A stretch of 54,162 bases of DNA from a virus: positions 1 through 54,162 of the IMG/VR virus record IMGVR_UViG_3300022827_000011. One strand, given 5' to 3'. Shown here in pieces: positions 1 through 54,162 of the stretch (its first letter is position 1; each line of letters begins with the position of its first letter). The position numbers and the translations under genes are program-made. The notes under the pieces are model-generated. The model was not told the DNA's origin. It ran no database searches and was given only the letters and a program-made list of their open reading frames with translations.

Positions 1-3
1 TTA

Positions 4-32
4 GCATTACTACAGTTTTATAGGAAAGTCAA
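4..32 (-). promoter_or_regulatory. Possible sigma70-like promoter reading out of the window
   Basis: On the minus strand a TTGACT -35 is followed after 17 bases by TAATGC. It would drive transcription leftward beyond the window. The -10 is weak, and the call rests mainly on similarity to the other TTGACA-N17 promoters seen here. Confidence 0.35.
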
Positions 33-182
33 GATAAAAATTATATATTAAAGCAGGGATTGTGGCTTTACACTAGGAGAGCCGCAGCTTGTCCTATTCC
101 CCTATACACCTCTACAGCGATCAACCTATATTATCCTGTAACATTCAGGAATTGCCTTTTCAGGTGGTTTACGATAATTCTT

Positions 183-221
183 GTGCGGGTCTCTCCCCGC
201 TAGTCACGATTTCACTCGTCG
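183..221 (-). other. Two adjacent small hairpins, function unknown
   Basis: Two perfect short stems lie side by side: GCGGG/CCCGC with a 6-base loop (185-200) and ACGA/TCGT with a 6-base loop (206-219). The surrounding 33-266 stretch has no convincing ORF or canonical tRNA. It may be a decayed tRNA or part of a structured RNA. I cannot assign it. Confidence 0.25.
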
Positions 222-266
222 GCCCAGTCGCGATCTGGTGCTTTTCTTAAATTCTAGACCTTGAAA

Positions 267-333
267 AATTACTAGAGGAATCGAACCCCTCATCTCGGCC
301 TATCCCGATGTTCTACCACTAAACTAAGTAACC
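267..333 (-). tRNA. Degenerate tRNA-like element with shortened anticodon arm
   Basis: The acceptor stem pairs over 7 bp with two G-U pairs, the D arm has 4 bp, and the T arm has the canonical TTCGATT loop. The stretch between D and T arms is only 19 nt instead of about 23, so the anticodon stem is 4 bp with a 6-nt loop. No CCA is encoded. It looks like a tRNA damaged by a deletion, and no anticodon can be assigned safely. Confidence 0.4.
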
Positions 334-544
334 TACTATAAAACAATCGGCAAATTACAATATAGTATTTCAAGGTCTTGGGCGATTGCCGCCACCCAAA
401 GTTTGCTATTATGTATTTAAACACAAAAGGGGTTACCTTTATCGCAAACTATTCTATGTCATCGTTGTTGTCATAAATTACTATCATATAACAATTCTGT
501 TTTTATACAGTACAACAAACTTATTAGTATGTCAACTTAAATTT

Positions 545-620
545 TGATGAACCGTCTCAAGATCGAACCGAGGACCTTAAAATTAAGAGTTTTGCGCTCT
601 ACCAACTGAGCTAACGGTAC
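545..620 (-). tRNA. tRNA-Lys(CUU), copy 1
   Basis: The cloverleaf has D arm GCTC/GAGC and the loop CTCTTAA, which places CUU at 34-36. The T loop is TTCGATC. The acceptor stem has a U-U mismatch at 2-71, and the encoded 3' end is TCA rather than CCA. A second Lys(CUU) gene lies at 2601-2675. Confidence 0.8.
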
Positions 621-624
621 ATAT

Positions 625-795
625 TTATTCAGGATCTATTGATCCGTATTTGTTTATTAATCCTTTAATAAACTTCTTGTCTGCTGCACGTTTGACCTTA
701 TTAGGCTTATCATGTACTCCGGCGCCACTGCGTACTACTGCAAACCCAACTACTGGATTACGTGGTTTAGGTACCGGCACTTGTTTTTGTTTCAT
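625..795 (-). CDS. Small basic phage protein (56 aa)
   Basis: This short ORF has a good ribosome binding site (GGAAG, 9 nt before ATG) and sits inside the tRNA cluster. The protein is rich in Lys and Pro, with an N-terminal KPRNPVV stretch followed by SGAGVHDKPNK. I recall similar small KPRNP-type proteins in marine T4-like phages, but I have no function for it. The positive charge is compatible with nucleic acid or ribosome binding, which is only a guess. Confidence 0.65.
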   Translation of the reverse strand: MKQKQVPVPKPRNPVVGFAVVRSGAGVHDKPNKVKRAADKKFIKGLINKYGSIDPE

Positions 796-870
796 ATTTT
801 TGCTTCCAAAATGTAATATACGCTAGTTAGTTTACTATAGTAATATCTACAAGAGTTGCGTTTTTATTAT

Positions 871-946
871 TGGTGTCCAGGATCTGAATCGAACAGACAT
901 CCTTGGTTTTTCAAACCAATGCTAAGACCACATCAGCTACCTGGAC
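871..946 (-). tRNA. tRNA-Phe(GAA)
   Basis: A full 76-nt cloverleaf: perfect GTCCAGG/CCTGGAC acceptor stem, anticodon stem TTGGT/ACCAA with loop TTGAAAA (anticodon GAA), T loop TTCGATT, discriminator A and an encoded CCA. Confidence 0.93.
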
Positions 947-955
947 AGATTAATT

Positions 956-1032
956 TGGTGCTTCCAGTAGGACTCGAACCCACAACCTTCGCGTTCGAAG
1001 CGCGACACTCTCTCCAGTTGAGCTATGGAAGC
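956..1032 (-). tRNA. tRNA-Arg(UCG)
   Basis: The acceptor stem GCTTCCA pairs well with its 3' strand. The anticodon stem TCGCG/CGCGA encloses CTTCGAA, giving UCG. The T loop is TTCGAGT and CCA is encoded. It reads the Arg codon CGA. Confidence 0.9.
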
Positions 1033-1051
1033 ATATTATTTTATTGCAATA

Positions 1052-1387
1052 TTATAGATTGTCTATACGTTTTTGATAACGCATACGTTCTAAATTACCG
1101 ACTTCATGAGACCCGGTTCCGCACCAGTCGACTTCGTTTATAAGCTCGTTGATGATCAGTTTAATCTCTCTCTTGAAATCCTCTGCTTCTGTAATTGCTA
1201 TTTCTAAAGCAGTTTCTGCTTTTTCTACACGTTGCTCCCAATGCTGTATATACTCGCTAACAGCTTGATTACGGATGGCAACTTCAATTACCCCTCCTGT
1301 TTTCATCAGGTGTAGTTCATCTGCAATAAGTTCTTGCGGAGTTCTAGGAAGATTTGTACTTACGATATTATGTTCTGTATTGATCAT
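1052..1387 (-). CDS. Hypothetical coiled-coil protein (111 aa)
   Basis: The start is supported by an AAGG motif upstream of ATG. The protein is acidic and helical; residues about 45-90 form a likely coiled coil with regular Glu, Ala and Ile spacing. It lies between tRNA genes on the same strand and is probably co-transcribed with them. I do not recognise the family. Confidence 0.7.
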   Translation of the reverse strand: MINTEHNIVSTNLPRTPQELIADELHLMKTGGVIEVAIRNQAVSEYIQHWEQRVEKAETALEIAITEAEDFKREIKLIINELINEVDWCGTGSHEVGNLERMRYQKRIDNL

Positions 1388-1495
1388 TTTACTACCTTGA
1401 TTAACATACTTTTATTATGCACAGATATCCTAATGATGTCAACGATTAATTTAGTAGTCGTAGTAGGTTCTTGTCCTACTGCATTTAAGTAATTT

Positions 1496-1560
1496 TGGTG
1501 CTACAGGAAGGTACCGCTCCTTCTACCACTCAGTTATCAACTGAGGCCCTCACTTTTCGG
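1496..1560 (-). tRNA. Decayed tRNA-like remnant
   Basis: The minus strand carries CTCAGTT and GTGGTAGAA pieces like a D arm and ends in GCACCA, as the intact tRNAs here do, but no proper anticodon arm or T arm can be folded. It is best explained as a remnant of a deleted tRNA. Confidence 0.25.
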
Positions 1561-1695
1561 ACTCTGTAACAATTTTCTATATTCTTCATTGAGATCAGCT
1601 TGATACTCTTACACTTGATCTACACAACTGTATTCATTACTTAGAAGATATGCTTTATAGAGTCAATTCATCTCGCAAGTGTATTTCCTAAATAA

Positions 1696-1770
1696 TGGTG
1701 AACCGGGGGAATTTTGAAATCCCGACACGAAGATTAAAAGCCTCCTGCTCTGCCTCTGAGCTACCGGTAC
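1696..1770 (-). tRNA. tRNA-Lys(UUU)
   Basis: D arm GCTC/GAGC, and anticodon stem GGAGG/TCTTC around CTTTTAA, giving UUU. CCA is encoded. The acceptor stem has a U-U mismatch at 2-71, the same oddity as the Lys(CUU) gene at 545-620. The T loop (TTTCAAA) is off consensus, so the gene may be partly degenerate. Confidence 0.75.
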
Positions 1771-1781
1771 ATGTTTGTGTT

Positions 1782-1865
1782 TGGTGGGAGTGGTCGGATT
1801 TGAACCAACTCACTTTACGAACTGATTTACAGTCAGCCACGCCTCTCCAACTGCGTCGCACTCCC
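1782..1865 (-). tRNA. tRNA-Tyr(GUA), copy 1
   Basis: A class II tRNA of 84 nt with a perfect GGGAGTG/CACTCCC acceptor stem, anticodon loop CTGTAAA (GUA), an extended variable arm, T loop TTCAAAT and encoded CCA. A near-identical copy lies at 3089-3172. Confidence 0.93.
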
Positions 1866-1870
1866 CTATT

Positions 1871-1947
1871 TGGTGCTCTTGGTAGGACTCGAACCTACAA
1901 CCAACGGATTCGAAATCTGGTACTCTATCCAGTTGAGCTACCGAAGC
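1871..1947 (-). tRNA. tRNA-Arg(UCG)-like, weak acceptor and anticodon stems
   Basis: The D arm, T arm (TTCGAGT loop) and encoded CCA are good. The anticodon loop TTTCGAA gives UCG. The acceptor stem has two mismatches and the anticodon stem an A-C and a C-U mismatch, so it may be a decaying paralogue of the Arg(UCG) gene at 956-1032. Confidence 0.6.
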
Positions 1948-2166
1948 TTATTCGTGTGATGATTGTCGTGTCATCACATTTACGTCGCCTAACATAGTTA
2001 AGCAGACAATGTTAAAATCGCCTGCTATAACAGTTTTATCATAAATCCATATACAACTACAGATGCTGCCAACAACATCTTTTACCAACATATTAGGGCC
2101 GCCACTATTCAACATAACTGCTGCCCCTGGTATAATAGGTAAACTGGGCTCTATTCGTTTTTGCAC
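1948..2166 (-). CDS. DUF2158 (YodC-like) family protein
   Basis: A 72-aa protein with a GTG start. Residues 12-36 (PGAAVMLNSGGPNMLV) match the DUF2158 pattern, in which a GD-V-LKSGGP-M-V core is followed by a short beta-barrel-like domain and a C-terminal F--V-L segment. E. coli YodC is in this family and its role is unknown. There is no strong ribosome binding site, and the ORF stays open upstream of the GTG, so the start is uncertain. It abuts tRNA-Arg at 1947 and is likely expressed from the tRNA transcript. Confidence 0.7.
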   Translation of the reverse strand: MQKRIEPSLPIIPGAAVMLNSGGPNMLVKDVVGSICSCIWIYDKTVIAGDFNIVCLTMLGDVNVMTRQSSHE

Positions 2167-2217
2167 CAGTCTAAGGTCGTTCTTGTTAAATTGTATTTGG
2201 ATTCTTTTACCTAGTTT

Positions 2218-2285
2218 GGGTGTGTAGTTGGCTCAACGCTACAGCGGCGCGATTTAACCAGTCAGCTATAACCGGTACCGTTATT
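2218..2285 (-). tRNA. Decayed tRNA-like remnant
   Basis: The minus strand shows TAGCTGACTGGTTAAAT, which resembles positions 8-25 of a tRNA, but the downstream anticodon and T arms cannot be folded. A similar stretch recurs at about 2823-2873, so these may be duplicates of one lost tRNA. Confidence 0.25.
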
Positions 2286-2326
2286 CAGCCAGAAAATTCT
2301 TGTATGCGCCCGGATTCGCATATAGT

Positions 2327-2396
2327 TGGTAGTCAATGAAGGTTCTGACCCTACGTCTTTGAAATCCGGTACTCTATCCAGTTGAGCTAATCGGCC
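2327..2396 (-). tRNA. Pseudo-tRNA; loop reads UCA
   Basis: The 5' half (GGCCGAT, TA, GCTC/GAGT D arm) and the acceptor stem (6 of 7 pairs) look like a tRNA ending in an encoded CCA. The anticodon loop TTTCAAA would give UCA, which reads UGA. However, the 3' side of the anticodon stem does not pair, the variable loop is missing (70 nt in total) and the T loop is GTCAGAA. I treat it as a decayed tRNA, not a working opal suppressor. Confidence 0.35.
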
Positions 2397-2600
2397 ATAA
2401 TATTTCTTTTTGTTATCTCACATTGTTTAGAAGTGTTTAGCCGTAAACATCGGTAAGTTCCTAGGATTATCGATTCTCATTGTTGACTTATCTTGCATTT
2501 AGGTGGCCAAACCTGGTTGCTGCTAGAGTCGATTTAAGAACGTTCGCCATCTGTTCAGATAGAAACTGATCACAACTGACTAAACACATCTAAATAATGT

Positions 2601-2675
2601 TGGTGTGCCGGGTGGGGGTTGAACCCACGACCTTGAGATTAAGAGTCCCTTGCTCTTCCACTGAGCTACCGGCGC
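2601..2675 (-). tRNA. tRNA-Lys(CUU), copy 2
   Basis: D arm GCTC/GAGC, anticodon loop CTCTTAA (CUU), T arm GTGGG/CCCAC with TTCAACC, encoded CCA. One C-A mismatch at 2-71. It duplicates the specificity of the gene at 545-620. Confidence 0.85.
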
Positions 2676-2746
2676 ATCGTTTGTCGGTTTCGTCTGTGTT
2701 ATGTTTTCGTTTCATTGTTTTCTTTCCTTTGTTATAGATGTATTGG

Positions 2747-2815
2747 TCCAACTAACGGGTCCCGAACCTGTATTGATCTCATTGAAAGTAAGGGGTCCTA
2801 GGACATTTAGAAGAT
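2747..2815 (-). tRNA. Decayed tRNA-like remnant
   Basis: A T arm with loop TTCGGGA and a GTCC/GGAC acceptor-like end can be recognised, but no D arm is present. Probably an internally deleted tRNA. Confidence 0.25.
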
Positions 2816-2880
2816 AGTTAGATTGTGTGGTTGGCTGTCGACTTTCGTCCATTTAACCAGCAAGCTGGCACCGAAATTAA

Positions 2881-2943
2881 ACTCCTAGTAGGGATCGAAC
2901 CTACGCACATTTACTCGAATAAATATGAACCTTTCTTAGGAGC
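2881..2943 (-). tRNA. Truncated tRNA-like element without a D arm
   Basis: The acceptor stem GCTCCTA/TAGGAGT pairs fully with one G-U, and the T arm GTAGG/CCTAC with TTCGATC is canonical. An ATTTA/TAAAT hairpin with a 6-nt TTCGAG loop stands in place of the anticodon arm, and the D arm is missing (63 nt in total). No CCA is encoded. Likely a deletion derivative. Confidence 0.35.
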
Positions 2944-2980
2944 GGGCGGCATGACTTTCGAGATCATTGCCACTTGACTT

Positions 2981-3072
2981 TGGTGAGTTCCGGTGGAGTC
3001 GACCCACGTGCCGTTGTCAGGATGAAGACTGGGCTCCATCACTCTTACGCAAGAGCCTTACTTGCAGAACCC
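2981..3072 (-). tRNA. Degenerate class II tRNA-like element
   Basis: The acceptor stem pairs over 7 bp with two wobble pairs, there is a GTGG/CCAC T stem, CCA is encoded, and the 92-nt length suggests a former Ser or Leu tRNA. The D and anticodon arms do not fold canonically, so no anticodon is assigned. Confidence 0.35.
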
Positions 3073-3088
3073 ATATTCTGCATTATTA

Positions 3089-3172
3089 TGGTGGGAGTGG
3101 ATGGATTTGAACCAACTCACTTTACGAACTGATTTACAGTCAGCCACGCCTCTCCAACTGCGCCGCACTCCC
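3089..3172 (-). tRNA. tRNA-Tyr(GUA), copy 2
   Basis: An 84-nt class II tRNA nearly identical to the one at 1782-1865: same anticodon loop CTGTAAA and acceptor stem, encoded CCA. The two copies differ only at a few D-arm and T-arm positions, showing a recent duplication in the cluster. Confidence 0.93.
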
Positions 3173-3265
3173 GTTATAGTATTCCTAGTAGATAATAATC
3201 ATTTGATATCTATGTTTAAGAGAAGTCTTGTCTACTGCGGATATCCTATAGAGTTGACTTGTTCT

Positions 3266-3342
3266 TGGTACAGCGTATGGGTATCGAACCCATCATCTCT
3301 AGGGTGAAAACCTAGCGACCACCCCGTCTAGTCCGACGCTGC
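3266..3342 (-). tRNA. tRNA-Glu(UUC)
   Basis: The anticodon stem CTAGG/CCTAG is perfect with loop TTTTCAC (UUC). T loop TTCGATA, acceptor stem paired with one G-U, encoded CCA. Confidence 0.92.
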
Positions 3343-3350
3343 ATTGTGTT

Positions 3351-3427
3351 TGGTGATGCTTCTTGGAGTTGAACCAAGGACCTTACCATTATGAGTGGTA
3401 TGCTCTTACCAACTGAGCTAAAACATC
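3351..3427 (-). tRNA. tRNA with CAU anticodon (Met or TilS-modified Ile2)
   Basis: A full cloverleaf with acceptor GATGTTT/AAGCATC, anticodon stem TACCA/TGGTA, loop CTCATAA (CAU), T loop TTCAACT and encoded CCA. The standard acceptor pair at 1-72 rules out an initiator. It could be elongator Met, or Ile2, whose C34 is converted to lysidine by TilS. The phage carries a tilS gene at 9211-9825, which makes the Ile2 reading plausible but unproven. Confidence 0.9.
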
Positions 3428-3435
3428 AAATTTAT

Positions 3436-3519
3436 TGGACGACGGTACGTGAATCGAACACGTTACTTGTTAGTGCTATGGGTTTGCAATCCATCCCCTT
3501 ACCATCCAGGCCACCGTCG
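3436..3519 (-). tRNA. tRNA-Cys(GCA)
   Basis: A perfect 7-bp acceptor stem, discriminator U73 (the Cys identity base), encoded CCA, and anticodon loop TTGCAAA (GCA). The variable region is unusually long for tRNA-Cys (84 nt in total). It is the first tRNA downstream of the promoter at 3650-3678. Confidence 0.88.
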
Positions 3520-3649
3520 TATTATTCTCTTTCTTGGGTCTTTTGTTGTTGCGAAATATATTCTCGGACACGATCGAGGTTTCCGCAAGATGGACATTAC
3601 CCATCACATGTATTCTCTTTGAGTCAATTCAAAGTTTATCCACATGCAC

Positions 3650-3678
3650 AGCATACATTCATCACAACCTAATGTCAA
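3650..3678 (-). promoter_or_regulatory. Promoter of the tRNA cluster
   Basis: Minus strand TTGACA, 17 bases, then TATGCT, located about 130 bp upstream of tRNA-Cys. The stretch between it and the tRNA holds no convincing gene. Confidence 0.65.
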
Positions 3679-3768
3679 CTACCATTTTTCTCTATACGAG
3701 ACTTTGCTTCCGCAAAACCTACAAATGTAGGAGGAAGGTATACTCTTCCTGTTGTCTACTTTAATCAT

Positions 3769-3804
3769 TAAAAAAGCCTCCTAGTATTGCTACTGGAGGC
3801 TTTT
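3769..3804 (-). terminator. Rho-independent terminator
   Basis: A GCCTCC-AGTA / TACT-GGAGGC hairpin is followed on the minus strand by a run of T. It closes the transcript of the genes to its right and separates them from the tRNA operon. A TTTT run on the plus side makes it potentially bidirectional. Confidence 0.85.
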
Positions 3805-3826
3805 AACACTTTTGATGTATGTTACA

Positions 3827-3916
3827 TCATCCGTGATATTCCTCTAAGATACCAATACGATACTCGCGGCATTTTTCAATGCTAACCATAAACTTGTGTT
3901 TCATGTTGCTTGTCAT
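3827..3916 (-). CDS. Very small hypothetical protein (29 aa)
   Basis: A short ORF beginning MTSNMKHKF, preceded by an AAAGAGAAG purine tract. It lies directly upstream of the terminator and on the same strand as its neighbours. Coding status is uncertain because of its size. Confidence 0.35.
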   Translation of the reverse strand: MTSNMKHKFMVSIEKCREYRIGILEEYHG

Positions 3917-4007
3917 CTCTATTGCTTCTCTTTATGTTCTACTTTGTACGTTAACTATACAATACTATTTATACTGTGTCAACTGTTTTATTTATCATCT
4001 TGATGTT

Positions 4008-4175
4008 TTATTTAAGGTTAACACCGATTTTAGTTAACATCTCAATTGCTAGATCATTTGTAACGTTTTGTACTTGCGGTCTCGATTCAAAAGCATTGAT
4101 CTCACTCAATGCGTTCATCCATTTTTTGAATTCGTCAGCATCAAAACTCTTATCGTAATTAACCTCTTTGCCCAT
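4008..4175 (-). CDS. Hypothetical protein (55 aa)
   Basis: The ATG has a clear AAGGGA ribosome binding site 7 nt upstream. The protein is soluble and helical (DADEFKKWMNALSEINAF). No family recognised. It lies 11 bp downstream of the next gene in the same operon. Confidence 0.65.
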   Translation of the reverse strand: MGKEVNYDKSFDADEFKKWMNALSEINAFESRPQVQNVTNDLAIEMLTKIGVNLK

Positions 4176-4186
4176 GTTATGTTCCC

Positions 4187-4384
4187 TTATTGAAGTGTTG
4201 TTACACCAAAGTGTGTTTGTGTTTTATTAGCTATCGCATCATAAAAAACATCAGCAGCAGCATCGAGCTCGTCTTCAGTAGCAAATTGCTCTGACATTGC
4301 ATTATCTAATGATTTTTGTACACGTTGCCAATCGTCGACTTTAAGTGTTTCTCTTAGTGGATGATACATCATAAACTTTTTCAT
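4187..4384 (-). CDS. Hypothetical acidic protein (65 aa)
   Basis: Strong ribosome binding site GAGGTAAT next to ATG. The sequence is helical and acidic in the middle (ATEDELDAAADVFYDA). No family recognised. Part of the 5384-4008 gene run. Confidence 0.7.
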   Translation of the reverse strand: MKKFMMYHPLRETLKVDDWQRVQKSLDNAMSEQFATEDELDAAADVFYDAIANKTQTHFGVTTLQ

Positions 4385-4410
4385 ATTACCTCGCTTTTAT
4401 AACATTACAA

Positions 4411-4671
4411 CTATTTGATCTGAGTGTCAAGCTGTTTTTGTAGTTCTAACACAAAATTTTCAACAAGTAATTTGGTTATTGTAGACATCATAACAATTTC
4501 TCGTTGATCGGGTGGCACATTATGCATTTGATCAATTACACTATTTGCCATCAGTTGGTAAGAATCTACTTCCTTAATAGACAGCATGCCCCAATCGATT
4601 GGGTCTCTATGTTCTGCTAACTGTGCTAATTCTACAATCTGATCTACGTATTCCTGACGACTAATCTTCAT
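4411..4671 (-). CDS. Hypothetical helical protein (86 aa)
   Basis: The start codon overlaps the TGA stop of the upstream 238-aa gene (ATGA), suggesting translational coupling. The sequence is all-helical with a Leu-rich C-terminus. No recognised domain. Confidence 0.75.
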   Translation of the reverse strand: MKISRQEYVDQIVELAQLAEHRDPIDWGMLSIKEVDSYQLMANSVIDQMHNVPPDQREIVMMSTITKLLVENFVLELQKQLDTQIK

Positions 4672-5384
4672 AACAATTCAATCTCAGTTAAAGGTCCTGG
4701 AGAATATACATAAAAGTCGTATCCGTTAATATTTTCAATCCTGCTATACTCACTGTTAAACTTGATTAATCCTGGATGTTTAACTATAAACTTCCATGCA
4801 CTGTTCCCAATGTTATTAGACGGAACCGAGACTCGTAACAGCTCCTGCTCCGGTGTTTTAAAATAATAAAGGTCAAATATTTGTAGTTTAGCTCTGCGTT
4901 CAATCCTGGTAATAAATTTTACAGTATTTACAGCATTATATATAACATGTTTCAACGGTAACTTAACACTGTTATAACTTTTAGTTAGAAAATCAAGTTC
5001 TAAGTTTTCGTGATAAAATCTAACAAGTGTCACAAGTACTGGTAAGTGTACAGGATCAATTATTAATGGATTCTCGCATAGCTGGTCAATTATTAGCATC
5101 CATTCACTAACAAATTTATCCTGCATTCGACGCATGGTATTTTTATTAGAAAAGTACTTGTAAATTTTACTAGCTAGTTGTTGATGGGCATCTGTAACAA
5201 TTACAGTTGAGTAAGATCCATTAACTGCTAGTGATTGTACAATATCACTAGCATTAGTTCCCAAATCCATCATAGCACAAATTATACTTAATGGAGATTG
5301 TTTAAAAGTTATAAGTGTAGGATTATTGGAGCTCTTCCATGTAGGCACTTGATTAGTAATATTGTTTGAGATTGATGTAAACAT
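4668..5384 (-). CDS. Hypothetical phage protein (238 aa)
   Basis: The start is supported by AAGGATTACT-ATG. It is a soluble protein without obvious catalytic motifs. Its middle part (FYHENLELDFL... NAVNTVKFI) resembles the middle of the 236-aa gene at 14783-15493 in hydrophobic pattern, so the two may be distant paralogues. First gene after the 476-bp non-coding stretch that ends at 5860. Confidence 0.75.
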   Translation of the reverse strand: MFTSISNNITNQVPTWKSSNNPTLITFKQSPLSIICAMMDLGTNASDIVQSLAVNGSYSTVIVTDAHQQLASKIYKYFSNKNTMRRMQDKFVSEWMLIIDQLCENPLIIDPVHLPVLVTLVRFYHENLELDFLTKSYNSVKLPLKHVIYNAVNTVKFITRIERRAKLQIFDLYYFKTPEQELLRVSVPSNNIGNSAWKFIVKHPGLIKFNSEYSRIENINGYDFYVYSPGPLTEIELL

Positions 5385-5399
5385 AGTAATCCTTATTGA

Positions 5400-5860
5400 T
5401 TAATGCAACTGCTAGTTATATAAATGTTAAGTACGAAGTTGCTTTACAAGCAACTACTCTTTGGCTATCGCCAATTCGTATTTTCTTCTTCTTTAAATAA
5501 TCTAATATGACATATTCATCTAGATTGTTTTTGGTTAGACGGAACCTTTTTACAGGTTCCGTCTAAGACTTTTCATCTGAGATGAACCGGCCTGACATTG
5601 GAAACAGGTATTTTTGCATCTCCATGGGCTCTGATCTTTCCCAACCTGCATCGACTACAAGAAAACTATTCTTGTTCTACAACCTCGTTCCTGTGTTGTA
5701 GTTTTTAGGAGATGTTTGCAATTGCAAACTAGTGAACACGCTACGCCACCGGCTACGAGCTTGACCTCGGCTGATTCTCAACGGATCGAGCTGCCCCGAT
5801 CAAATAAAGTTCTATATTGCCTATGTGTTGCCTAGAGTGCCTTAGTATAGTGTGTGGAAG
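5400..5860 (-). ncRNA. Candidate structured non-coding RNA or leader region
   Basis: This stretch has no plausible gene on either strand but is rich in perfect inverted repeats: TAGACGGAACC/GGTTCCGTCTA (5536-5565, 11 bp), ACAAGAA/TTCTTGT (5657-5675), CTACAAC/GTTGTAG (5677-5701), and a GATCG/CGATC hairpin near 5784-5801. Such a density of stems is unusual in this compact genome. I could not match it to tmRNA, RNase P or a known riboswitch. The strand is assumed from the flanking genes. Confidence 0.35.
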
Positions 5861-6577
5861 TTAGGTCCACAAACCTTCGTAATATTTTCCAAATAGTATA
5901 AACCCTTTGGAAATTCTGGCTTGATACAATTCTATTCCATCAAAGTCTGTTTTGCTAGTATCGTCTTCGCCGCGAATCATTTCGCTGTTACCGGACTCTA
6001 ACTTTTTCATTTGAAAGTTATAATTTCCGCTATAAAACTGATCTTTCCATCCGTCGTCGAGATTGCTTTCAAATGCAAAAATCATTTCTTTTAATACATA
6101 TTCCCACCTTAGATGAAAGTAATCGTCGGTGCTCCATTCGTCTTCTTTCTTAGGAGCACTAGTACTCCTAAGATGTTCTGGAACGTCGGAGTCGTCGACT
6201 AACGGTGATCCTTGTTTCTCTATTTGCAATCTTTTAAGCAACGGAAGAATAATATGAGAAAGAGTATTGTCGGCACTCCAGGTATCCCATCTGTCAATAT
6301 GTACTTTTATGGTTCGAGATTTCTTTGAATGAATCCATGTTAACAAGTTATAAAGACGGGTAGTTTTTCGAGTTTCATCAAACAATACAGTAATATCGCC
6401 AACTTTAGACTCGGGTTCAACGTTTCCGTGAGCAAGCCACTCACCAAAATTGTGTACCCAATCCGGTTCGCTTTTGAACCCATACTCATCTGCAACTGGC
6501 TTTGCCCAAAAGCACAATACACTTGCTAATTGATATGGTCCAAACCAAGAGGTATAGTTACCAATTTTTACACGCAT
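5861..6577 (-). CDS. Conserved phage protein of unknown function (238 aa)
   Basis: The N-terminus MRVKIGNYTSWFGPYQLA is followed by an FWAKPVADEYGFK segment and a central DRWDTWSADNTLSHIILPLLKRLQ helix. From memory, a protein with this N-terminus is widespread in T4-like and jumbo marine phages and remains unnamed. The start overlaps the previous stop by one base (TAATG). It is Trp-rich and soluble, with no signal peptide. Confidence 0.8.
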   Translation of the reverse strand: MRVKIGNYTSWFGPYQLASVLCFWAKPVADEYGFKSEPDWVHNFGEWLAHGNVEPESKVGDITVLFDETRKTTRLYNLLTWIHSKKSRTIKVHIDRWDTWSADNTLSHIILPLLKRLQIEKQGSPLVDDSDVPEHLRSTSAPKKEDEWSTDDYFHLRWEYVLKEMIFAFESNLDDGWKDQFYSGNYNFQMKKLESGNSEMIRGEDDTSKTDFDGIELYQARISKGFILFGKYYEGLWT

Positions 6578-6984
6578 TAACTTAATCCTGCTATCATTTT
6601 ATAATTATTCCATGCACGTTCGGCACCGGGTGTAGATTTTACTACATCGTTTGTTAAAATTACATCGTACCAATGATGAGGCATTCTTGAAGGAAATGCA
6701 CCAAACTGCCGGGGTTGATGCAATTTTCCTTGCGAATGCAATTCAATAAAAACGTCCCGTAGCTTTTGCTCGTCGCATGCCGGCACGGTCCTCCATTCTG
6801 GATGAATTGAAGAAGAAAAATACAGTTTATTACCGCCAGCATACCCATCCCACAACGATCTCCATGCGGCATCGTCAGAAGGATCGCAGTTTGTGCGAGA
6901 AATAACAACTAACACATCTTTCATAAGTACTTTTCCTTGATAAATCTCAAGTATACAACGACTTAATGAAGTTCCAACACGCAT
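6577..6984 (-). CDS. Hypothetical protein (135 aa; alternative 115-aa start)
   Basis: Two in-frame starts each have a good ribosome binding site: ATG at 6984 (AAGGA, 7 nt) and ATG at 6924 (AAGGA, 9 nt). The shorter form starts MKDVLVVISRTNCDP, which looks like the natural beginning of the fold, so the first 20 residues may be a regulatory extension or not translated. No family recognised; the C-terminal half has several Trp and His residues. Confidence 0.75.
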   Translation of the reverse strand: MRVGTSLSRCILEIYQGKVLMKDVLVVISRTNCDPSDDAAWRSLWDGYAGGNKLYFSSSIHPEWRTVPACDEQKLRDVFIELHSQGKLHQPRQFGAFPSRMPHHWYDVILTNDVVKSTPGAERAWNNYKMIAGLS

Positions 6985-7019
6985 TAATAGATCCTTTATT
7001 TTAGTAGTTTAATACAATT

Positions 7020-7373
7020 TTATTGTTTAGTCAACTTTAATTTCTCTGCAATTTTAAAATTGCTTACATCATTTACTGCACTGTTAAGAGCAGCAGCATA
7101 ATTTATAGCGGTTTGCTCTTTCATAACAATAGTGCTTTGCATTTCGGCTACACCAGTTGTAAGTATTTGCCAAATTTGCTTCCAACGATTTTTCTCCCAC
7201 CAATGTGTATGTACAGAAAGATGTGTATGTACTTGGATCATAAAGTCGTCTGCTTCAATTTCTAAAGAGTGCGCGTGAAGATCATCGCCGCATTCGCAAC
7301 GAATGTAATACCACATCGAGTCGCCAAAATCGTGTGTTTTTAAGATACCTTCGGCGGGTAATTGAGAATTCAT
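7020..7373 (-). CDS. Hypothetical protein (117 aa)
   Basis: The first half has a beta-rich pattern with a C-E-C-G-D-D-L-H-A-H segment; the second half is helical. The Cys/His cluster (CECGDDLHAH ... HTHLSVHTHWW) could bind a metal. I recall comparable CGD proteins in T4-like phages but know no function. The ribosome binding site is weak and distant. Confidence 0.72.
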   Translation of the reverse strand: MNSQLPAEGILKTHDFGDSMWYYIRCECGDDLHAHSLEIEADDFMIQVHTHLSVHTHWWEKNRWKQIWQILTTGVAEMQSTIVMKEQTAINYAAALNSAVNDVSNFKIAEKLKLTKQ

Positions 7374-7391
7374 TATATTTTTATTCCTTTT

Positions 7392-7793
7392 CTATTGATG
7401 TAATGGGTATAATTGCATGTAGGAGATTTCTTCTGCCTCAACTGTAAATGCCCACATGCAGGTAACTTCTACAGAAGTAAATGTCTTTCCGTACCAGTTT
7501 TTCCAAGGATAAGTAGGATCTATAGTCATTCCGTGGTGTAAAACATTCATAGAGATAACTTGCATAGCTGCTTTAGTAGCACTAAGTACTAGTGTAGTAC
7601 CAAACGATCTATCATCTTTCCAAGAACGCACACTATTCCAGAGTTCGTAATTTTTTTTATATTCCATACCACACTGATGGTTTACAAATTCGTCAAAGTC
7701 TGATTGAGCATGGGCAGCCTGTGCCATAGCTTTACCTGGATTCATATCCGGCAAGTCTTCTCTCATAATAATGTATAATCTTGGCTCAACCAT
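7392..7793 (-). CDS. Peptidyl-tRNA hydrolase, Pth2 type
   Basis: The N-terminus LYIIMREDLPDMNPGKAMAQ fits the PTH2 family signature (VVR-DL-MS-GK-AAQ-AHA), followed by AHAQSDF. In archaea and eukaryotes Pth2 releases peptides from peptidyl-tRNA that dropped off ribosomes; PTH2-like proteins are also found in phages. Length (133 aa) is close to the usual 115-120 core. The conserved Lys and Asp of the first helix are visible. It sits with tilS, tRNAs and the tmRNA in a genome devoted to translation, so tRNA recycling is a sensible role. The start overlaps the stop of the upstream 47-aa ORF. Confidence 0.8.
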   Translation of the reverse strand: MVEPRLYIIMREDLPDMNPGKAMAQAAHAQSDFDEFVNHQCGMEYKKNYELWNSVRSWKDDRSFGTTLVLSATKAAMQVISMNVLHHGMTIDPTYPWKNWYGKTFTSVEVTCMWAFTVEAEEISYMQLYPLHQ

Positions 7794-7929
7794 TTTTTGT
7801 ACCCACTGCTATTCCGAGGGCTACCCATCCTACTAGTTTATCTGGCGTACTATTGAACACATAAGCAAGTACATATACTAGTGTTACAGCAATTGTGATA
7901 TTTACAACAGAAAATAGAATATTATTCAA
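7786..7929 (-). CDS. Small membrane protein (47 aa)
   Basis: A TTG-started ORF whose residues 4-24 form one hydrophobic helix (SVVNITIAVTLVYVLAYVF), followed by a second moderately hydrophobic segment. Its start overlaps the end of the upstream 44-aa gene, and its TGA overlaps the pth2 start. The non-ATG start lowers confidence. Confidence 0.5.
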   Translation of the reverse strand: MNNILFSVVNITIAVTLVYVLAYVFNSTPDKLVGWVALGIAVGTKNG

Positions 7930-8056
7930 CTGGTTTCATTCCTTTTTTTGTAAAACTCTTTGCACGTCTAATCTGCTCTTCGGGAGAAAGTCTACTATTA
8001 CTAAGGTATTGCTTCCATTGCTTAAACAAGGTAGCCTTAGGATTTTTCTTTGCCAT
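7922..8056 (-). CDS. Small basic protein (44 aa)
   Basis: MAKKNPKATLFKQWKQYL begins a Lys/Arg-rich peptide with a TAGGA ribosome binding site. Another longer frame covers the same DNA but has a GTG start and no ribosome binding site, so this one is preferred. Function unknown. Confidence 0.55.
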   Translation of the reverse strand: MAKKNPKATLFKQWKQYLSNSRLSPEEQIRRAKSFTKKGMKPVE

Positions 8057-8183
8057 GGGTATCCTACGCAATCTTCAAAATATTTACATACAAGTTCTTG
8101 ATTGAGATACTTCTTATAAGTGCCCACATGAGAGAATTCTCAAAAATCTGCATTTCTAACTATCAAGAGGATCTATAAATATA

Positions 8184-8402
8184 TTAGGCAAGGTTTAGCT
8201 CTAATAGTTTTTCTCTTAGTAGACTTTTAATATACAACATACTGTCACAGTTGTCAAGTAAATTCAGCAGCAACCTAACTTCTTCTCGACTAATGTTGTC
8301 GCCGTTTAGTATGTTGTACCCTCGACTTTTCATTTCGTCAACAAGTATCTTATCGCTAAACTCGGCTAAGTCGACGTCGACGCTAATAGTTCGGTGTGTC
8401 AT
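8184..8402 (-). CDS. Hypothetical protein (72 aa)
   Basis: Strong AAGGA ribosome binding site. An acidic helical protein with the pattern VDVDLAEFSDKILVDEMKSRGY, a common small phage protein architecture. No function known. Two bp from the upstream gene. Confidence 0.7.
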   Translation of the reverse strand: MTHRTISVDVDLAEFSDKILVDEMKSRGYNILNGDNISREEVRLLLNLLDNCDSMLYIKSLLREKLLELNLA

Positions 8403-8404
8403 GA

Positions 8405-8905
8405 TTATTCCTTCTCTTTTAAGGTTTCAAAATTACGGTATTTTTCTAGTTGTGTATGGTATTCGTCGGCTGCTTTTTTTAGATTAGGATACTGGTTTTC
8501 TAAACTAAAGTTTCGATTTATTACAACACCTAAACTGTTTACTATATCTTCGAGAGTTTTTTGGTAAGCCAAAAAAGGAGATAATTCTTCATGTAGCGAG
8601 TCAACTAATTTGTAGCGAGGATCATTAATAGGATGCCCACTTCCGGCTGGAACAACTCCGGAATCAATCCAGTTATTTTTTGCCTTTACTATTCCTTTAT
8701 GTTTAATAAGCATTGTGTAGTTGTCTGTATGGTGCCGGGACCCGCAACTACATTGATAAAATCGTTGTTCCCAATGCTCGATCTTTCTAGTGTTAGCGTC
8801 TTTGCTATGGTATTCATCGTTTGTAGCAATTAGATGCCACACATGTTCGTGATTAGTAACTGTTTGCTGTTGTGGTGATTTGTGTTTTTTAAATATATTA
8901 AACAT
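8405..8905 (-). CDS. Hypothetical protein with zinc-ribbon-like N-terminus (166 aa)
   Basis: HEHVWHLIATNDEY is followed by FYQCSCGSRHHTDNY, so His19/His21 and the CxC with nearby His could form a zinc site. The C-terminal 60 residues form a coiled coil. No family recognised. Part of the tight 9208-8184 run. Confidence 0.72.
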   Translation of the reverse strand: MFNIFKKHKSPQQQTVTNHEHVWHLIATNDEYHSKDANTRKIEHWEQRFYQCSCGSRHHTDNYTMLIKHKGIVKAKNNWIDSGVVPAGSGHPINDPRYKLVDSLHEELSPFLAYQKTLEDIVNSLGVVINRNFSLENQYPNLKKAADEYHTQLEKYRNFETLKEKE

Positions 8906-9208
8906 TTAACTCTTCTTAACAATCGCTGTTACTATTTCGAGATTATGTTTGGCCTTTGCTACAGCCGGGTACTCTCGTTCGAGATGACTGGTACCCTTGC
9001 GATACTTCAGCACAGAGTTGCCATCTTGCATTCCAATATAGTATTCGTATCCTTTATCAAACCGGTTAAGTATCCTGTTTAACATTTGAGAATTTTCTTC
9101 AACTATTCGTTGCATAATACTTGCATTTTTATAATATTTTGTAAATTCGTCAAGTAATAATTTTTCTTCACGAATTGCATCTAGCAGTGAATAAAGTTCC
9201 TTGCTCAT
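8906..9208 (-). CDS. Hypothetical coiled-coil protein (100 aa)
   Basis: GAGAAGGA ribosome binding site. Residues 1-50 form a long heptad helix (ELYSLLDAIREEKLLLDE). No domain recognised. It abuts tilS upstream and the zinc-ribbon gene downstream. Confidence 0.72.
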   Translation of the reverse strand: MSKELYSLLDAIREEKLLLDEFTKYYKNASIMQRIVEENSQMLNRILNRFDKGYEYYIGMQDGNSVLKYRKGTSHLEREYPAVAKAKHNLEIVTAIVKKS

Positions 9209-9210
9209 GA

Positions 9211-9825
9211 TTATTCCTTCTCTTCATCAAGATAATCGTTGTTAATTTTTTTTGCGATAGTTTTATGAATGCCCGGATTGACTCTTAATACATGCGGCAT
9301 CATCTCGTGTCTAATATAGTTTCTAGTATAACACGTATCGGCATTGCTGTCATCCTCAATCCATGGCACTGTATTAAGTTCTGCCCATAGTGTCAAATCT
9401 CTTTTTCGATTAAGACGAAACGGTCGAATAACATGATTTCTGCGATAAGGAACCCATTTTCCAGTGCCGTTTAAACTACTCCAGATCCAAGTTTCTACAC
9501 AATCGTCTAGGTGGTGACATGTAATTACTGGTACTGTGCTAAACTTATCAAAGAACTCGTAACGCTTTTCTCGCCACCATTCTTCTCGGCTAAGTCCCGG
9601 CGGCACCGTTCCATGACATGTTCCTACAGTAATTGGAATCATCTTCTCATTGCAATATTTTTGTAAGAAATTGCTTGCTGTTTTTCCGTGCGTAGTACCG
9701 TGATCAAAATGTAATACATGCACTCGATGATTACGTCGCAAGAAGTCTAATGCTGCCATACTGTCGACTCCTCCGCTACATGCAATCCATACATTACGAG
9801 GTAGTTTTCCTTGTACTTTAATCAT
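9211..9825 (-). CDS. tilS: tRNA(Ile)-lysidine synthetase TilS
   Basis: TilS attaches lysine to C34 of tRNA-Ile(CAU), switching it from Met to Ile decoding. The PP-loop SGGVDS is at residues 17-22. Further family signatures are HFDHG, EEWWREKRYEFF, HHLDDCVETW, IRPFRLNRK, PWIEDDSN and TRNYIRHEMMP, the last two being strong TilS marks. At 204 aa it lacks the C-terminal domains of E. coli TilS (about 430 aa) and corresponds to the catalytic N-terminal domain, as in short TilS versions. A phage tRNA with a CAU anticodon at 3351-3427 is a candidate substrate. The start overlaps the upstream stop by 4 nt. Confidence 0.88.
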   Translation of the reverse strand: MIKVQGKLPRNVWIACSGGVDSMAALDFLRRNHRVHVLHFDHGTTHGKTASNFLQKYCNEKMIPITVGTCHGTVPPGLSREEWWREKRYEFFDKFSTVPVITCHHLDDCVETWIWSSLNGTGKWVPYRRNHVIRPFRLNRKRDLTLWAELNTVPWIEDDSNADTCYTRNYIRHEMMPHVLRVNPGIHKTIAKKINNDYLDEEKE

Positions 9826-10571
9826 TGTGGTCCTTGCTGTTTTCCGTATTCAAATTTATGAGAAAACTTTTCAATACTTTTACCTGCTATTATATTAAGC
9901 GTATTGCGTTTAGCCAATGCAGTAACATCTCGATTGTATCCATCAATTAATCCTGGCCAATCTTCTAAGAACATTTTACATTCGTAGCCGTATAGTAATT
10001 TTCCTCCTCGACTGCCGCCGCCGCCGGTGTTAATGCCTGTGCCTTTTGTCACATCGCTTCCGAACCCTGTGTTGTGACTAAGTTGATACTCGATCTTTCC
10101 TGACCATCCAGGAAATCCCCTCGGTACCAATGTTACGCCGTCTGCTTCTGTGCTCGTGCCGCCCCATTGGGTACGCTTTCCGCGCGGACTACTGTGAGTA
10201 TTACTTACGCAATCGCTGTAATTTAAACTAAGAAATGTAATCTTAAACCAAAAATCTTCTCTATTTGGAATATCTTTATGTAATAAAGAGTTATAAATCC
10301 TGTCATAAAAAAATTCAGGATTCATCTCAACCCAATTTACAATACTAATAAAGTTGGGTTGATTAATAAGATTATTAAACTTAAGATTATTAATTTTATT
10401 ACGAGCTGCCTTATGCATACGACTTGTACGCAAATTTGCAAGATGTTTAATATAAGACGGCTTAGTAACAAACAGCCTTGCTGTCCACGGACATTGATAT
10501 GCTTTTGTTAATTTTGCATCGTTAACCGGAATGATAGTACCATTGGATTTATAAACTGCAATTTTTGGCAT
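9822..10571 (-). CDS. Hypothetical protein (249 aa)
   Basis: A basic N-terminal half and a Gly-rich stretch around residues 176-190 (GTGINTGGGGSRGGK). No known motif recognised. It heads the 10571-7392 operon, with promoter TTGACT-N17-TATATT directly upstream, and is translationally coupled to tilS, so a tRNA-related role is possible but unsupported. Confidence 0.75.
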   Translation of the reverse strand: MPKIAVYKSNGTIIPVNDAKLTKAYQCPWTARLFVTKPSYIKHLANLRTSRMHKAARNKINNLKFNNLINQPNFISIVNWVEMNPEFFYDRIYNSLLHKDIPNREDFWFKITFLSLNYSDCVSNTHSSPRGKRTQWGGTSTEADGVTLVPRGFPGWSGKIEYQLSHNTGFGSDVTKGTGINTGGGGSRGGKLLYGYECKMFLEDWPGLIDGYNRDVTALAKRNTLNIIAGKSIEKFSHKFEYGKQQGPQ

Positions 10572-10601
10572 TTTATTCTCTTCTAGAGTTTCTATTAATC
10601 T

Positions 10602-10630
10602 AATATAGCATCTTATCTATCAGTAGTCAA
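10602..10630 (-). promoter_or_regulatory. Sigma70-like promoter of the 10571 operon
   Basis: Minus strand TTGACT, 17 bases, TATATT, ending 31 bp before the start of the 249-aa gene. The -35 overlaps the end of the upstream phosphoesterase gene. Confidence 0.75.
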
Positions 10631-11331
10631 GCGAACTTCTTAGTAATAGCATCTTGTATCTGATCGTCATCATCTAACTCTATGTCAATATAATCTAATT
10701 CGTTTAGGCATACATAAGTAGTTTTTCCCCGAACATACATCATACTTTTATGCCAATGTCCAAAGAAGTGAAAGGCGGGTTGGTGAATTTCACTCATTGA
10801 TTGCAATGCTTGCGCTGTACGAGTAGGATACTCGGGACCTTTTATAAACCCAGTCTTAAAAAACATCTCGCTAGCAACTTGTCTTGGACAATCATGAGTA
10901 ATCATTATTCTTGGCAACACTGCTGAATATTCGTTAACTACTTCGATTAATTCTGCTACAGAGCATTCTTCGTCTGGCCACCAATTTACTCCTTCGGTGC
11001 GCGCCCACCATCCAGGAGGAGCATTTGGGTTATCAATACTCCACGCGCCGTTTACTGCAAAGCAATCGTTAAAACATAATCCATTGTCAATATAGTTAGA
11101 CATGTGTAGTTTACACGTATCGGGGTGATCGTGATTTCCTCTAATAAAATAAGAGTTAGTGTTGATCATATTTTGGTTAAGACTCTCTTGCCAGTAGTCG
11201 CTTTGACCAAATCCTACACCCATGTCTCCAAGTTGTATAGTTTTAAAAACGTTGCTAGGACGCTGATTAATAAGCCGACGATAATCATTTGCTAACCCAT
11301 GCACATCGCCTATGATTCTAGTTAGTTCCAT
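10627..11331 (-). CDS. Calcineurin-like metallophosphoesterase
   Basis: The family metal-binding motifs appear in order: IGDVHG (residues 7-12), QLGDMG (33-38), IRGNHDH (63-69), a late ITHDCP (about 145) and FGHWHKS (about 190). These are the D-x-H, GD-x-x-D-like, GNH-D/E and GH-x-H blocks that bind two metal ions. The exact substrate is unknown; phage members include protein and nucleotide phosphatases. Good ribosome binding site (AAGGA). Confidence 0.87.
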   Translation of the reverse strand: MELTRIIGDVHGLANDYRRLINQRPSNVFKTIQLGDMGVGFGQSDYWQESLNQNMINTNSYFIRGNHDHPDTCKLHMSNYIDNGLCFNDCFAVNGAWSIDNPNAPPGWWARTEGVNWWPDEECSVAELIEVVNEYSAVLPRIMITHDCPRQVASEMFFKTGFIKGPEYPTRTAQALQSMSEIHQPAFHFFGHWHKSMMYVRGKTTYVCLNELDYIDIELDDDDQIQDAITKKFA

Positions 11332-11401
11332 ATTGCTTTCCTTATAAAAACTTACGTATTTAATGGAAAGGAGCCTAGGCTCCTTTCTGTAGTATGTACT
11401 A

Positions 11402-12256
11402 TTATTTCATGTTCATAAACGGAATAGTACTATTAGGAATCATAGTAGTCGGTAACTGTCCATTCCATCGTTCGGCTTGCACAAGTCCAATCAAGTTTGG
11501 ATTTTGATTAAGTGCATCACCTCGCGCTCGGATTGCCTCGGCTTCTGCGTTACCCTGAAGTTTAATAGCCTCTGCTTCGGCAGTAGCCTGTGCAACCCTT
11601 GAATCAGCGTCGGCCTGGGCTTGAATTACTTTAATCTCGGCTTGTATCTTTTCTCGTTCGGCATTTTGCATTACACGCTGCACTTCTACTTCGGCTTGCA
11701 TCCGCTGCTCGATACTTTGTTCGTAACTTTCACTAAAATCGATATTCTCTAATTGGACGCTTTCAATAATAATTGGTCCAACTACGCTATCTTGAATTGC
11801 CATTTGAATTTCGGCAACCAGTCTGCTACGATCTTGAATAGCAGTTGCAGCATTAAATCTTCCAAATACGTTCTTACTTTCGTCCATAACTTGCCGATCT
11901 AGCAGCCTCGATGAAAGTGCATCTACTGATCCGTAGTTCTTATATACCAATTCAACTTGGTCAATCGGGACCCGGAAATTTACTGATATAGTCAAACTAG
12001 CCGTTTGTTGGTCTCTAGAGTATGCTAAGATATTTTCGTAGATCTTAGCTTGACTCCGAACGTCGATGTCTATTACTTTATCAATTATCGGCATCTTAAA
12101 TCCAAGGCCTGGTTCGGCAACCCCGGTAATTGCTCCATTGCGCAGAATTACACCGCGGTCGCCTTGGTCAACTGTGTACCAACTGCCGCCTAATAATATT
12201 AATACAAAGAGCGCAATAAATACGTTTATACACAAAATAGTAATGGGTCTGTTCAT
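11402..12256 (-). CDS. SPFH/Band 7 (prohibitin/HflC-like) membrane protein
   Basis: One N-terminal transmembrane helix (about residues 6-27) is followed by the SPFH core (VDQGDRGVILRNGAITGV, GLGFKMPIIDKV, TISVNFRVP) and a long Ala/Glu/Gln coiled coil (about 185-250, EVEVQRVMQNAEREKIQAEI). This is the architecture of prohibitin and HflK/HflC, which form oligomeric rings in the inner membrane and modulate FtsH protease. SPFH proteins occur in several large phages. Two single-helix small membrane proteins (12284-12397 and 12394-12513) lie immediately upstream in the same operon and may be partners. Confidence 0.88.
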   Translation of the reverse strand: MNRPITILCINVFIALFVLILLGGSWYTVDQGDRGVILRNGAITGVAEPGLGFKMPIIDKVIDIDVRSQAKIYENILAYSRDQQTASLTISVNFRVPIDQVELVYKNYGSVDALSSRLLDRQVMDESKNVFGRFNAATAIQDRSRLVAEIQMAIQDSVVGPIIIESVQLENIDFSESYEQSIEQRMQAEVEVQRVMQNAEREKIQAEIKVIQAQADADSRVAQATAEAEAIKLQGNAEAEAIRARGDALNQNPNLIGLVQAERWNGQLPTTMIPNSTIPFMNMK

Positions 12257-12283
12257 TTGGGTTTCCTTTAAATATTTAAGAGG

Positions 12284-12397
12284 TTATTCGTCGCTGTCTT
12301 TTTTGTCTTTGAACGATACATTATAGTAAATATAATGTAATCCAAATACAATAACTATACCGATGGTAATTAGTCCTAATAACGCAAATGCTATCAT
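12284..12397 (-). CDS. Single-pass small membrane protein (37 aa)
   Basis: MIAFALLGLITIGIVIVFG forms one transmembrane helix followed by a charged KDKKDSDE tail. The ATG overlaps the TGA of the upstream 39-aa gene (ATGA). It sits 27 bp upstream of the SPFH gene. Confidence 0.6.
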   Translation of the reverse strand: MIAFALLGLITIGIVIVFGLHYIYYNVSFKDKKDSDE

Positions 12398-12513
12398 TTT
12401 TTAATAAGTCTTTCTCGAGGGTGCGTGGTCGCGGTTAAGTCTGTCCTAGCTTGAATGCCTATCCACATTAAGAAAGGAAGATACGCAAATACCATAGCAA
12501 TAGCAAGATTCAT
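12394..12513 (-). CDS. Single-pass small membrane protein (39 aa)
   Basis: Residues 2-20 (NLAIAMVFAYLPFLMWIGI) form a transmembrane helix with a basic tail. It has an AAGGA ribosome binding site and overlaps the next gene by 4 nt. Confidence 0.6.
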   Translation of the reverse strand: MNLAIAMVFAYLPFLMWIGIQARTDLTATTHPRERLIKK

Positions 12514-12565
12514 GTTGTTATCCTTGTGTTCTATAATTATAATGTACTTGATATTATACAATGTG

Positions 12566-12949
12566 TCAAGCGTTATTTGCTAGTTCAACTTTATGCCCTT
12601 TTATTCGTAATAGAGTAACATGTTTAGGTTTAAGCCATTTTGTTTCGTGCATCGGCGGATAGGTTACTTTAATATTTGGATAATATCCTGGCCCTATATT
12701 AAAAATTGTACCAGCTTTGATTCCATTAGATACACTATATTGTCCGTATTGAATACTAGACGCTACGTCAACGGAGTTTTCAATTACTGGGTATACATTA
12801 TAACTTTTAAACCCAAGAAACGGCATTCTAACCGAATCAATTGCTACTTTTCTCTGCTCTATCCTTTTTTTAAATCCAATAATATAACGAGACATTACAT
12901 TTCTCTTTAAATAATCAAAAGTCTTTAAAGTAGAGTTTTTCATATACAT
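12566..12949 (-). CDS. Hypothetical protein (127 aa)
   Basis: A basic protein with a C-terminal LKPKHVTLLRIKGHKV segment that closely resembles MEPKYITLLRLQGFDV in the gene at 24600-24836, each preceded by a Pro-Pro element. The two genes therefore share a small domain of unknown function. An AAGGA ribosome binding site supports the start. Confidence 0.7.
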   Translation of the reverse strand: MYMKNSTLKTFDYLKRNVMSRYIIGFKKRIEQRKVAIDSVRMPFLGFKSYNVYPVIENSVDVASSIQYGQYSVSNGIKAGTIFNIGPGYYPNIKVTYPPMHETKWLKPKHVTLLRIKGHKVELANNA

Positions 12950-13003
12950 TTATTCCTTTGTAAAAAATTTCTATATTGTGTTGCTGATACTACAGTAAAC
13001 AAT

Positions 13004-13318
13004 TTACAAGTAAACAGTATGAGCTTTATCGTTATCGTATGCCGGAACAGCAAGTATCAATGCAGTATAATTTTTGTCTCCGCGTAAATAGATACGGTTA
13101 AAATACTCGCCACGAGTCGTGCGAATCATAATACCGACTGCCCAATTGCCATTCTGATAGGAACAATTATTACGGTATATAAATTGTGACTTAAACAATT
13201 TTCTGCATGTATGTCTATAACGATTAAAATCGTCCCAGTCTGCTGATTCAAAATTTAAATAACAATTAAATCCAAATTTATAAAGGTTAAATCGGTTATC
13301 TGTTTTTTTCAAATTCAT
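13004..13318 (-). CDS. Hypothetical protein (104 aa)
   Basis: Aromatic-rich, basic, probably a small alpha/beta fold. An AGGAATAT tract precedes the ATG. No family recognised. Confidence 0.65.
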   Translation of the reverse strand: MNLKKTDNRFNLYKFGFNCYLNFESADWDDFNRYRHTCRKLFKSQFIYRNNCSYQNGNWAVGIMIRTTRGEYFNRIYLRGDKNYTALILAVPAYDNDKAHTVYL

Positions 13319-13437
13319 TATATTATATTCCTAAGTTTAAAATACAGATTAGCTTGCAGCCATCTTAATGTTATTAAAGAACTATGTTTTCTTCGACGCA
13401 AGGAAGTACAAGATGTGATTAGTTGTTTTATAAATGA

Positions 13438-13770
13438 CTACTGAATTACATTATTTTGTGGAGCACTATGATAAAGCGACGATCCATTTTTTCTAATCAT
13501 ATCCACTAGTAATTGAGGCGATTGCACAGCAAGATCCCAGAGCTGATCCTCGTTAACGTCGTCACTGGTATTAAATATCCACATTTCTGGACTACGTTGC
13601 GGATTAAATCTTGCTCGCATTAGCATAGTATTAACGTTAATTGGCGGAAGGGTAAGATCCTTACCTGCAATAGTGTTTATAAGACTATCGCGCTCCCACC
13701 GGGTCATGTCTACAATAGCTTCAAACCCGTTGCAATCCCAGTAACAAACAAAAATTTTATTTTTTGACAT
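13438..13770 (-). CDS. Hypothetical protein (110 aa)
   Basis: MSKNKIFVCYWDCNGFEAI leads a soluble, mildly basic protein. Weak ribosome binding site GAAAG. No domain recognised. 119 bp of non-coding DNA separate it from the next gene downstream. Confidence 0.68.
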   Translation of the reverse strand: MSKNKIFVCYWDCNGFEAIVDMTRWERDSLINTIAGKDLTLPPINVNTMLMRARFNPQRSPEMWIFNTSDDVNEDQLWDLAVQSPQLLVDMIRKNGSSLYHSAPQNNVIQ

Positions 13771-13815
13771 TGAATTTCTTTCGTTTACTATTCATTTAAT
13801 TATAAGTAGTCAATG

Positions 13816-14043
13816 TTACCATTGGCTATATTTAAGTAATGCAAAGGTTAGATCCTTTGGTAATATACTACAATAAGGGCTGTTGATCCATGATTTAAAG
13901 TCGAGATTGACTCCGTTGATATAATAGGTTGCAGTACGATCTCTAGAATTCCAAACTGCCGGGCCATCTGTTCTATGTAACTTCTTATTATTCATCCATA
14001 TTTCGCTACCATTGCTTAATTTAATGCATGTACTATTTGACAC
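13816..14043 (-). CDS. Single-unit DGPA-repeat protein (75 aa)
   Basis: GTG start with an AGGAAA ribosome binding site. Residues 8-30 contain one NGSEIWMNNKKLHRTDGPAV repeat, followed by a YYINGVNLDFKSW tail and a Leu-rich end finishing in QW. This is the same architecture as the six repeat genes at 50241-53138 (repeat units, then WY--N--Y-F-QW--LTPL---AKLLLQIQW), but with only one unit and on the opposite strand. The repeat is MORN-like; its function is unknown. Confidence 0.72.
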   Translation of the reverse strand: MSNSTCIKLSNGSEIWMNNKKLHRTDGPAVWNSRDRTATYYINGVNLDFKSWINSPYCSILPKDLTFALLKYSQW

Positions 14044-14053
14044 TTATTATTTC

Positions 14054-14302
14054 CTAACTGAAATATTCACTATATTTTACAAGAAAAAAAGTTCTCTTTT
14101 TTTCTGAATAAAAGTCTAACATTATACAATTTTTACGATATTTCTGGCAGGATTTATCCCAGTCTTTGTACTCTCGAATAGTAAATCCTAGTTTGGTCTT
14201 CATCTTTTCACGTATCAAAAATATACTTGCAGGATAGTCTTGTTTTAATTTATCTAGTAACTTACACCATTGCGTTATACTAAGTTCAACTGGCTTATTC
14301 AT
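14054..14302 (-). CDS. Hypothetical protein (82 aa)
   Basis: Basic soluble protein (ITQWCKLLDKLKQDYPASIF). The start overlaps the previous gene by 8 nt. No family recognised. Confidence 0.66.
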   Translation of the reverse strand: MNKPVELSITQWCKLLDKLKQDYPASIFLIREKMKTKLGFTIREYKDWDKSCQKYRKNCIMLDFYSEKKRTFFLVKYSEYFS

Positions 14303-14507
14303 TGTCCCATTCTTGCCATCTGATAATTTCTAGATCTTTACCAGTACCAGTAGTTTTAAGATACCCGTCATCTATCAACTTATCAATTGTAGCAGCCACT
14401 ACTTTCTGTGTATTTGTTGTTGTTGCCATAAACCACCCGGTTACAGTAAAAGCTATCGCTGTTAGGAAAATAGTAATAGTAGTTGCACTCAGTAACAGAT
14501 CAATCAT
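14295..14507 (-). CDS. Membrane-anchored small protein (70 aa)
   Basis: Residues 3-26 form one transmembrane helix (LLLSATTITIFLTAIAFTV), followed by a soluble segment resembling a small winged-helix-like piece (KVVAATIDKLIDDGYLKTT). AAAGGA ribosome binding site. It overlaps the end of the broken gene upstream. Confidence 0.68.
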   Translation of the reverse strand: MIDLLLSATTITIFLTAIAFTVTGWFMATTTNTQKVVAATIDKLIDDGYLKTTGTGKDLEIIRWQEWDNE

Positions 14508-14770
14508 GTTGGGGTCCTTTAATATCTCTCATTATTTTTTTATTTTCTTCTGCTATTTCTTTTTTGGAAGATTGATAAACTTCACGTAACATAAAAATTA
14601 CTATAGGAAGTAACCAGAATACAAAGATACCAACGATCGATGCAATTTCTGGATTGATGTGGTACGATTCTTATACTACCGCTTTGGTCCAAAGCGGTAG
14701 TGATTAAATATACTAGTACTGCTATTGTACTTGAAATTTTCCTTAAAAAGCGTTTCCATACTCGAATCAT
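14500..14770 (-). pseudogene. Frame-broken small membrane protein gene
   Basis: The reading frame from 14770 (MIRVWKRFLRKISSTIAVLV) starts a membrane helix and then runs into a 27-nt perfect palindrome. After it, a different frame carries a convincing second half (YHINPEIASIVGIFVFW, then PIVIFMLREVYQ and a Lys/Glu tail ending at 14500). That second half has no start codon, and a stop precedes it in its own frame. The simplest reading is that an insertion involving the palindrome broke a two-helix membrane protein. A sequencing artefact at the hairpin is the alternative. Confidence 0.5.
14675..14701. repeat. 27-nt perfect palindrome (13-bp arms, 1-nt centre)
   Basis: ACTACCGCTTTGG and its reverse complement flank a single T. 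A stem with no real loop is unlike the terminators in this window, and no T tract follows. It interrupts the small membrane gene at 14500-14770. Could be a mini palindromic insertion, an operator or a cruciform site. Confidence 0.8.
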
Positions 14771-14782
14771 ACTCGAATCATA

Positions 14783-15493
14783 TTAGTTGTCCATCCTTAC
14801 AAGTCTTACATAGTTAAGTTTATTCACAATTAAACCGGTATCGTTACACATTACTTGTGATTTAACATTGGCACTAAATCCGTATACCTGCGATATTGGC
14901 ATTTCAAACTGATTGCTAAACATTACCAAGTTTTCTTTAAATCCTGCAGTGTAGAAAAATGTATTGTATGTTTCACTGCGAATACATTTAAGTAACGTTA
15001 GCTCGCCAATAACTTTTTTACAGTTAATTGCAGCACTTTTGCTAAATTCTAATTTAAGTTTTTGTTTGTAAACCAGTTGGGCAAGTTCTCGTTCTACAAA
15101 AGTAGGAAAGTATGCTAGCACACCTATTAAGGAAGTTGGGATTTTTTCTTGTGCATATGTTGAAAACATATCGGACTGAAAGTCAGACAAATTGCCTAAT
15201 GCCAATATAGTATACCGTTTCATATGATGATTTGCGGTAGCCAACGCTGTTCGATCTTGAGCAGTAACGATCATCGGTAAAAAACTACTAGTTATATAAG
15301 AATGAGATTGGAGATATGTATTATAACTAATCACGTTGGATTTGATTAATTCTTTGTTTGCAAATATTGCAGGGCGCTTACTTGTAGCTTCTTGCGTCTG
15401 TTTGATATATCCCCGGTTGGTACGTTGCGCCGCAAAAGCCAACTCGAGAACCCGAGTAGTACAATATTCTTTTAATTCTACTCGATCTGACAT
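14783..15493 (-). CDS. Hypothetical phage protein (236 aa)
   Basis: The MSDRVELKEYC start (15493) is preferred because a more upstream ATG lies inside the promoter. The protein is soluble; the segment FPTFVERELAQLVYKQKLKL followed by two helices resembles the middle of the 238-aa protein at 4668-5384, suggesting paralogy. Function unknown. Confidence 0.75.
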   Translation of the reverse strand: MSDRVELKEYCTTRVLELAFAAQRTNRGYIKQTQEATSKRPAIFANKELIKSNVISYNTYLQSHSYITSSFLPMIVTAQDRTALATANHHMKRYTILALGNLSDFQSDMFSTYAQEKIPTSLIGVLAYFPTFVERELAQLVYKQKLKLEFSKSAAINCKKVIGELTLLKCIRSETYNTFFYTAGFKENLVMFSNQFEMPISQVYGFSANVKSQVMCNDTGLIVNKLNYVRLVRMDN

Positions 15494-15522
15494 TTTGCTC
15501 TCTTTATTAATACGTATGTGCT

Positions 15523-15551
15523 TTTGTAGCATGTGTGTATTAGAATGTCAA
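15523..15551 (-). promoter_or_regulatory. Sigma70-like promoter
   Basis: TTGACA, 17 bases, TACAAA on the minus strand, ending 30 bp before the 236-aa gene. Confidence 0.65.
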
Positions 15552-15557
15552 CAATTA

Positions 15558-15707
15558 TTACAACGGTCGCAACCCGCTAATTTTAACATCGCTTCCGTAT
15601 TGTGCCTCGAGTAATGCCTTTGCTTGCGCACCTGCAATAGCCTGAACTGTTACCTTTGTAGGTCCGTTGTGCAGTAGAATAATTGCTTCATAGGTTCTCG
15701 TGTTCAT
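15558..15707 (-). CDS. Small conserved-type phage protein (49 aa)
   Basis: MNTRTYEAIILLHNGPTKVT then an AGAQAKALLEAQYGS segment: a beta-beta-alpha peptide. Similar small LHNGP proteins are, to my knowledge, common in T4-like phages and unnamed. It has its own promoter at 15762-15790. Confidence 0.65.
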   Translation of the reverse strand: MNTRTYEAIILLHNGPTKVTVQAIAGAQAKALLEAQYGSDVKISGLRPL

Positions 15708-15761
15708 CTTGTTTCCATTTTTTAACGTAGTCTCGTTGTACTACACTATAATAGTAGTAGT

Positions 15762-15790
15762 ATAGTAGTATAGTATTATGTACATGTCAA
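15762..15790 (-). promoter_or_regulatory. Sigma70-like promoter
   Basis: TTGACA, 17 bases, TACTAT, 54 bp upstream of the 49-aa gene. The -35 ends exactly at the infA stop. Confidence 0.65.
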
Positions 15791-16009
15791 CTATATTCTG
15801 TAGGTGATCCTACCCTTGTCAAGATCGTAAGGAGTCATTTCAATTTTAACTCTGTCTCCTTGTACTAGTCTAATCCTAAACTGACGCATTTTACCGCCGG
15901 TATAGCATGTAACCACATGCTTATTATCTAGTTCTACCTTAAACATCTGACTAGGCAGGACATCGACTATAATGCCTTCTAGTTCAATAGTTTCATTATT
16001 CTTTACCAT
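15791..16009 (-). CDS. infA: Translation initiation factor IF-1
   Basis: A 72-aa S1-type OB-fold protein, exactly the length of E. coli IF-1. Matching blocks in order are EGIIVDVLPSQMFKVEL, HVVTCYTGGKMRQFRIRL, GDRVKIEMTPYDLDKGRI and the terminal Y-R-I. IF-1 sits in the A site of the 30S subunit during initiation. The usual GKMR--YIRI motif is present as GKMRQFRIRL. Good ribosome binding site (AAAGG). The start lies inside the end of the AbrB-like gene (14-nt overlap), so the two are coupled. With bS21 and the L12-like protein it points to takeover of host initiation. Confidence 0.92.
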   Translation of the reverse strand: MVKNNETIELEGIIVDVLPSQMFKVELDNKHVVTCYTGGKMRQFRIRLVQGDRVKIEMTPYDLDKGRITYRI

Positions 16010-16193
16010 CAGTTACCTTTGTAATTGATAGTTCGCCACTTTTTAATATTTGAATTAACAAGTTGTCTCCTGGATTCCATCCTAATTTTTCTACAATTTC
16101 TGGAGGAATATTCATTAATACATTCTCCGGATCGCCGTCTATTTCTGTAAACACTTCGTCAACAGAATATGTTTTATTTATACCTTTGGTCAT
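15996..16193 (-). CDS. AbrB/SpoVT-type or MazE-like DNA-binding protein
   Basis: A 65-aa protein with the swapped-hairpin AbrB pattern: NVLMNIPPEIVEKLGWNPGDNL followed by LITKV-type strands (ELSITKV). This fold is found in transition-state regulators and antitoxins. No toxin gene is adjacent, since its partner is infA, so a phage transcription regulator is more likely than an antitoxin. AAAGGAAC ribosome binding site. Confidence 0.78.
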   Translation of the reverse strand: MTKGINKTYSVDEVFTEIDGDPENVLMNIPPEIVEKLGWNPGDNLLIQILKSGELSITKVTDGKE

Positions 16194-16232
16194 AATAGTT
16201 CCTTTAACCGTCTATTTAATGCCTGCATGTTG

Positions 16233-16349
16233 CTAAATACATGTAGCAGAGCGTGAGGGCGTCTTTGTAACGCAAGTTAATACAATGTTATCCTCCTCTT
16301 TAGAATAAACTAATTTGTAGCAAGTATGCGTTACTTCTATGTAATTCAT
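16233..16349 (-). CDS. Possible small protein (38 aa)
   Basis: MNYIEVTHTCYKLVYSKEED leads a short Cys- and Thr-rich ORF. The ribosome binding site is too close to the ATG to be convincing. It fills the 220-bp gap between two genes of the same direction. Confidence 0.35.
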   Translation of the reverse strand: MNYIEVTHTCYKLVYSKEEDNIVLTCVTKTPSRSATCI

Positions 16350-16414
16350 ATCCTAAGGTGGCCACTATATTAATTTTCCATAGCAATGATGGAGAATTAT
16401 TTCTTTCAATTTAT

Positions 16415-17416
16415 TTATGCTGAAATAGATCCTAGTTGTTTGAATAAAGAGCCGGTTTCTACAACCAGTCTATGTCGTTCTGCTCGGAGTTTACCGTCGC
16501 TTCCGAGTCTTTGTGGACTATGTGTATAGCGAATTTGACACAAAATATTTGACGGATTGTTGCGTTGTTGAATACGAATCCGAGGCTTGCCTATTTGATC
16601 ATAAATTACTTCAATATCAACCGACGTCAACATTGCAGCTAATTTACGAATAGACTGTACTGAATGTCTACAATTTTTAATATTTATTATGTCGATACGC
16701 GAATCTTGTTTAGTTGCGTGTTCGGTTATAAATCTGATTAGATTATGCATTAAAACCGATTTATCTTGAGATTCTAATGCATATGCAGCTTGCTTTAAAA
16801 TGTTTTTAATATTAGATTTTGGATTATCATTATAACCGTCTATCGGTGTTAACTTGATTCCTAAAAAACTAACAAAATCTTGCATGTTCTCAAATGTACG
16901 AGGCGATGCTTGCCCTATTCGATTACTATTGTTTTTAAGGCTCCAGCCTTTTAGCACTTTTTCTGTATTACATGGTCCTACATGAGTTAACAAGATATCT
17001 GCTTTTGTACTCTTTTGTGATTCTTCGCCGATTGCTTTAATTTTAATATAATTTTTAGAATTATTATTAAAAAATAAATTACTGTATTGTAATATAGAAT
17101 TGTCGGTATTTACAAATGCAATAATTGCTTGCATTTCGGTTGACATTGCATTACATGTATGCTGCCATTCTTTTGCATCTGCAATATTCTTTACATTGTT
17201 AATAATATTTATAAATTCAATATTATTGCCATTGTTGTCAACAAAGACAGATACTAGATCATCCGATAAGGAAGTAATACTGAGTATGTTGGTAACATCT
17301 TCTTTGTTAATTAGCTCGGGTCCTTTAACAAACTTAGCAGTGATCGCAGCACCTAATAAGTATTCTGCTAGATGCCCCTTAGACGATCCAAATTTCAGTT
17401 TTGTTGTATTAGTCAT
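16415..17416 (-). CDS. Putative PD-(D/E)XK nuclease-like protein (333 aa)
   Basis: A basic protein with STKADILLTHVG followed 15-20 residues later by GWSLKNNSNRIGQ. An Asp followed by a short hydrophobic strand and a later (E/W)xLK is the layout of PD-(D/E)XK nucleases, including some restriction enzymes. The acidic residue before LK is replaced by Ser, so the motif is imperfect. No other domain recognised. AAAGGCTAAT-ATG start. It lies 9 bp after the bilin reductase gene and may share its transcript. Confidence 0.55.
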   Translation of the reverse strand: MTNTTKLKFGSSKGHLAEYLLGAAITAKFVKGPELINKEDVTNILSITSLSDDLVSVFVDNNGNNIEFINIINNVKNIADAKEWQHTCNAMSTEMQAIIAFVNTDNSILQYSNLFFNNNSKNYIKIKAIGEESQKSTKADILLTHVGPCNTEKVLKGWSLKNNSNRIGQASPRTFENMQDFVSFLGIKLTPIDGYNDNPKSNIKNILKQAAYALESQDKSVLMHNLIRFITEHATKQDSRIDIINIKNCRHSVQSIRKLAAMLTSVDIEVIYDQIGKPRIRIQQRNNPSNILCQIRYTHSPQRLGSDGKLRAERHRLVVETGSLFKQLGSISA

Positions 17417-17425
17417 ATTAGCCTT

Positions 17426-18109
17426 TTAAATTTCTGGAAATAAACATTTTTGAATAAAAATATCCACATCAACGGAACTAAGTCCAAGACTTACCATTGT
17501 TCGTGGGGTATGAGGATTTTGTTTTTGAAAATATGCATATCGATTTTGTGCAGCGCGATTTATATTTTCATTGCCTGTATGATTATAGATGCCTACTAAT
17601 GAAAGATAGTCGTCTACATTAGCTAGACTTAAATCCACAATTTGAGCTAGTTCGTCTTCTTTGCTTACATTGCCTGCTGCTATCATGTGTGACGAAAAAA
17701 TAGCCTTAGCCCATTCGGGCAGGTCTCGAGACTTGCGCCACTCTAGCCGAGCTGATTCAGATCCAAACGCCTGAATCATTTCATGAGACGGATCGCTACT
17801 AGCAGAGTAATCGTGAAAAAACCCTGTAATTTTGTTTTTACCAGCAATAACATCTAGCCCAAATATAGGAGCAGAATTATGTAAATGCGGGAATATGCAA
17901 CAATGCATCATCCACAGCCCTCGAGTTTCGCGCGCATCAACTACATCAACATGTGCTCGACGAAACGTATTACTAGTCCACACTCGATTGACCCATCCTG
18001 GACGATTAAATTGTTCCATACCGGGTTCAAATACTTCAGAGCCAACAGTGTTAAACTGTTTAATTAAATGCTCTTGTATTTGAATTAGCGCCTTCCATAC
18101 TTCACTCAT
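17426..18109 (-). CDS. pcyX: Ferredoxin-dependent bilin reductase (PcyA/PebS/PcyX type)
   Basis: These enzymes reduce biliverdin with electrons from ferredoxin. Family marks seen: GWVNRVWTSNTFRRAHVDVV, then IFPHLHNSAPIFGLDVI and ITGFFHDYSAS, where the His of the first and the Asp of the second fall at the positions of the PcyA substrate-binding His/Asp region. At 227 aa it matches PcyA/PebS (about 230-250). It overlaps the heme oxygenase gene by 8 nt. PcyX, described from marine viral metagenomes and linked to non-cyanobacterial phages, converts biliverdin to phycoerythrobilin. I name pcyX from context (alphaproteobacterial signals, operon with heme oxygenase); PebS or PcyA cannot be excluded by eye. 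Confidence 0.8.
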   Translation of the reverse strand: MSEVWKALIQIQEHLIKQFNTVGSEVFEPGMEQFNRPGWVNRVWTSNTFRRAHVDVVDARETRGLWMMHCCIFPHLHNSAPIFGLDVIAGKNKITGFFHDYSASSDPSHEMIQAFGSESARLEWRKSRDLPEWAKAIFSSHMIAAGNVSKEDELAQIVDLSLANVDDYLSLVGIYNHTGNENINRAAQNRYAYFQKQNPHTPRTMVSLGLSSVDVDIFIQKCLFPEI

Positions 18110-18785
18110 TTGTTTTATCTCTATAAATGTAATATAGTTTCAAGGCTCGATTATAAAGAACATTGCACCCTTGATCTTTTTCAATTTGGTCTACATATAG
18201 CTGCAATGCTATTGCAATAATTCCGTTATCGGTATCTAATACAGATTCGTTAATTTCTAATTCCTTAAATAATGTCATAGCAAATTCAAAACATATATTT
18301 GCTTCTGGTGCCATTTCGTCGGATAACATATTACGTATTGTAGATTTCAATACTTCCAAATTGTCAAAATCATACATAGTACCGGACCCTGGATTGCGTT
18401 TGCGAATCATTTGTCCGCCGTACATATCGCCAAAATGTCTTACATAAATATGTGCTAACAACCTATTTTTGTCTTGCATCTGCATTACATAGTCTATATA
18501 TTCAGCAACAACACTACATAAGGATATACTGTTAGGTTTGATATCATATTCGGTTTCTATCTCGGAAATATCTGCAAAAATTCGTTGTGCTCTTGCAACA
18601 TGCTCTATTCCAACGAGAACATTGCAAACAGTTGCTTGATTTTCTAACGCTTGATATATTGCATGTTGATTGCTTAAATATCTGTGATATTCTTTTGCAG
18701 ACATACCGTTTAACAACTTACGAGCATGAGTAGTGCGTTCTGCACGTTGATGATTAGCCCATGTTAGCTCTTTTAATGTACTCAC
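18102..18785 (-). CDS. Heme oxygenase
   Basis: It cleaves heme to biliverdin, CO and iron. The proximal His lies in TWANHQRAE near the N-terminus, and the distal helix reads YVRHFGDMYGGQMIRK, matching the Y--Y-GD-GGQ signature of biliverdin-forming HO. At 227 aa it is close to the usual 210-240. GTG start overlapping the clpS stop (GTGA). Its product is the substrate of the reductase encoded immediately downstream, giving a two-step heme-to-phycobilin cassette. ALAS at 44018-45217 could raise the heme supply. Confidence 0.88.
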   Translation of the reverse strand: MSTLKELTWANHQRAERTTHARKLLNGMSAKEYHRYLSNQHAIYQALENQATVCNVLVGIEHVARAQRIFADISEIETEYDIKPNSISLCSVVAEYIDYVMQMQDKNRLLAHIYVRHFGDMYGGQMIRKRNPGSGTMYDFDNLEVLKSTIRNMLSDEMAPEANICFEFAMTLFKELEINESVLDTDNGIIAIALQLYVDQIEKDQGCNVLYNRALKLYYIYRDKTNE

Positions 18786-19090
18786 TTGTCTTCTTCGATC
18801 TTTAGTCGAAGAGGAAATCCGTTTTCTTGTGCAGCGCGAGTTGCTTCTCCAACTTTTTGCTCGGCAATCTCGTGACTGTAAACTCCTACTACTCCAGCAC
18901 CGTTATCGTGTATTTCTGTAGTAATAACAGTTGCACTTTGTTCACTATGTTTAAACAAGTCAACTAATAAAGATACTACAAAGTCCATCGGAGTTTGGTC
19001 ATCATTAATCATAATAACTTTATATCGTCTGGGTTCTTTTTTATTTAATTTAGTTTTTTCGTCAACAGCTATTTTAGTTTTCGTGCTCAT
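18782..19090 (-). CDS. clpS: ClpS, Clp protease adaptor (N-end rule)
   Basis: ClpS binds proteins with N-degrons and delivers them to ClpAP. The 102-aa protein has KVIMINDDQTPMDFVVSLL with the N-degron pocket NDD and the following Met, a later His in TTEIHDNGAGVVGVYSHEIAE, and a FPLRLKIEED end. The N-terminal 25 residues are a basic, flexible extension, as in typical ClpS. It lies first in the pigment operon, just after bS21. No clpA is seen, so host ClpA must be used. It may let the phage redirect host proteolysis. Confidence 0.93.
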   Translation of the reverse strand: MSTKTKIAVDEKTKLNKKEPRRYKVIMINDDQTPMDFVVSLLVDLFKHSEQSATVITTEIHDNGAGVVGVYSHEIAEQKVGEATRAAQENGFPLRLKIEEDK

Positions 19091-19109
19091 TATATTTCCT
19101 ATGAGTTAT

Positions 19110-19229
19110 GTAAGTAGTGGGTAATCACTACTTACATTTATCAATGATAGATTGTTTTAATTTAATTTTTGAATGTACTTACATTACATTATAAAATGTA
19201 AGTAATAGTCAGTGATAAAGTTTATCACT
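19110..19229 (-). promoter_or_regulatory. Three consecutive hairpins between rpsU and clpS
   Basis: Three perfect stems: AGTGATAAA/TTTATCACT with a 1-nt centre (19211-19229), ACTTACATT/AATGTAAGT (19177-19203) and GTAAGTAGTG/CACTACTTAC (19110-19135). The last ends just upstream of the clpS ribosome binding site. No T run follows any of them, so they are not typical terminators. They could stabilise mRNA, bind a regulator or control clpS translation. Confidence 0.6.
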
Positions 19230-19238
19230 AATTGAGTA

Positions 19239-19469
19239 TTAAATACTCTGATCTTTAATCAGTTGCTTTTTAAACCGTCGATTTGCAGCAAGTTTAGCCT
19301 TACGTGCTTTGGTTCCTTTACTTTCAAAAAATTCTCTAGTACGCATTTCTTGAAATAGTCCGTCGTCTGCTAACCGCTTTTTTAACTTGCGTAAAGCCTT
19401 GGGTAGATCGTTATTATAAACTTCAACTTTACTGCCTCTAACAGATTGTTCTTTAGCGTGTTTACTCAT
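19239..19469 (-). CDS. rpsU: Ribosomal protein bS21
   Basis: A 76-aa protein, compared with about 70 in bacteria. VEVYNNDLPKALRKLKKRL, a REFFESKGTKARKAK stretch and the basic tail are bS21 hallmarks. bS21 sits at the anti-Shine-Dalgarno region of the 30S subunit and is among the ribosomal proteins most often found in phages, where it may bias initiation to phage mRNA. Strong GAGGAA ribosome binding site; overlaps the upstream gene by 8 nt. Confidence 0.93.
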   Translation of the reverse strand: MSKHAKEQSVRGSKVEVYNNDLPKALRKLKKRLADDGLFQEMRTREFFESKGTKARKAKLAANRRFKKQLIKDQSI

Positions 19470-19860
19470 TAGTTCCTCTAATTATGTTTTCAAGCATTAC
19501 AAAATCATATATCCGATTGTTGCTTATTAAATTATACAATAAAGTCCCGTCATTTGTCAAGTAAAAAGTATTAGGCTGTGCAATAAAATAAGAAATAAAA
19601 GGTCTAACTTTAGTATCACAGTTGTCGACATCAACAATCACCATATCAACTTTTTTAATTAAGTTAATAAGCCACCCTACATTATCAAATTCACTATCGT
19701 ATAGATATAAATTTAAATAAAGAGTTGACTCACCGAGAACTTGATTGAGCTGGTGCTTTCTGTCAACTGATGGACATATTAGCAATATGCTATATACATC
19801 GTTATTTAGAGTATCAGGCGGGGTGATTAATGATATATTATTCAATTTACTCGGTTTCAA
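19462..19860 (-). CDS. Hypothetical protein (132 aa)
   Basis: TTG start at 19860, overlapping the end of the 547-aa gene. An alpha/beta pattern (YSILLICPSV, VDMVIVDVDN, PNTFYLTNDGTL) resembles a receiver or Rossmann fold without catalytic residues I can point to. Unknown function. It is the coupling gene between the membrane protein and rpsU. Confidence 0.7.
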   Translation of the reverse strand: MKPSKLNNISLITPPDTLNNDVYSILLICPSVDRKHQLNQVLGESTLYLNLYLYDSEFDNVGWLINLIKKVDMVIVDVDNCDTKVRPFISYFIAQPNTFYLTNDGTLLYNLISNNRIYDFVMLENIIRGTNE

Positions 19861-21490
19861 TAGACGGAGATGCTATAACATCCCAGGGAAGACTAGTAAT
19901 CTTCCCTTTTATATACTGGTCTTTCCAGAATTTTATATTTTGAGTTGGATTTTCTAATTTCCAAGTATTTTTAGATGTTTTATAAGTATCGTCTTGCTCG
20001 TTGATAACTAACTGAGTGTACCGGGCAAGTTGAAATTCGTCCATTCTTTCGGAAGAGTCTCCTCCATAATCACTGGTTCTATCTGTGTCACGCATCTCAG
20101 TGGGGCTAGTTTGGTTGATTGTTGTATAGGGTTCGCTAACAGGGGTGCAAATAGAAGGTGAGGTATTAGAGACATATTGGTTGTGACTTTCTGTACAAGG
20201 CTGATAACGATTTAGTATTTCCTGAGTTTGGAAATTGAACTGATTATTTTGTAAAGTTATGCGATCTTGTTCGGTAGCCGCTAACTCTTTTTCTGTAGCT
20301 AATTTTTCAGCATAATAAGTTTTAAAAGTAGTTTGACTGGCTATTAGCAATAACACGGCTAATGGATCAAATACAAATATTATAAGTAATATTACCCATT
20401 GAACTGATTTTTCTAAAAGATCGGCATCAGCAGTACCTCCGTACACAAATTCAGCAAGATATTTAATAGGACCGACTTCGGCTTCTAACTTTCTGTACTC
20501 AATTTGTAACACACTTTTCTGTTCAATTAGGTTTTCAATTACATTATTTGCATTATTAATTTTTATTTGTTGCAGATCAACCATATTGTCAATTTTATTA
20601 GTATCCTCGATTCCTAACTGCAAGCGAACTCTTGAAATTAGTCGATTGCTATCTTCAATTTGAGTTTCAGATAAGCTCCTTAGTCTAGAGATTTCATCTC
20701 TAGCTGCTACGATCTCCGGACGAGGCGCAGACCTAATAGCATCAACTTGTAATAATACTGCGTTACGAGCTGTTTCTTGTGTTTCTCGATAAGATTGTAT
20801 TCGGCTACTAGTATTTGATCCTAATTTGCCATCCTGAACTGCTCCTGCAATTCCTTGCGCGATCTGGATGTCGTTGTTAGATAGTGCTGTTGCCAACGCA
20901 GAAATGTTAGCATTTATACTTGCTACTTGATCTAACAACGGAGTTATTCTATTTTCTAAAGTTAAATTGGAGTTTGAAATTAATGCCAACTGTTCGTCAA
21001 TGGCAGGTTTCATACGCAAATACGTACTATCTATCCTTGACTGCTCTATTTCAATCTTAGACTGGATTTCTGCATCGGCGTTTGTTCCGGATGATCGAAT
21101 GGTAGATATCGTCTGTTCAGCAAGTTGAATAACATTGGATTGACGTTGTAAATCATCTTCAATGCGAGCAATTTGTGCTATGCTATCTTGTGCTTTGGAA
21201 GTTTGTTCAATATGTGCCGAACTTAAGAATCCAAAAATTCCAAGACTGGTGATTAGCATTAGTACAATAATTGCTGCACTAAGATATCCTTTTAACCACC
21301 AAACGGTTTTATTCCAATAACGATGCAACCATACTGCGGTAACTAATTTTGCAATTTCAAGAGTGCTTCCCATAATTATAATAGGAATTGCTGCGCCAGC
21401 AAAGATGGCAACTAATCCTGCTACGCTGTAGAAGATTGCAACAGCACTAATAGCCAGTGCTGTAATTAAAACTAATATACCTAGTATCAT
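19847..21490 (-). CDS. Large membrane protein with coiled coils (547 aa)
   Basis: Three N-terminal transmembrane helices (about residues 4-50 and 66-92), a long Gln/Ile/Ser-rich coiled-coil region (about 95-345), one further transmembrane helix at about 368-392 (WVILLIIFVFDPLAVLLLIA) and a Ser/Thr-rich cytosolic tail. Similar multi-helix coiled-coil proteins are known from marine T4-like phages without a function. A GATAAATA motif lies 7 nt before the ATG, so it is probably late and nearly leaderless. Confidence 0.72.
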   Translation of the reverse strand: MILGILVLITALAISAVAIFYSVAGLVAIFAGAAIPIIIMGSTLEIAKLVTAVWLHRYWNKTVWWLKGYLSAAIIVLMLITSLGIFGFLSSAHIEQTSKAQDSIAQIARIEDDLQRQSNVIQLAEQTISTIRSSGTNADAEIQSKIEIEQSRIDSTYLRMKPAIDEQLALISNSNLTLENRITPLLDQVASINANISALATALSNNDIQIAQGIAGAVQDGKLGSNTSSRIQSYRETQETARNAVLLQVDAIRSAPRPEIVAARDEISRLRSLSETQIEDSNRLISRVRLQLGIEDTNKIDNMVDLQQIKINNANNVIENLIEQKSVLQIEYRKLEAEVGPIKYLAEFVYGGTADADLLEKSVQWVILLIIFVFDPLAVLLLIASQTTFKTYYAEKLATEKELAATEQDRITLQNNQFNFQTQEILNRYQPCTESHNQYVSNTSPSICTPVSEPYTTINQTSPTEMRDTDRTSDYGGDSSERMDEFQLARYTQLVINEQDDTYKTSKNTWKLENPTQNIKFWKDQYIKGKITSLPWDVIASPSIETE

Positions 21491-21497
21491 ACCAAGT

Positions 21498-21505
21498 TAT
21501 TTATC
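21498..21505 (-). promoter_or_regulatory. Late-promoter-like motif GATAAATA
   Basis: It sits 7 nt before the ATG of the 547-aa gene. It matches the NATAAATA element seen before many genes in the right half and the TATAAATA of T4 late promoters. Confidence 0.5.
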
Positions 21506-21514
21506 GTCTTTAAA

Positions 21515-21883
21515 TTAGTTACGGCGCATCTGTGCAATATCTATCGCATCCTGTTTTTTATCTGCAAAAACCGGAACCATATTTGATTTGTGCATTGTTG
21601 CTATTCCTAGCAACTTACGTTCGCCGCTGTAAATATTCGGGGCCTTTGCAGCGCCATGCCCGGCAACCTTGTTACTTAAACTTACACTAGGCTTAGTAGA
21701 TCGATAAGGAGTAGTATCGCTAACTACTATAGTCAAATTCTTTTTGTCATTTTTAGTTTTGCCTACTCCTATGGCCTTAAGCCATGCTTCGTGGTTTTGT
21801 TTGGCTTGTATTAATCTCTTGCTGTTAGACTTCTTAACTTTAGATTTAAATTGTACTGTAATCTTTTCAAGATGCATACTCAT
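21515..21883 (-). CDS. Hypothetical protein (122 aa)
   Basis: A basic N-terminus (KSKVKKSNSKRLIQAKQNHEAWL) and a middle with SVSLSNKVAGHGAAKAP. AGGAACTTTACT-ATG start. I recall homologues in T4-like phages of Alphaproteobacteria with unknown role. Confidence 0.75.
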   Translation of the reverse strand: MSMHLEKITVQFKSKVKKSNSKRLIQAKQNHEAWLKAIGVGKTKNDKKNLTIVVSDTTPYRSTKPSVSLSNKVAGHGAAKAPNIYSGERKLLGIATMHKSNMVPVFADKKQDAIDIAQMRRN

Positions 21884-21935
21884 AGTAAAGTTCCTGCTAT
21901 ATTAAAATGTTAGCAGGAACCCTGCTAGTAGTCGA

Positions 21936-22181
21936 CTATGCTGCACGTTTCCAAACTTGCTTGGCAGGAACACGAACAAAGCGCTTGTTAGTTTCGCTAG
22001 CGTTAGGATTAGGCATTGTAATCATAACGTTCTTACCGGCATCAAATGCACGACGCTGATTAATTACTCTCTCGCCGCTTGCAAGGTAGTCGGCTCGAAT
22101 AGCAAGTGTAATATTCCTTGCCACACTGCTGTGGATTCCGGACGATACATTGCCTTTGCTTTTGCCGCCTTTTTTAGCCAT
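21936..22181 (-). CDS. Hypothetical basic protein (81 aa)
   Basis: Highly basic (MAKKGGKSKGNVSSGIHSS) with a C-terminal NKRFVRVPAKQVWKRAA. Strong AAGGA ribosome binding site and a TTGACA-N17-TATAGT promoter upstream. Probably nucleic-acid or ribosome associated, from charge alone. Confidence 0.75.
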   Translation of the reverse strand: MAKKGGKSKGNVSSGIHSSVARNITLAIRADYLASGERVINQRRAFDAGKNVMITMPNPNASETNKRFVRVPAKQVWKRAA

Positions 22182-22217
22182 TTTGTAGATTCCTTATGTT
22201 ATGTTGTTAATATAGTT

Positions 22218-22246
22218 ACTATATACGAGACTGACGAAAGTGTCAA
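22218..22246 (-). promoter_or_regulatory. Sigma70-like promoter
   Basis: TTGACA, 17 bases, TATAGT on the minus strand, 36 bp before the 81-aa gene and just past the terminator that ends the outer-membrane-protein transcript. Confidence 0.65.
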
Positions 22247-22249
22247 TAC

Positions 22250-22275
22250 AAAAGGCCGCAAGTTGCGGCCTTTTG
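22250..22275 (-). terminator. Rho-independent terminator
   Basis: AAAAGGCCGCAA pairs with TTGCGGCCTTTT, so it can work in both directions. It follows the outer-membrane-protein gene at 22293. Confidence 0.85.
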
Positions 22276-22292
22276 TTACCAGTTATAATTAC

Positions 22293-22907
22293 TTAGAATC
22301 GAAAAGCTACACCAATATGTGCCTGTGTGGTGTCAATGCTATCATCAAAACTGCGCACAATTGCCGGAGTAACTGTCAGTTTATCGGCTAATGCCATGTC
22401 TAGACCTAACTTAACACTGCCGCCATTGCGAGCAAAGTCGTTGGACATGTTCCAACTATACGTTACTTCTCCAAATCCTGTGAAAACTTCACTAACTTGA
22501 TATTCTACACCGATAATTGGTGTAGTAAAAAAGTCGCCATTTTTAATGGTGCCCTCGGCAACAACATATTCTGCATTCAAAACACCGTATAGCGACATTG
22601 CATCAGCATTATAAGTAACAGTATAATCTAAACCAAGCCCTACTGTTTCTGCAGAACGAAGATGTTCTGCATACACGCCAACTGTACTAGTAACACTATC
22701 AGTAAGGACGTAAGTTAGCAATTCGGCGCCGACTGTTGCCGAAGTGTACCCGATGTTTTCAGTACCGACGACTTCGAGGTTATAGCGACCAAACTCGACA
22801 GTAACACTTGCAACAGTGTTATCAAAATTTTCAGTAGAAGACTGAGCAAATGCAGATCCGGTAGTCAGTGCAAGTGATGTAATCATTGCAATCATTGTAG
22901 TTTTCAT
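22293..22907 (-). CDS. Outer-membrane beta-barrel-like protein with signal peptide
   Basis: Residues 1-21 (MKTTMIAMITSLALTTGSAFA) form a Sec signal peptide with an AFA-Q cleavage site. The mature part alternates polar and hydrophobic residues in strands (VTVEFGRYNLEVVG, VGVYAEHLRSAETVGLGLDY, VTPAIVRSF) and ends in AFRF, a terminal Phe as in BAM-assembled porins. At 204 aa it suggests an 8-strand barrel. It is a monocistronic unit with its own promoter (22938-22965) and terminator (22250-22275). Possible roles: changing the host surface (superinfection exclusion), uptake, or lysis. The family is not identified. Confidence 0.78.
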   Translation of the reverse strand: MKTTMIAMITSLALTTGSAFAQSSTENFDNTVASVTVEFGRYNLEVVGTENIGYTSATVGAELLTYVLTDSVTSTVGVYAEHLRSAETVGLGLDYTVTYNADAMSLYGVLNAEYVVAEGTIKNGDFFTTPIIGVEYQVSEVFTGFGEVTYSWNMSNDFARNGGSVKLGLDMALADKLTVTPAIVRSFDDSIDTTQAHIGVAFRF

Positions 22908-22937
22908 GTTAATTCCTTTTGTTGTTTAACAGTTATA

Positions 22938-22965
22938 ATTATAGCTTCTATTTACGTGTAGTCAA
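22938..22965 (-). promoter_or_regulatory. Sigma70-like promoter of the barrel-protein gene
   Basis: TTGACT, 16 bases, TATAAT (perfect -10), 31 bp before the ATG. An AAAAGGAATTAAC ribosome binding site follows. Confidence 0.75.
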
Positions 22966-23157
22966 TCGTTTTAACCGGAGACCCTCCGGTTCTAATAATA
23001 TTGCTGTTTTGTTGTTGCGATTTTGCAACGGAATGATAGCAGTTTCGGCTTGCCTACGGTCCCACCCAAACTTCTTCATAGCATCCTTATACATGTGTTC
23101 TTCATCCATAGTGCGAATGAGTGTATACAAATACTGGTCAATTTCAATCCAGTTCAT
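22948..23157 (-). CDS. Hypothetical protein (69 aa)
   Basis: I start it at MNWIEIDQYLYTLIRT because that ATG overlaps the TGA of the preceding gene (ATGA). Helical; contains KKFGWDRRQAETAII. The gene ends inside the promoter for the barrel protein. Unknown function. Confidence 0.7.
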   Translation of the reverse strand: MNWIEIDQYLYTLIRTMDEEHMYKDAMKKFGWDRRQAETAIIPLQNRNNKTAILLEPEGLRLKRLTTRK

Positions 23158-23333
23158 TTCTTTTTGCAATCTTTTTCAGCTTTAGTAAGCTTTTGATTCC
23201 ATGTATAGTTGCTAATACCCAATTCGCTTGCCATAGGACGAGTTTTTCCTACAGTAACAGCACCTCCTCGGCTTAAGAATTCCTGTATCAAGTCAGCATC
23301 TAGATTTTTCTTAGGTAACGGAGTCATTGCCAT
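23154..23333 (-). CDS. Hypothetical DNA-binding-like protein (59 aa)
   Basis: Contains LDADLIQEFLSRGGAVTVGK and ASELGISNYTWNQKL, the latter like a helix-turn-helix. Basic C-terminus. AAAGGAAC ribosome binding site; promoter TTGACA-N17-TAATGT at 23373-23401. I recall homologues in many T4-like phages without function. Confidence 0.72.
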   Translation of the reverse strand: MAMTPLPKKNLDADLIQEFLSRGGAVTVGKTRPMASELGISNYTWNQKLTKAEKDCKKK

Positions 23334-23372
23334 GTTGTGTTCCTTTGTTACTATTATCAGTGCTACACTAAT

Positions 23373-23401
23373 ACATTAGCACAAAGTCATGTTAGTGTCA
23401 A
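23373..23401 (-). promoter_or_regulatory. Sigma70-like promoter
   Basis: TTGACA, 17 bases, TAATGT on the minus strand, 39 bp before the 59-aa gene. Confidence 0.65.
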
Positions 23402-23589
23402 TACAACTGTATTATACTTTTCTGATTGAAAATTCGTTAGTATGATTAACATCACCGTTTTGGAGTAGAGCGTTTTGTATACTACTATTTAAACATCGCG
23501 AATGTGTGATTAACACAACACTAAGTAATCAGCCAATACAACTATGTTATATCTTTTTTCCGTTGGTGACATACAATACAGTTAGCCTA

Positions 23590-23948
23590 AGCAAGGGTAC
23601 AGCATGAAACACACTGTACCCTTGCAACTTTTCTGTTTCTAGGTAAGTTGCCAACCCAAGTAGCTTATGCCGCTAGGGCAAAGCTCTCAATAGATGCGTT
23701 AGTATTTGCATTTATCAAATTTATTGCGTTAACCGAGCTTTCGCCGGATATTAATCAAATATGTGTTTTAATCCACGTCGATCCTATTTATCGCCCATAG
23801 CGTTTATCATTTAGTTGTTTACAAGCACTACCTTGAAGATGTCAATCACCCGTCTAAACTAATGGTGGACGATCTGGGTACCGCCCCCAGGTCCGTTAAA
23901 TCTATTACATATTATCTAGGACAACAGCCAATATATCTCTGCTGAACA
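23590..23948 (-). ncRNA. ssrA: tmRNA, circularly permuted (two-piece) form
   Basis: The acceptor piece comes first: T-arm-like hairpin CTGGG/CCCAG (23874-23890), strand ATCGTCC (23867-23873), discriminator A and CCA (23863-23865). After about 66 nt of intervening sequence the coding piece starts with GGGCGAT (23790-23796), which pairs fully with ATCGTCC. GGATCGACGTGGATT matches the conserved tmRNA 5' region. ACATATT (23758-23764) pairs with AATATGT of the acceptor piece (23907-23913), as helix 2 should. The tag reads ANTNASIESFALAA then TAA (23665-23709), with the H5 hairpin around the stop codon. The T loop is GGCGGTA, not TTCRANN. A 12-bp hairpin (23592-23626) closes the 3' end. Permuted tmRNA is typical of Alphaproteobacteria. 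Confidence 0.88.
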
Positions 23949-23954
23949 TACTTA

Positions 23955-23983
23955 TTTATAACATTACTCGGCGGAAGTGTCAA
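23955..23983 (-). promoter_or_regulatory. tmRNA promoter
   Basis: TTGACA, 17 bases, TATAAA: a consensus -35 and near-consensus -10 placed so that transcription begins about 35-40 nt before the helix-2 strand of the acceptor piece. It overlaps the end of the 57-aa zinc-ribbon gene. Confidence 0.82.
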
Positions 23984-24137
23984 GATAAATTTTATAAGCA
24001 TTATTACAATGCTCACAGTCTTTACCGTCTACTTTTCCATGCCCGCCGTTGCATGTGTTGTTACCACAAGATCCGCATATGACTACATCTCGATCGCAAT
24101 GGGTGCAATACATCCATTTATGCTCAATCGGTGTCAT
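23964..24137 (-). CDS. Small zinc-ribbon protein (57 aa)
   Basis: YCTHC, ICGSC and DCEHC give three CxxC pairs plus His residues (CTHCD-8-CGSCGNNTCNGGH), enough for one or two zinc sites. The pattern HKWMYCTHCDRDVVICGSC is, to my knowledge, widespread in T4-like cyanophages and related phages, with no known role. The gene ends in the tmRNA promoter. Confidence 0.8.
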   Translation of the reverse strand: MTPIEHKWMYCTHCDRDVVICGSCGNNTCNGGHGKVDGKDCEHCNNAYKIYLDTSAE

Positions 24138-24402
24138 TTTCTAATCCTGCTTTTCCGGTGCCGCGCACTTTGTCTAAATTTTGCATAATGCAATGATCGC
24201 ATATAGCAACATCAAGAGATTTTCCATTGCCCATTGGGTCAAAAATAGTAGAGCCGTAATGTCCATAGGTGCGAAAGTGTAATCCCTTCATTGGATATAC
24301 TTCTACGGGTCCGTGCTTGCCCACGTAGTTTATATTATCGAGATCTTTATTACATACAATGCAGGGTATAATGGTATATGTCTTCGAGGTTAATATGTTC
24401 AT
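24124..24402 (-). CDS. Hypothetical zinc-binding protein (92 aa)
   Basis: CIVC (residues 14-17) and CDHC (68-71) form a split four-Cys zinc site around a beta-rich middle. It overlaps the zinc-ribbon gene downstream by 14 nt and the upstream gene by 53 nt. The start must include the first Cys pair, so the long overlap appears real. Confidence 0.7.
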   Translation of the reverse strand: MNILTSKTYTIIPCIVCNKDLDNINYVGKHGPVEVYPMKGLHFRTYGHYGSTIFDPMGNGKSLDVAICDHCIMQNLDKVRGTGKAGLENDTD

Positions 24403-24610
24403 ATTTCTTATAATACTCCAAAAGGTCAGTTTCTTCGATACGTAGAAATATTAGATCAGGGTATCTAATATATGCCATAGTAAGTTGCACACCAGTAAGC
24501 CATACTATAGTGCCGTTGACAATTGAGAATCCTAATACGTTATAACAATATTTACGGTGCTTGACCTTGGGTGTTTGAGGAATAACTGAATTCCAAGATT
24601 TAGTTTTCAT
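24350..24610 (-). CDS. Hypothetical protein (86 aa)
   Basis: KHRKYCYNVLGFSIVNGTIV and RYPDLIFLRIEETDL form a beta-rich core. The ATG lies within the last codons of the upstream gene (11-nt overlap). No recognised family. Confidence 0.6.
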   Translation of the reverse strand: MKTKSWNSVIPQTPKVKHRKYCYNVLGFSIVNGTIVWLTGVQLTMAYIRYPDLIFLRIEETDLLEYYKKYEHINLEDIYHYTLHCM

Positions 24611-24836
24611 AACAACTTTCCCTAGAAACCCATGTGCCGTCTAAATCAAGCGACTCGGTAACATTAAACACATCGAACCCTTGTAACCGTAACAACGTTA
24701 TGTACTTAGGTTCCATTAAGATTGGATCAGGAGGCAGATGTATTTCTCCACAAGGATTTTTTACTTGCGTACTTGTGCGTTGGCGATCGATTATAACTAA
24801 ATGCGCAAATACCAGATTTTTATCAGGATGATTCAT
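24600..24836 (-). CDS. Hypothetical protein (78 aa)
   Basis: Contains IHLPPDPILMEPKYITLLRL, which closely matches a segment of the 127-aa gene at 12566-12949 (PP---LKPKHVTLLRIKG). Small basic protein, role unknown, overlapping both neighbours. Confidence 0.65.
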   Translation of the reverse strand: MNHPDKNLVFAHLVIIDRQRTSTQVKNPCGEIHLPPDPILMEPKYITLLRLQGFDVFNVTESLDLDGTWVSRESCYEN

Positions 24837-25272
24837 AATTGTTTTCTTTTAATTTACTATTATCGGTAATATCTATATACCCTTCTAATAATTTAACAGA
24901 TATCTTGCCTGTTGAACAGAAATATTCTCTATAACCTGATGTAGTTATCTTACGTTCAATGGTTCCATTAACAATGTTTCCAATAGTTGATCTGCTAATT
25001 TTTACTACAGACTTACGAGATAGTAAGTTTCTTCCTGATATCTTTCTAAGCATTAATTCGGACAATATTTCGTCTGCATTATCTAGAACTATCTGTCGTG
25101 CTTGTACGGCTGAATTTGCAATTACAGTATACCCTTGAAATCTATAGTTATGATATCTGCCACTATAATAGTTGTTTCCTATGTAAACATGCCAACTAGT
25201 CATGTTAGCAAGCAGAAGCAATACAGATTTGTGATCTAGATTTTTAATAGCTTCTGTATTATGCAAGCGCAT
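24823..25272 (-). CDS. Hypothetical protein (149 aa)
   Basis: Begins inside the end of the L12-like gene (14-nt overlap). Contains a helix SAVQARQIVLDNADEILSEL and a basic strand region IERKITTSGYREYF. No family recognised. Confidence 0.68.
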   Translation of the reverse strand: MRLHNTEAIKNLDHKSVLLLLANMTSWHVYIGNNYYSGRYHNYRFQGYTVIANSAVQARQIVLDNADEILSELMLRKISGRNLLSRKSVVKISRSTIGNIVNGTIERKITTSGYREYFCSTGKISVKLLEGYIDITDNSKLKENNYESS

Positions 25273-25648
25273 ATCCTGTGTTTTGCAATTCTTCTAACAA
25301 TTTTCGAACAGTTTCTTCAGGCCAAACACCAGATATAACGCTTACTCCGCGATCGGCTTCGTCGATTACATCCTTGGATTCTTTAAGTCCGTAACCAGTT
25401 GCTATTCGAATGGCCTTAATAGCAGAAATTTTCTGTTTCACATTACCCGTTAATGCACGAATTGCTATAGTATTACTATGTTGACCTGCTATTAACTTTA
25501 TTAATACCTGCCGTTTCAGGCTAGGGTCAAATGCATCTAGCATTGCTTCAACTTTTTCTTGACCTTGGTCGACACCAATTTCTGTAATAGCAACACGCAT
25601 TAAATCAATAACGTGCCAGATTAACTTGTTAGAGTATACAGTTTTCAT
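25259..25648 (-). CDS. Ribosomal protein L7/L12 C-terminal-domain-like protein (129 aa)
   Basis: Residues about 68-129 (KISAIKAIRIATGYGLKESK, then a VWPEETVRKLLEELQNTGYALA end) fit the L7/L12 C-terminal domain, whose core is K--VIKAVR--TGLGLKEAK-LV and a final helix. The N-terminal half is helical but not the normal L12 dimerisation domain. In the ribosome this domain recruits GTPase factors (EF-Tu, EF-G, IF2). A phage protein presenting it could compete for or recruit these factors. Start chosen at ATG 25648, which overlaps the upstream TGA. Confidence 0.75.
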   Translation of the reverse strand: MKTVYSNKLIWHVIDLMRVAITEIGVDQGQEKVEAMLDAFDPSLKRQVLIKLIAGQHSNTIAIRALTGNVKQKISAIKAIRIATGYGLKESKDVIDEADRGVSVISGVWPEETVRKLLEELQNTGYALA

Positions 25649-25815
25649 GTCTTTTCGTCCCAAACAATGCAACGTTCTTTAAACCATGCACGACGGACTG
25701 CTTTTTCTTGTTGGGTTTTTGCAAAATATATCCAACTTTTATATCCATTTACAAACATAATTGCATCGGCAATCATAGTTCCTACAAATAGTACAACGAA
25801 TGTTAATCCAAACAT
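25645..25815 (-). CDS. Single-pass membrane protein (56 aa)
   Basis: One transmembrane helix (FGLTFVVLFVGTMIADAIMF) and a basic cytosolic tail (KTQQEKAVRRAWFKERC). ATGA overlap with the L12-like gene downstream. Confidence 0.62.
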   Translation of the reverse strand: MFGLTFVVLFVGTMIADAIMFVNGYKSWIYFAKTQQEKAVRRAWFKERCIVWDEKT

Positions 25816-25818
25816 TAT

Positions 25819-26145
25819 TTAGATTCCTTTATAGATGTGTGAAGTGTGTTGTCCACGACTTGAAAGATGCTGTTCAAGCTGGGTAATACATTCTTTTGCC
25901 AATGTTGTTGCACATTCATTGCTTTTGCAACGAATAACCTTCAACGGGTTACCATTGGGGCCAATTATCTTTACCGTAGCCGGGTATGCACCAATACTAG
26001 TTCCATTGTTGCGCCATGCTAGGAATTTCCATTTTCTTTGATGTAGTTTTAGATAGTACGGGTGCCACTGCCCGTACCTTTTAAATCTAGTCGCAATTAT
26101 CTTACTAATAAAAAACGGATTAATTCCCTGAATTAACTCTTTCAA
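25819..26145 (-). CDS. Hypothetical basic protein (108 aa)
   Basis: TTG start with AGGAAA ribosome binding site. Strongly basic N-terminal half (FKRYGQWHPYYLKLHQRKWK) and a beta-hairpin-like TVKIIGPNGNPLKVIRCK. Promoter TTGACA-N17-TATAGT upstream. Unknown function. Confidence 0.65.
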   Translation of the reverse strand: MKELIQGINPFFISKIIATRFKRYGQWHPYYLKLHQRKWKFLAWRNNGTSIGAYPATVKIIGPNGNPLKVIRCKSNECATTLAKECITQLEQHLSSRGQHTSHIYKGI

Positions 26146-26174
26146 ACTATTTCCTATCTTACCTTATGTTACTA

Positions 26175-26203
26175 ACTATACACATTCAGTAATTAGTTGT
26201 CAA
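26175..26203 (-). promoter_or_regulatory. Sigma70-like promoter
   Basis: TTGACA, 17 bases, TATAGT, 29 bp before the 108-aa gene. Confidence 0.7.
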
Positions 26204-26211
26204 GTAGAATA

Positions 26212-26535
26212 TTAGATAAAGCTATCAACCGCTTCGTCGAGGATTGCGTGAAGTGGCATATTAATATGACTATCTGGTAATATTAGTGCATTATCTAATA
26301 GATTCCCGCCGATTGCAGTTATTCCAAAAAAGATATTTAAGTCATCTTCGGACAATACGGCATGAATTTGTTTTGAAGCCCAAACTGCACTAATTAATAT
26401 AATACTTACGCAGAGTTGTTTATGCCTAGACAACTTATAATCGTGTACATATGCAATTGCCTGATTTTTAATCTCGTAATAATACTGTGCTTTAGTAGCC
26501 AAGTCTGTTAAATATTGTATGTTTTCATTGTCCAT
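26212..26535 (-). CDS. Hypothetical protein (107 aa)
   Basis: Strong AAAGGAG ribosome binding site. Helical, with a hydrophobic middle (LCVSIILISAVWASK). No family recognised. Confidence 0.68.
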   Translation of the reverse strand: MDNENIQYLTDLATKAQYYYEIKNQAIAYVHDYKLSRHKQLCVSIILISAVWASKQIHAVLSEDDLNIFFGITAIGGNLLDNALILPDSHINMPLHAILDEAVDSFI

Positions 26536-26658
26536 TATAGTCTCCTTTGGATATACGATAATAAATTAAGCAATAGTATTCAAACTCTGCATATAGAAAA
26601 AATATGTTTTTAATTAATTTAAAACTTTATGCGGAAATCCTTTAACTCAACGTATTTA

Positions 26659-26859
26659 TCACTGGTTGACTTTTGTTTGTTGTATCTCTTTGCGGCGCGC
26701 AGTTATTAACGGAGTCATGTCATGTAACGCTTGCCGGGCACGAACAGCACTAGCCTTAACACCGTTTGTTTCAAACTTTTCATGCTCTCGGATATATAAC
26801 AACCACGATAGTTTTAGTTGCTCATGTATCGAGTCTTCAGCTGTCGATAATATGTTCAT
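26659..26859 (-). CDS. Small histone-like phage protein (66 aa)
   Basis: The pattern SWLLYIREHEKFETNGVKAS, AVRARQALHDM and ARRKEIQQ matches a family of short helical proteins that phage genomes often label histone-like. A basic C-terminus may bind DNA. Overlaps the HAD gene by 23 nt. Confidence 0.68.
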   Translation of the reverse strand: MNILSTAEDSIHEQLKLSWLLYIREHEKFETNGVKASAVRARQALHDMTPLITARRKEIQQTKVNQ

Positions 26860-27439
26860 AAATCTCTTTCCAAGATGTTACTTTAATCATTCCATCAGGA
26901 ATTACCTCATGAGTATTATAACCATGTTCAAAAAGAATAGGGCGCATTCCTAACTTTTGTCCGGCAATTGCATTTTTAAGTAGATCTTCGATCCAAAAGA
27001 ATCCAGTATCTTGATATTTACTTAGTGCTGCATCTTTGGGCAAATGATATTCTAGACATTCAACATATGTAAATGCAGATGTTCCAAACAATTTTTCTAC
27101 GTTCATTTTACGCAGTTTACTAGCAGAAGGATCTTTTCCTAAACTAGTAATACAATGAAATACGTACCCGTGTTCTTCGTGCAATCGTTTAATATAATGC
27201 ACCGAATCTCGAAAAGCTGGAAGGAATCCGATAGCAGCACTTTTGTTAAACTCTTTTATTTTTTCTATAGCAAGCTCACTGCTAATCAAAAATCGTTCTG
27301 CCATGCTGTATACGTTATTTCCGTTTGGTACTTGAGTGAACCCGTTTTGCTCCATCCATACACAAAATGCGTATTCCCAATTACCACAGCATCCGTCAAA
27401 GTCGGTAACAATTATTTTATCATTAGTGCCGAAATGCAT
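26837..27439 (-). CDS. HAD-superfamily phosphatase, possibly 5'(3')-nucleotidase
   Basis: The motif I DFDGCCGNW (residues 13-21) corresponds to the HAD DxDGT, although the second Asp is followed by GCCG rather than GT. Motif II is HCITSLG at about 95, a conserved Lys lies in KDAALSKY, and motif IV is FWIEDLLKNA at about 150. Phage members with this layout hydrolyse (deoxy)nucleotide monophosphates. The neighbouring ribonucleotide reductase genes support a nucleotide role. Confidence 0.75.
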   Translation of the reverse strand: MHFGTNDKIIVTDFDGCCGNWEYAFCVWMEQNGFTQVPNGNNVYSMAERFLISSELAIEKIKEFNKSAAIGFLPAFRDSVHYIKRLHEEHGYVFHCITSLGKDPSASKLRKMNVEKLFGTSAFTYVECLEYHLPKDAALSKYQDTGFFWIEDLLKNAIAGQKLGMRPILFEHGYNTHEVIPDGMIKVTSWKEIYEHIIDS

Positions 27440-27453
27440 ATTATTCTTTCTTT

Positions 27454-27744
27454 TTAAACTAATCGAAGTCCACTAGTACTTTGCACATACTGTTTGGCCA
27501 TATCTGCATCTGTCTTTACAATAAACAGTATCGATTCTTTTCGCAAGGATATCTTTGCATCTGCGCTAGCACTAAATGTAAACGGACCCAGCCCTAATCC
27601 CTGCTGACTTACTATTAATGCCAGTGGTTTTTGAATAGTAATAGTTTTTTCAGTTTCTTCTACAAAGCGTGCAAGTAGTTCTTCTCCTGCACTAGTACGA
27701 ATAGTAATTGTGTCGTGTGTTTTATATGGAGTTTCAATAATCAT
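27454..27744 (-). CDS. Conserved-type phage protein, Sm-like beta fold (96 aa)
   Basis: DTITIRTSAGEELLARFVEE, ITIQKPLALIVSQQ and a C-terminal AKQYVQSTSGLRLV. The strand pattern is like a small beta-barrel. I recall this family next to nrd genes in marine T4-like phages. Overlaps glutaredoxin by 4 nt. Confidence 0.75.
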   Translation of the reverse strand: MIIETPYKTHDTITIRTSAGEELLARFVEETEKTITIQKPLALIVSQQGLGLGPFTFSASADAKISLRKESILFIVKTDADMAKQYVQSTSGLRLV

Positions 27745-27992
27745 AAGGTTAATCCTGTTCCGTTGTATCCCGTTTGTTCGATATATTCTACTAATTGCGT
27801 ATACCCGCCGATTTCGCTACGGTTAATTCTAATTTGCGGAAAGGTCTTAGCATTTGGAAATTGTTCCAACAGTTCCTCTCGATTAAAGTCGGTGCCCAAC
27901 TGAAAGTACACATACTTTAAATGCCGATCCTTGCATAGTTGTGTAGCTTGTTCGCAGTAAGTGCAATCATTTCTGCCGTAAATTTCAATCAT
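27741..27992 (-). CDS. grx: Glutaredoxin
   Basis: An 83-aa thioredoxin-fold protein with the redox motif CTYC (residues 10-13), the cis-Pro TFPQIRI and the GGYTQL glutathione-binding segment. It re-reduces ribonucleotide reductase. It overlaps nrdB by 4 nt, so both are co-expressed. Confidence 0.93.
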   Translation of the reverse strand: MIEIYGRNDCTYCEQATQLCKDRHLKYVYFQLGTDFNREELLEQFPNAKTFPQIRINRSEIGGYTQLVEYIEQTGYNGTGLTL

Positions 27993-29116
27993 AGTGAAAA
28001 TCCCTTAAATGTATCGTCGGTTACGTCTTGCTTACTACCTCCGGAAATATAACTGGAAATTTCTGATTCCTGAGGAGCTACTTGTACGTCTGCTCCAGAA
28101 ATCCAAGATTGTGTCCATGGTAACGGATTACTTTTTACACTATAAGGACTCTTGAGATTAACATTATTCATACGACGAGTGCAAATCCATTCAATATAGT
28201 CACTCAACAAAGCAGTGTTGAGTCCAATCATGCTACCATCTTTGAATAGATATTTTGCCCATGCCTTTTCTTGGTCAACTGCATCTACGAACATCTGAAT
28301 ACATTCGGATTCAGTTTCTTGTGCAATTTTTACATAATCAGGATCGTCTGTTTTGAGAATTTTTAGCATTAATTGGGTACTAGCTAAATGAAGATTTTCG
28401 TCTCGGGCAATTAGTTTAATAATCTTTGCATTGCCTTCCATTTTTTTCATTTCAGCAAACGCCCATGAACATGCAAACGAGGTATAGAACCGCACTCCTT
28501 CGAGAATATTTACACTCATTAATGTAAGCCACAGCAATTTCTTTAATTTATACAGGTCAACTACTACTGTTTCGCCGTTTACTATATGGGTGCCTACACC
28601 TAACAAGTTGTAATATCGACTAGTTTGTATAAGGTCGTCGTAATACTTGCTGATGTCGCCGGCGCAATCAACGATTTCTGCAATATCCATCATCTCGTCA
28701 AAAATTTTGCTAGGATTGCTATATACGTTACGTATGATATGAGTGTAACTACGACTGTGTATAGTTTCACTAAACGTCCACGTCTGTATCCAGTTTTCAA
28801 TTTCTGGTAAACTTACAATAGGCGAAAATGCCTCTACTGGTGCTCGACCCTGTACGCTATCTAATAGTATTTGACGTTTAAGATTACTAGTAAAAATGTG
28901 TCGCTCGTGATCAGAAAGTTCCTTGAAGTCCTTGGCATCGTTATAAATATCAATTTCTTGAGGTTGCCAGAAAAACCCCAGTTGTTTTTCAGTTAACTGA
29001 TCAAAACTTTTGTACTTTAGCGTATCGTACCTTTGAATAGTAGGTCCGCCACTAGGGTCAAGAAAAGCTAAAACTTTAGTATGATCGGTTTTGTTTGTAA
29101 TATCAAATACACTCAT
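27989..29116 (-). CDS. nrdB: Ribonucleotide reductase class Ia, small subunit
   Basis: The 375-aa protein matches E. coli NrdB throughout: FFWQPQEIDI, HERHIFTSNLKRQ, LLDSVQGRAP, TWTFSETIHSRSYTHIIRN (iron ligands Glu and His), SKYYDDLI, and FARDENLH-type helix IARDENLHLASTQ. NrdB carries the di-iron/tyrosyl radical that starts catalysis in NrdA. Good AAAGGA ribosome binding site and a TTGACA-N17-TACAGT promoter. Confidence 0.95.
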   Translation of the reverse strand: MSVFDITNKTDHTKVLAFLDPSGGPTIQRYDTLKYKSFDQLTEKQLGFFWQPQEIDIYNDAKDFKELSDHERHIFTSNLKRQILLDSVQGRAPVEAFSPIVSLPEIENWIQTWTFSETIHSRSYTHIIRNVYSNPSKIFDEMMDIAEIVDCAGDISKYYDDLIQTSRYYNLLGVGTHIVNGETVVVDLYKLKKLLWLTLMSVNILEGVRFYTSFACSWAFAEMKKMEGNAKIIKLIARDENLHLASTQLMLKILKTDDPDYVKIAQETESECIQMFVDAVDQEKAWAKYLFKDGSMIGLNTALLSDYIEWICTRRMNNVNLKSPYSVKSNPLPWTQSWISGADVQVAPQESEISSYISGGSKQDVTDDTFKGFSL

Positions 29117-29141
29117 TGGTAGTCCTTTTTATTATTCTGTT

Positions 29142-29170
29142 AACTGTAACACGCTAGTTAAAGCGTGTCA
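29142..29170 (-). promoter_or_regulatory. Sigma70-like promoter of nrdB
   Basis: TTGACA, 17 bases, TACAGT on the minus strand, 26 bp before nrdB, between nrdA-C and nrdB. Confidence 0.7.
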
Positions 29171-29179
29171 ACGTTTATA

Positions 29180-30274
29180 TCAAATAGCACAAGATTCGCA
29201 TATTCCGTCATCGCTGTCTTCCGATGGCAATGTTGGAAGGCCTGCTAATTTGTTAACATCTAATTCGCCCTGACCGTCATTGGTTTGGAAGTAGTAAAGC
29301 TGCTTTCCTCCAAATTTGTAAAACATTAATAATTCTTGTAACATTACGCTCATTGGGATCTTTTCATCTTCGTAGAATGCCGGATTATGACTAGTATTTG
29401 TGCTTATACCTTGATCGATATATTTTTGTAATACTGCCATAATCTTCAAATATCCCTGCGGCGACTTTTGATCCCACAGTAAATCGTATTTGTTTTTTAA
29501 TCTTTTGTATTCGGGAACAACTTGTTTTAGAACCCCGTGTTTGCTTTGCTTAACGCTAATTAAACTACGAGGCGGTTCGATACCATTTGTGGCGTTAGCT
29601 ACCTGCGCTGATGTTTCTGCCGGCATTAAACAAGAAGTAGTTGCATTACGAATACCAGTTGCTTTGAGTTGTTTACGTAATCCTACCCAGTCTTGACGCT
29701 CGACATGAGGAACTAGTTCGTCAACTGCTTTTTTATAAGTTTGATTTGGAGTGATTCCTTGTCCGTATTTAGTTTGATCGACTCTTGTACATGCGCCTTT
29801 TTCTACAGCTAGATCTGCACTGGCTTTAATAAGCCAATAACTCCAAGCTTCGGCCCATTCGTCTACGAGTGCAAGTCCGTTAGCATTGATATGTTGATAA
29901 GTTAGATCGTTCTTTGCTAACCAGTAAGCAAAATTAATAATACCCACTCCTAATGGTCTAAATTCTTCGGTACTTAGTCGTGCAGCAAGAACTGGATAAT
30001 TTTGATAATCTAGTAATGCATCTAATCCACGAATTGCAAGTCTACATACTCTCTCAAAATCGTCTGTAGTCTTGATATTACCCCAATTTATTGCACTAAG
30101 AGTACATAAAGATATACGACCATCGGGGTCATTTAGGTCATTAAGTGGGCGAGTCGGAAGGTCAATTTCTGAGCAATTGTGAACCAGTATGCCATTTGCA
30201 TAAAAGTTTTCATTTCCTTCTACAGTGATGTCATATACCGGCTCGATTGTAGCTAATTTTGTTATTGTTATCAT
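29180..30274 (-). CDS. nrdA: NrdA C-terminal fragment fused to the C-half of a split intein
   Basis: Residues 1-33 are the intein C-half and end in VHN; the extein starts CSEIDLPTRPLNDLND, the region of E. coli NrdA that carries the thiyl-radical Cys (C439). CTLSAINWG, NPAFYEDEKIPMSVM and the terminal CESCAI (redox CxxC) follow. ATG 30274 is chosen over a TTG 21 nt upstream because AGAGGAAG lies 8 nt before it. The N-terminal partner is at 30400-32472; the two proteins must be joined by trans-splicing to give a 766-aa NrdA (E. coli has 761). Confidence 0.92.
   Translation of the reverse strand: MITITKLATIEPVYDITVEGNENFYANGILVHNCSEIDLPTRPLNDLNDPDGRISLCTLSAINWGNIKTTDDFERVCRLAIRGLDALLDYQNYPVLAARLSTEEFRPLGVGIINFAYWLAKNDLTYQHINANGLALVDEWAEAWSYWLIKASADLAVEKGACTRVDQTKYGQGITPNQTYKKAVDELVPHVERQDWVGLRKQLKATGIRNATTSCLMPAETSAQVANATNGIEPPRSLISVKQSKHGVLKQVVPEYKRLKNKYDLLWDQKSPQGYLKIMAVLQKYIDQGISTNTSHNPAFYEDEKIPMSVMLQELLMFYKFGGKQLYYFQTNDGQGELDVNKLAGLPTLPSEDSDDGICESCAI
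30176..30274 (-). other. Split-intein C-half (IntC, 33 aa)
   Basis: PVYDITVEGNENFYANGILV is followed by HN, covering intein blocks F and G with the catalytic penultimate His-Asn. The +1 residue is Cys. It resembles the C-half of NrdA-type split inteins known from marine metagenomes. It has its own start codon and ribosome binding site. Confidence 0.9.
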
Positions 30275-30399
30275 AATATTCTTCCTCTGTTCCAATTCCT
30301 AATAATCGGATGTGTTGCTTTAATATGTTTATTTTCTCGCCGCCTGTAATTCATATTTGCATTCCAGACTTATTTATTCATGTATGTACGGAGAAATTA

Positions 30400-32472
30400 T
30401 TACTTACAAATTAACAACACGTCGGTTTCTGTTAAGTCAACTGCCATCACATAACCGCGATTCTTAGTATAGATTAGATGATCGCCTGTACATTTAATCC
30501 TGACTCCTGCTGCATTATCTACAATTTCATATAATTCTGCTGCTGGGTTCATTAATGCAAAATTGGTAATTTTCTTGTATTCGGTTACATCTGTTTCAAT
30601 ATTATATGACCGTACAGCGACGCTATTATGTAACTTCATTAAGTTACCCAAGTCTTCGATGTTGATGCGTAACTTGTTATCGTCGGCAATAATGTCAATC
30701 TTTGTATCACCAGTAACACATAAATTTGACATCTTGATGGGTGCAAACTCTGGTAGGAAGCTGCCTTGTTCGTTGGCGTTGTCCACGTTCTGCAAATAGA
30801 TTCTGCCTGTAGACTTGCGTTCTTCCATGAATGCACTAAACAGATCAATTGCTTTAACCGACTTTTTGCGTACAGTTGGGTTGTGTTCTGCTGCTTCGTA
30901 TAGCTCACGGAATCGCGGTTGGTCTGCAAAGAATGCATCGTATAATCCCGGTACGTCACTAGGCGAAAATAATGTAATGTTACCGCCTTGAATTAATCTC
31001 TCGTACATTAGCTTATTAAATTGTACACCGTAATCTAAATGCCGAATTCGATTTTCTTCTGTGCCTTTGTTGTTCTTAAGCACCAGCATATCTTCTACTT
31101 CTAGATGCCATAGCGGATAGTATGCTGTAGCAGCACCGCCTCTTACCGAACCCTGGCTGTTATGAGTTAACACCATCGAGTCAGACACCGACGAACTTGC
31201 AAAGAATGTATTAGTGTCTTCTACTGTAATGTCAACATACCCTGTTGGATTTTGTTGTCCAACTGTAATCGAATATAAATGTACAATGCCATTTTCTGAA
31301 ATAACGTTGTCAAATTCTGTAAGTTCTTGTGGATATTTTTGTGTTACAACATCGTTATCTACAATCATAATTGGATGATTTACACTACAATTTATTACTG
31401 TTCCGTTTGTAAATTCTAGTCTAACCTGCCGGTCTTCTGTTACTAGTGTATCCCATTTGTTAACAACTTTTCGATATACAATATTTCCGTCTTGATATGA
31501 TTTAATTTTCATTCCGGTATTAAGATCTGCAATACGGATTTTTTTTGTGTTTGGATCAATAATATCTTCGTTGATTATTTCAACAATAGTATCCGGAGTT
31601 AGGCAGCAACTCTTTACAGCCGACTGGAACAACTTATAAAAGGGAATTACTCCTGTATGATATGCATCTCCCTTGCGAATTGGAGAACCGATAGCACGGA
31701 TACTGCCAGCGCCAATTCCAATACCAGCTTTTTGACTTACATACTTTACAATGGCACTGGAAGTAGCATTAATACTGTCTAAGCTATCTCCGGCTTCAAT
31801 TAGCACACAACTACTGAATTGGCGTTGTGGTGTACGTACACCTGCCATAACAGGCGTGGGTAAGCTAATATCGTGTTGACTAATTGCATCATAATATTCT
31901 TTAACCCATTTAATCCTAGTTTCAATGGGGTATTCCTGAAATAATGTAGCAGCAATCAATATGTAACACATTTGTGGTGTTTCAAAGATGTCTCCGGTGG
32001 CACGATTTTGTACCAGATACTTTCCACGTAATTGTTCCATTGCAACATAGGTAAGAGTTTCGTCGCGCTCGTGCTTAATAAAACTATTGATCTTTTCCCA
32101 TTCAAGATCACTGTATTTTGTAGTTAATTCGGGATCGTAGAATCCTGTAGCAGTATTACGGTCAACTAGTTGCTTGACAGTACAAGGAGTAAAACTACCG
32201 TATACTTCCTTACGTAGTGCATAATTAATTAGCCTGCCGCCAACATATTGATAATTCGGAGTATCTTCGTTGATAAGGTCGGCCGCAGCTTTAATTAACG
32301 TTTCTTGAATTTCTTTCGTAGTCATTCCATTATAAAACTGAATTTGACTCTTAATTTCTACTTCGCTTGGGCTCACTCCTGTTATACCTTCACATGCAAA
32401 AAATACCACTTGGTGGATTTTTTCAATATTTAGAGGTTCTTTCGTGCCGCCACGCTTAGTAACTTGAATCAT
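30400..32472 (-). CDS. nrdA: NrdA N-terminal fragment with a mini-intein and the N-half of a split intein
   Basis: Extein segments match E. coli NrdA: an N-terminal ATP-cone-like region (1-90), RQFSSCVLIEAGDSLDSI with the redox Cys, GIGIGAGSIRAIGSP, and after the first intein SQGSVRGGAATAYYPLWHLE to PIKMSNL. A 149-aa intein occupies residues 290-438 and a 106-aa IntN occupies 585-690 and ends the protein. After cis-splicing of the first and trans-splicing with the product of 29180-30274, a normal class Ia large subunit results. Start supported by GGACAGC; late-type motif TATAAATA 33 nt upstream. Confidence 0.93.
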   Translation of the reverse strand: MIQVTKRGGTKEPLNIEKIHQVVFFACEGITGVSPSEVEIKSQIQFYNGMTTKEIQETLIKAAADLINEDTPNYQYVGGRLINYALRKEVYGSFTPCTVKQLVDRNTATGFYDPELTTKYSDLEWEKINSFIKHERDETLTYVAMEQLRGKYLVQNRATGDIFETPQMCYILIAATLFQEYPIETRIKWVKEYYDAISQHDISLPTPVMAGVRTPQRQFSSCVLIEAGDSLDSINATSSAIVKYVSQKAGIGIGAGSIRAIGSPIRKGDAYHTGVIPFYKLFQSAVKSCCLTPDTIVEIINEDIIDPNTKKIRIADLNTGMKIKSYQDGNIVYRKVVNKWDTLVTEDRQVRLEFTNGTVINCSVNHPIMIVDNDVVTQKYPQELTEFDNVISENGIVHLYSITVGQQNPTGYVDITVEDTNTFFASSSVSDSMVLTHNSQGSVRGGAATAYYPLWHLEVEDMLVLKNNKGTEENRIRHLDYGVQFNKLMYERLIQGGNITLFSPSDVPGLYDAFFADQPRFRELYEAAEHNPTVRKKSVKAIDLFSAFMEERKSTGRIYLQNVDNANEQGSFLPEFAPIKMSNLCVTGDTKIDIIADDNKLRINIEDLGNLMKLHNSVAVRSYNIETDVTEYKKITNFALMNPAAELYEIVDNAAGVRIKCTGDHLIYTKNRGYVMAVDLTETDVLLICK
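30403..30720 (-). other. Split-intein N-half (IntN, 106 aa)
   Basis: Begins CVTGDTKIDI (block A), with a block B-like IKCTGDHLIYT (TxxH form) about residues 75-85 and NRGYVMAVDL near the end. The insertion point SNL/C is the catalytic Cys site of NrdA. The sequence ends at a stop, 125 bp before IntC begins, and no homing endonuclease lies between. Confidence 0.9.
31159..31605 (-). other. Contiguous mini-intein in NrdA (149 aa)
   Basis: Starts CLTPDTIVEI, contains block B NCSVNHPIM, block F GYVDITVEDTNTFFAS and ends VLTHN, with Ser at +1. It is inserted after VKSC, just before SQGSVRGG. The length and lack of a central domain show there is no endonuclease, so it cannot home on its own. Confidence 0.92.
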
Positions 32473-32505
32473 AGTGCTGTCCTTTTAATTTTTTTAGTAA
32501 CTGGA

Positions 32506-32513
32506 TATTTATA
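32506..32513 (-). promoter_or_regulatory. Late-promoter-like TATAAATA
   Basis: An exact T4 late-promoter octamer on the minus strand, 33 nt before the nrdA N-fragment start. Confidence 0.6.
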
Positions 32514-32517
32514 GTAT

Positions 32518-32934
32518 TCAGTTCATAGTATATATTGTTTCGATTAATATAGTAGTGGGCAAGTCACTGCAATTTATAGCAGTTTTACGATCGTATCCGA
32601 TAATCATATTATCTATATGCAATAGATACAACGATTCTGAAGATGCAGTGTCTTTACAAATATGTATCTCGGCGGCAGTTTCTGCAAATCGATCAGTTAA
32701 TTTCAATGTGTAAAACATACCCAACAATAGTGCAAACTTACAATATTGGTTTTCATTAAGTAGCTGCCATGGAGTTGGCCAAGATTTTCTATCATAGGGG
32801 TCAACTTGAAAGTTTACAATTGGTGCCCGGTTATAAAACGTTATTGTGTCTTGTATTGGATTAGGTGCCGTTTCTAAACTATTTCTAAAATCTAGCCATG
32901 CCTGTAGCCGCGTTAGTTCTTTTTTATCAAACAT
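32518..32934 (-). CDS. Hypothetical protein (138 aa)
   Basis: Helical N-terminus (KKELTRLQAWLDFRNSLE) and strand-rich middle. The ATG overlaps the tail-fibre stop (TAATG). Its position after a fibre gene suggests a fibre chaperone or virion protein, but nothing in the sequence proves it. Confidence 0.68.
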   Translation of the reverse strand: MFDKKELTRLQAWLDFRNSLETAPNPIQDTITFYNRAPIVNFQVDPYDRKSWPTPWQLLNENQYCKFALLLGMFYTLKLTDRFAETAAEIHICKDTASSESLYLLHIDNMIIGYDRKTAINCSDLPTTILIETIYTMN

Positions 32935-34550
32935 TAAGTTTTAACTCTAATAGTGTATGTAAATTTATCATTAACCGTGGTGTTGGTATTAATTACGGCT
33001 AAACTTATAGTGTCGTTGACAGTGTTTATAGTATCTAAACTAGCAGTAAATTGCATTGCAGTGCTATAAGTTACAACGTTTAATGACGGTTTTACCATAA
33101 ATGCATACTCGTCGTTGAGTTGTACTGCAGGCGACCCTGCTCGTGTATCTACTAACATTGTTAATGTGCCGTTCCTAACTATACCATTAAAGTCTTCGGT
33201 ATAAAGATAGTCAACAATTATTGTACCGGTATGAAGTGCAGGAAACTTTAATAACGAAGATATTGTTAATCTTTCTCCAACCGGAATTTCGTTTGCATAT
33301 CTATTATTGTACAACGTTCTTCCGGATACCTCTGGAACATATCTTACATTGTATCCAGCATCGTTGATAGAGTTTGGTGTTAGAAATTGAGTACGCTCAA
33401 AATAATCCTGCTCGCTAAGATTAGTAATACTAGTAAAACTAATACAAGGCACAATATTTACTATACTTGCACCGCCTCCATTTCCTACACCAAAGAACTT
33501 ATTACCTTTACTAGTATTATACTCGCCGCTTGTAATTAATATGCCTTGGTTATCTATCATATCAAATGTACAATTTTCTATGGTGTTGAATACCGGTCCG
33601 GTATTCATTCCTACCGTTCCTATACTACTGTTTGTACCAAATGCTATACCGTATTTACACATATATATTTTAGAACCATTCCACGTGTTTTCTCTTATGT
33701 CATAATCACTATACACTGGATAATGGAATCCGTCAATCTCTATATTCTTAAAAGTATTACGCTTCGTTTCTACTGTACCTGCACTAGTATTTCGGTTATT
33801 TAGTAATATACCAATTAGACCGGGATCATTGCCACCAGTAGTCCATGTTCCTACAAACTTAATATTTTCAAATTTACTGTAGACGCAATCAACGACGTTG
33901 AGAGCAATGTTACTACCGGTAACTCTCAACGTAAAATCTGACATGTCTATATAACGTGGTTGATTGGGGGTAGCATCGTTATACGGAGTAGTAGTGTCTA
34001 TGTCGTTGGTACTGTTTACTGTTTTAAATATATCACTGTTGTCACTAACAAATATAGTTTTTTCTTTTCCTGCGCCGCGAATGGTAGCATACGGAGGCAA
34101 CATAATAGTTTCACTAATAACATAAACTCCGGGAGGAAAGTATAGTATTACTCTATTAGTTACCTCGGCATTGAGAAACAAACTAGATACTGCGGTTTGT
34201 ATTGCAACTGTTTGATCAGTTCCGTCGCCGGTTGCTCCGAAGCTAGTAATACTGATAAAATCATCTAGTCTTGATTGCAAACTTCTTGAAAATGGAACAG
34301 TACTTCCCCAAAGAACACTATTTGGTTTGTAAGTATATTGTTCTACAAGATCAAAAATGTTATCGTGCTCGGTTAGTATCTTTGTATTACCTACTGCTGG
34401 AGCACCTTCACTTACACTGCCATTACCAATATACATTTCTTGAGTATCTATTGCCCACCCGAGTTCGCCGGATGCTAGCTGCGGCATTCCTGTTGACGTT
34501 AGCTTGCGTCCTCTACGATTTTGAATTTTGGAGATTTGTAAAATAGCCAT
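32934..34550 (-). CDS. Tail fibre/tailspike-like protein with a pectate-lyase-type beta-helix
   Basis: The N-terminal 60 residues (ISKIQNRRGRKLTST, LASGELGWAIDTQEMYIGNG) match the small tail-fibre domain found in many phage fibres. A right-handed beta-helix follows from about 105: ITSFGATGDGTDQTVAIQTA is the typical Pectate_lyase_3 opening, then FPPGVYVIS and TIRGAG. The C-terminal 130 residues may trimerise. It would bind or degrade host surface glycan. SD GGGGTAAG; late motif GATAAATA 29 nt upstream. Confidence 0.85.
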   Translation of the reverse strand: MAILQISKIQNRRGRKLTSTGMPQLASGELGWAIDTQEMYIGNGSVSEGAPAVGNTKILTEHDNIFDLVEQYTYKPNSVLWGSTVPFSRSLQSRLDDFISITSFGATGDGTDQTVAIQTAVSSLFLNAEVTNRVILYFPPGVYVISETIMLPPYATIRGAGKEKTIFVSDNSDIFKTVNSTNDIDTTTPYNDATPNQPRYIDMSDFTLRVTGSNIALNVVDCVYSKFENIKFVGTWTTGGNDPGLIGILLNNRNTSAGTVETKRNTFKNIEIDGFHYPVYSDYDIRENTWNGSKIYMCKYGIAFGTNSSIGTVGMNTGPVFNTIENCTFDMIDNQGILITSGEYNTSKGNKFFGVGNGGGASIVNIVPCISFTSITNLSEQDYFERTQFLTPNSINDAGYNVRYVPEVSGRTLYNNRYANEIPVGERLTISSLLKFPALHTGTIIVDYLYTEDFNGIVRNGTLTMLVDTRAGSPAVQLNDEYAFMVKPSLNVVTYSTAMQFTASLDTINTVNDTISLAVINTNTTVNDKFTYTIRVKT

Positions 34551-34579
34551 CTCTTACCCCTACATTAATTTATTATTAG

Positions 34580-34587
34580 TATTTATC
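34580..34587 (-). promoter_or_regulatory. Late-promoter-like GATAAATA
   Basis: 29 nt upstream of the tail-fibre start, on the minus strand. Confidence 0.55.
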
Positions 34588-34746
34588 GTATTGAGTATGT
34601 TTGATATTCGGCTGTACATCATTGCGGAAATTGAAACCTACTAATGATTTTGATTGCACCTTGTTTTTTATTTTCTTATCTAATTATATAAGCTTGATCT
34701 TATTTTGTATGTTTTAACTTGGTATCAACTTTAGTCCCCAAATTAA

Positions 34747-35430
34747 TTATACAAACTTACTATAATAGTCGTGAACGCGATCCCAAGCTTTGTAACACCA
34801 GTCGTTCCATTCGCTAGGCCAAATGTCAAATTGTTGATACTCTAAATCTCTTGAACACATAAACACATGCCCTTCTTGTATATCAGTGCCATGTACTGCA
34901 TTGTGGGCCATTCCGTACATTGCTAACTGCAAGTAATAATCTTCAACCCATTCGTCCTTCTTGGGTTTATTTGTTTGTTTAAAATCAAGAATTGCAGGGT
35001 TACCTTTATATTGTCCAACTAGATCAGTTGTACCGGCATAGATACCTGGTACATAAAGAGGAACTTCGCTTCCCCATATCTCGTCGACGTTACACATTGC
35101 ACGATCTCGTATCACTTCTGCCATGCTATATGCCTTTTGCGCATAAGGATTGCTTCCTGGACTGTTGGGCCATACTCCGTTATCTACATAATACTCGAGG
35201 TATTTGTGCATCCGAGTTCCGATGCCGCCTGCTTCGACTGTAATCTCTTGAGCTTTTGCATGTCCTACTCTATTACGCCAGGCCATGAGATGTGTCTGGT
35301 CTTTGGTAGCTGATAGTATAGTTGTTACACTTGCCACCGGCGGTCCTCCTGGTACAGCATATCTACGTTTGCCGTCCACTTCGACTCGCTTTAATTTTTC
35401 ATAAATGTATCTGGGTTTAATTAATGTCAT
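34747..35430 (-). CDS. RecB/Cas4-like PD-(D/E)XK exonuclease
   Basis: ASVTTILSATK, the helix GGIGTRMHKYLEYY (with the family His), then EVPLYVPGIYAGTTDLVG and PAILDFKQTN give the H..E..GTTDLVG..D-F-K catalytic layout of the RecB nuclease family; QLAMYGMAH is motif QxxxY. Similar to small phage exonucleases for recombination or DNA processing. The promoter is a perfect TTGACA-N17-TATAAT only 5 nt from the ATG, so the mRNA is probably leaderless. Confidence 0.88.
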   Translation of the reverse strand: MTLIKPRYIYEKLKRVEVDGKRRYAVPGGPPVASVTTILSATKDQTHLMAWRNRVGHAKAQEITVEAGGIGTRMHKYLEYYVDNGVWPNSPGSNPYAQKAYSMAEVIRDRAMCNVDEIWGSEVPLYVPGIYAGTTDLVGQYKGNPAILDFKQTNKPKKDEWVEDYYLQLAMYGMAHNAVHGTDIQEGHVFMCSRDLEYQQFDIWPSEWNDWCYKAWDRVHDYYSKFV

Positions 35431-35435
35431 AACAA

Positions 35436-35464
35436 ATTATATAATAAAATTAAACAACTGTCAA
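35436..35464 (-). promoter_or_regulatory. Consensus sigma70 promoter, leaderless
   Basis: TTGACA, 17 bases, TATAAT: a full consensus promoter. The ATG of the exonuclease starts 6 bases after the -10, at the expected +1 position, and no ribosome binding site is present. Confidence 0.85.
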
Positions 35465-35465
35465 G

Positions 35466-35744
35466 TTATAACTTACTGCCTAGATCGGTTGCACGTTTTG
35501 CCATTTGGTTAACTGTTGTTCTAGAGGTTGTAGGAGCTGAATTAATATCATCAATTTCGCTAGTCTTAAGGGTAATTAAGTTTTGTGTAAAATCGCTAAT
35601 TAGTTCGGCTATACGAGGATCGCTATCAAATGCAAGCTTTAACGTGTCGTAGTTAAATTGCGGCGATCCCATGTTTGACATGTATTTGTTTAATTGGTTA
35701 AAAGGAACCTCTATCATGTTACGATCTTTTAAAAGATTTAGCAC
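35466..35744 (-). CDS. Virion-type protein, probably the -1 frame extension of the 263-aa gene
   Basis: The 92-aa frame starts at a GTG without a ribosome binding site, but the same frame is open upstream and encodes VTEGTETNKLYR right up to the 9-A tract at 35781-35789. From memory, similar phage proteins contain GTETN-LYR-L as part of one longer chain. So this is more likely the C-terminal part of a frameshifted product (263+12+92=367 aa) than a separate gene. Ends VNQMAKRATDLGSKL. Confidence 0.65.
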   Translation of the reverse strand: MLNLLKDRNMIEVPFNQLNKYMSNMGSPQFNYDTLKLAFDSDPRIAELISDFTQNLITLKTSEIDDINSAPTTSRTTVNQMAKRATDLGSKL

Positions 35745-35776
35745 ACGATAGAGTTTATTTGTTTCAGTACCTTCGG

Positions 35777-35789
35777 TTACTTTTTTTTT
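35777..35789 (-). promoter_or_regulatory. Possible programmed -1 frameshift site (A AAA AAG)
   Basis: The 263-aa gene ends TCA AAA AAA AAG TAA. A AAA AAG in the zero frame is the slippery heptamer of E. coli dnaX, and a -1 slip enters the frame of the 92-aa ORF with no intervening stop. No obvious hairpin follows, and 9 A residues can also be a sequencing indel hotspot. Confidence 0.6.
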
Positions 35790-36568
35790 GAAAGTACGCG
35801 AGTTAATCGTGCGCCATTGACCGATTCTTTCTTAACTGATTTAACAATACGGTCGATACGGTCGATACTTTCGCGCTTGGCACGATCGGCTGTCATATTC
35901 CCGCCGCTTGCTGCGGCAGCACTGCCGAAGTCGTCGTCCATTCCGAAGTCTCCATCAAGCTCTCCGTCGACTGTAGGTTCCATAGGCATGTCGTCTGTAC
36001 CCATTGTATCCGCTATGTCTCCTTCGCCGGTTAAATGTCCAACTCCTGCTATTAGTGCAATACGGGTCAATTCTAATGACGAATAAAGACTTTCGAGACT
36101 AGGCTTAACACTAAGTGTAAACAACTCGGCTGCTTCCTGTCCCATTTCGGCGCGGATTGCATCTGCTAATTCCAGCATACTTTCTGTTTGCATTTCAGCA
36201 GTATCTTCCATCCAACCTGTAACACGGTCTACCATTTCCTTGGCAGCCATTACTAATTCGGCTTTGTCTTCAGCACCTTCGTATAATGTGCTTTCTTCCA
36301 GTGACTCGTCTTCAATGTCTCCGCGCTCGCTAATGGCTGCATTTAGCACATCTAACATCATTTTTGATTTTTGGTATGTGGCATTTTGTACACTGTCAAA
36401 ACTTTCGTTAGTTTCAACTTGACTAAGCTTGGTACGAACTTTATTGCGAACATCTTGCAGTTGTTCGAGCGTAAAGCTATCCAGGTTAATTCGTTGTCCA
36501 AATCGTGCTGCTAAACTTTCATTTAGACTTTTAGAAGTTACTGGCTTTGAAAATTCTCTTACTTGCAT
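35777..36568 (-). CDS. Putative prohead core/virion-associated protein (263 aa)
   Basis: The N-terminus MQVREFSKPVTSKSL is followed by LDSFTLEQLQDVRNKVRTKL and acidic helices; the middle is Ala/Glu-rich and residues 195-235 are highly acidic (DGELDGDFGMDDDFG), with a basic C-terminal tail. Charge-rich, flexible and helical sequence with an MxxREF start is typical of prohead core or scaffold proteins. The identity is not proven. A dnaX-like slippery site at its end may extend it by about 104 residues. Confidence 0.65.
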   Translation of the reverse strand: MQVREFSKPVTSKSLNESLAARFGQRINLDSFTLEQLQDVRNKVRTKLSQVETNESFDSVQNATYQKSKMMLDVLNAAISERGDIEDESLEESTLYEGAEDKAELVMAAKEMVDRVTGWMEDTAEMQTESMLELADAIRAEMGQEAAELFTLSVKPSLESLYSSLELTRIALIAGVGHLTGEGDIADTMGTDDMPMEPTVDGELDGDFGMDDDFGSAAAASGGNMTADRAKRESIDRIDRIVKSVKKESVNGARLTRVLSKKK

Positions 36569-36597
36569 GTTTATGTTCCCTGATAGGTTGTTATTTT

Positions 36598-36605
36598 TAT
36601 TTATC
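36598..36605 (-). promoter_or_regulatory. Late-promoter-like GATAAATA
   Basis: Minus strand, 29 nt before the 263-aa gene, overlapping the end of the next gene upstream. Confidence 0.5.
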
Positions 36606-37032
36606 TAAATCGAGACAGGATATAACTGTCTAACGATTCCTTAGCACTTTGAATATTTTGTTGTGCAATTTCCAGTCGAGAACTTAGAATATCTTGTCTA
36701 AATTTGTCAGTTGATCTAATAATGCTGTTTACATAAAAATAACTGTCGTTTGTATTTTTATTAATAATGTTGTCATATCGTCTGATATTTATAGTAGAAG
36801 TATCTCTAATATGTGCGTTTGCTAACGCAACAGCACCGTATTTACTATGTGCATTACCAACAGTTTTACTAGTGGCTATATCAACTATTACATATCCAAA
36901 CCGTTTACTATTACGTATTATTAAACTACCAATTCTAATGGAGTTTCCTTTTACAACTGGAAAATTATAATTAGACATCTCGTTATCAACAATTTCTTCT
37001 AACTCTCTTAGTGCTGTTTTAAGATCTTTCAT
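36601..37032 (-). CDS. Hypothetical protein (143 aa)
   Basis: Start taken at MKDLKTALRELEE (37032), inside the last codons of the upstream gene. A beta-rich middle (FGYVIVDIATSKTVGNAHSK) and helical C-terminus. It lies among virion-type genes. Confidence 0.7.
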   Translation of the reverse strand: MKDLKTALRELEEIVDNEMSNYNFPVVKGNSIRIGSLIIRNSKRFGYVIVDIATSKTVGNAHSKYGAVALANAHIRDTSTINIRRYDNIINKNTNDSYFYVNSIIRSTDKFRQDILSSRLEIAQQNIQSAKESLDSYILSRFR

Positions 37033-37225
37033 TAGGAATAAACACCACACTACCTTTATAATTAACTTTTGTTAATAGACTTTTCCGAATTAGGTTCTGA
37101 GCAACCATTAATTCGCGTTCGGATAATGTTTCACTATAACAGGCAGAATTGATACTGTCAAGTAATGTCTGTTCTTCATTGCTTGTAAATATTTCAAAAG
37201 TTTTTAGGATGTCATCTAATTTCAT
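37019..37225 (-). CDS. Hypothetical protein (68 aa)
   Basis: Helical, with SERELMVAQNLIRKSLLTKV. Similar short proteins of unknown role occur in structural clusters of marine T4-like phages. Overlaps neighbours on both sides. Confidence 0.7.
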   Translation of the reverse strand: MKLDDILKTFEIFTSNEEQTLLDSINSACYSETLSERELMVAQNLIRKSLLTKVNYKGSVVFIPNERS

Positions 37226-37695
37226 ATTACAATAGACTTTTTAAGATCATCACGACTATACGTTAATTTATTTGGCTGACTAGGATCTTTAGCGCCTAAT
37301 GGGTTTTCAATTTCCACTTCATTTCCTGTAACTCGAGTAATTTTAAAATTAGTTGGAGTACCGCTTGCAGTAGGCAAAGGAATAATTTTTCCAGGTGCAA
37401 TAGCTTTATCGAGCTCTATTTCTGCCTGAGTAACTGTTCCTTGGTTAGATACTTGCTGTTTTACTCCTCCGTTTGCCGGTGTAGGAGTTGTAGGAGTTGT
37501 CATTCCACTTTGCGATCGTGGCTGGGTTCCTACAGTTTGATTAGGTCCAACAGTGCCTGATGATTTGATAGTAGACATACTTGATCCTGTTTGTACTGTT
37601 CCGCGCCTTGCTTGTGCTACGCTGTTATTTCGAGGCATTAAGGGTGCTAACTCGCTCAAGTGCTGTTTAATGGTAATAAATTCATTTGCTCTCAT
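37222..37695 (-). CDS. Virion-type protein with low-complexity linker (157 aa)
   Basis: MRANEFITIKQHLSELAP resembles the T4 capsid-targeting peptide (M-K-x-x-EFI-E). Residues 40-95 are a Gln/Ser/Thr/Pro linker; the C-terminal half (NFKITRVTGNEVEIENPLG) looks like a small beta domain. Probably packaged, by analogy only. Confidence 0.68.
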   Translation of the reverse strand: MRANEFITIKQHLSELAPLMPRNNSVAQARRGTVQTGSSMSTIKSSGTVGPNQTVGTQPRSQSGMTTPTTPTPANGGVKQQVSNQGTVTQAEIELDKAIAPGKIIPLPTASGTPTNFKITRVTGNEVEIENPLGAKDPSQPNKLTYSRDDLKKSIVI

Positions 37696-37967
37696 TTATT
37701 CAATGCCTGAACTCTTTTGCTTGCTGGATTTACACGTTTGGTTTTTTTACTACGTCTTGCCATTCGATTTCCTAATCTTGCTTTGACTTTTTTAAAACTT
37801 GCACTTTGCTTGAAATCCAATGGAGCAAAACATTGTTGTGCTTTGCTTACAATTCTTCCGTGTCGTCGTCCGCCAGAACATCGATACTTTCTGACTACCT
37901 TACTACCATTTCGGCCCCAGATAAGCTTTTCTTCTAAATCTATATCAAATAATTCACGTAATAACAT
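37692..37967 (-). CDS. Small basic conserved-type phage protein (91 aa)
   Basis: MLLRELFDIDLEEKLIWGRN then KVVRKYRCSGGRRHGRIVSK and a Lys/Arg-rich tail. The N-terminus again looks like a capsid-targeting peptide, and the body is basic enough to bind DNA in the head. From memory the VRKYRC-GGR-GR pattern recurs in T4-like phages. GATAAATA lies 5 nt before the ATG. Confidence 0.75.
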   Translation of the reverse strand: MLLRELFDIDLEEKLIWGRNGSKVVRKYRCSGGRRHGRIVSKAQQCFAPLDFKQSASFKKVKARLGNRMARRSKKTKRVNPASKRVQALNK

Positions 37968-37972
37968 AATAA

Positions 37973-37980
37973 TATTTATC
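37973..37980 (-). promoter_or_regulatory. Late-promoter-like GATAAATA, leaderless arrangement
   Basis: Only 5 nt separate the motif from the ATG of the 91-aa gene. Confidence 0.5.
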
Positions 37981-37992
37981 GCTATGTATTGA

Positions 37993-38226
37993 TCACTGCA
38001 TTAAGAGCACAATTACAATTGATAGCAAGCTTGCTGAAATTGTACTAGCAGAGCCTATGATAACCTTTGAAAGACTATTTTGACCATGTTTCATATCTTG
38101 CGATATACTATCAATTTTATCTTCAACTGTATTCAATCGCCTTCCTAATTCGTCGTATCTTAATGCACATAAATCTACGTGCGCCTCTAAACTTTCTCTT
38201 TCTAATTTAGTCGGTCCAATTGACAT
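37993..38226 (-). CDS. Small protein with C-terminal membrane helix (77 aa)
   Basis: A coiled-coil N-terminal two-thirds (RLNTVEDKIDSISQDMKHGQ) and a C-terminal transmembrane helix (SASTISASLLSIVIVLLMQ). Could be holin-related or a virion membrane anchor. Position in the virion cluster does not decide. Confidence 0.68.
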   Translation of the reverse strand: MSIGPTKLERESLEAHVDLCALRYDELGRRLNTVEDKIDSISQDMKHGQNSLSKVIIGSASTISASLLSIVIVLLMQ

Positions 38227-38308
38227 CTATATCTCCTTGATTGTGTCTATAAGATAGCGGTTGATATGATGCCTAAAGAATGCCTACGAAGATACCTTCT
38301 AGTACTAT

Positions 38309-38731
38309 TTAGCTGTTTAATACACTTTCTTTAATAAGTATAGTGTTTTTTATATTTAAATCAACTGGATCAAATATTGCAAACTTAAATATTGCTGTTT
38401 CGTTTAGATTAGGAATAAACGGTACTAATTCTAAATCTGCAATTAATAAATCAAGGATATTATCCGAATGTTGTTCGTACTCGACCCAAAATTTCCATAT
38501 ACGGTGTTTGCCTGTGAACTCTGTACCAAACTTGTATAATGCAATATCATCAACAAACTGTACAGGAGAATTGTGTATAGTAGGGTTACTACGTAGACTT
38601 AGCGATTGAGATATGGTTAAAAAGTTTTGTTGTTGATGTTGTGCAAACAAGTTATCTGCGCGGCGGGCGCCGGTTTGCGTGATGTCTATCAGGGTTAATA
38701 TTTGTATTTTCATATCGTATTTAACAGTCAT
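38309..38731 (-). CDS. Hypothetical protein (140 aa; or 134 aa from an internal ATG)
   Basis: QILTLIDITQTGARRADN leads the protein, then a beta-rich domain with FWVEYEQHSDNILDLLIADL. The first ATG directly follows the T run of the terminator at 38732-38764 and has no ribosome binding site; MKIQ six residues later is an alternative start. Confidence 0.72.
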   Translation of the reverse strand: MTVKYDMKIQILTLIDITQTGARRADNLFAQHQQQNFLTISQSLSLRSNPTIHNSPVQFVDDIALYKFGTEFTGKHRIWKFWVEYEQHSDNILDLLIADLELVPFIPNLNETAIFKFAIFDPVDLNIKNTILIKESVLNS

Positions 38732-38764
38732 AAAAAAAGGGCTCGTAAAATACGAACCCTTTTT
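38732..38764 (-). terminator. Rho-independent terminator
   Basis: Minus-strand hairpin AAAGGGTTCGTA/TACGAGCCCTTT followed by a run of T. It closes the 122-aa gene as a separate transcript. Confidence 0.85.
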
Positions 38765-38783
38765 AACATTAAGTTAACTACTA

Positions 38784-39152
38784 TTATCTACGTGGTGCAA
38801 ATACAGCAACAATAGTTACAGTCGGTGTTCCGGTTAATGCTTCAACAGTTGCATCGGTGAACTCGCCGGTTCCTTGAAGGCGCATAAACACAATGTCAGT
38901 TGTTCCGGCAACAAATGCCGATCCATCAGCTGTACCAAACGCTGCTACAGTAAATGCACTATCGCCTACACCGTTAGTTCCGTGTGATGTGGTCAGATAC
39001 TTGATCCAACCGTTTACTTCCGCATCGGTCATGTTGGTCTTTGCAAAGCTTACAACCAATTCACGTCCTGCATCCGATTGTGAGTTAGAATGTTTTAGAT
39101 AGTTAGCACCAACTGTGGTGCTACCAATTACTAAGTTTGTTACGTCTGCCAT
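38784..39152 (-). CDS. Probable virion protein, separately transcribed (122 aa)
   Basis: Start at MADVTNLVIG because GAGGAGAAATAAA precedes it. Ala/Thr/Gly/Val-rich beta protein. It is flanked by its own late motif (39210), a CTTCAC/GTGAAG leader hairpin (39183-39199) and its own terminator, the layout of an abundant structural protein. The identity (for example a capsid decoration or tail-tube-associated protein) is not established. Confidence 0.7.
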   Translation of the reverse strand: MADVTNLVIGSTTVGANYLKHSNSQSDAGRELVVSFAKTNMTDAEVNGWIKYLTTSHGTNGVGDSAFTVAAFGTADGSAFVAGTTDIVFMRLQGTGEFTDATVEALTGTPTVTIVAVFAPRR

Positions 39153-39209
39153 TTTATTTCTCCTCGATCTGTAAATGGACACTTCACGCTCAGTGAAGCT
39201 ATATAATAT

Positions 39210-39217
39210 TATTTATC
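39210..39217 (-). promoter_or_regulatory. Late-promoter-like GATAAATA
   Basis: 57 nt before the 122-aa gene, followed by a leader hairpin and a strong ribosome binding site. Confidence 0.55.
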
Positions 39218-39244
39218 ATCTTGGAGTAATTTTAGTAAATTAGG

Positions 39245-40333
39245 TCAGGACGGAGTCCATCTGTGTCGCGGCACCAGTTTAATTTTGCTTTTTTGTGCAA
39301 TATATCCTTCGCCGCCGAGAATTGTTCCTGTATGAGACGTAATAATAGTTAATGTACTATCATATTGCGCAATAATAGCATTTTTAATTGCCATTATTTG
39401 ATTAATTGATAGAAATATCATAGGAAGTCCAACTTGATTATGTTTGTGCAGTTGAATTATACGAGCCTGTTTGCTTTTAGTTACTTTACTGTGCTCAAGC
39501 CATTCGAGAAACCCTTCTAGATTAATATTTTCAATCGTTGCACCTTTTGTTTGCTGATTAACAAACGTGTAAATAATGTTACTGAGATCAGATAACCCTT
39601 TGATTGGGGTTATAATTTCGTCAATCAAAACGGAAGCAGCTCTTACATATCTGCGAAGATTAATAACTTGCTTGAGATTAACTACAGGGTTACTACTAAC
39701 ATAAATTGGACCTAATGATAACACAGTATCTGAGAGTACTGGCATATCGGTAATAGGAAGTGCATCTTTACTACCAAACTCGTTAAAATACGAATGTACT
39801 GCAATTCCAACTTGACTATTGGTAATAGATTTACCGATGTCGCTTCTAGCTGCAACGGAATATGTAACTTTGTTAGGAGTAAATTTTATAAAATCATTAG
39901 TGTGTACAATACTCTTTTTAGGGTAATACAATAAATCTCCGTATATGTATCCACGAAAATCCGCAGGCATACTTTTTTCAACAATATCAAACATATCAGA
40001 CATTTCGTCAGCAAATTGATGCCGCCACGGTTCGTTGTTGCCTGTAGTTAGAATAAATTCCTTTAACTCACTACTACTAGTGCTTTTATTACGTCCCCAG
40101 CCGTTTTTACCTACTAATACGAATGTCCCAGATGGGTCTCTGCCAAAGTAAATTACAGGAGCACCGTCGAACTTAACAGAAACATCACTGCTGTCTTTAC
40201 TTAGTTGAGTTATTACGTCTAGTGCGTACATAGCGCCGCGGCTTCCGTGTACAAATACTAGATCTTCTAAATGTTGATATTCTCGGCCAACTCGAGTATT
40301 ATTCATCTCTTCTTTAAATGCCTTATAATTCAT
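39245..40333 (-). CDS. Nucleotidyltransferase-fold (ligase-like) phage protein (362 aa)
   Basis: Start at MNYKAFKEEMNN (40333; GGAAAG ribosome binding site, ATGA overlap). VSVKFDGAPVIYFGRDPSG contains KxDG, motif I of ATP-dependent ligases and capping enzymes, where the Lys is adenylated. GYIYGDLLYYPKK resembles motif III and GGEGYIAQKSKIKLVPR resembles motifs IV-V (EG-V-K). I recall this family in cyanophages as DUF6267 with unknown activity. The adjacent nucleotidyltransferase-like gene suggests a joint role in end repair or RNA/tRNA repair. Confidence 0.68.
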   Translation of the reverse strand: MNYKAFKEEMNNTRVGREYQHLEDLVFVHGSRGAMYALDVITQLSKDSSDVSVKFDGAPVIYFGRDPSGTFVLVGKNGWGRNKSTSSSELKEFILTTGNNEPWRHQFADEMSDMFDIVEKSMPADFRGYIYGDLLYYPKKSIVHTNDFIKFTPNKVTYSVAARSDIGKSITNSQVGIAVHSYFNEFGSKDALPITDMPVLSDTVLSLGPIYVSSNPVVNLKQVINLRRYVRAASVLIDEIITPIKGLSDLSNIIYTFVNQQTKGATIENINLEGFLEWLEHSKVTKSKQARIIQLHKHNQVGLPMIFLSINQIMAIKNAIIAQYDSTLTIITSHTGTILGGEGYIAQKSKIKLVPRHRWTPS

Positions 40334-41010
40334 GACAATTCTTTCCACGATTTAAGAGTTTTAAGTTGATTCAATAATTCGTATGCTTGAGTAGCAGACA
40401 TAGATTTCATAATCGATTCAAGACTATCGAGGCTCGACACAGACGAGTCGGATCCTAGCAGCAGATATGCAACTTGGTCAATATCATTGGTGATTAATTC
40501 TCCTCTCTTGCCTTCTAGATTACGTCGGCATAATCCTCTAAATGCATCCCACAGTAGTCCTTTACTGTTTGCTATTAGCATTATTGCTAAATGCTTGTTA
40601 ACACCTTTATAAGGACTGTCTTGCGGAATGTTGTGTAAATGAAATTTGCTTATTTGCAATGCATGTGGAGTTACTAGCAAGTCAACTTGATAATGATGCC
40701 CGCTGACTTCTACATTTAAATGTACAGCAATACCATTTAATTTAGTTGTTGCACCGTTCTGGTCAAATACTTGTTTTAATCTTCGCCGCACCTGCTTTGG
40801 ATTTTTTTCTCTAAACACATTTTCTAATGCAGTTTGATCAATTAGTACATCATAGTCGCCGCTGGTCTTTCCGACTGTAGGAGTTGCAGTACTACCGATA
40901 GGAATAGTTAATATCCCAAGAGGTGACAGTATGTTATCTAAGTATTGTTGTATTGCAGGAATTTTATCATAATTAAAAGGTTCAGTGTTTAAAAAAACAT
41001 TACCGCCCAT
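40330..41010 (-). CDS. Pol-beta-type nucleotidyltransferase-like protein (226 aa)
   Basis: IPIGSTATPTVGKTSGDYDVLID has the GS-x(n)-D-x-D motif of the nucleotidyltransferase superfamily, and YQVDLLVTP supplies a possible third Asp. The family includes CCA-adding enzymes and antibiotic adenylyltransferases, but the substrate here is unknown. It overlaps the ligase-like gene by 4 nt and the next gene by 1 nt. Confidence 0.75.
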   Translation of the reverse strand: MGGNVFLNTEPFNYDKIPAIQQYLDNILSPLGILTIPIGSTATPTVGKTSGDYDVLIDQTALENVFREKNPKQVRRRLKQVFDQNGATTKLNGIAVHLNVEVSGHHYQVDLLVTPHALQISKFHLHNIPQDSPYKGVNKHLAIMLIANSKGLLWDAFRGLCRRNLEGKRGELITNDIDQVAYLLLGSDSSVSSLDSLESIMKSMSATQAYELLNQLKTLKSWKELS

Positions 41011-41261
41011 TACTTCTTACTTTCAATTATCTTATCTATACCAGTTTTAAACTTGCGAGGATTGTTGGATTTAATAGCATTAATGAATCGTCGTTCTAAA
41101 TCAATTGCTACTTCTGAGTCGTATGTTTCATGTATCTTTGATAGTAAATTAATGGCACTTTCAATAATATTACTTCCTGTTGATTGAAGAAATTCTTCTA
41201 CTCGATCGGTTCTTCCGATGGCGCTAAGTTCTTCTAAAATACTTCTAGTGCGTTTTTTCAT
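41010..41261 (-). CDS. Small helical phage protein (83 aa)
   Basis: Start at MKKRTRSILEELSAI (41261) with AAGGGGAA upstream. An all-helical pattern with ETYDSEVAIDLERRFINAIK. I recall short homologues beside prohead genes in cyanophages. Both a late motif and a TTGACA promoter lie upstream. Confidence 0.72.
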   Translation of the reverse strand: MKKRTRSILEELSAIGRTDRVEEFLQSTGSNIIESAINLLSKIHETYDSEVAIDLERRFINAIKSNNPRKFKTGIDKIIESKK

Positions 41262-41281
41262 AATAGATATTCCCCTTAAAG

Positions 41282-41289
41282 TATTTATA
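41282..41289 (-). promoter_or_regulatory. Late-promoter-like TATAAATA
   Basis: Exact T4-late-type octamer, 20 nt before the 83-aa gene. Confidence 0.6.
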
Positions 41290-41292
41290 CGC

Positions 41293-41321
41293 AATGTAAC
41301 AGCTAGATATAATAGTGTCAA
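41293..41321 (-). promoter_or_regulatory. Sigma70-like promoter
   Basis: TTGACA, 17 bases, TACATT, next to the late motif, so the minus-strand unit from 41261 may be both early and late. Confidence 0.6.
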
Positions 41322-41457
41322 CGATATTCTATCCATGCAATATATGCATATCGGGTTTGCGATAAGTTTGGCATAATATGCTTGTATTGTTGCGGTTTTT
41401 ATGTTAAATATAGTTAATGCTGCAATGCAGCACACGGATACACCGATAGGATAAAAT

Positions 41458-41616
41458 ATGTTAACACTTTTTCGAGAGCTTTGTAACTCCTTTATAGGGG
41501 CTTATGATCGTGACTTACGTCAATGGGCCAGCATGGAATACAAACACGATGCCGAATATGCTTACAATTACGTTATACAATACAAATTAGCGCCAAGATT
41601 AGGATTACCAAAATGA
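41458..41616 (+). CDS. Hypothetical protein (52 aa)
   Basis: First gene of a plus-strand island. TAGGATAAA precedes the ATG. Tyr- and Asp-rich helical peptide (YDRDLRQWASMEYKHDAEYA). Overlaps the DUF1127 gene by 4 nt. Confidence 0.6.
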   Translation: MLTLFRELCNSFIGAYDRDLRQWASMEYKHDAEYAYNYVIQYKLAPRLGLPK

Positions 41617-41774
41617 TTGCAACTATTAAACTATGGTTTGCCAGACGGCAACTTTATAACACTACACACCGAGAATTAGACCGACTGACCAATCGCGAAT
41701 TACTAGATATTGGCATCGATCGCAAAATGATTACTCGAGTGGCATTAGAAACAGCATACGGATATCGCAGATGA
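41613..41774 (+). CDS. DUF1127 (YjiS-like) protein
   Basis: 53 aa from ATG 41613. RQLYNTTHRELDRLTNRELLDIGIDR is an almost standard DUF1127 core (RR---EL--L-DREL-DIGL-R); only part is quoted as one run: RELDRLTNRELLDIGIDR. In Alphaproteobacteria such small Arg-rich proteins act in phosphate, carbon or RNA metabolism. Probably acquired from the host. ATGA coupling on both sides. Confidence 0.85.
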   Translation: MIATIKLWFARRQLYNTTHRELDRLTNRELLDIGIDRKMITRVALETAYGYRR

Positions 41775-41953
41775 AAAAGTTTTTCAAATCTATATTAAAT
41801 TCGTCGCTTTTTCCTACTGAAAAACAAAAAATTTATACATGGCTAAGTGAAAGCAGCGATATAGTAGAATTAGAGCGGCGCCAAAGAATAATTGACCGAG
41901 GCGATGCACCTTGGCAAGTTGCTGCAAATTATAAATTGAAAGGATGGTCTTAA
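41771..41953 (+). CDS. DUF3563-like small protein (60 aa)
   Basis: SESSDIVELERRQRIIDRG matches the DUF3563 pattern (A-D--DLERR-R-LD-G). DUF3563 and DUF1127 proteins are typical of Alpha- and Betaproteobacteria. It overlaps both neighbours. Confidence 0.7.
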   Translation: MKKFFKSILNSSLFPTEKQKIYTWLSESSDIVELERRQRIIDRGDAPWQVAANYKLKGWS

Positions 41954-42141
41954 TGGATGTATATCATGCAGTAACAGTATCCTACTGTGCGCTTTGTGAA
42001 ATAATGCAGCGATTAGCAAAATATATTGTGTATGTATTTGAAGATATTGGCTATGCCCGGGCTACTAGCGAACTAAGCAGAATGGGATATCATAAAGAAG
42101 CAGCTACATTAAGAGAAATGCGCCGCAAATTAAAAAATTAG
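41953..42141 (+). CDS. Hypothetical small protein (62 aa)
   Basis: Starts at ATG 41953, sharing its A with the previous TAA. Hydrophobic N-terminal helix with Cys residues, then ATSELSRMGYHKEAATLREM. The second half resembles DUF1127-type peptides. Function unknown. Confidence 0.65.
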   Translation: MDVYHAVTVSYCALCEIMQRLAKYIVYVFEDIGYARATSELSRMGYHKEAATLREMRRKLKN

Positions 42142-42170
42142 TTGACAATAATAAATTAATATGCTACAGT
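42142..42170 (+). promoter_or_regulatory. Sigma70-like promoter
   Basis: TTGACA, 17 bases, TACAGT on the plus strand, 44 bp before the 99-aa gene. Confidence 0.72.
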
Positions 42171-42213
42171 AGCTTACTACCGTAGTAAACACACACACAC
42201 AAAGGAATACATA

Positions 42214-42513
42214 ATGAACGATATGAACAAACAATTTGAGCAATTTGCTGAAATGATTAAAGTAGCAATGCCTACTATGCCCACTGTTACTACTTCAAAA
42301 AACGGGTACGAAATTAGAACCAAGGTTCTTGAAATGGCTCAATCTCAAACATGGAATGACTATAATGCTAAACTATGTGCGTTTGAGACTAGCATTACCA
42401 AGGAAGGTGATGAAATTGTTACTAAAGTGACTATGCCCACTGTACCAGGTATAGATGCGGTATTAGAAGCCGCACAGAAGTTTTATGATTTTGTAAGTGG
42501 CAACAAAAAATAA
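42214..42513 (+). CDS. Hypothetical phasin-like protein (99 aa)
   Basis: Strong AAAGGA ribosome binding site, own promoter and a downstream hairpin at 42559-42589, so it is a separate, probably well-expressed unit. Amphipathic helices (MNKQFEQFAEMIKVAMPTM; VLEAAQKFYDFVSG) resemble phasins in pattern. Met/Thr/Pro repeats are unusual. No sure family. Confidence 0.68.
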   Translation: MNDMNKQFEQFAEMIKVAMPTMPTVTTSKNGYEIRTKVLEMAQSQTWNDYNAKLCAFETSITKEGDEIVTKVTMPTVPGIDAVLEAAQKFYDFVSGNKK

Positions 42514-42555
42514 TATATTAACTATTAGAGTATAGCTCTCACTAATTAATTAATT

Positions 42556-42590
42556 AAAAAGCCTTCTGGTATATCATGCCAGAAGGCTTA
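42556..42590 (-). terminator. Rho-independent terminator between convergent genes
   Basis: AAGCCTTCTGG/CCAGAAGGCTT, followed on the minus strand by TTTTTAATT. It ends the 440-aa gene transcript and may slow the plus-strand transcript. Confidence 0.85.
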
Positions 42591-42628
42591 ACCATCTAAT
42601 CCTAGCTACTGTTGATAGCTTCTCCAAC

Positions 42629-43951
42629 TTAACGAACTCCGTCCCATTGCGGTATCGCCTTGTAGCCATTTAATCCCAGCTGCTGTTGATAGTTTTTCCA
42701 ACTCGGCGGACTCTGTCTGATTGCGTCCTCGCCTGGTACCCATCTAGATTTTAAAATTTTTGTAGCATACATCAATGATGCAAATGCGTCAGTTGCGATT
42801 GCAGGCTCTCCTTCTTTAAATGGTTTCATGCCTAATGACCGAGACGCATATTGATACGAACTCCTAGCAGATTGAGCAATAAGAGTTTCGAGAGCAGGTA
42901 CTGGACCTTTGTAAAACGATTGTGCTATTTTCACTGCGCGTTCCGGCGAGCCTTTTACATAACTTTTAATAAATTCCTGTTCTTTATTATCGTCGGATTT
43001 TAAAATTCTTCTTATATCCATTGTTAATTCGTCTGGCGCGCGTTGAAAATAATACGCTAACTCTTTACCGGAGAACGGGTGTAACAAGAAATCAAAATTT
43101 GCCTCAGTGGCCATTTCTCCTAAATTGTCGTCGTCGTCGTCTTCGTAGTCAGGCGAAGTCTGATCTGCTTCACGCTGCACAAAGTTAACTAACTGGTCTA
43201 ACACTTCATACATAGCATCTAACTTACTTTTAAATAAATTTGACGTTATTGGGTTTTGATCTATAAAATATTCTGCATCAACTGAGCTTAATGGCAAATC
43301 TTGTGAATCCATAAACTGTCCAGTTTCAAAATGAAACTGAAATTTACCTTTACGTTTTTTATCATACCATATGTATAATGATCCGTATTTGTTATAAAAG
43401 TTAAATTGGTTTTTCTTTTTGGCCGCTGTACACCATTTGGTACCACTACCGAGTATACAACTAGCCTCTTTGGTTTTAGGAACACTGAGTATCCCTAGTG
43501 GTCCATTATACAAAACATTAACATCGTCAACTGCTTCGTCACTAGGTGCTGCAAGTTCGGTATTATCAAGTTTGCGAGAAAGTTCGGCTAGCGTATTCCA
43601 GTTGTATTGATTAATATCGCTATTGATTTCTAGTCGTTTATGCTGTCCTTTAGTTTTTGTAAATATCGTTAACTCGTCCTCTAGTTTGTATAAATCTTCG
43701 TACTTCATTGCGTTTTTAGTAAATTGTTTAATTATCCATACTACAAATTGTTTATTAACTGTAGGGTCGGCATCTTCTGCAGCAGATATCACAGTTAATA
43801 CAATTTCTTCGTCACTTTTATTATTGGTTATACTTTTAAGATACGTATCGGATTTTGCACGGGTTACTATAGCCGAAGTTGTTGCTAACACGGTTTTTGT
43901 TCTATCGTATTCAAATAGTGTAGTTTCTGTAATAAATTCTATGTATCTCAT
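42629..43951 (-). CDS. WCT-domain phage protein, possibly packaged (440 aa)
   Basis: The N-terminus MRYIEFITETTLFE resembles the T4 capsid-targeting peptide, with a possible protease site after ITE. The centre has KEASCILGSGTKWCTAAKKK, then FNFYNKYGSLYIWYDKK and FQFHFETGQFMD, a domain shared with the 456-aa gene at 48222-49592. The WCT signature is common in marine T4-like phages; the function is unknown. An acidic linker (EDDDDD) and a helical C-terminus follow. Late motif GATAAATA 27 nt upstream. Confidence 0.75.
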   Translation of the reverse strand: MRYIEFITETTLFEYDRTKTVLATTSAIVTRAKSDTYLKSITNNKSDEEIVLTVISAAEDADPTVNKQFVVWIIKQFTKNAMKYEDLYKLEDELTIFTKTKGQHKRLEINSDINQYNWNTLAELSRKLDNTELAAPSDEAVDDVNVLYNGPLGILSVPKTKEASCILGSGTKWCTAAKKKNQFNFYNKYGSLYIWYDKKRKGKFQFHFETGQFMDSQDLPLSSVDAEYFIDQNPITSNLFKSKLDAMYEVLDQLVNFVQREADQTSPDYEDDDDDNLGEMATEANFDFLLHPFSGKELAYYFQRAPDELTMDIRRILKSDDNKEQEFIKSYVKGSPERAVKIAQSFYKGPVPALETLIAQSARSSYQYASRSLGMKPFKEGEPAIATDAFASLMYATKILKSRWVPGEDAIRQSPPSWKNYQQQLGLNGYKAIPQWDGVR

Positions 43952-43978
43952 ATAACTTCCTTGACTGCTATTTTTTAA

Positions 43979-43986
43979 TATTTATC
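43979..43986 (-). promoter_or_regulatory. Late-promoter-like GATAAATA
   Basis: 27 nt before the 440-aa gene on the minus strand, in the gap that divides it from the plus-strand ALAS gene. Confidence 0.5.
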
Positions 43987-44017
43987 GTTGCTTACTGTAT
44001 TAACTAATAAATACTGT

Positions 44018-45217
44018 ATGATAGACCCTGATCCATTTCGAGCAATACTAACTGAATATCGCGGTACAGGAAAATACCGAGTATTCAATGATATTAATAG
44101 ACAACAAGGCAGCTTTCCTAATGCAGTCTGGAATAATAACAATACTCCTAAACCGGTTATCAATTGGTGTTCAAACGATTACCTAGGAATGGGACAACAC
44201 CCGTTGGTGTTAGCAGCAATGCATTCTGCGTTGGATCACGCAGGAGCAGGATCAGGCGGTACTAGGAACATAGGAGGTACTGGTCAATATCATATTGCAC
44301 TTGAAAAAGAGCTAGCAAGTTTACATAATAAACATGCTGCATTGCTGTTTTCAAGTGCATATGTTGCAAATGAATGGAGTCTAATCGCATTAAGCAAAAT
44401 CATTCCCGACATTGTGTTTTTAAGTGATTCCAAGAATCATGCAAGCCTCATACAGGGTATCCGACACAGTGGTGCTATCTATAAGATATGGCAGCACAAT
44501 GACATAAGCGATCTAGAAGCAAAATTGGTAGAAGTCGTTGCATCAAATCAAACTCCTTGCATTGTATTTGAATCTGTGTATAGCATGGACGGAGACGTTA
44601 GCCCAATTGAGCACATTTGCAATCTTGCCGAGCGTTATGGCGCTATTACTTACATAGACGAGGTTCATGCGGTAGGATTGTATGGAGAGCATGGAGCAGG
44701 GTACCTAGAACACCTAGGAATTCAACATCGTGTAGATATAGTCAACGGAACGCTCGGCAAGGCAATAGGCATTAGTGGCGGATATATTGCTGCGGACAGG
44801 GATGTTATAGACGCAATTCGCAGTATAGCCAGTGGTTTTATTTTCACAACATCTATGCCACCGGTATTGTGTGCAGGAGCATTGGCTAGCATAAAATATC
44901 TAAAGACACATTATAGCCTTCGGCAACAACATCAGCTAAACACGGAAAACTTTAAACAACAATTACAATATGCAAATATTGAATATTTAAAAGAATCGTG
45001 TACTCATATTGTTCCTGTAATGATAAGAGATGCAAAACGAGCTAAGTTGATCAGCGATGTATTGTTGGACAAATACGGAATATTTGTCCAACCTATTGTT
45101 TGGCCAACTGTAGCAGTAGGCACAGAAAGATTAAGGTTTGCTCCTACTCCGTTACACACAGACATTATGATAGAGCATTGTGTAAAATCATTAAAGGAAG
45201 CATTAAATGAATATTAA
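44018..45217 (+). CDS. hemA: 5-aminolevulinate synthase (Shemin pathway)
   Basis: ALAS condenses glycine and succinyl-CoA to 5-aminolevulinate, the first step of heme synthesis in Alphaproteobacteria. The 399-aa protein has [75 protein letters not shown] and the PLP-Lys motif [15 protein letters not shown], all ALAS/AONS hallmarks, with the N-terminal [15 protein letters not shown] region favouring ALAS. ATG 44018 gives the usual length. It overlaps the DUF454 gene by 11 nt. It would feed heme, and hence the heme oxygenase/bilin reductase pair at 17.4-18.8 kb. Confidence 0.94.
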
Positions 45218-45623
45218 AAAATTACTATGGCTAGTTACAGGATTCTTTTGCTTAGGAATGACTTATGTTGGAATTGTTGTTCCTGGTATTCCATTTAGCA
45301 TCTTCTTAGTAATGGCTGCATATTGTTTTAGCAAGAGTAGTGAACGTATGCACAACTGGATATACAATCACAAATATTTTGGACCATTCCTAACTAACTG
45401 GACACAAAAAAAAGTATTTCCGACTTACGGAAAGTATGCCATGGTGCTAATGATGACAAGTAGCTTAATAATACTCTGGGTTACTACAGAAAATATTAAA
45501 GCAGTAATGTGGAGTGGTGGATTTATGATTTTAGTCGCTATATGGGCTGCTCGGTATCCAGGAAGTGTTGCAGAACAAGAACGTAGAATTGCAGCAGGCG
45601 AAAAAATAGCGTGGATTAAATAA
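45207..45623 (+). CDS. DUF454 (YbaN-like) inner membrane protein
   Basis: A 138-aa protein starting with [20 protein letters not shown] then [20 protein letters not shown], the YbaN/DUF454 signature (G-LGIVLPGLPTTPF-L-AA-CF--SS), and two further membrane helices at about 76-110. Members are poorly understood; in some bacteria they neighbour heme genes. Its overlap with ALAS suggests a heme-related job, by inference only. Confidence 0.85.
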
Positions 45624-45651
45624 ATAAAGCGCCGTTAGGCGCTTTATTTTA
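45622..45651. terminator. Bidirectional terminator
   Basis: AAATAAAGCGCC-GTTA-GGCGCTTTATTT separates the convergent DUF454 and HNH genes and even overlaps the HNH stop codon. Confidence 0.85.
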
Positions 45652-46176
45652 CACATCATCCAATGCCAACCAAGGCACCCAACTCGGATGTCGGATTTCT
45701 ACACCCATTTGTTTGCGTTTCCTTACTAGTTCATAGTATCCTGGTGCGTGTGGTTTATAAGTTGGCCGAATTAACTTGTTATTGCCTTTACTATGGTTAC
45801 AAGGAGCACAAGCAGTGACAATATTAGTCCAATTAGTTCTGCCGCCGTGGCTAACGGGTAATACATGATCCATTGTAGCAGTAGTATGATTAACTGTGTC
45901 GCCGCAATACATGCACGAATACATATCGCGTAAGTATAAGTTGCTCTTACTAAAACGAGGATTCCGTGATTTCTGCATATATTCCTTTAGCATAATAACA
46001 GACGGAACTTTAGTTTCCCAAGTAGGCGACCTTACCATCCAATTGTCGTACCAATCAAGTACAGTAACTTTGTCATGGTACATGTAAAGGATAGCTTCTT
46101 TCCATTGGATAGCGCTCAACGGTAAAAAGTTAACCGGTTGACCGTCTGCATTAAGTAATAGAACATCGCCTGACAT
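45649..46176 (-). CDS. HNH endonuclease
   Basis: YSCMYCGDT and CAPCNHSKGN supply two CxxC zinc pairs around TMDHVLPVSHGGRTNWTNIV, the HNH core (D-H, later N and H). A 100-aa N-terminal domain (LLLNADGQPVNFLPLSAIQW) is the one that accompanies many phage and bacterial HNH proteins. It may act in packaging, homing or host DNA cleavage. No intron or intein nearby contains it. Confidence 0.88.
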   Translation of the reverse strand: MSGDVLLLNADGQPVNFLPLSAIQWKEAILYMYHDKVTVLDWYDNWMVRSPTWETKVPSVIMLKEYMQKSRNPRFSKSNLYLRDMYSCMYCGDTVNHTTATMDHVLPVSHGGRTNWTNIVTACAPCNHSKGNNKLIRPTYKPHAPGYYELVRKRKQMGVEIRHPSWVPWLALDDV

Positions 46177-46209
46177 CTTGCATTTTCCTTAGAATTTTGT
46201 AATAGTAAT

Positions 46210-46542
46210 TTATTGGGAATAAGGTTCAAACTCGGTGCCAGCGGCTAACAAGCAGCTTGTACCATTTTTATAAACCTGTACCACCGAATATGTACCAGTA
46301 AGTTGATTTACCCGAACTTCAATTACATACATAGTTGTATGAATGTCGTTATCGCGATTGAACCAGTCTTGTGACGCTACTCCTTTAAACAGGGTAAGTT
46401 CGTTGTACTTGCTAGTAAGCTCAATTGATTTTTCATATGTTTCGCAAGGAATTGGAGTAATATTTAAATATTGTTGTGCGGTTGCAGTCGACACACTTGC
46501 AAATAGTGCAATTGCACTAAGTATGTTACGGGGGTTGTTCAT
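46210..46542 (-). CDS. Secreted/periplasmic protein (110 aa)
   Basis: Signal peptide at residues 1-22 (ILSAIALFASVSTATA-Q). The mature part is beta-rich with two Cys (PCETYEKSI and GTSCLLAAGTEFEPY) that may form a disulphide. I recall similar short periplasmic proteins in marine phages. Possibly modifies the envelope during infection. Confidence 0.72.
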   Translation of the reverse strand: MNNPRNILSAIALFASVSTATAQQYLNITPIPCETYEKSIELTSKYNELTLFKGVASQDWFNRDNDIHTTMYVIEVRVNQLTGTYSVVQVYKNGTSCLLAAGTEFEPYSQ

Positions 46543-46602
46543 TTGTATTCTCCTTGTACTTTTATAGTATACGACATTGAGACAACATGCAACCGGTATC
46601 TG

Positions 46603-46851
46603 TTAAGAATAATCTGGAAGACTGCCTCCGTATTGTTTTCCTTTTTGCTTACCTACAATTTTTCTACGTTTTTTACTGCCGCCATACTTGGCTTTAACTT
46701 TGCTGTCACGACCTCTTAACCCTTGACTCTTACATGAACTTAATGCACTGGCTCCTAGGCTGTTGTCACTCCGCGTACTCTTGCAAAGTTCTTTGCTAGC
46801 TTTCCATTCTTCGATATGATCATCTTGTGTTAGTACTTCGTCTATACGCAT
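46603..46851 (-). CDS. Small basic phage protein (82 aa)
   Basis: MRIDEVLTQDDHIEEWKASK then LGASALSSCKSQGLRGRDSK and a Lys/Arg/Gly tail ending GGSLPDYS. The basic tail suggests DNA binding. The N-terminus has the MR--E-- style of other putative packaged proteins here. A GATAAATA motif lies 18 nt upstream. Confidence 0.72.
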   Translation of the reverse strand: MRIDEVLTQDDHIEEWKASKELCKSTRSDNSLGASALSSCKSQGLRGRDSKVKAKYGGSKKRRKIVGKQKGKQYGGSLPDYS

Positions 46852-46868
46852 AGCATTGCTCCGTTTTA

Positions 46869-48158
46869 TTATTTATCAAGCTTTGGATATACAACGCGCC
46901 CGATTGGTGATTCTATTTTGAGTATACGAGTCTTGCCGGAAAACTTTACATCTCGGTCGATGCGACGAGTATTTGCTCCTTCGCCTCTAGTATCGGGAGA
47001 AACTTGCCTCATTAATTTTCCAAGTAATTCTTCCATGTTTTCTCTGATAGAATCAAACGCGTCAAACCCAACTGCATTCCATCGATCTCGAGGATCGCTG
47101 TACGTACTTGCGCGTTTTAATAATAGTATGGCCATTTGTTTAATAATATCAAAGGCCGCCTGTCTAGGAGTGCTATGCTTTTTTAATATTACTATAGTTT
47201 CTGTCGCTATACTATTCGATGCCTTGTCAAGGTTTGCTATCATTTCATCAATTGCCCATCCTTCGTCTGGATAATTCATTCCGTCGTACGGCGATTTTTC
47301 TTTTGCAAATTTTCTTTCAAAGTCTCGAGGTATTATATTGCTGGATCGATTTGGAGCCTTTTGTGCTAGGGTACGCATGACTTTTTTAGCAGCATCTGAT
47401 ATGGACGCTGCAATTCCGTCTTCGTCGGTGTCGGAGCTGCCTTTTACATATTGTAGCGTTATCAATGCCGGATATCCTCCATGAGTGCCTATTGCATCAT
47501 TTGCAATTTCCTTGGCAAACTCTACATTGTCGGCTACGTATACTCCGCCCATACTAGCTGTGCTTGCACCGTAGGTGTCGGTGTCGTATGTTTTCTTAGG
47601 AGGTCGAGCCAATAGTCCATTTTTAAGTATACTAGGCACCAATGCACTACTAGTTCCGTGATACATTATTTGAGTGCGCTGTTGCTGACGTTCGTATATC
47701 TTTGTAGATTCAAGTAATACATCGAACTTTAATCGTAAATATGTTTTAAACTTTTCAAAATTAACAGTGTTGTCAAATATATAAAGTTGCGAATACGAAA
47801 GCTTTCTCCGACGAGAATCTGGATAAGTTTTATCATTGCTAAACGTATAATTGTTGCTTGTAATTTTTTCTAACACTGCCTGCGACGCATTACCTAGTAT
47901 ATGCAATTGGCCAGTGGCATCTAACATTAAGAACATGTAATCGTAAGCATTTCCAATTTGTGCATCTTTGATTGCTAGTGTTTGTAATTTTTCTAAAATT
48001 TTAATACTCTTTTGATCAACTGATTCGCAAAGTGTAACTCCTATCAATTCTGCTTCAACTAAGTCAAGGTACAACGAGTAATCTTGTATGCCATTAAAAT
48101 CTTCTAATATTAACGGATAGTGATCTATAGAAAAGTTGTGATATCTCATAATAGTCAT
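46869..48158 (-). CDS. Putative ADP-ribosyltransferase-fold protein (429 aa)
   Basis: Residues about 165-225 contain IMYHGTSSALVPSILKNGLL and GGVYVADNVEFAKEIANDA, the H-x-T and GG-Y-A--- layout of PARP/Tpt1-type ADP-ribosyltransferases, where His binds NAD. The catalytic Glu cannot be assigned with certainty. The N-terminal 160 residues and the helical C-terminus are unknown. T4 packages the ADP-ribosyltransferase Alt in its head, a useful analogy given the surrounding virion-type genes. No biochemical claim can be made from sequence alone. Confidence 0.6.
   Translation of the reverse strand: MTIMRYHNFSIDHYPLILEDFNGIQDYSLYLDLVEAELIGVTLCESVDQKSIKILEKLQTLAIKDAQIGNAYDYMFLMLDATGQLHILGNASQAVLEKITSNNYTFSNDKTYPDSRRRKLSYSQLYIFDNTVNFEKFKTYLRLKFDVLLESTKIYERQQQRTQIMYHGTSSALVPSILKNGLLARPPKKTYDTDTYGASTASMGGVYVADNVEFAKEIANDAIGTHGGYPALITLQYVKGSSDTDEDGIAASISDAAKKVMRTLAQKAPNRSSNIIPRDFERKFAKEKSPYDGMNYPDEGWAIDEMIANLDKASNSIATETIVILKKHSTPRQAAFDIIKQMAILLLKRASTYSDPRDRWNAVGFDAFDSIRENMEELLGKLMRQVSPDTRGEGANTRRIDRDVKFSGKTRILKIESPIGRVVYPKLDK
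46870..46877 (-). promoter_or_regulatory. Late-promoter-like GATAAATA
   Basis: 18 nt before the 82-aa gene, overlapping the stop codon region of the ADP-ribosyltransferase-like gene. Confidence 0.5.
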
Positions 48159-48221
48159 TAATCCTTGAGTTGCATGTATATTGTAATTACATCGCCTATT
48201 TTCATGTTAATTCATCTCTAA

Positions 48222-49592
48222 TCATTCCGGGCGGATCATTCCAGCCAGCCAGGCATACTTAGGATCCATTGCTATTAGTTCCCTTGCAATTTTGTTGTTG
48301 ATGATATTTCCATTGGCCATAAAATGAACAGCAATTTGACGGGCACCGCGATCGCCGTACAAGTCTATGAACCATCGATAAAACTCATAGTCCAACGAAA
48401 TTCTATTGTAGACAAATTGATCTAGCCAGCTAGAAATTGCTCCAAATGTGATTGTTCCGTCTGGGCGTCGATCTGGACCGCCGTCGTCTTCGTCCATTTC
48501 TAAATACGACGTGGTAGCACGTATAATAGTTTTTGTCGAGACCGGGCCATTAACATTAAAGATTATATAAGGGCTACCTTCTAATGCATAATTTACTATT
48601 TCGTCACTAGGATTAGCAATATCTCTTATCAAAAACGGATCTTGGTCAATTACTATGCGCTGCACATCTTCGCTAGGATTGCGTATATATTGCAGAGCCG
48701 CTGACGATTTTTTAACAGCTTGCAAGGTACTACGGTCAGTTAGATTACTAATATATTTTAGCATAAATAATGCGTGATTTACGACCAATGTTTGCATGTT
48801 TTGATCTAATTCTATCATATTCTCGTCATTAATTAAAACATACATATAAGCTCTAGTGAATACTGGATCTTTTACAGATAGTAACGATGTTTCAATACTC
48901 GGATCTCTTTGAGGGTTGTCCACTCTTTGATTTTTATTACGAAATTCTTCTATTACCCGCTCTAATTCTTCTTTGTCATATCTCATATTACTTCTTGCAG
49001 TATTTACTTTGCCATAGGCTTCTGTACCACTGGACACCATTTGAACATACTTGTCACTGTCTATGCCGGTTTGTCTGTCAAATTCCTGTTTGGTTAAGGT
49101 TCTATCATTTTTGTCAAAATACTCCATTTCGTCATGTACTGCAATTGCCCATTTGTTGCCTGTTTGTTTTTGTAAGAAGTAAATTAAAGTAACACCTGTG
49201 TCTCTGAAATATTGTTCAAAATTACTTTGAGTTTGCTTAGTAGTACACCAGTCTGTATCTTTTCCATGAAAGCAACTAGCATCTTTGTTCAATGGAACTA
49301 CTATTAACCATTGGTCGTTTTCAGCTAGAATATGACTGTCGCCTTTTCCTACAGCTTTCTTTTGCTGAGTTTGACTCTTTTGTTGACTTTTTGCTGTGAC
49401 AAATTGTTGAAAACGAGACCAGTCTTGTTTTCCCCACCAATCGATATTACGCTCATTTCCTCGAACTTGATTTCTATTAACTAGTTCTTTGTAAGATGCT
49501 ATGATTTTATTTACAGCATCCGGATCTGCCGACTGTGCAAACTTCTGTGCTACTTCTTTATAACCTTCGACTATTATTTCGTAAACTTTCAT
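48222..49592 (-). CDS. WCT-domain phage protein, possibly packaged (456 aa)
   Basis: MKVYEIIVEGYKEVAQKF looks like a capsid-targeting peptide with an IVE/G processing site. ENDQWLIVVPLNKDASC, FHGKDTDWCTTKQTQSNFEQ and WAIAVHDEMEYFDKND form the domain shared with the 440-aa gene at 42629. The C-terminal 250 residues contain HEAT-like helical repeats (NPSEDVQRIVIDQDPFLIRD, NPSDEIVNYALEGSPYII). GAGGATACT-ATG start; overlaps the KTSC gene by 4 nt. Confidence 0.75.
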   Translation of the reverse strand: MKVYEIIVEGYKEVAQKFAQSADPDAVNKIIASYKELVNRNQVRGNERNIDWWGKQDWSRFQQFVTAKSQQKSQTQQKKAVGKGDSHILAENDQWLIVVPLNKDASCFHGKDTDWCTTKQTQSNFEQYFRDTGVTLIYFLQKQTGNKWAIAVHDEMEYFDKNDRTLTKQEFDRQTGIDSDKYVQMVSSGTEAYGKVNTARSNMRYDKEELERVIEEFRNKNQRVDNPQRDPSIETSLLSVKDPVFTRAYMYVLINDENMIELDQNMQTLVVNHALFMLKYISNLTDRSTLQAVKKSSAALQYIRNPSEDVQRIVIDQDPFLIRDIANPSDEIVNYALEGSPYIIFNVNGPVSTKTIIRATTSYLEMDEDDGGPDRRPDGTITFGAISSWLDQFVYNRISLDYEFYRWFIDLYGDRGARQIAVHFMANGNIINNKIARELIAMDPKYAWLAGMIRPE

Positions 49593-49819
49593 AGTATCCT
49601 CTTAGTTATATGTTTACCACGTATGCGTTGATGCCAAAATATTCCCTTACTAGGAGCAGCAATCCATGCAGCATATAATGCTTTGTTAACATTTTGAACT
49701 CGAAATCTCCGTCCGTTACTCAATGCCATTACTACGCTCTGATTGGGATTTAATGTAATGTTAGTTATCCAGCTACTAACTACTGGCGCTTCGCACATAA
49801 TGATTTCAAATATCTTCAT
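49589..49819 (-). CDS. KTSC-domain protein (76 aa)
   Basis: Residues 13-70 (VVSSWITNITLNPNQS, ALSNGRRFRVQNVNKALYAAW, APSKGIFWHQRIRG) follow the KTSC pattern SS-I--V-Y-----L-V-F-NG--Y-Y--V----Y--L--A-S-G-F. The domain often ends in lysyl-tRNA synthetase or phage proteins; its role is unknown. The N-terminus MKIFEIIMCEA is another capsid-targeting-like peptide. Confidence 0.8.
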   Translation of the reverse strand: MKIFEIIMCEAPVVSSWITNITLNPNQSVVMALSNGRRFRVQNVNKALYAAWIAAPSKGIFWHQRIRGKHITKRIL

Positions 49820-49824
49820 ATAAG

Positions 49825-49832
49825 TATTTATA
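49825..49832 (-). promoter_or_regulatory. Late-promoter-like TATAAATA, leaderless arrangement
   Basis: Exact late octamer 5 nt before the KTSC gene ATG. It overlaps the divergent plus-strand promoter region. Confidence 0.55.
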
Positions 49833-49838
49833 ACTTGG

Positions 49839-49867
49839 TTGACAATGTTGACAAAAAGTTATACATT
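49839..49867 (+). promoter_or_regulatory. Sigma70-like promoter of the repeat-gene operon
   Basis: TTGACA, 17 bases, TACATT on the plus strand, 53 bp before the 107-aa gene. A second TTGACA nine bases on gives no better spacing. Confidence 0.6.
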
Positions 49868-49920
49868 CACACAATTCAATTAGAAAGTAACAGAGCAGAT
49901 TTAATGAAAGCAACATATTA

Positions 49921-50244
49921 ATGAGAGTTACTACACTCGAAACTGCAAATAAAAACTGTAGAGTATATCAACTAGGCTGGTGTTATCCTATATATATCCA
50001 GAATTTTTACCATTTTGAAAAATCTAAGAGCGTACTGATCCGGACATTCGGCGATCCGGCTTTTAAATATCAGTTTAATAAATGCAGTCTTTCTGTAAAG
50101 GATAGGTACACCTACTACTATCCGAAACAACGACGTTGGTTTGCTGGTAATCGCCTGTGGAACAACACTTCGCCGCGTGACTATTGGCTAGTTTTTAGAA
50201 GCAATGCCGATAGAACACTGGCGCTATTGATGCTGCCTTTATGA
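49921..50244 (+). CDS. Hypothetical protein heading the repeat array (107 aa)
   Basis: Basic, aromatic-rich protein; the C-terminal part reads RRWFAGNRLWN, DYWLVFRSNADRTLALLML. A similar pattern (QWFIGANL, TYIIAFVN) occurs in a broken frame at 51251-51373. ATGA overlap with the first repeat gene. Function unknown. Confidence 0.65.
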   Translation: MRVTTLETANKNCRVYQLGWCYPIYIQNFYHFEKSKSVLIRTFGDPAFKYQFNKCSLSVKDRYTYYYPKQRRWFAGNRLWNNTSPRDYWLVFRSNADRTLALLMLPL

Positions 50245-50666
50245 ATCCAGAAGTTGACGCATATGGCACACAAAGATGGTATGAGAACGGCAAACTACAT
50301 AGGATTGATGCACCTGCTTTAATATATGCAAATGGTGATCAATCTTGGTACAAGAACGGCAAACTGCATAGGATTGATGGCCCTGCAGTAATAAGAGATG
50401 GCACACAATCTTGGTACAAAAAAGGTGTACTGCATAGAACAGATGGTGCTGCTGCGATTTATGCAGGTGGTGATCAATTTTGGTACAGAGACGATGTACT
50501 GCATAGAACAGATGGTCCGGCTGTAATTTATGCAGATGGCACACAAGAATGGTACTTAGATAATATTCGTTACAAATTTGCCCAATGGATCGAGTTGACA
50601 CCACTCAACAATAATGCTAAGTTGTTGTTGCAAATCCAATGGAGCAACAATGAATCCAGTAGTTGA
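50241..50666 (+). CDS. DGPA-repeat protein 1, four units (141 aa)
   Basis: After MNPEVDAYGTQR come four units of about 23 aa of the type WYKNGKLHRIDGPAVI--DG-Q-, then a tail WYLDNIRYKFAQWIELTPL and AKLLLQIQWSNNESSS. The unit is MORN-like (Y-NG-x-H-DG-A). The conserved tail and near-identical DNA of units point to duplication and recombination. The next gene starts 17 nt before this one ends. Confidence 0.8.
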   Translation: MNPEVDAYGTQRWYENGKLHRIDAPALIYANGDQSWYKNGKLHRIDGPAVIRDGTQSWYKKGVLHRTDGAAAIYAGGDQFWYRDDVLHRTDGPAVIYADGTQEWYLDNIRYKFAQWIELTPLNNNAKLLLQIQWSNNESSS

Positions 50667-51066
50667 CAAATACGGAACACAACGGTGGTACACGAACGGT
50701 GTACTGCATAGGACTGATGGCCCTTCTGTAATATGGGCAGATGGTGATCAATTTTGGTACCTCAACGGCAAACTGCATAGAACAGATGCTCCTGCTGTAA
50801 TAGATGCAAGTGGTGATCAATATTGGTACAAGAACGGCAAACTGCATAGGACCAATGGCCCTGCTGTAATTTATGCGAATGGAGATCAACTTTGGTACAT
50901 GAACGATGTACTGCATAGGACCGATGGCCCTGCTGTAATATGTGCAAATGGCACACAACTTTGGTACCTAGACGATACTTTTTACAGTTTCGCCCAATGG
51001 CTCAAGTTGACACCACTCGATGATAATGCCAAGTTGTTGTTGCAAATCCAATGGAGTTCACAATGA
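50650..51066 (+). CDS. DGPA-repeat protein 2, four units (138 aa)
   Basis: Starts MNPVVDKYGTQR, four WY-NG-LHRTDGPAVI units, tail FAQWLKLTPLDDNAKLLLQ ending QWSSQ. The ATG lies out of frame inside the last codons of gene 1, a coupling repeated at each junction. Overlaps the next gene by 4 nt. Confidence 0.8.
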   Translation: MNPVVDKYGTQRWYTNGVLHRTDGPSVIWADGDQFWYLNGKLHRTDAPAVIDASGDQYWYKNGKLHRTNGPAVIYANGDQLWYMNDVLHRTDGPAVICANGTQLWYLDDTFYSFAQWLKLTPLDDNAKLLLQIQWSSQ

Positions 51067-51254
51067 CTAATTATATTATTTGTATTATTAATTGGAACGT
51101 AAAGCATTTGCAGAAACAGTTACACGGGTGTCCTTATGCAATCGAATACAAATATAATAACGGTCGTGCATGTGATCATCGTATGGTTGTAAAATGCCGG
51201 GCATACAAATATCTAGTAGTCCGGCTCAGATTAGCCGGATTAATAAAGAATTAA
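51063..51254 (+). CDS. Hypothetical protein, possibly a truncated paralogue (63 aa)
   Basis: Starts at MTNYIICIINWNVKHLQ, overlapping the repeat gene by 4 nt. Basic C-terminus VVKCRAYKYLVVRLRLAG. A different frame continues after its stop with a segment like the C-terminus of the 107-aa gene, so this may be a frameshifted copy of that type of gene. Confidence 0.5.
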   Translation: MTNYIICIINWNVKHLQKQLHGCPYAIEYKYNNGRACDHRMVVKCRAYKYLVVRLRLAGLIKN

Positions 51255-51373
51255 TAGTTACAAGTATTTCTCATCAATGGTTTATAGGAGCAAACCTGTC
51301 ACATCGTAATAATAAAACTTATATTATTGCTTTTGTTAATCTTAATCACAGAAATTGGGCTTGTTTATTGTAA
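51251..51373 (+). pseudogene. Frame-shifted C-terminal remnant
   Basis: An open frame without a start codon encodes SISHQWFIGANLSHRNNKTY then IIAFVNLNHRNWACLL, similar in spacing of W, F, G, Y and L to the end of the 107-aa gene at 49921-50244. It follows the 63-aa gene directly, which suggests a frameshift in a once longer gene. Confidence 0.4.
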
Positions 51374-51375
51374 GG

Positions 51376-51558
51376 TTACTTAACAATCGGTAGTCGAAAG
51401 GTTAACACACTTCTAGGACCGCGAGTGGTATTAATTTTAATTTCGCCAGTTTTGTCAAAATATTCAATTTTAGTAATAACTGCTGATTGATTATTAGGAC
51501 CTACTAAAATTGTTTGACCTAGTTCCAGTTCTACGTTCACACGAGTAAGGGTGCTCAT
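51376..51558 (-). CDS. Hypothetical small protein (60 aa)
   Basis: Strong AAGGAGA ribosome binding site. A small beta-barrel-like pattern (VNVELELGQTILVGPNNQSA, TKIEYFDKTGEIKIN). An AATAAATA motif lies 23 nt upstream. It is a lone minus-strand gene within the plus-strand array. Confidence 0.68.
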   Translation of the reverse strand: MSTLTRVNVELELGQTILVGPNNQSAVITKIEYFDKTGEIKINTTRGPRSVLTFRLPIVK

Positions 51559-51581
51559 TATATTCTCCTTGACTTACTTGG

Positions 51582-51589
51582 TATTTATT
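51582..51589 (-). promoter_or_regulatory. Late-promoter-like AATAAATA
   Basis: 23 nt before the 60-aa gene on the minus strand. Confidence 0.45.
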
Positions 51590-51595
51590 CCTTGG

Positions 51596-51624
51596 TTGAC
51601 ATTGGTGTGTTAAAGTTGTATATA
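51596..51624 (+). promoter_or_regulatory. Sigma70-like promoter of the second repeat block
   Basis: TTGACA, 17 bases, TATATA on the plus strand, 140 bp before DGPA-repeat gene 3. Confidence 0.68.
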
Positions 51625-51764
51625 ACAGTAGTATCTAAGCAATCAACTTTAATACAAAATACGTCTACTACAGTCTATGCATATAGATAACCGATACTAT
51701 CTGGTCCTTGAATTGATAGCATCTGTTCTAATTTTAAATAATGATAAATTTCAGTGGTGCAAAA

Positions 51765-52193
51765 ATGAATCCAATAATTGACAAATTTGGTACAAAGCGA
51801 TGGTACAAGAACGAGCTGTTACATAAAGACCACGGTCCGGCTATAATTTATGCAAATGGCTCACAAGAATGGTACAACAACGGTGTACTGCATAGAATGG
51901 ATGGGCCTGCTGTGATCGACGCGGATGGAGATCGATTTTGGTTCAGAGACGGCAACCTGCATAGGACCGATGGCCCTGCTGCAATTTATGCAAGTGGTGA
52001 TCAATTTTGGTTCAGGGACGGTGTACGTCATAGAATCGATGGTCCTGCTATAACATATGCAAGTGGTGATCAAGAATGGTACAAGGACGGCAAACAATAC
52101 AGTTTCACCCAATGGCTCGAGTTGACACCACTCAACAATAATGCTAAGTTGTTGTTGCAAATCCAATGGAGCGATCATGAATCCAGTAGTTGA
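51765..52193 (+). CDS. DGPA-repeat protein 3, four units (142 aa)
   Basis: Starts MNPIIDKFGTKRWYKNELL; four units, the first most diverged (LHKDHGPAII), two with WFRDG in place of WYKNG. Tail FTQWLELTPLNNNAKLLLQ, ending QWSDHESSS. First gene after the promoter at 51596; junction overlap of 17 nt with gene 4. Confidence 0.8.
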   Translation: MNPIIDKFGTKRWYKNELLHKDHGPAIIYANGSQEWYNNGVLHRMDGPAVIDADGDRFWFRDGNLHRTDGPAAIYASGDQFWFRDGVRHRIDGPAITYASGDQEWYKDGKQYSFTQWLELTPLNNNAKLLLQIQWSDHESSS

Positions 52194-52536
52194 CGCACAT
52201 GGCACACAACGATGGTACATCAACGATGTACTGCATAGGACTAATGGTGCTGCTGTAATACTTGCAAGTGGCAAACAATATTGGTACAAGAACGGCAAAC
52301 TGCATAGGACCGATGGCCCTGCTGCAATTTATGCAAGTGGCACACAAGAATGGTACATGAACGGAGAACTGCATAGAACCAACGGTCCTGCTATAATTTA
52401 TGCAAGTGGCACACAATATTGGTACTTAGATAATATTCGTTACAGGTTCAACCAATGGATCGAGTTGACACCACTTGATGACAATGCCAAACTGTTGTTG
52501 CAAATCCAGTGGAGCAACAATGAATCCAGTAGTTGA
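52177..52536 (+). CDS. DGPA-repeat protein 4, three units (119 aa)
   Basis: Starts MNPVVDAHGTQRWYINDVL; three units (NGAAVI, DGPAAI, NGPAII) and the tail FNQWIELTPLDDNAKLLLQ, ending QWSNNESSS. The start is embedded out of frame in the end of gene 3. Confidence 0.8.
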   Translation: MNPVVDAHGTQRWYINDVLHRTNGAAVILASGKQYWYKNGKLHRTDGPAAIYASGTQEWYMNGELHRTNGPAIIYASGTQYWYLDNIRYRFNQWIELTPLDDNAKLLLQIQWSNNESSS

Positions 52537-52879
52537 CAAAGATGGCACACACGAATGGTACCTCAACGGAGATCTGCATAGGACCGATGGGCCTGCTGTA
52601 ATACATGCAAATGGTGATCAAATTTGGTATGAGAACGGAGATCTGCATAGAACGGATGGCCCTGCTGCAACTTACGCAGACGGCACACAAAGATGGTATG
52701 AGAACGGCAAACTGCATAGAATCAATGGTCCTGCTGCGATTTATGCAAGTGGTGATCAAGAATGGTACAAGGACGGCAAACAATACAGTTTCACCCAATG
52801 GCTTGAGTTGACACCACTTGATAATAATGCTAAGTTGTTGCTGCAAATCCAATGGAGCGATCATGAATCCAGTAGTTGA
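52520..52879 (+). CDS. DGPA-repeat protein 5, three units (119 aa)
   Basis: Starts MNPVVDKDGTHEWYLNGDL; three units and the tail FTQWLELTPLDNNAKLLLQ, ending QWSDHESSS. Overlap of 17 nt with gene 4 and with gene 6. Confidence 0.8.
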   Translation: MNPVVDKDGTHEWYLNGDLHRTDGPAVIHANGDQIWYENGDLHRTDGPAATYADGTQRWYENGKLHRINGPAAIYASGDQEWYKDGKQYSFTQWLELTPLDNNAKLLLQIQWSDHESSS

Positions 52880-53138
52880 CGAATATGGCACACAAAGATG
52901 GTATGAGAACGGCAAACTGCATAGAATCAATGCACCTGCTGCAATTTATGCAAGTGGTGATCAATTTTGGTACAAGAACGGCAAACTGCATAGAATCAAT
53001 GCACCTGCTGTAATATGTGCAAATGGTGATCAATATTGGTGCCTAGACCACAAACAATACAGTTTTAACCAATGGCTCGAGTTGACACCCCTCGATGATA
53101 ATGCTAAGTTGTTGTTGCAACTCAAATACAGTACCTAA
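52863..53138 (+). CDS. DGPA-repeat protein 6, two units (91 aa)
   Basis: Starts MNPVVDEYGTQRWYENGKL; two units with NAPA in place of DGPA, then tail FNQWLELTPLDDNAKLLLQ ending LKYST. The array shortens steadily (4,4,4,3,3,2 units). The last gene overlaps the convergent MUG113-type gene by 17 nt. Confidence 0.8.
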   Translation: MNPVVDEYGTQRWYENGKLHRINAPAAIYASGDQFWYKNGKLHRINAPAVICANGDQYWCLDHKQYSFNQWLELTPLDDNAKLLLQLKYST

Positions 53139-53397
53139 TCTCAAACCAATCTAATAAGGATACTGCTGTGCAATCTTCAATCTCAAACCACTCGCCTGAG
53201 GAATTTCTCCACACCCCTACTTCTAAATGTAACTGAGCTTCTAGAACCCTTACTTGAAGAGGATCGACTTTTAGTCGATGTAATAAGGTTAATGGAGTAC
53301 TACTACCGGTGCATAAACTGCGTAGTCTATTCACCGGATCCTTTGAGAACCCAAATTTTACTGCGCCTGCGCCGTTACTGATACAATACAAATACAT
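53122..53397 (-). CDS. GIY-YIG-like (T5orf172/MUG113) protein (91 aa)
   Basis: The N-terminus MYLYCISNGAGAVKFGFSKD, PVNRLRSLCTGSSTPL and LEAQLHLEVG fit the MUG113/T5orf172 version of the GIY-YIG nuclease fold (YV--...KIG-S-NP--RL--L-TG-P--L, later E---H---). The catalytic Arg and Glu appear present. Such small domains may be nucleases, but many are uncharacterised. Confidence 0.72.
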   Translation of the reverse strand: MYLYCISNGAGAVKFGFSKDPVNRLRSLCTGSSTPLTLLHRLKVDPLQVRVLEAQLHLEVGVWRNSSGEWFEIEDCTAVSLLDWFEIRYCI

Positions 53398-53442
53398 GCT
53401 GTACTTAGCTGAGACAAACTGATCTGTATAAGATTATGATAA

Positions 53443-53724
53443 GGCCCCGCTGCTAACATACGCAAGTAACACATACACATAACCCAATGACCCCGCTGCT
53501 AACATACGCAAGTAACACATACACACAAACAAAAGGCCCCGCTGCTATAACATACACATACACACAAACAAAAGGCCCCGCGTCTAACATACACAATTAA
53601 TACATACACATAACCCAATGACCCCGCTGCTAACATACGCAAGTAACACATACACACAAACAAAAGGCCCCGCTGCTAACATACGCAAGTAACACATACA
53701 CACAAACAAAAGGCCCCGCTGCTA
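53443..53724. repeat. Imperfect 46-nt tandem repeat, about 6 copies
   Basis: The motif CCCCGCTGCTAACATACGCA recurs at 53445, 53491, 53537, 53575, 53622, 53668 and 53714, spaced 46, 46, 38, 47, 46 and 46 nt, with a CACATACACA spacer block and an alternating AACCCAATGA or AAACAAAAGG tail. There is no spacer variation of CRISPR type. No ORF is convincing here. Could be a replication origin, a protein-binding array or an expanding repeat. Confidence 0.85.
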
Positions 53725-53951
53725 GGGAACAGCTAAACACTGCAATGATACTAAAAGACCTGCTAGGAATATGCTGTAATAACATACTAACACATATACA
53801 AAACAATGTCAAATAATTAAAAATAATTATACTTGCATACAGTGAGAACTCTAGTAGTGTAGAGTACGCTCTTATCTATTAAAGAACACGCAGAAGAAAT
53901 GCTTAAAACTTTTAGAGAGTACACGGTACGAGAATGCTGGAAAACGCATAA

Positions 53952-54162
53952 GGAGATTCTGGAGAACGCAAGAAAAGTAAAGAAAAGTAAAGAAAAGTAA
54001 AGGAAAGTAAAGGAGATTCTGGAGAACGCAAGAAAAGTAAAGGAGATTCTGGAGAACGCAAGAAAAGTAAAGGAGATTCTGGAGAACGCAAGAAAAGTAA
54101 AGGAAAGTAAAGGAGATTCTGGAGAACGCAAGAAAAGTAAAGGAAAGTAAAGGAGATTCAGG
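53952..54162. repeat. 30/10-nt tandem repeat at the window end
   Basis: GGAGATTCTGGAGAACGCAA begins at 53952, 54012, 54042, 54072 and 54112, with a partial copy at 54152. Each 30-nt unit ends AGAAAAGTAAA and may be followed by extra 10-nt GGAAAGTAAA pieces, so all spacings are multiples of 10. The array runs off the window. A long reading frame across it on the minus strand is a by-product of the repeat. The stretch 53725-53951 between the two repeats shows nothing I can name. Confidence 0.85.

What the first reader, a model, noticed from the sequence alone, without database searches (positions are those of the whole stretch)
23590..23983. Phage-encoded, circularly permuted tmRNA with its own promoter
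Seen: 3' acceptor strand with CCA upstream of the 5' strand, 7-bp acceptor pairing (GGGCGAT with ATCGTCC), helix-2 pairing between the pieces, the GGATCGACG signature, a 14-residue tag ANTNASIESFALAA ending at TAA, and the H5 hairpin around the stop. Known: two-piece tmRNA is typical of Alphaproteobacteria, and some phages carry one-piece tmRNAs. Inference: the phage brings its own trans-translation RNA with a distinct tag, possibly to rescue ribosomes on degraded host mRNA or to change tag fate.
Basis: partly seen in the sequence, partly recalled or inferred. Interest (0 to 1): 0.92.

Follow-up and report, generated by a model that had tools for sequence, protein, structure and literature searches.

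The report
Phage two-piece tmRNA with conserved spacer
A large phage carries its own copy of a bacterial ribosome-rescue RNA (a two-piece tmRNA, a kind already known in phages), and the 66-base spacer that should be cut out and thrown away is, unexpectedly, almost unchanged in four different phage versions of the gene.

Summary
On the minus strand (23983-23591) lies an alphaproteobacterial-type, circularly permuted (two-piece) tmRNA gene: ARAGORN call, Rfam alpha_tmRNA 96.4 bits and tmRNA_permuted 95.8 bits. It has a TTGACA-17-TATAAATA promoter-like site, the alanine G3:U70 pair, and tag ANTNASIESFALAA. The record is a 54-kb fragment collinear with a 251-kb T4-superfamily phage contig that has the tmRNA in the same place. 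No SmpB was found in it or in 15 tmRNA-carrying viral records, so host SmpB is presumably used. Phage-encoded two-piece tmRNAs are already published (Melnitz, Mosig), so the gene itself is a new member of a known kind.

Two features are less ordinary. (1) The intervening sequence (IVS) is the best-conserved part outside the tRNA-like core: 61/66 identical where the tag ORF is 29/45, 51 of 66 columns invariant in four lineages, with a covarying closing stem. Across 112 distinct phage IVSs (median 86 nt; bacterial 26.5) the spacer often holds conserved cassettes, in one family a small membrane-protein ORF. I found no description of this. (2) Sixteen of 35 phage genes have TATAAATA upstream, against 1 of 64 bacterial. 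IVS function is unproven. A changed tag fate is not supported: the tag ends ALAA.

The parts
23978..23983 (-). -35 box TTGACA of the tmRNA promoter
   Evidence: exact consensus, 17-nt spacer to TATAAATA; the same arrangement in L050, L491 and phage Melnitz
23953..23960 (-). TATAAATA, -10-like and T4-late-promoter-like motif
   Evidence: TATAAATA upstream of 16/35 dereplicated phage cp-tmRNAs vs 1/64 bacterial, expected 0.74
23863..23926 (-). acceptor piece (3' part of the tRNA-like domain, ends CCA at 23863; T arm 23890-23874 with alpha-type T-loop GGCGGTA; discriminator A 23866)
   Evidence: RF04321/RF01849 alignments; the 5' boundary is the model's, the mature 5' end is unmapped
23867..23873 (-). 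acceptor-stem 3' strand ATCGTCC
   Evidence: pairs with 23796-23790; 4 of 7 pairs show double changes across four lineages
23797..23862 (-). intervening sequence (IVS), 66 nt, predicted to be removed; conserved three-helix element
   Evidence: 61/66 identical to L050, 60/66 to L067, 51 of 66 columns invariant in four lineages
23855..23859 (-). IVS closing helix P1, 5' strand (GTTTA)
   Evidence: pairs with 23806-23802; 2 of 5 pairs with double change, 1 with one-sided change
23802..23806 (-). IVS closing helix P1, 3' strand (TAAAC)
23837..23851 (-). IVS hairpin P2 (GGGTG-ATTGA-CATCT)
   Evidence: predicted; its one variable pair changes G-U to G-C
23822..23835 (-). IVS hairpin P3 (CAAG-GTAGTG-CTTG)
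   Evidence: predicted; stem invariant, so no covariation test is possible; the only change is in the loop
23790..23796 (-). 5' end of coding piece, acceptor 5' strand GGGCGAT (predicted RNase P site before 23796), G3 of G3:U70
23665..23709 (-). tag reading frame GCA..TAA, ANTNASIESFALAA*
23624..23651 (-). 3' stem-loop GCAACTT..AAGTTGC with conserved CTAGAAACAGAA of the coding piece
   Evidence: RF01849 alignment; 3' domain 37/41 identical to L050
23591..23625 (-). 16-bp hairpin at the 3' end of the unit, no U-run
   Evidence: -26.5 kcal/mol, z -7.1; not seen in L050

Best explanation
This is an alphaproteobacterial-type circularly permuted ssrA gene, inherited vertically within a lineage of large T4-superfamily phages. 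It is read as one precursor from its own promoter (TTGACA-17-TATAAATA), so it could be transcribed by host sigma-70 RNA polymerase and possibly again late by a gp55-type sigma. Host tRNA-processing enzymes (RNase P before 23796 and 3' maturation at 23863) should cut out the 66-nt IVS, leaving an acceptor piece and a coding piece held together by the acceptor stem and the inner helix. With host AlaRS (G3:U70, A73), EF-Tu and SmpB it should rescue stalled ribosomes and add ANTNASIESFALAA, a ClpXP-type tag, topping up rescue capacity during infection. In this lineage the IVS is itself under strong selection as a structured RNA (covarying closing stem plus two hairpins). I think it most likely acts within the tmRNA precursor, by presenting the two cut sites and/or as a released small RNA. 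SHOWN by sequence: the gene, its pairings, tag, promoter-like motif, synteny, no SmpB match, IVS conservation and closing-stem covariation. INFERRED: transcription, processing, charging, ribosome rescue, and any IVS function.
For: ARAGORN and two Rfam models. Acceptor-stem covariation, 100% of cells paired against 90% in shuffles. The gene sits at the same place in a 251-kb relative whose proteins are mostly 30-80% identical, so it has been kept over long divergence. gp23 and gp55 homologues in that relative. SmpB matches: none in the window, none in 15 viral records. IVS 61/66 vs tag 29/45 and leader 39/56; Fisher p 4e-7 for IVS vs leader plus rest. A third and a fourth lineage with different, compensated acceptor stems keep the IVS core. 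In IMG/VR the full core was found only inside cp-tmRNAs. Phage IVSs in general have covarying closing stems: mean 9.8 bp vs 5.3 with 3' halves swapped, 91 distinct stem sequences.
Against: No RNA data: transcription, the two mature pieces and charging are untested. The host is unknown, so whether it has a compatible SmpB or its own tmRNA could not be checked. The IVS does not fold unusually stably by itself (z +0.4), and only four lineages support its structure; two of its three helices show no double changes. TATAAATA is not over-represented in the relative overall (26 vs 35 for permuted motifs; 7 vs 3.9 within 100 nt upstream of ORFs), and none lies just upstream of its gp23, so late use is a guess.
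Confidence: 0.8

Rival explanations
1. Plain phage two-piece tmRNA. The IVS is conserved only because it must fold to present the RNase P and 3'-processing sites; it has no role after excision.
For: The closing stem covaries in this family and in phage IVSs generally. The element is found only inside cp-tmRNAs (15 of 15 matches of another IVS family).
Against: Bacterial IVSs (median 26.5 nt, diverged) process without such conservation. A processing stem would not need near-invariant hairpin loops and a long invariant single-stranded stretch.
Confidence: 0.45
2. The IVS similarity is a recent recombination or cassette transfer between phages, not selection.
For: IVS families are shared by tmRNAs with different tags and T arms, so IVS and mature parts can have different histories.
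Against: In the window family the flanking acceptor strands differ on both sides between L067, L491 and the window while the IVS core stays the same, and the gene is syntenic with G001. A swap would have to end exactly at the IVS borders more than once.
Confidence: 0.15
3. The phage RNA is a decoy that ties up host SmpB or AlaRS and inhibits host trans-translation rather than supplementing it.
For: The phages lack SmpB. [quoted passage not shown] coli (cited in PMC11915505).
Against: The tag frame, resume region, stop codon and H5 are intact, and nearly all relatives parsed keep a tag ending in AA. A decoy would not need them.
Confidence: 0.1
4. The IVS carries a second promoter for the coding piece (TTGACA-16-TGTAAA).
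For: A perfect TTGACA lies in the invariant core and both variable core positions fall in the 'spacer' (sequence).
Against: The -10 match is only 4 of 6, the spacer is 14 of 16 invariant, which promoters do not need, and the other phage IVS families show no such pattern.
Confidence: 0.07
5. The IVS encodes a 12-residue peptide (GTG..TAA, VIDIFKVVLVNN).
For: The frame is open in all four lineages, and other phage IVSs do encode small proteins.
Against: Both substitutions inside the frame change the residue (F to L, V to E) and none is silent; there is no good ribosome-binding site.
Confidence: 0.04

Closest known systems
Two-piece ssrA of Methylophilales phage Melnitz and Pelagibacter phage Mosig (PMC9004378)
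   Same: Phage-borne, alpha-type, circularly permuted. Melnitz has the same TTGACA-17-TATAAATA upstream. Mosig's SsrA lies next to a putative late-promoter transcription accessory gene.
   Different: The paper reports a glutamine riboswitch with the Melnitz gene; none was found here. IVS of Melnitz 142 nt and Mosig 44 nt, unrelated to this one. The paper does not discuss IVS content in the passages I read.
Rfam RF01849 alpha_tmRNA (Caulobacter-type two-piece tmRNA)
   Same: Gene order acceptor piece - IVS - coding piece, alpha T-loop GGCGGTA, G3:U70, tag resume context, ACAGAA-type 3' stem.
   Different: Score 96.4 bits against 270 for a bacterial-like member in a viral contig (L087); long conserved IVS; different promoter type; a tag different from all bacterial tags listed.
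Rfam RF04321 tmRNA_permuted and the 2025 tmRNA database (PMC11915505)
   Same: Matches the permuted model at 95.8 bits. The database lists 79 phage tmRNAs of all forms and one permuted (nominally archaeal) gene with a tRNA gene inside its IVS.
   Different: No conserved IVS element or IVS ORF in phages appears in the passages read.
Annotated ssrA of alphaproteobacterial phages Lacusarx and DSS3_MAL1; unannotated copies in DSS3P8 and Cp1R7A-A1
   Same: Permuted alpha-type tmRNA genes with long IVSs (74-106 nt).
   Different: Different phage groups; unrelated IVS sequences.

Membership tests
alpha-type circularly permuted (two-piece) tmRNA | covariance-model match above the curated cut-off | tested here: met
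   RF01849 96.4 bits (cut-off 50); RF04321 95.8 bits (cut-off 47)
alpha-type circularly permuted (two-piece) tmRNA | permuted order: acceptor 3' strand with CCA upstream of the 5' strand, separated by an IVS | tested here: met
   CCA end 23863, IVS 66 nt, 5' strand at 23796
alpha-type circularly permuted (two-piece) tmRNA | acceptor stem pairs between the two pieces | tested here: met
   7 bp; 4 pairs with compensatory change in relatives
alpha-type circularly permuted (two-piece) tmRNA | alanine identity G3:U70 with A73 | tested here: met
   GGG.../...UCC-A-CCA; the U-G pair is invariant in 4 of 4 lineages
alpha-type circularly permuted (two-piece) tmRNA | tag reading frame with stop and a hydrophobic/AA end | tested here: met
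   ANTNASIESFALAA*
alpha-type circularly permuted (two-piece) tmRNA | two mature RNA pieces | not testable with these tools
   needs RNA from infected cells
alpha-type circularly permuted (two-piece) tmRNA | SmpB-dependent tagging | not testable with these tools
   no SmpB in the record; host unknown
phage-encoded tmRNA | gene lies in a phage genome, not in contaminating host DNA | tested here: met
   IMG/VR record; syntenic in a 251-kb contig with gp23 and gp55 homologues
T4-type late promoter | TATAAATA used by gp55-RNA polymerase, no -35 box needed | tested here: inconclusive
   motif present, but with a perfect -35 box; gp55 homologue in the relative; modest enrichment upstream of ORFs there; no transcript data
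conserved IVS RNA element | closing helix kept through compensatory changes | tested here: met
   P1: 2 of 5 pairs with double change, 1 one-sided, 100% of cells paired; only 4 sequences

The most novel reading that the evidence does not exclude
Phage two-piece tmRNA genes use the discarded spacer as a protected cargo site. When the precursor is cut, a conserved small RNA (as in this window) or, in other phages, the message for a small membrane protein is released and has its own role in infection.
Probability: 0.3. Interest if true: 0.78.

Novelty: new variant of a known kind. Interest (0 to 1): 0.55.

Why it matters
The IVS of two-piece tmRNA has been treated as waste. If phages keep conserved RNAs or genes in it, then one ribosome-rescue locus yields two products, and cp-tmRNA genes become a simple handle for finding small phage RNAs and proteins. 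It also makes an old question testable: why phages carry tmRNA at all, and when in infection it is made, since many share a TTGACA plus TATAAATA promoter rarely seen in bacterial copies.

Tried and rejected
blastn of the tmRNA against 50,697 phage records: no match. The IVS against phage records gave only chance-level hits; against Rfam one miRNA hit at E 2.9, chance; against 385 alphaproteobacterial genomes chance-level matches, the best of which (L492) is AT-rich DNA without a tmRNA. An intermolecular duplex of the IVS with the rest of the precursor was no better than shuffled. Single-sequence stability of phage IVS inner parts is not unusual (mean z -0.28 vs -0.37 control), so I do not claim stable inner folds. 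A GTTTA/TAAAC helix within the core (IVS 4-8 with 42-46) was dropped because L491 breaks it; the covarying partner is IVS 57-61. ARAGORN's 11-nt IVS for L050 is a misplacement, corrected by direct parsing. The 17-base IVS pattern gave 23 new matches, 22 of them unrelated DNA; only L491 is a true fourth lineage. Held papers gave no report on IVS content in phages.

Full report
1. Observation. The window is a complete IMG/VR virus record of 54,162 bases, a linear fragment. On its minus strand ARAGORN finds a permuted tmRNA, tag ANTNASIESFALAA, and Rfam's alpha_tmRNA and tmRNA_permuted models match at 96.4 and 95.8 bits, well over their cut-offs. The promoter is TTGACA-17-TATAAATA at 23983-23953.

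2. Setting. The window is collinear, inverted, with a 251-kb viral contig (G001, locus L103). Shared proteins are mostly 30-80% identical, and the tmRNA lies in the same place. G001 has T4-type major capsid gp23 and late sigma gp55 homologues. The tmRNA is therefore an old, vertically kept phage gene, not contamination. SmpB was not found in the window nor in 15 viral records fetched through cp-tmRNA motifs, three of them over 430 kb.

3. Known precedent. Phage two-piece tmRNAs are published. PMC9004378 counted 53 among phage genomes and described Melnitz and Mosig; PMC11915505 built RF04321 and lists 79 phage tmRNAs of all forms. Isolates of alphaproteobacterial phages carry them too. My pattern scans gave 144 phage and 89 bacterial cp-tmRNAs for comparison.

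4. The spacer. Compared with the relative L050, the 66-nt IVS is 61/66 identical, including a 55-nt run without mismatch. The tag ORF is 29/45, the leader 39/56, and the TLD strands 56/56. L067 (60/66) and L491, found by pattern, add two lineages with different acceptor stems. Across the four, 51 of 66 IVS columns are invariant, while 4 of 7 acceptor pairs change on both sides. The IVS closing helix (IVS 4-8 with 57-61) has two double changes and one wobble change; all 83 cells pair, against 90% in shuffles, and slid controls fall to 39-58%. Hence selection probably acts on the IVS as RNA. The full core was found only within cp-tmRNAs.

5. Is it general? Phage IVSs are longer than bacterial ones (median 81 vs 26.5 nt in matched scans, p 8e-16). 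Most have a 9-12 bp closing stem; 91 different stem sequences occur (mean 9.8 vs 5.3 bp with swapped halves). Forty phage pairs have IVS identity of at least 0.80 with coding identity below 0.75, against 0 of 69 bacterial pairs; these pairs are not independent. IVS families recur in tmRNAs with different tags and T arms; one was found only in tmRNA context (15 of 15). In one marine family the IVS contains a Shine-Dalgarno-like AAAGGAG and overlapping small ORFs. The second (44 aa, membrane-like) varies mostly at third codon positions (28 of 46 variable columns) with more silent than changing codon differences (368 vs 211), so it is very probably protein-coding. Precedent for IVS contents: one permuted gene with a tRNA in its IVS (PMC11915505).

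6. Promoter. TATAAATA stands upstream of 16 of 35 dereplicated phage cp-tmRNAs (expected 0.74) and 1 of 64 bacterial ones (p 5e-8; against AT-rich bacterial copies p 0.001). Bacterial copies often show CTATATT-like boxes. The motif equals the T4 late consensus, but here it follows a perfect -35 box, and genome-wide support in G001 is modest. I read it as an early promoter that might also serve late; untested. The phage genes share ancestry, so the 16 are not independent.

7. Mechanism. Shown: gene, pairing, tag, promoter-like motif, synteny, IVS constraint. Inferred from established tmRNA biology: one precursor, RNase P and 3' processing into two pieces, alanylation, EF-Tu and host SmpB, tagging for ClpXP. 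The likely benefit is extra rescue capacity when phage infection creates many broken messages. For the IVS I rate a processing-only role somewhat more likely (0.45) than a role after release (0.3).

8. Verdict. The tmRNA itself is a new member of a known kind. The conserved, covarying IVS element, as part of a wider phage pattern, makes it a new variant. Limits: no RNA data, unknown host, four lineages only, no metagenome scan available.

Noticed in passing
1496-1570 (-): tRNA-Ile(GAU)-like cloverleaf missed by ARAGORN and Rfam: acceptor GTTACAG/CTGTAGC, anticodon loop TTGATAA, T-loop AGCGGTA resembling the alpha tmRNA T-loop, ends ACCA. The surrounding 99 nt are 95% identical to the 251-kb relative; the cloverleaf is essentially the MFE fold.
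   Followed up: partly
2215-2334 (-): About 120 nt of apparently noncoding DNA strongly conserved with the relative, just upstream of ORF 1948-2166; no Rfam match.
   Followed up: partly
17426-18785 (-): Heme oxygenase next to a ferredoxin-dependent bilin reductase, as in reported pigment genes of marine phages (from memory); 126 viral contigs encode relatives of the reductase.
   Followed up: partly
29180-32472 (-): Ribonucleotide reductase large subunit split over two ORFs; the first ends in an intein splicing domain, which suggests a split intein.
   Followed up: no
50241-53138 (+): Six consecutive ORFs all match one and the same gene of the relative (G001 about 56.7 kb): a tandem expansion of a small unknown protein.
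   Followed up: no
46869-48158 (-) and 43988-45217 (+): A protein with a sub-threshold PARP catalytic-domain match, and a PLP-dependent class I/II aminotransferase.
   Followed up: no
3973 (-): TATAAATA upstream of the tRNA cluster, with a TTGACA only a few bases before it; the tRNA genes may share the tmRNA's promoter style.
   Followed up: no
L371, L376, L381, L389, L419, L425, L434, L462, L465 (IVS of their tmRNA genes): The tmRNA spacer encodes a conserved 44-residue membrane-like protein, with a Shine-Dalgarno-like site and an overlapping 23-residue ORF upstream; no match in isolate phage records.
   Followed up: partly
L499 (phage Melnitz, IVS of ssrA, 142 nt): The IVS of the published Melnitz tmRNA holds an unannotated start with GGAG upstream (ATGTTTAAATGG...), open through the rest of the IVS.
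   Followed up: no
L050, 3' end of the tmRNA gene: Two successive copies of the 3' stem-loop (..CAACAGAA.. and ..AATAGAA..) where the window has one.
   Followed up: no
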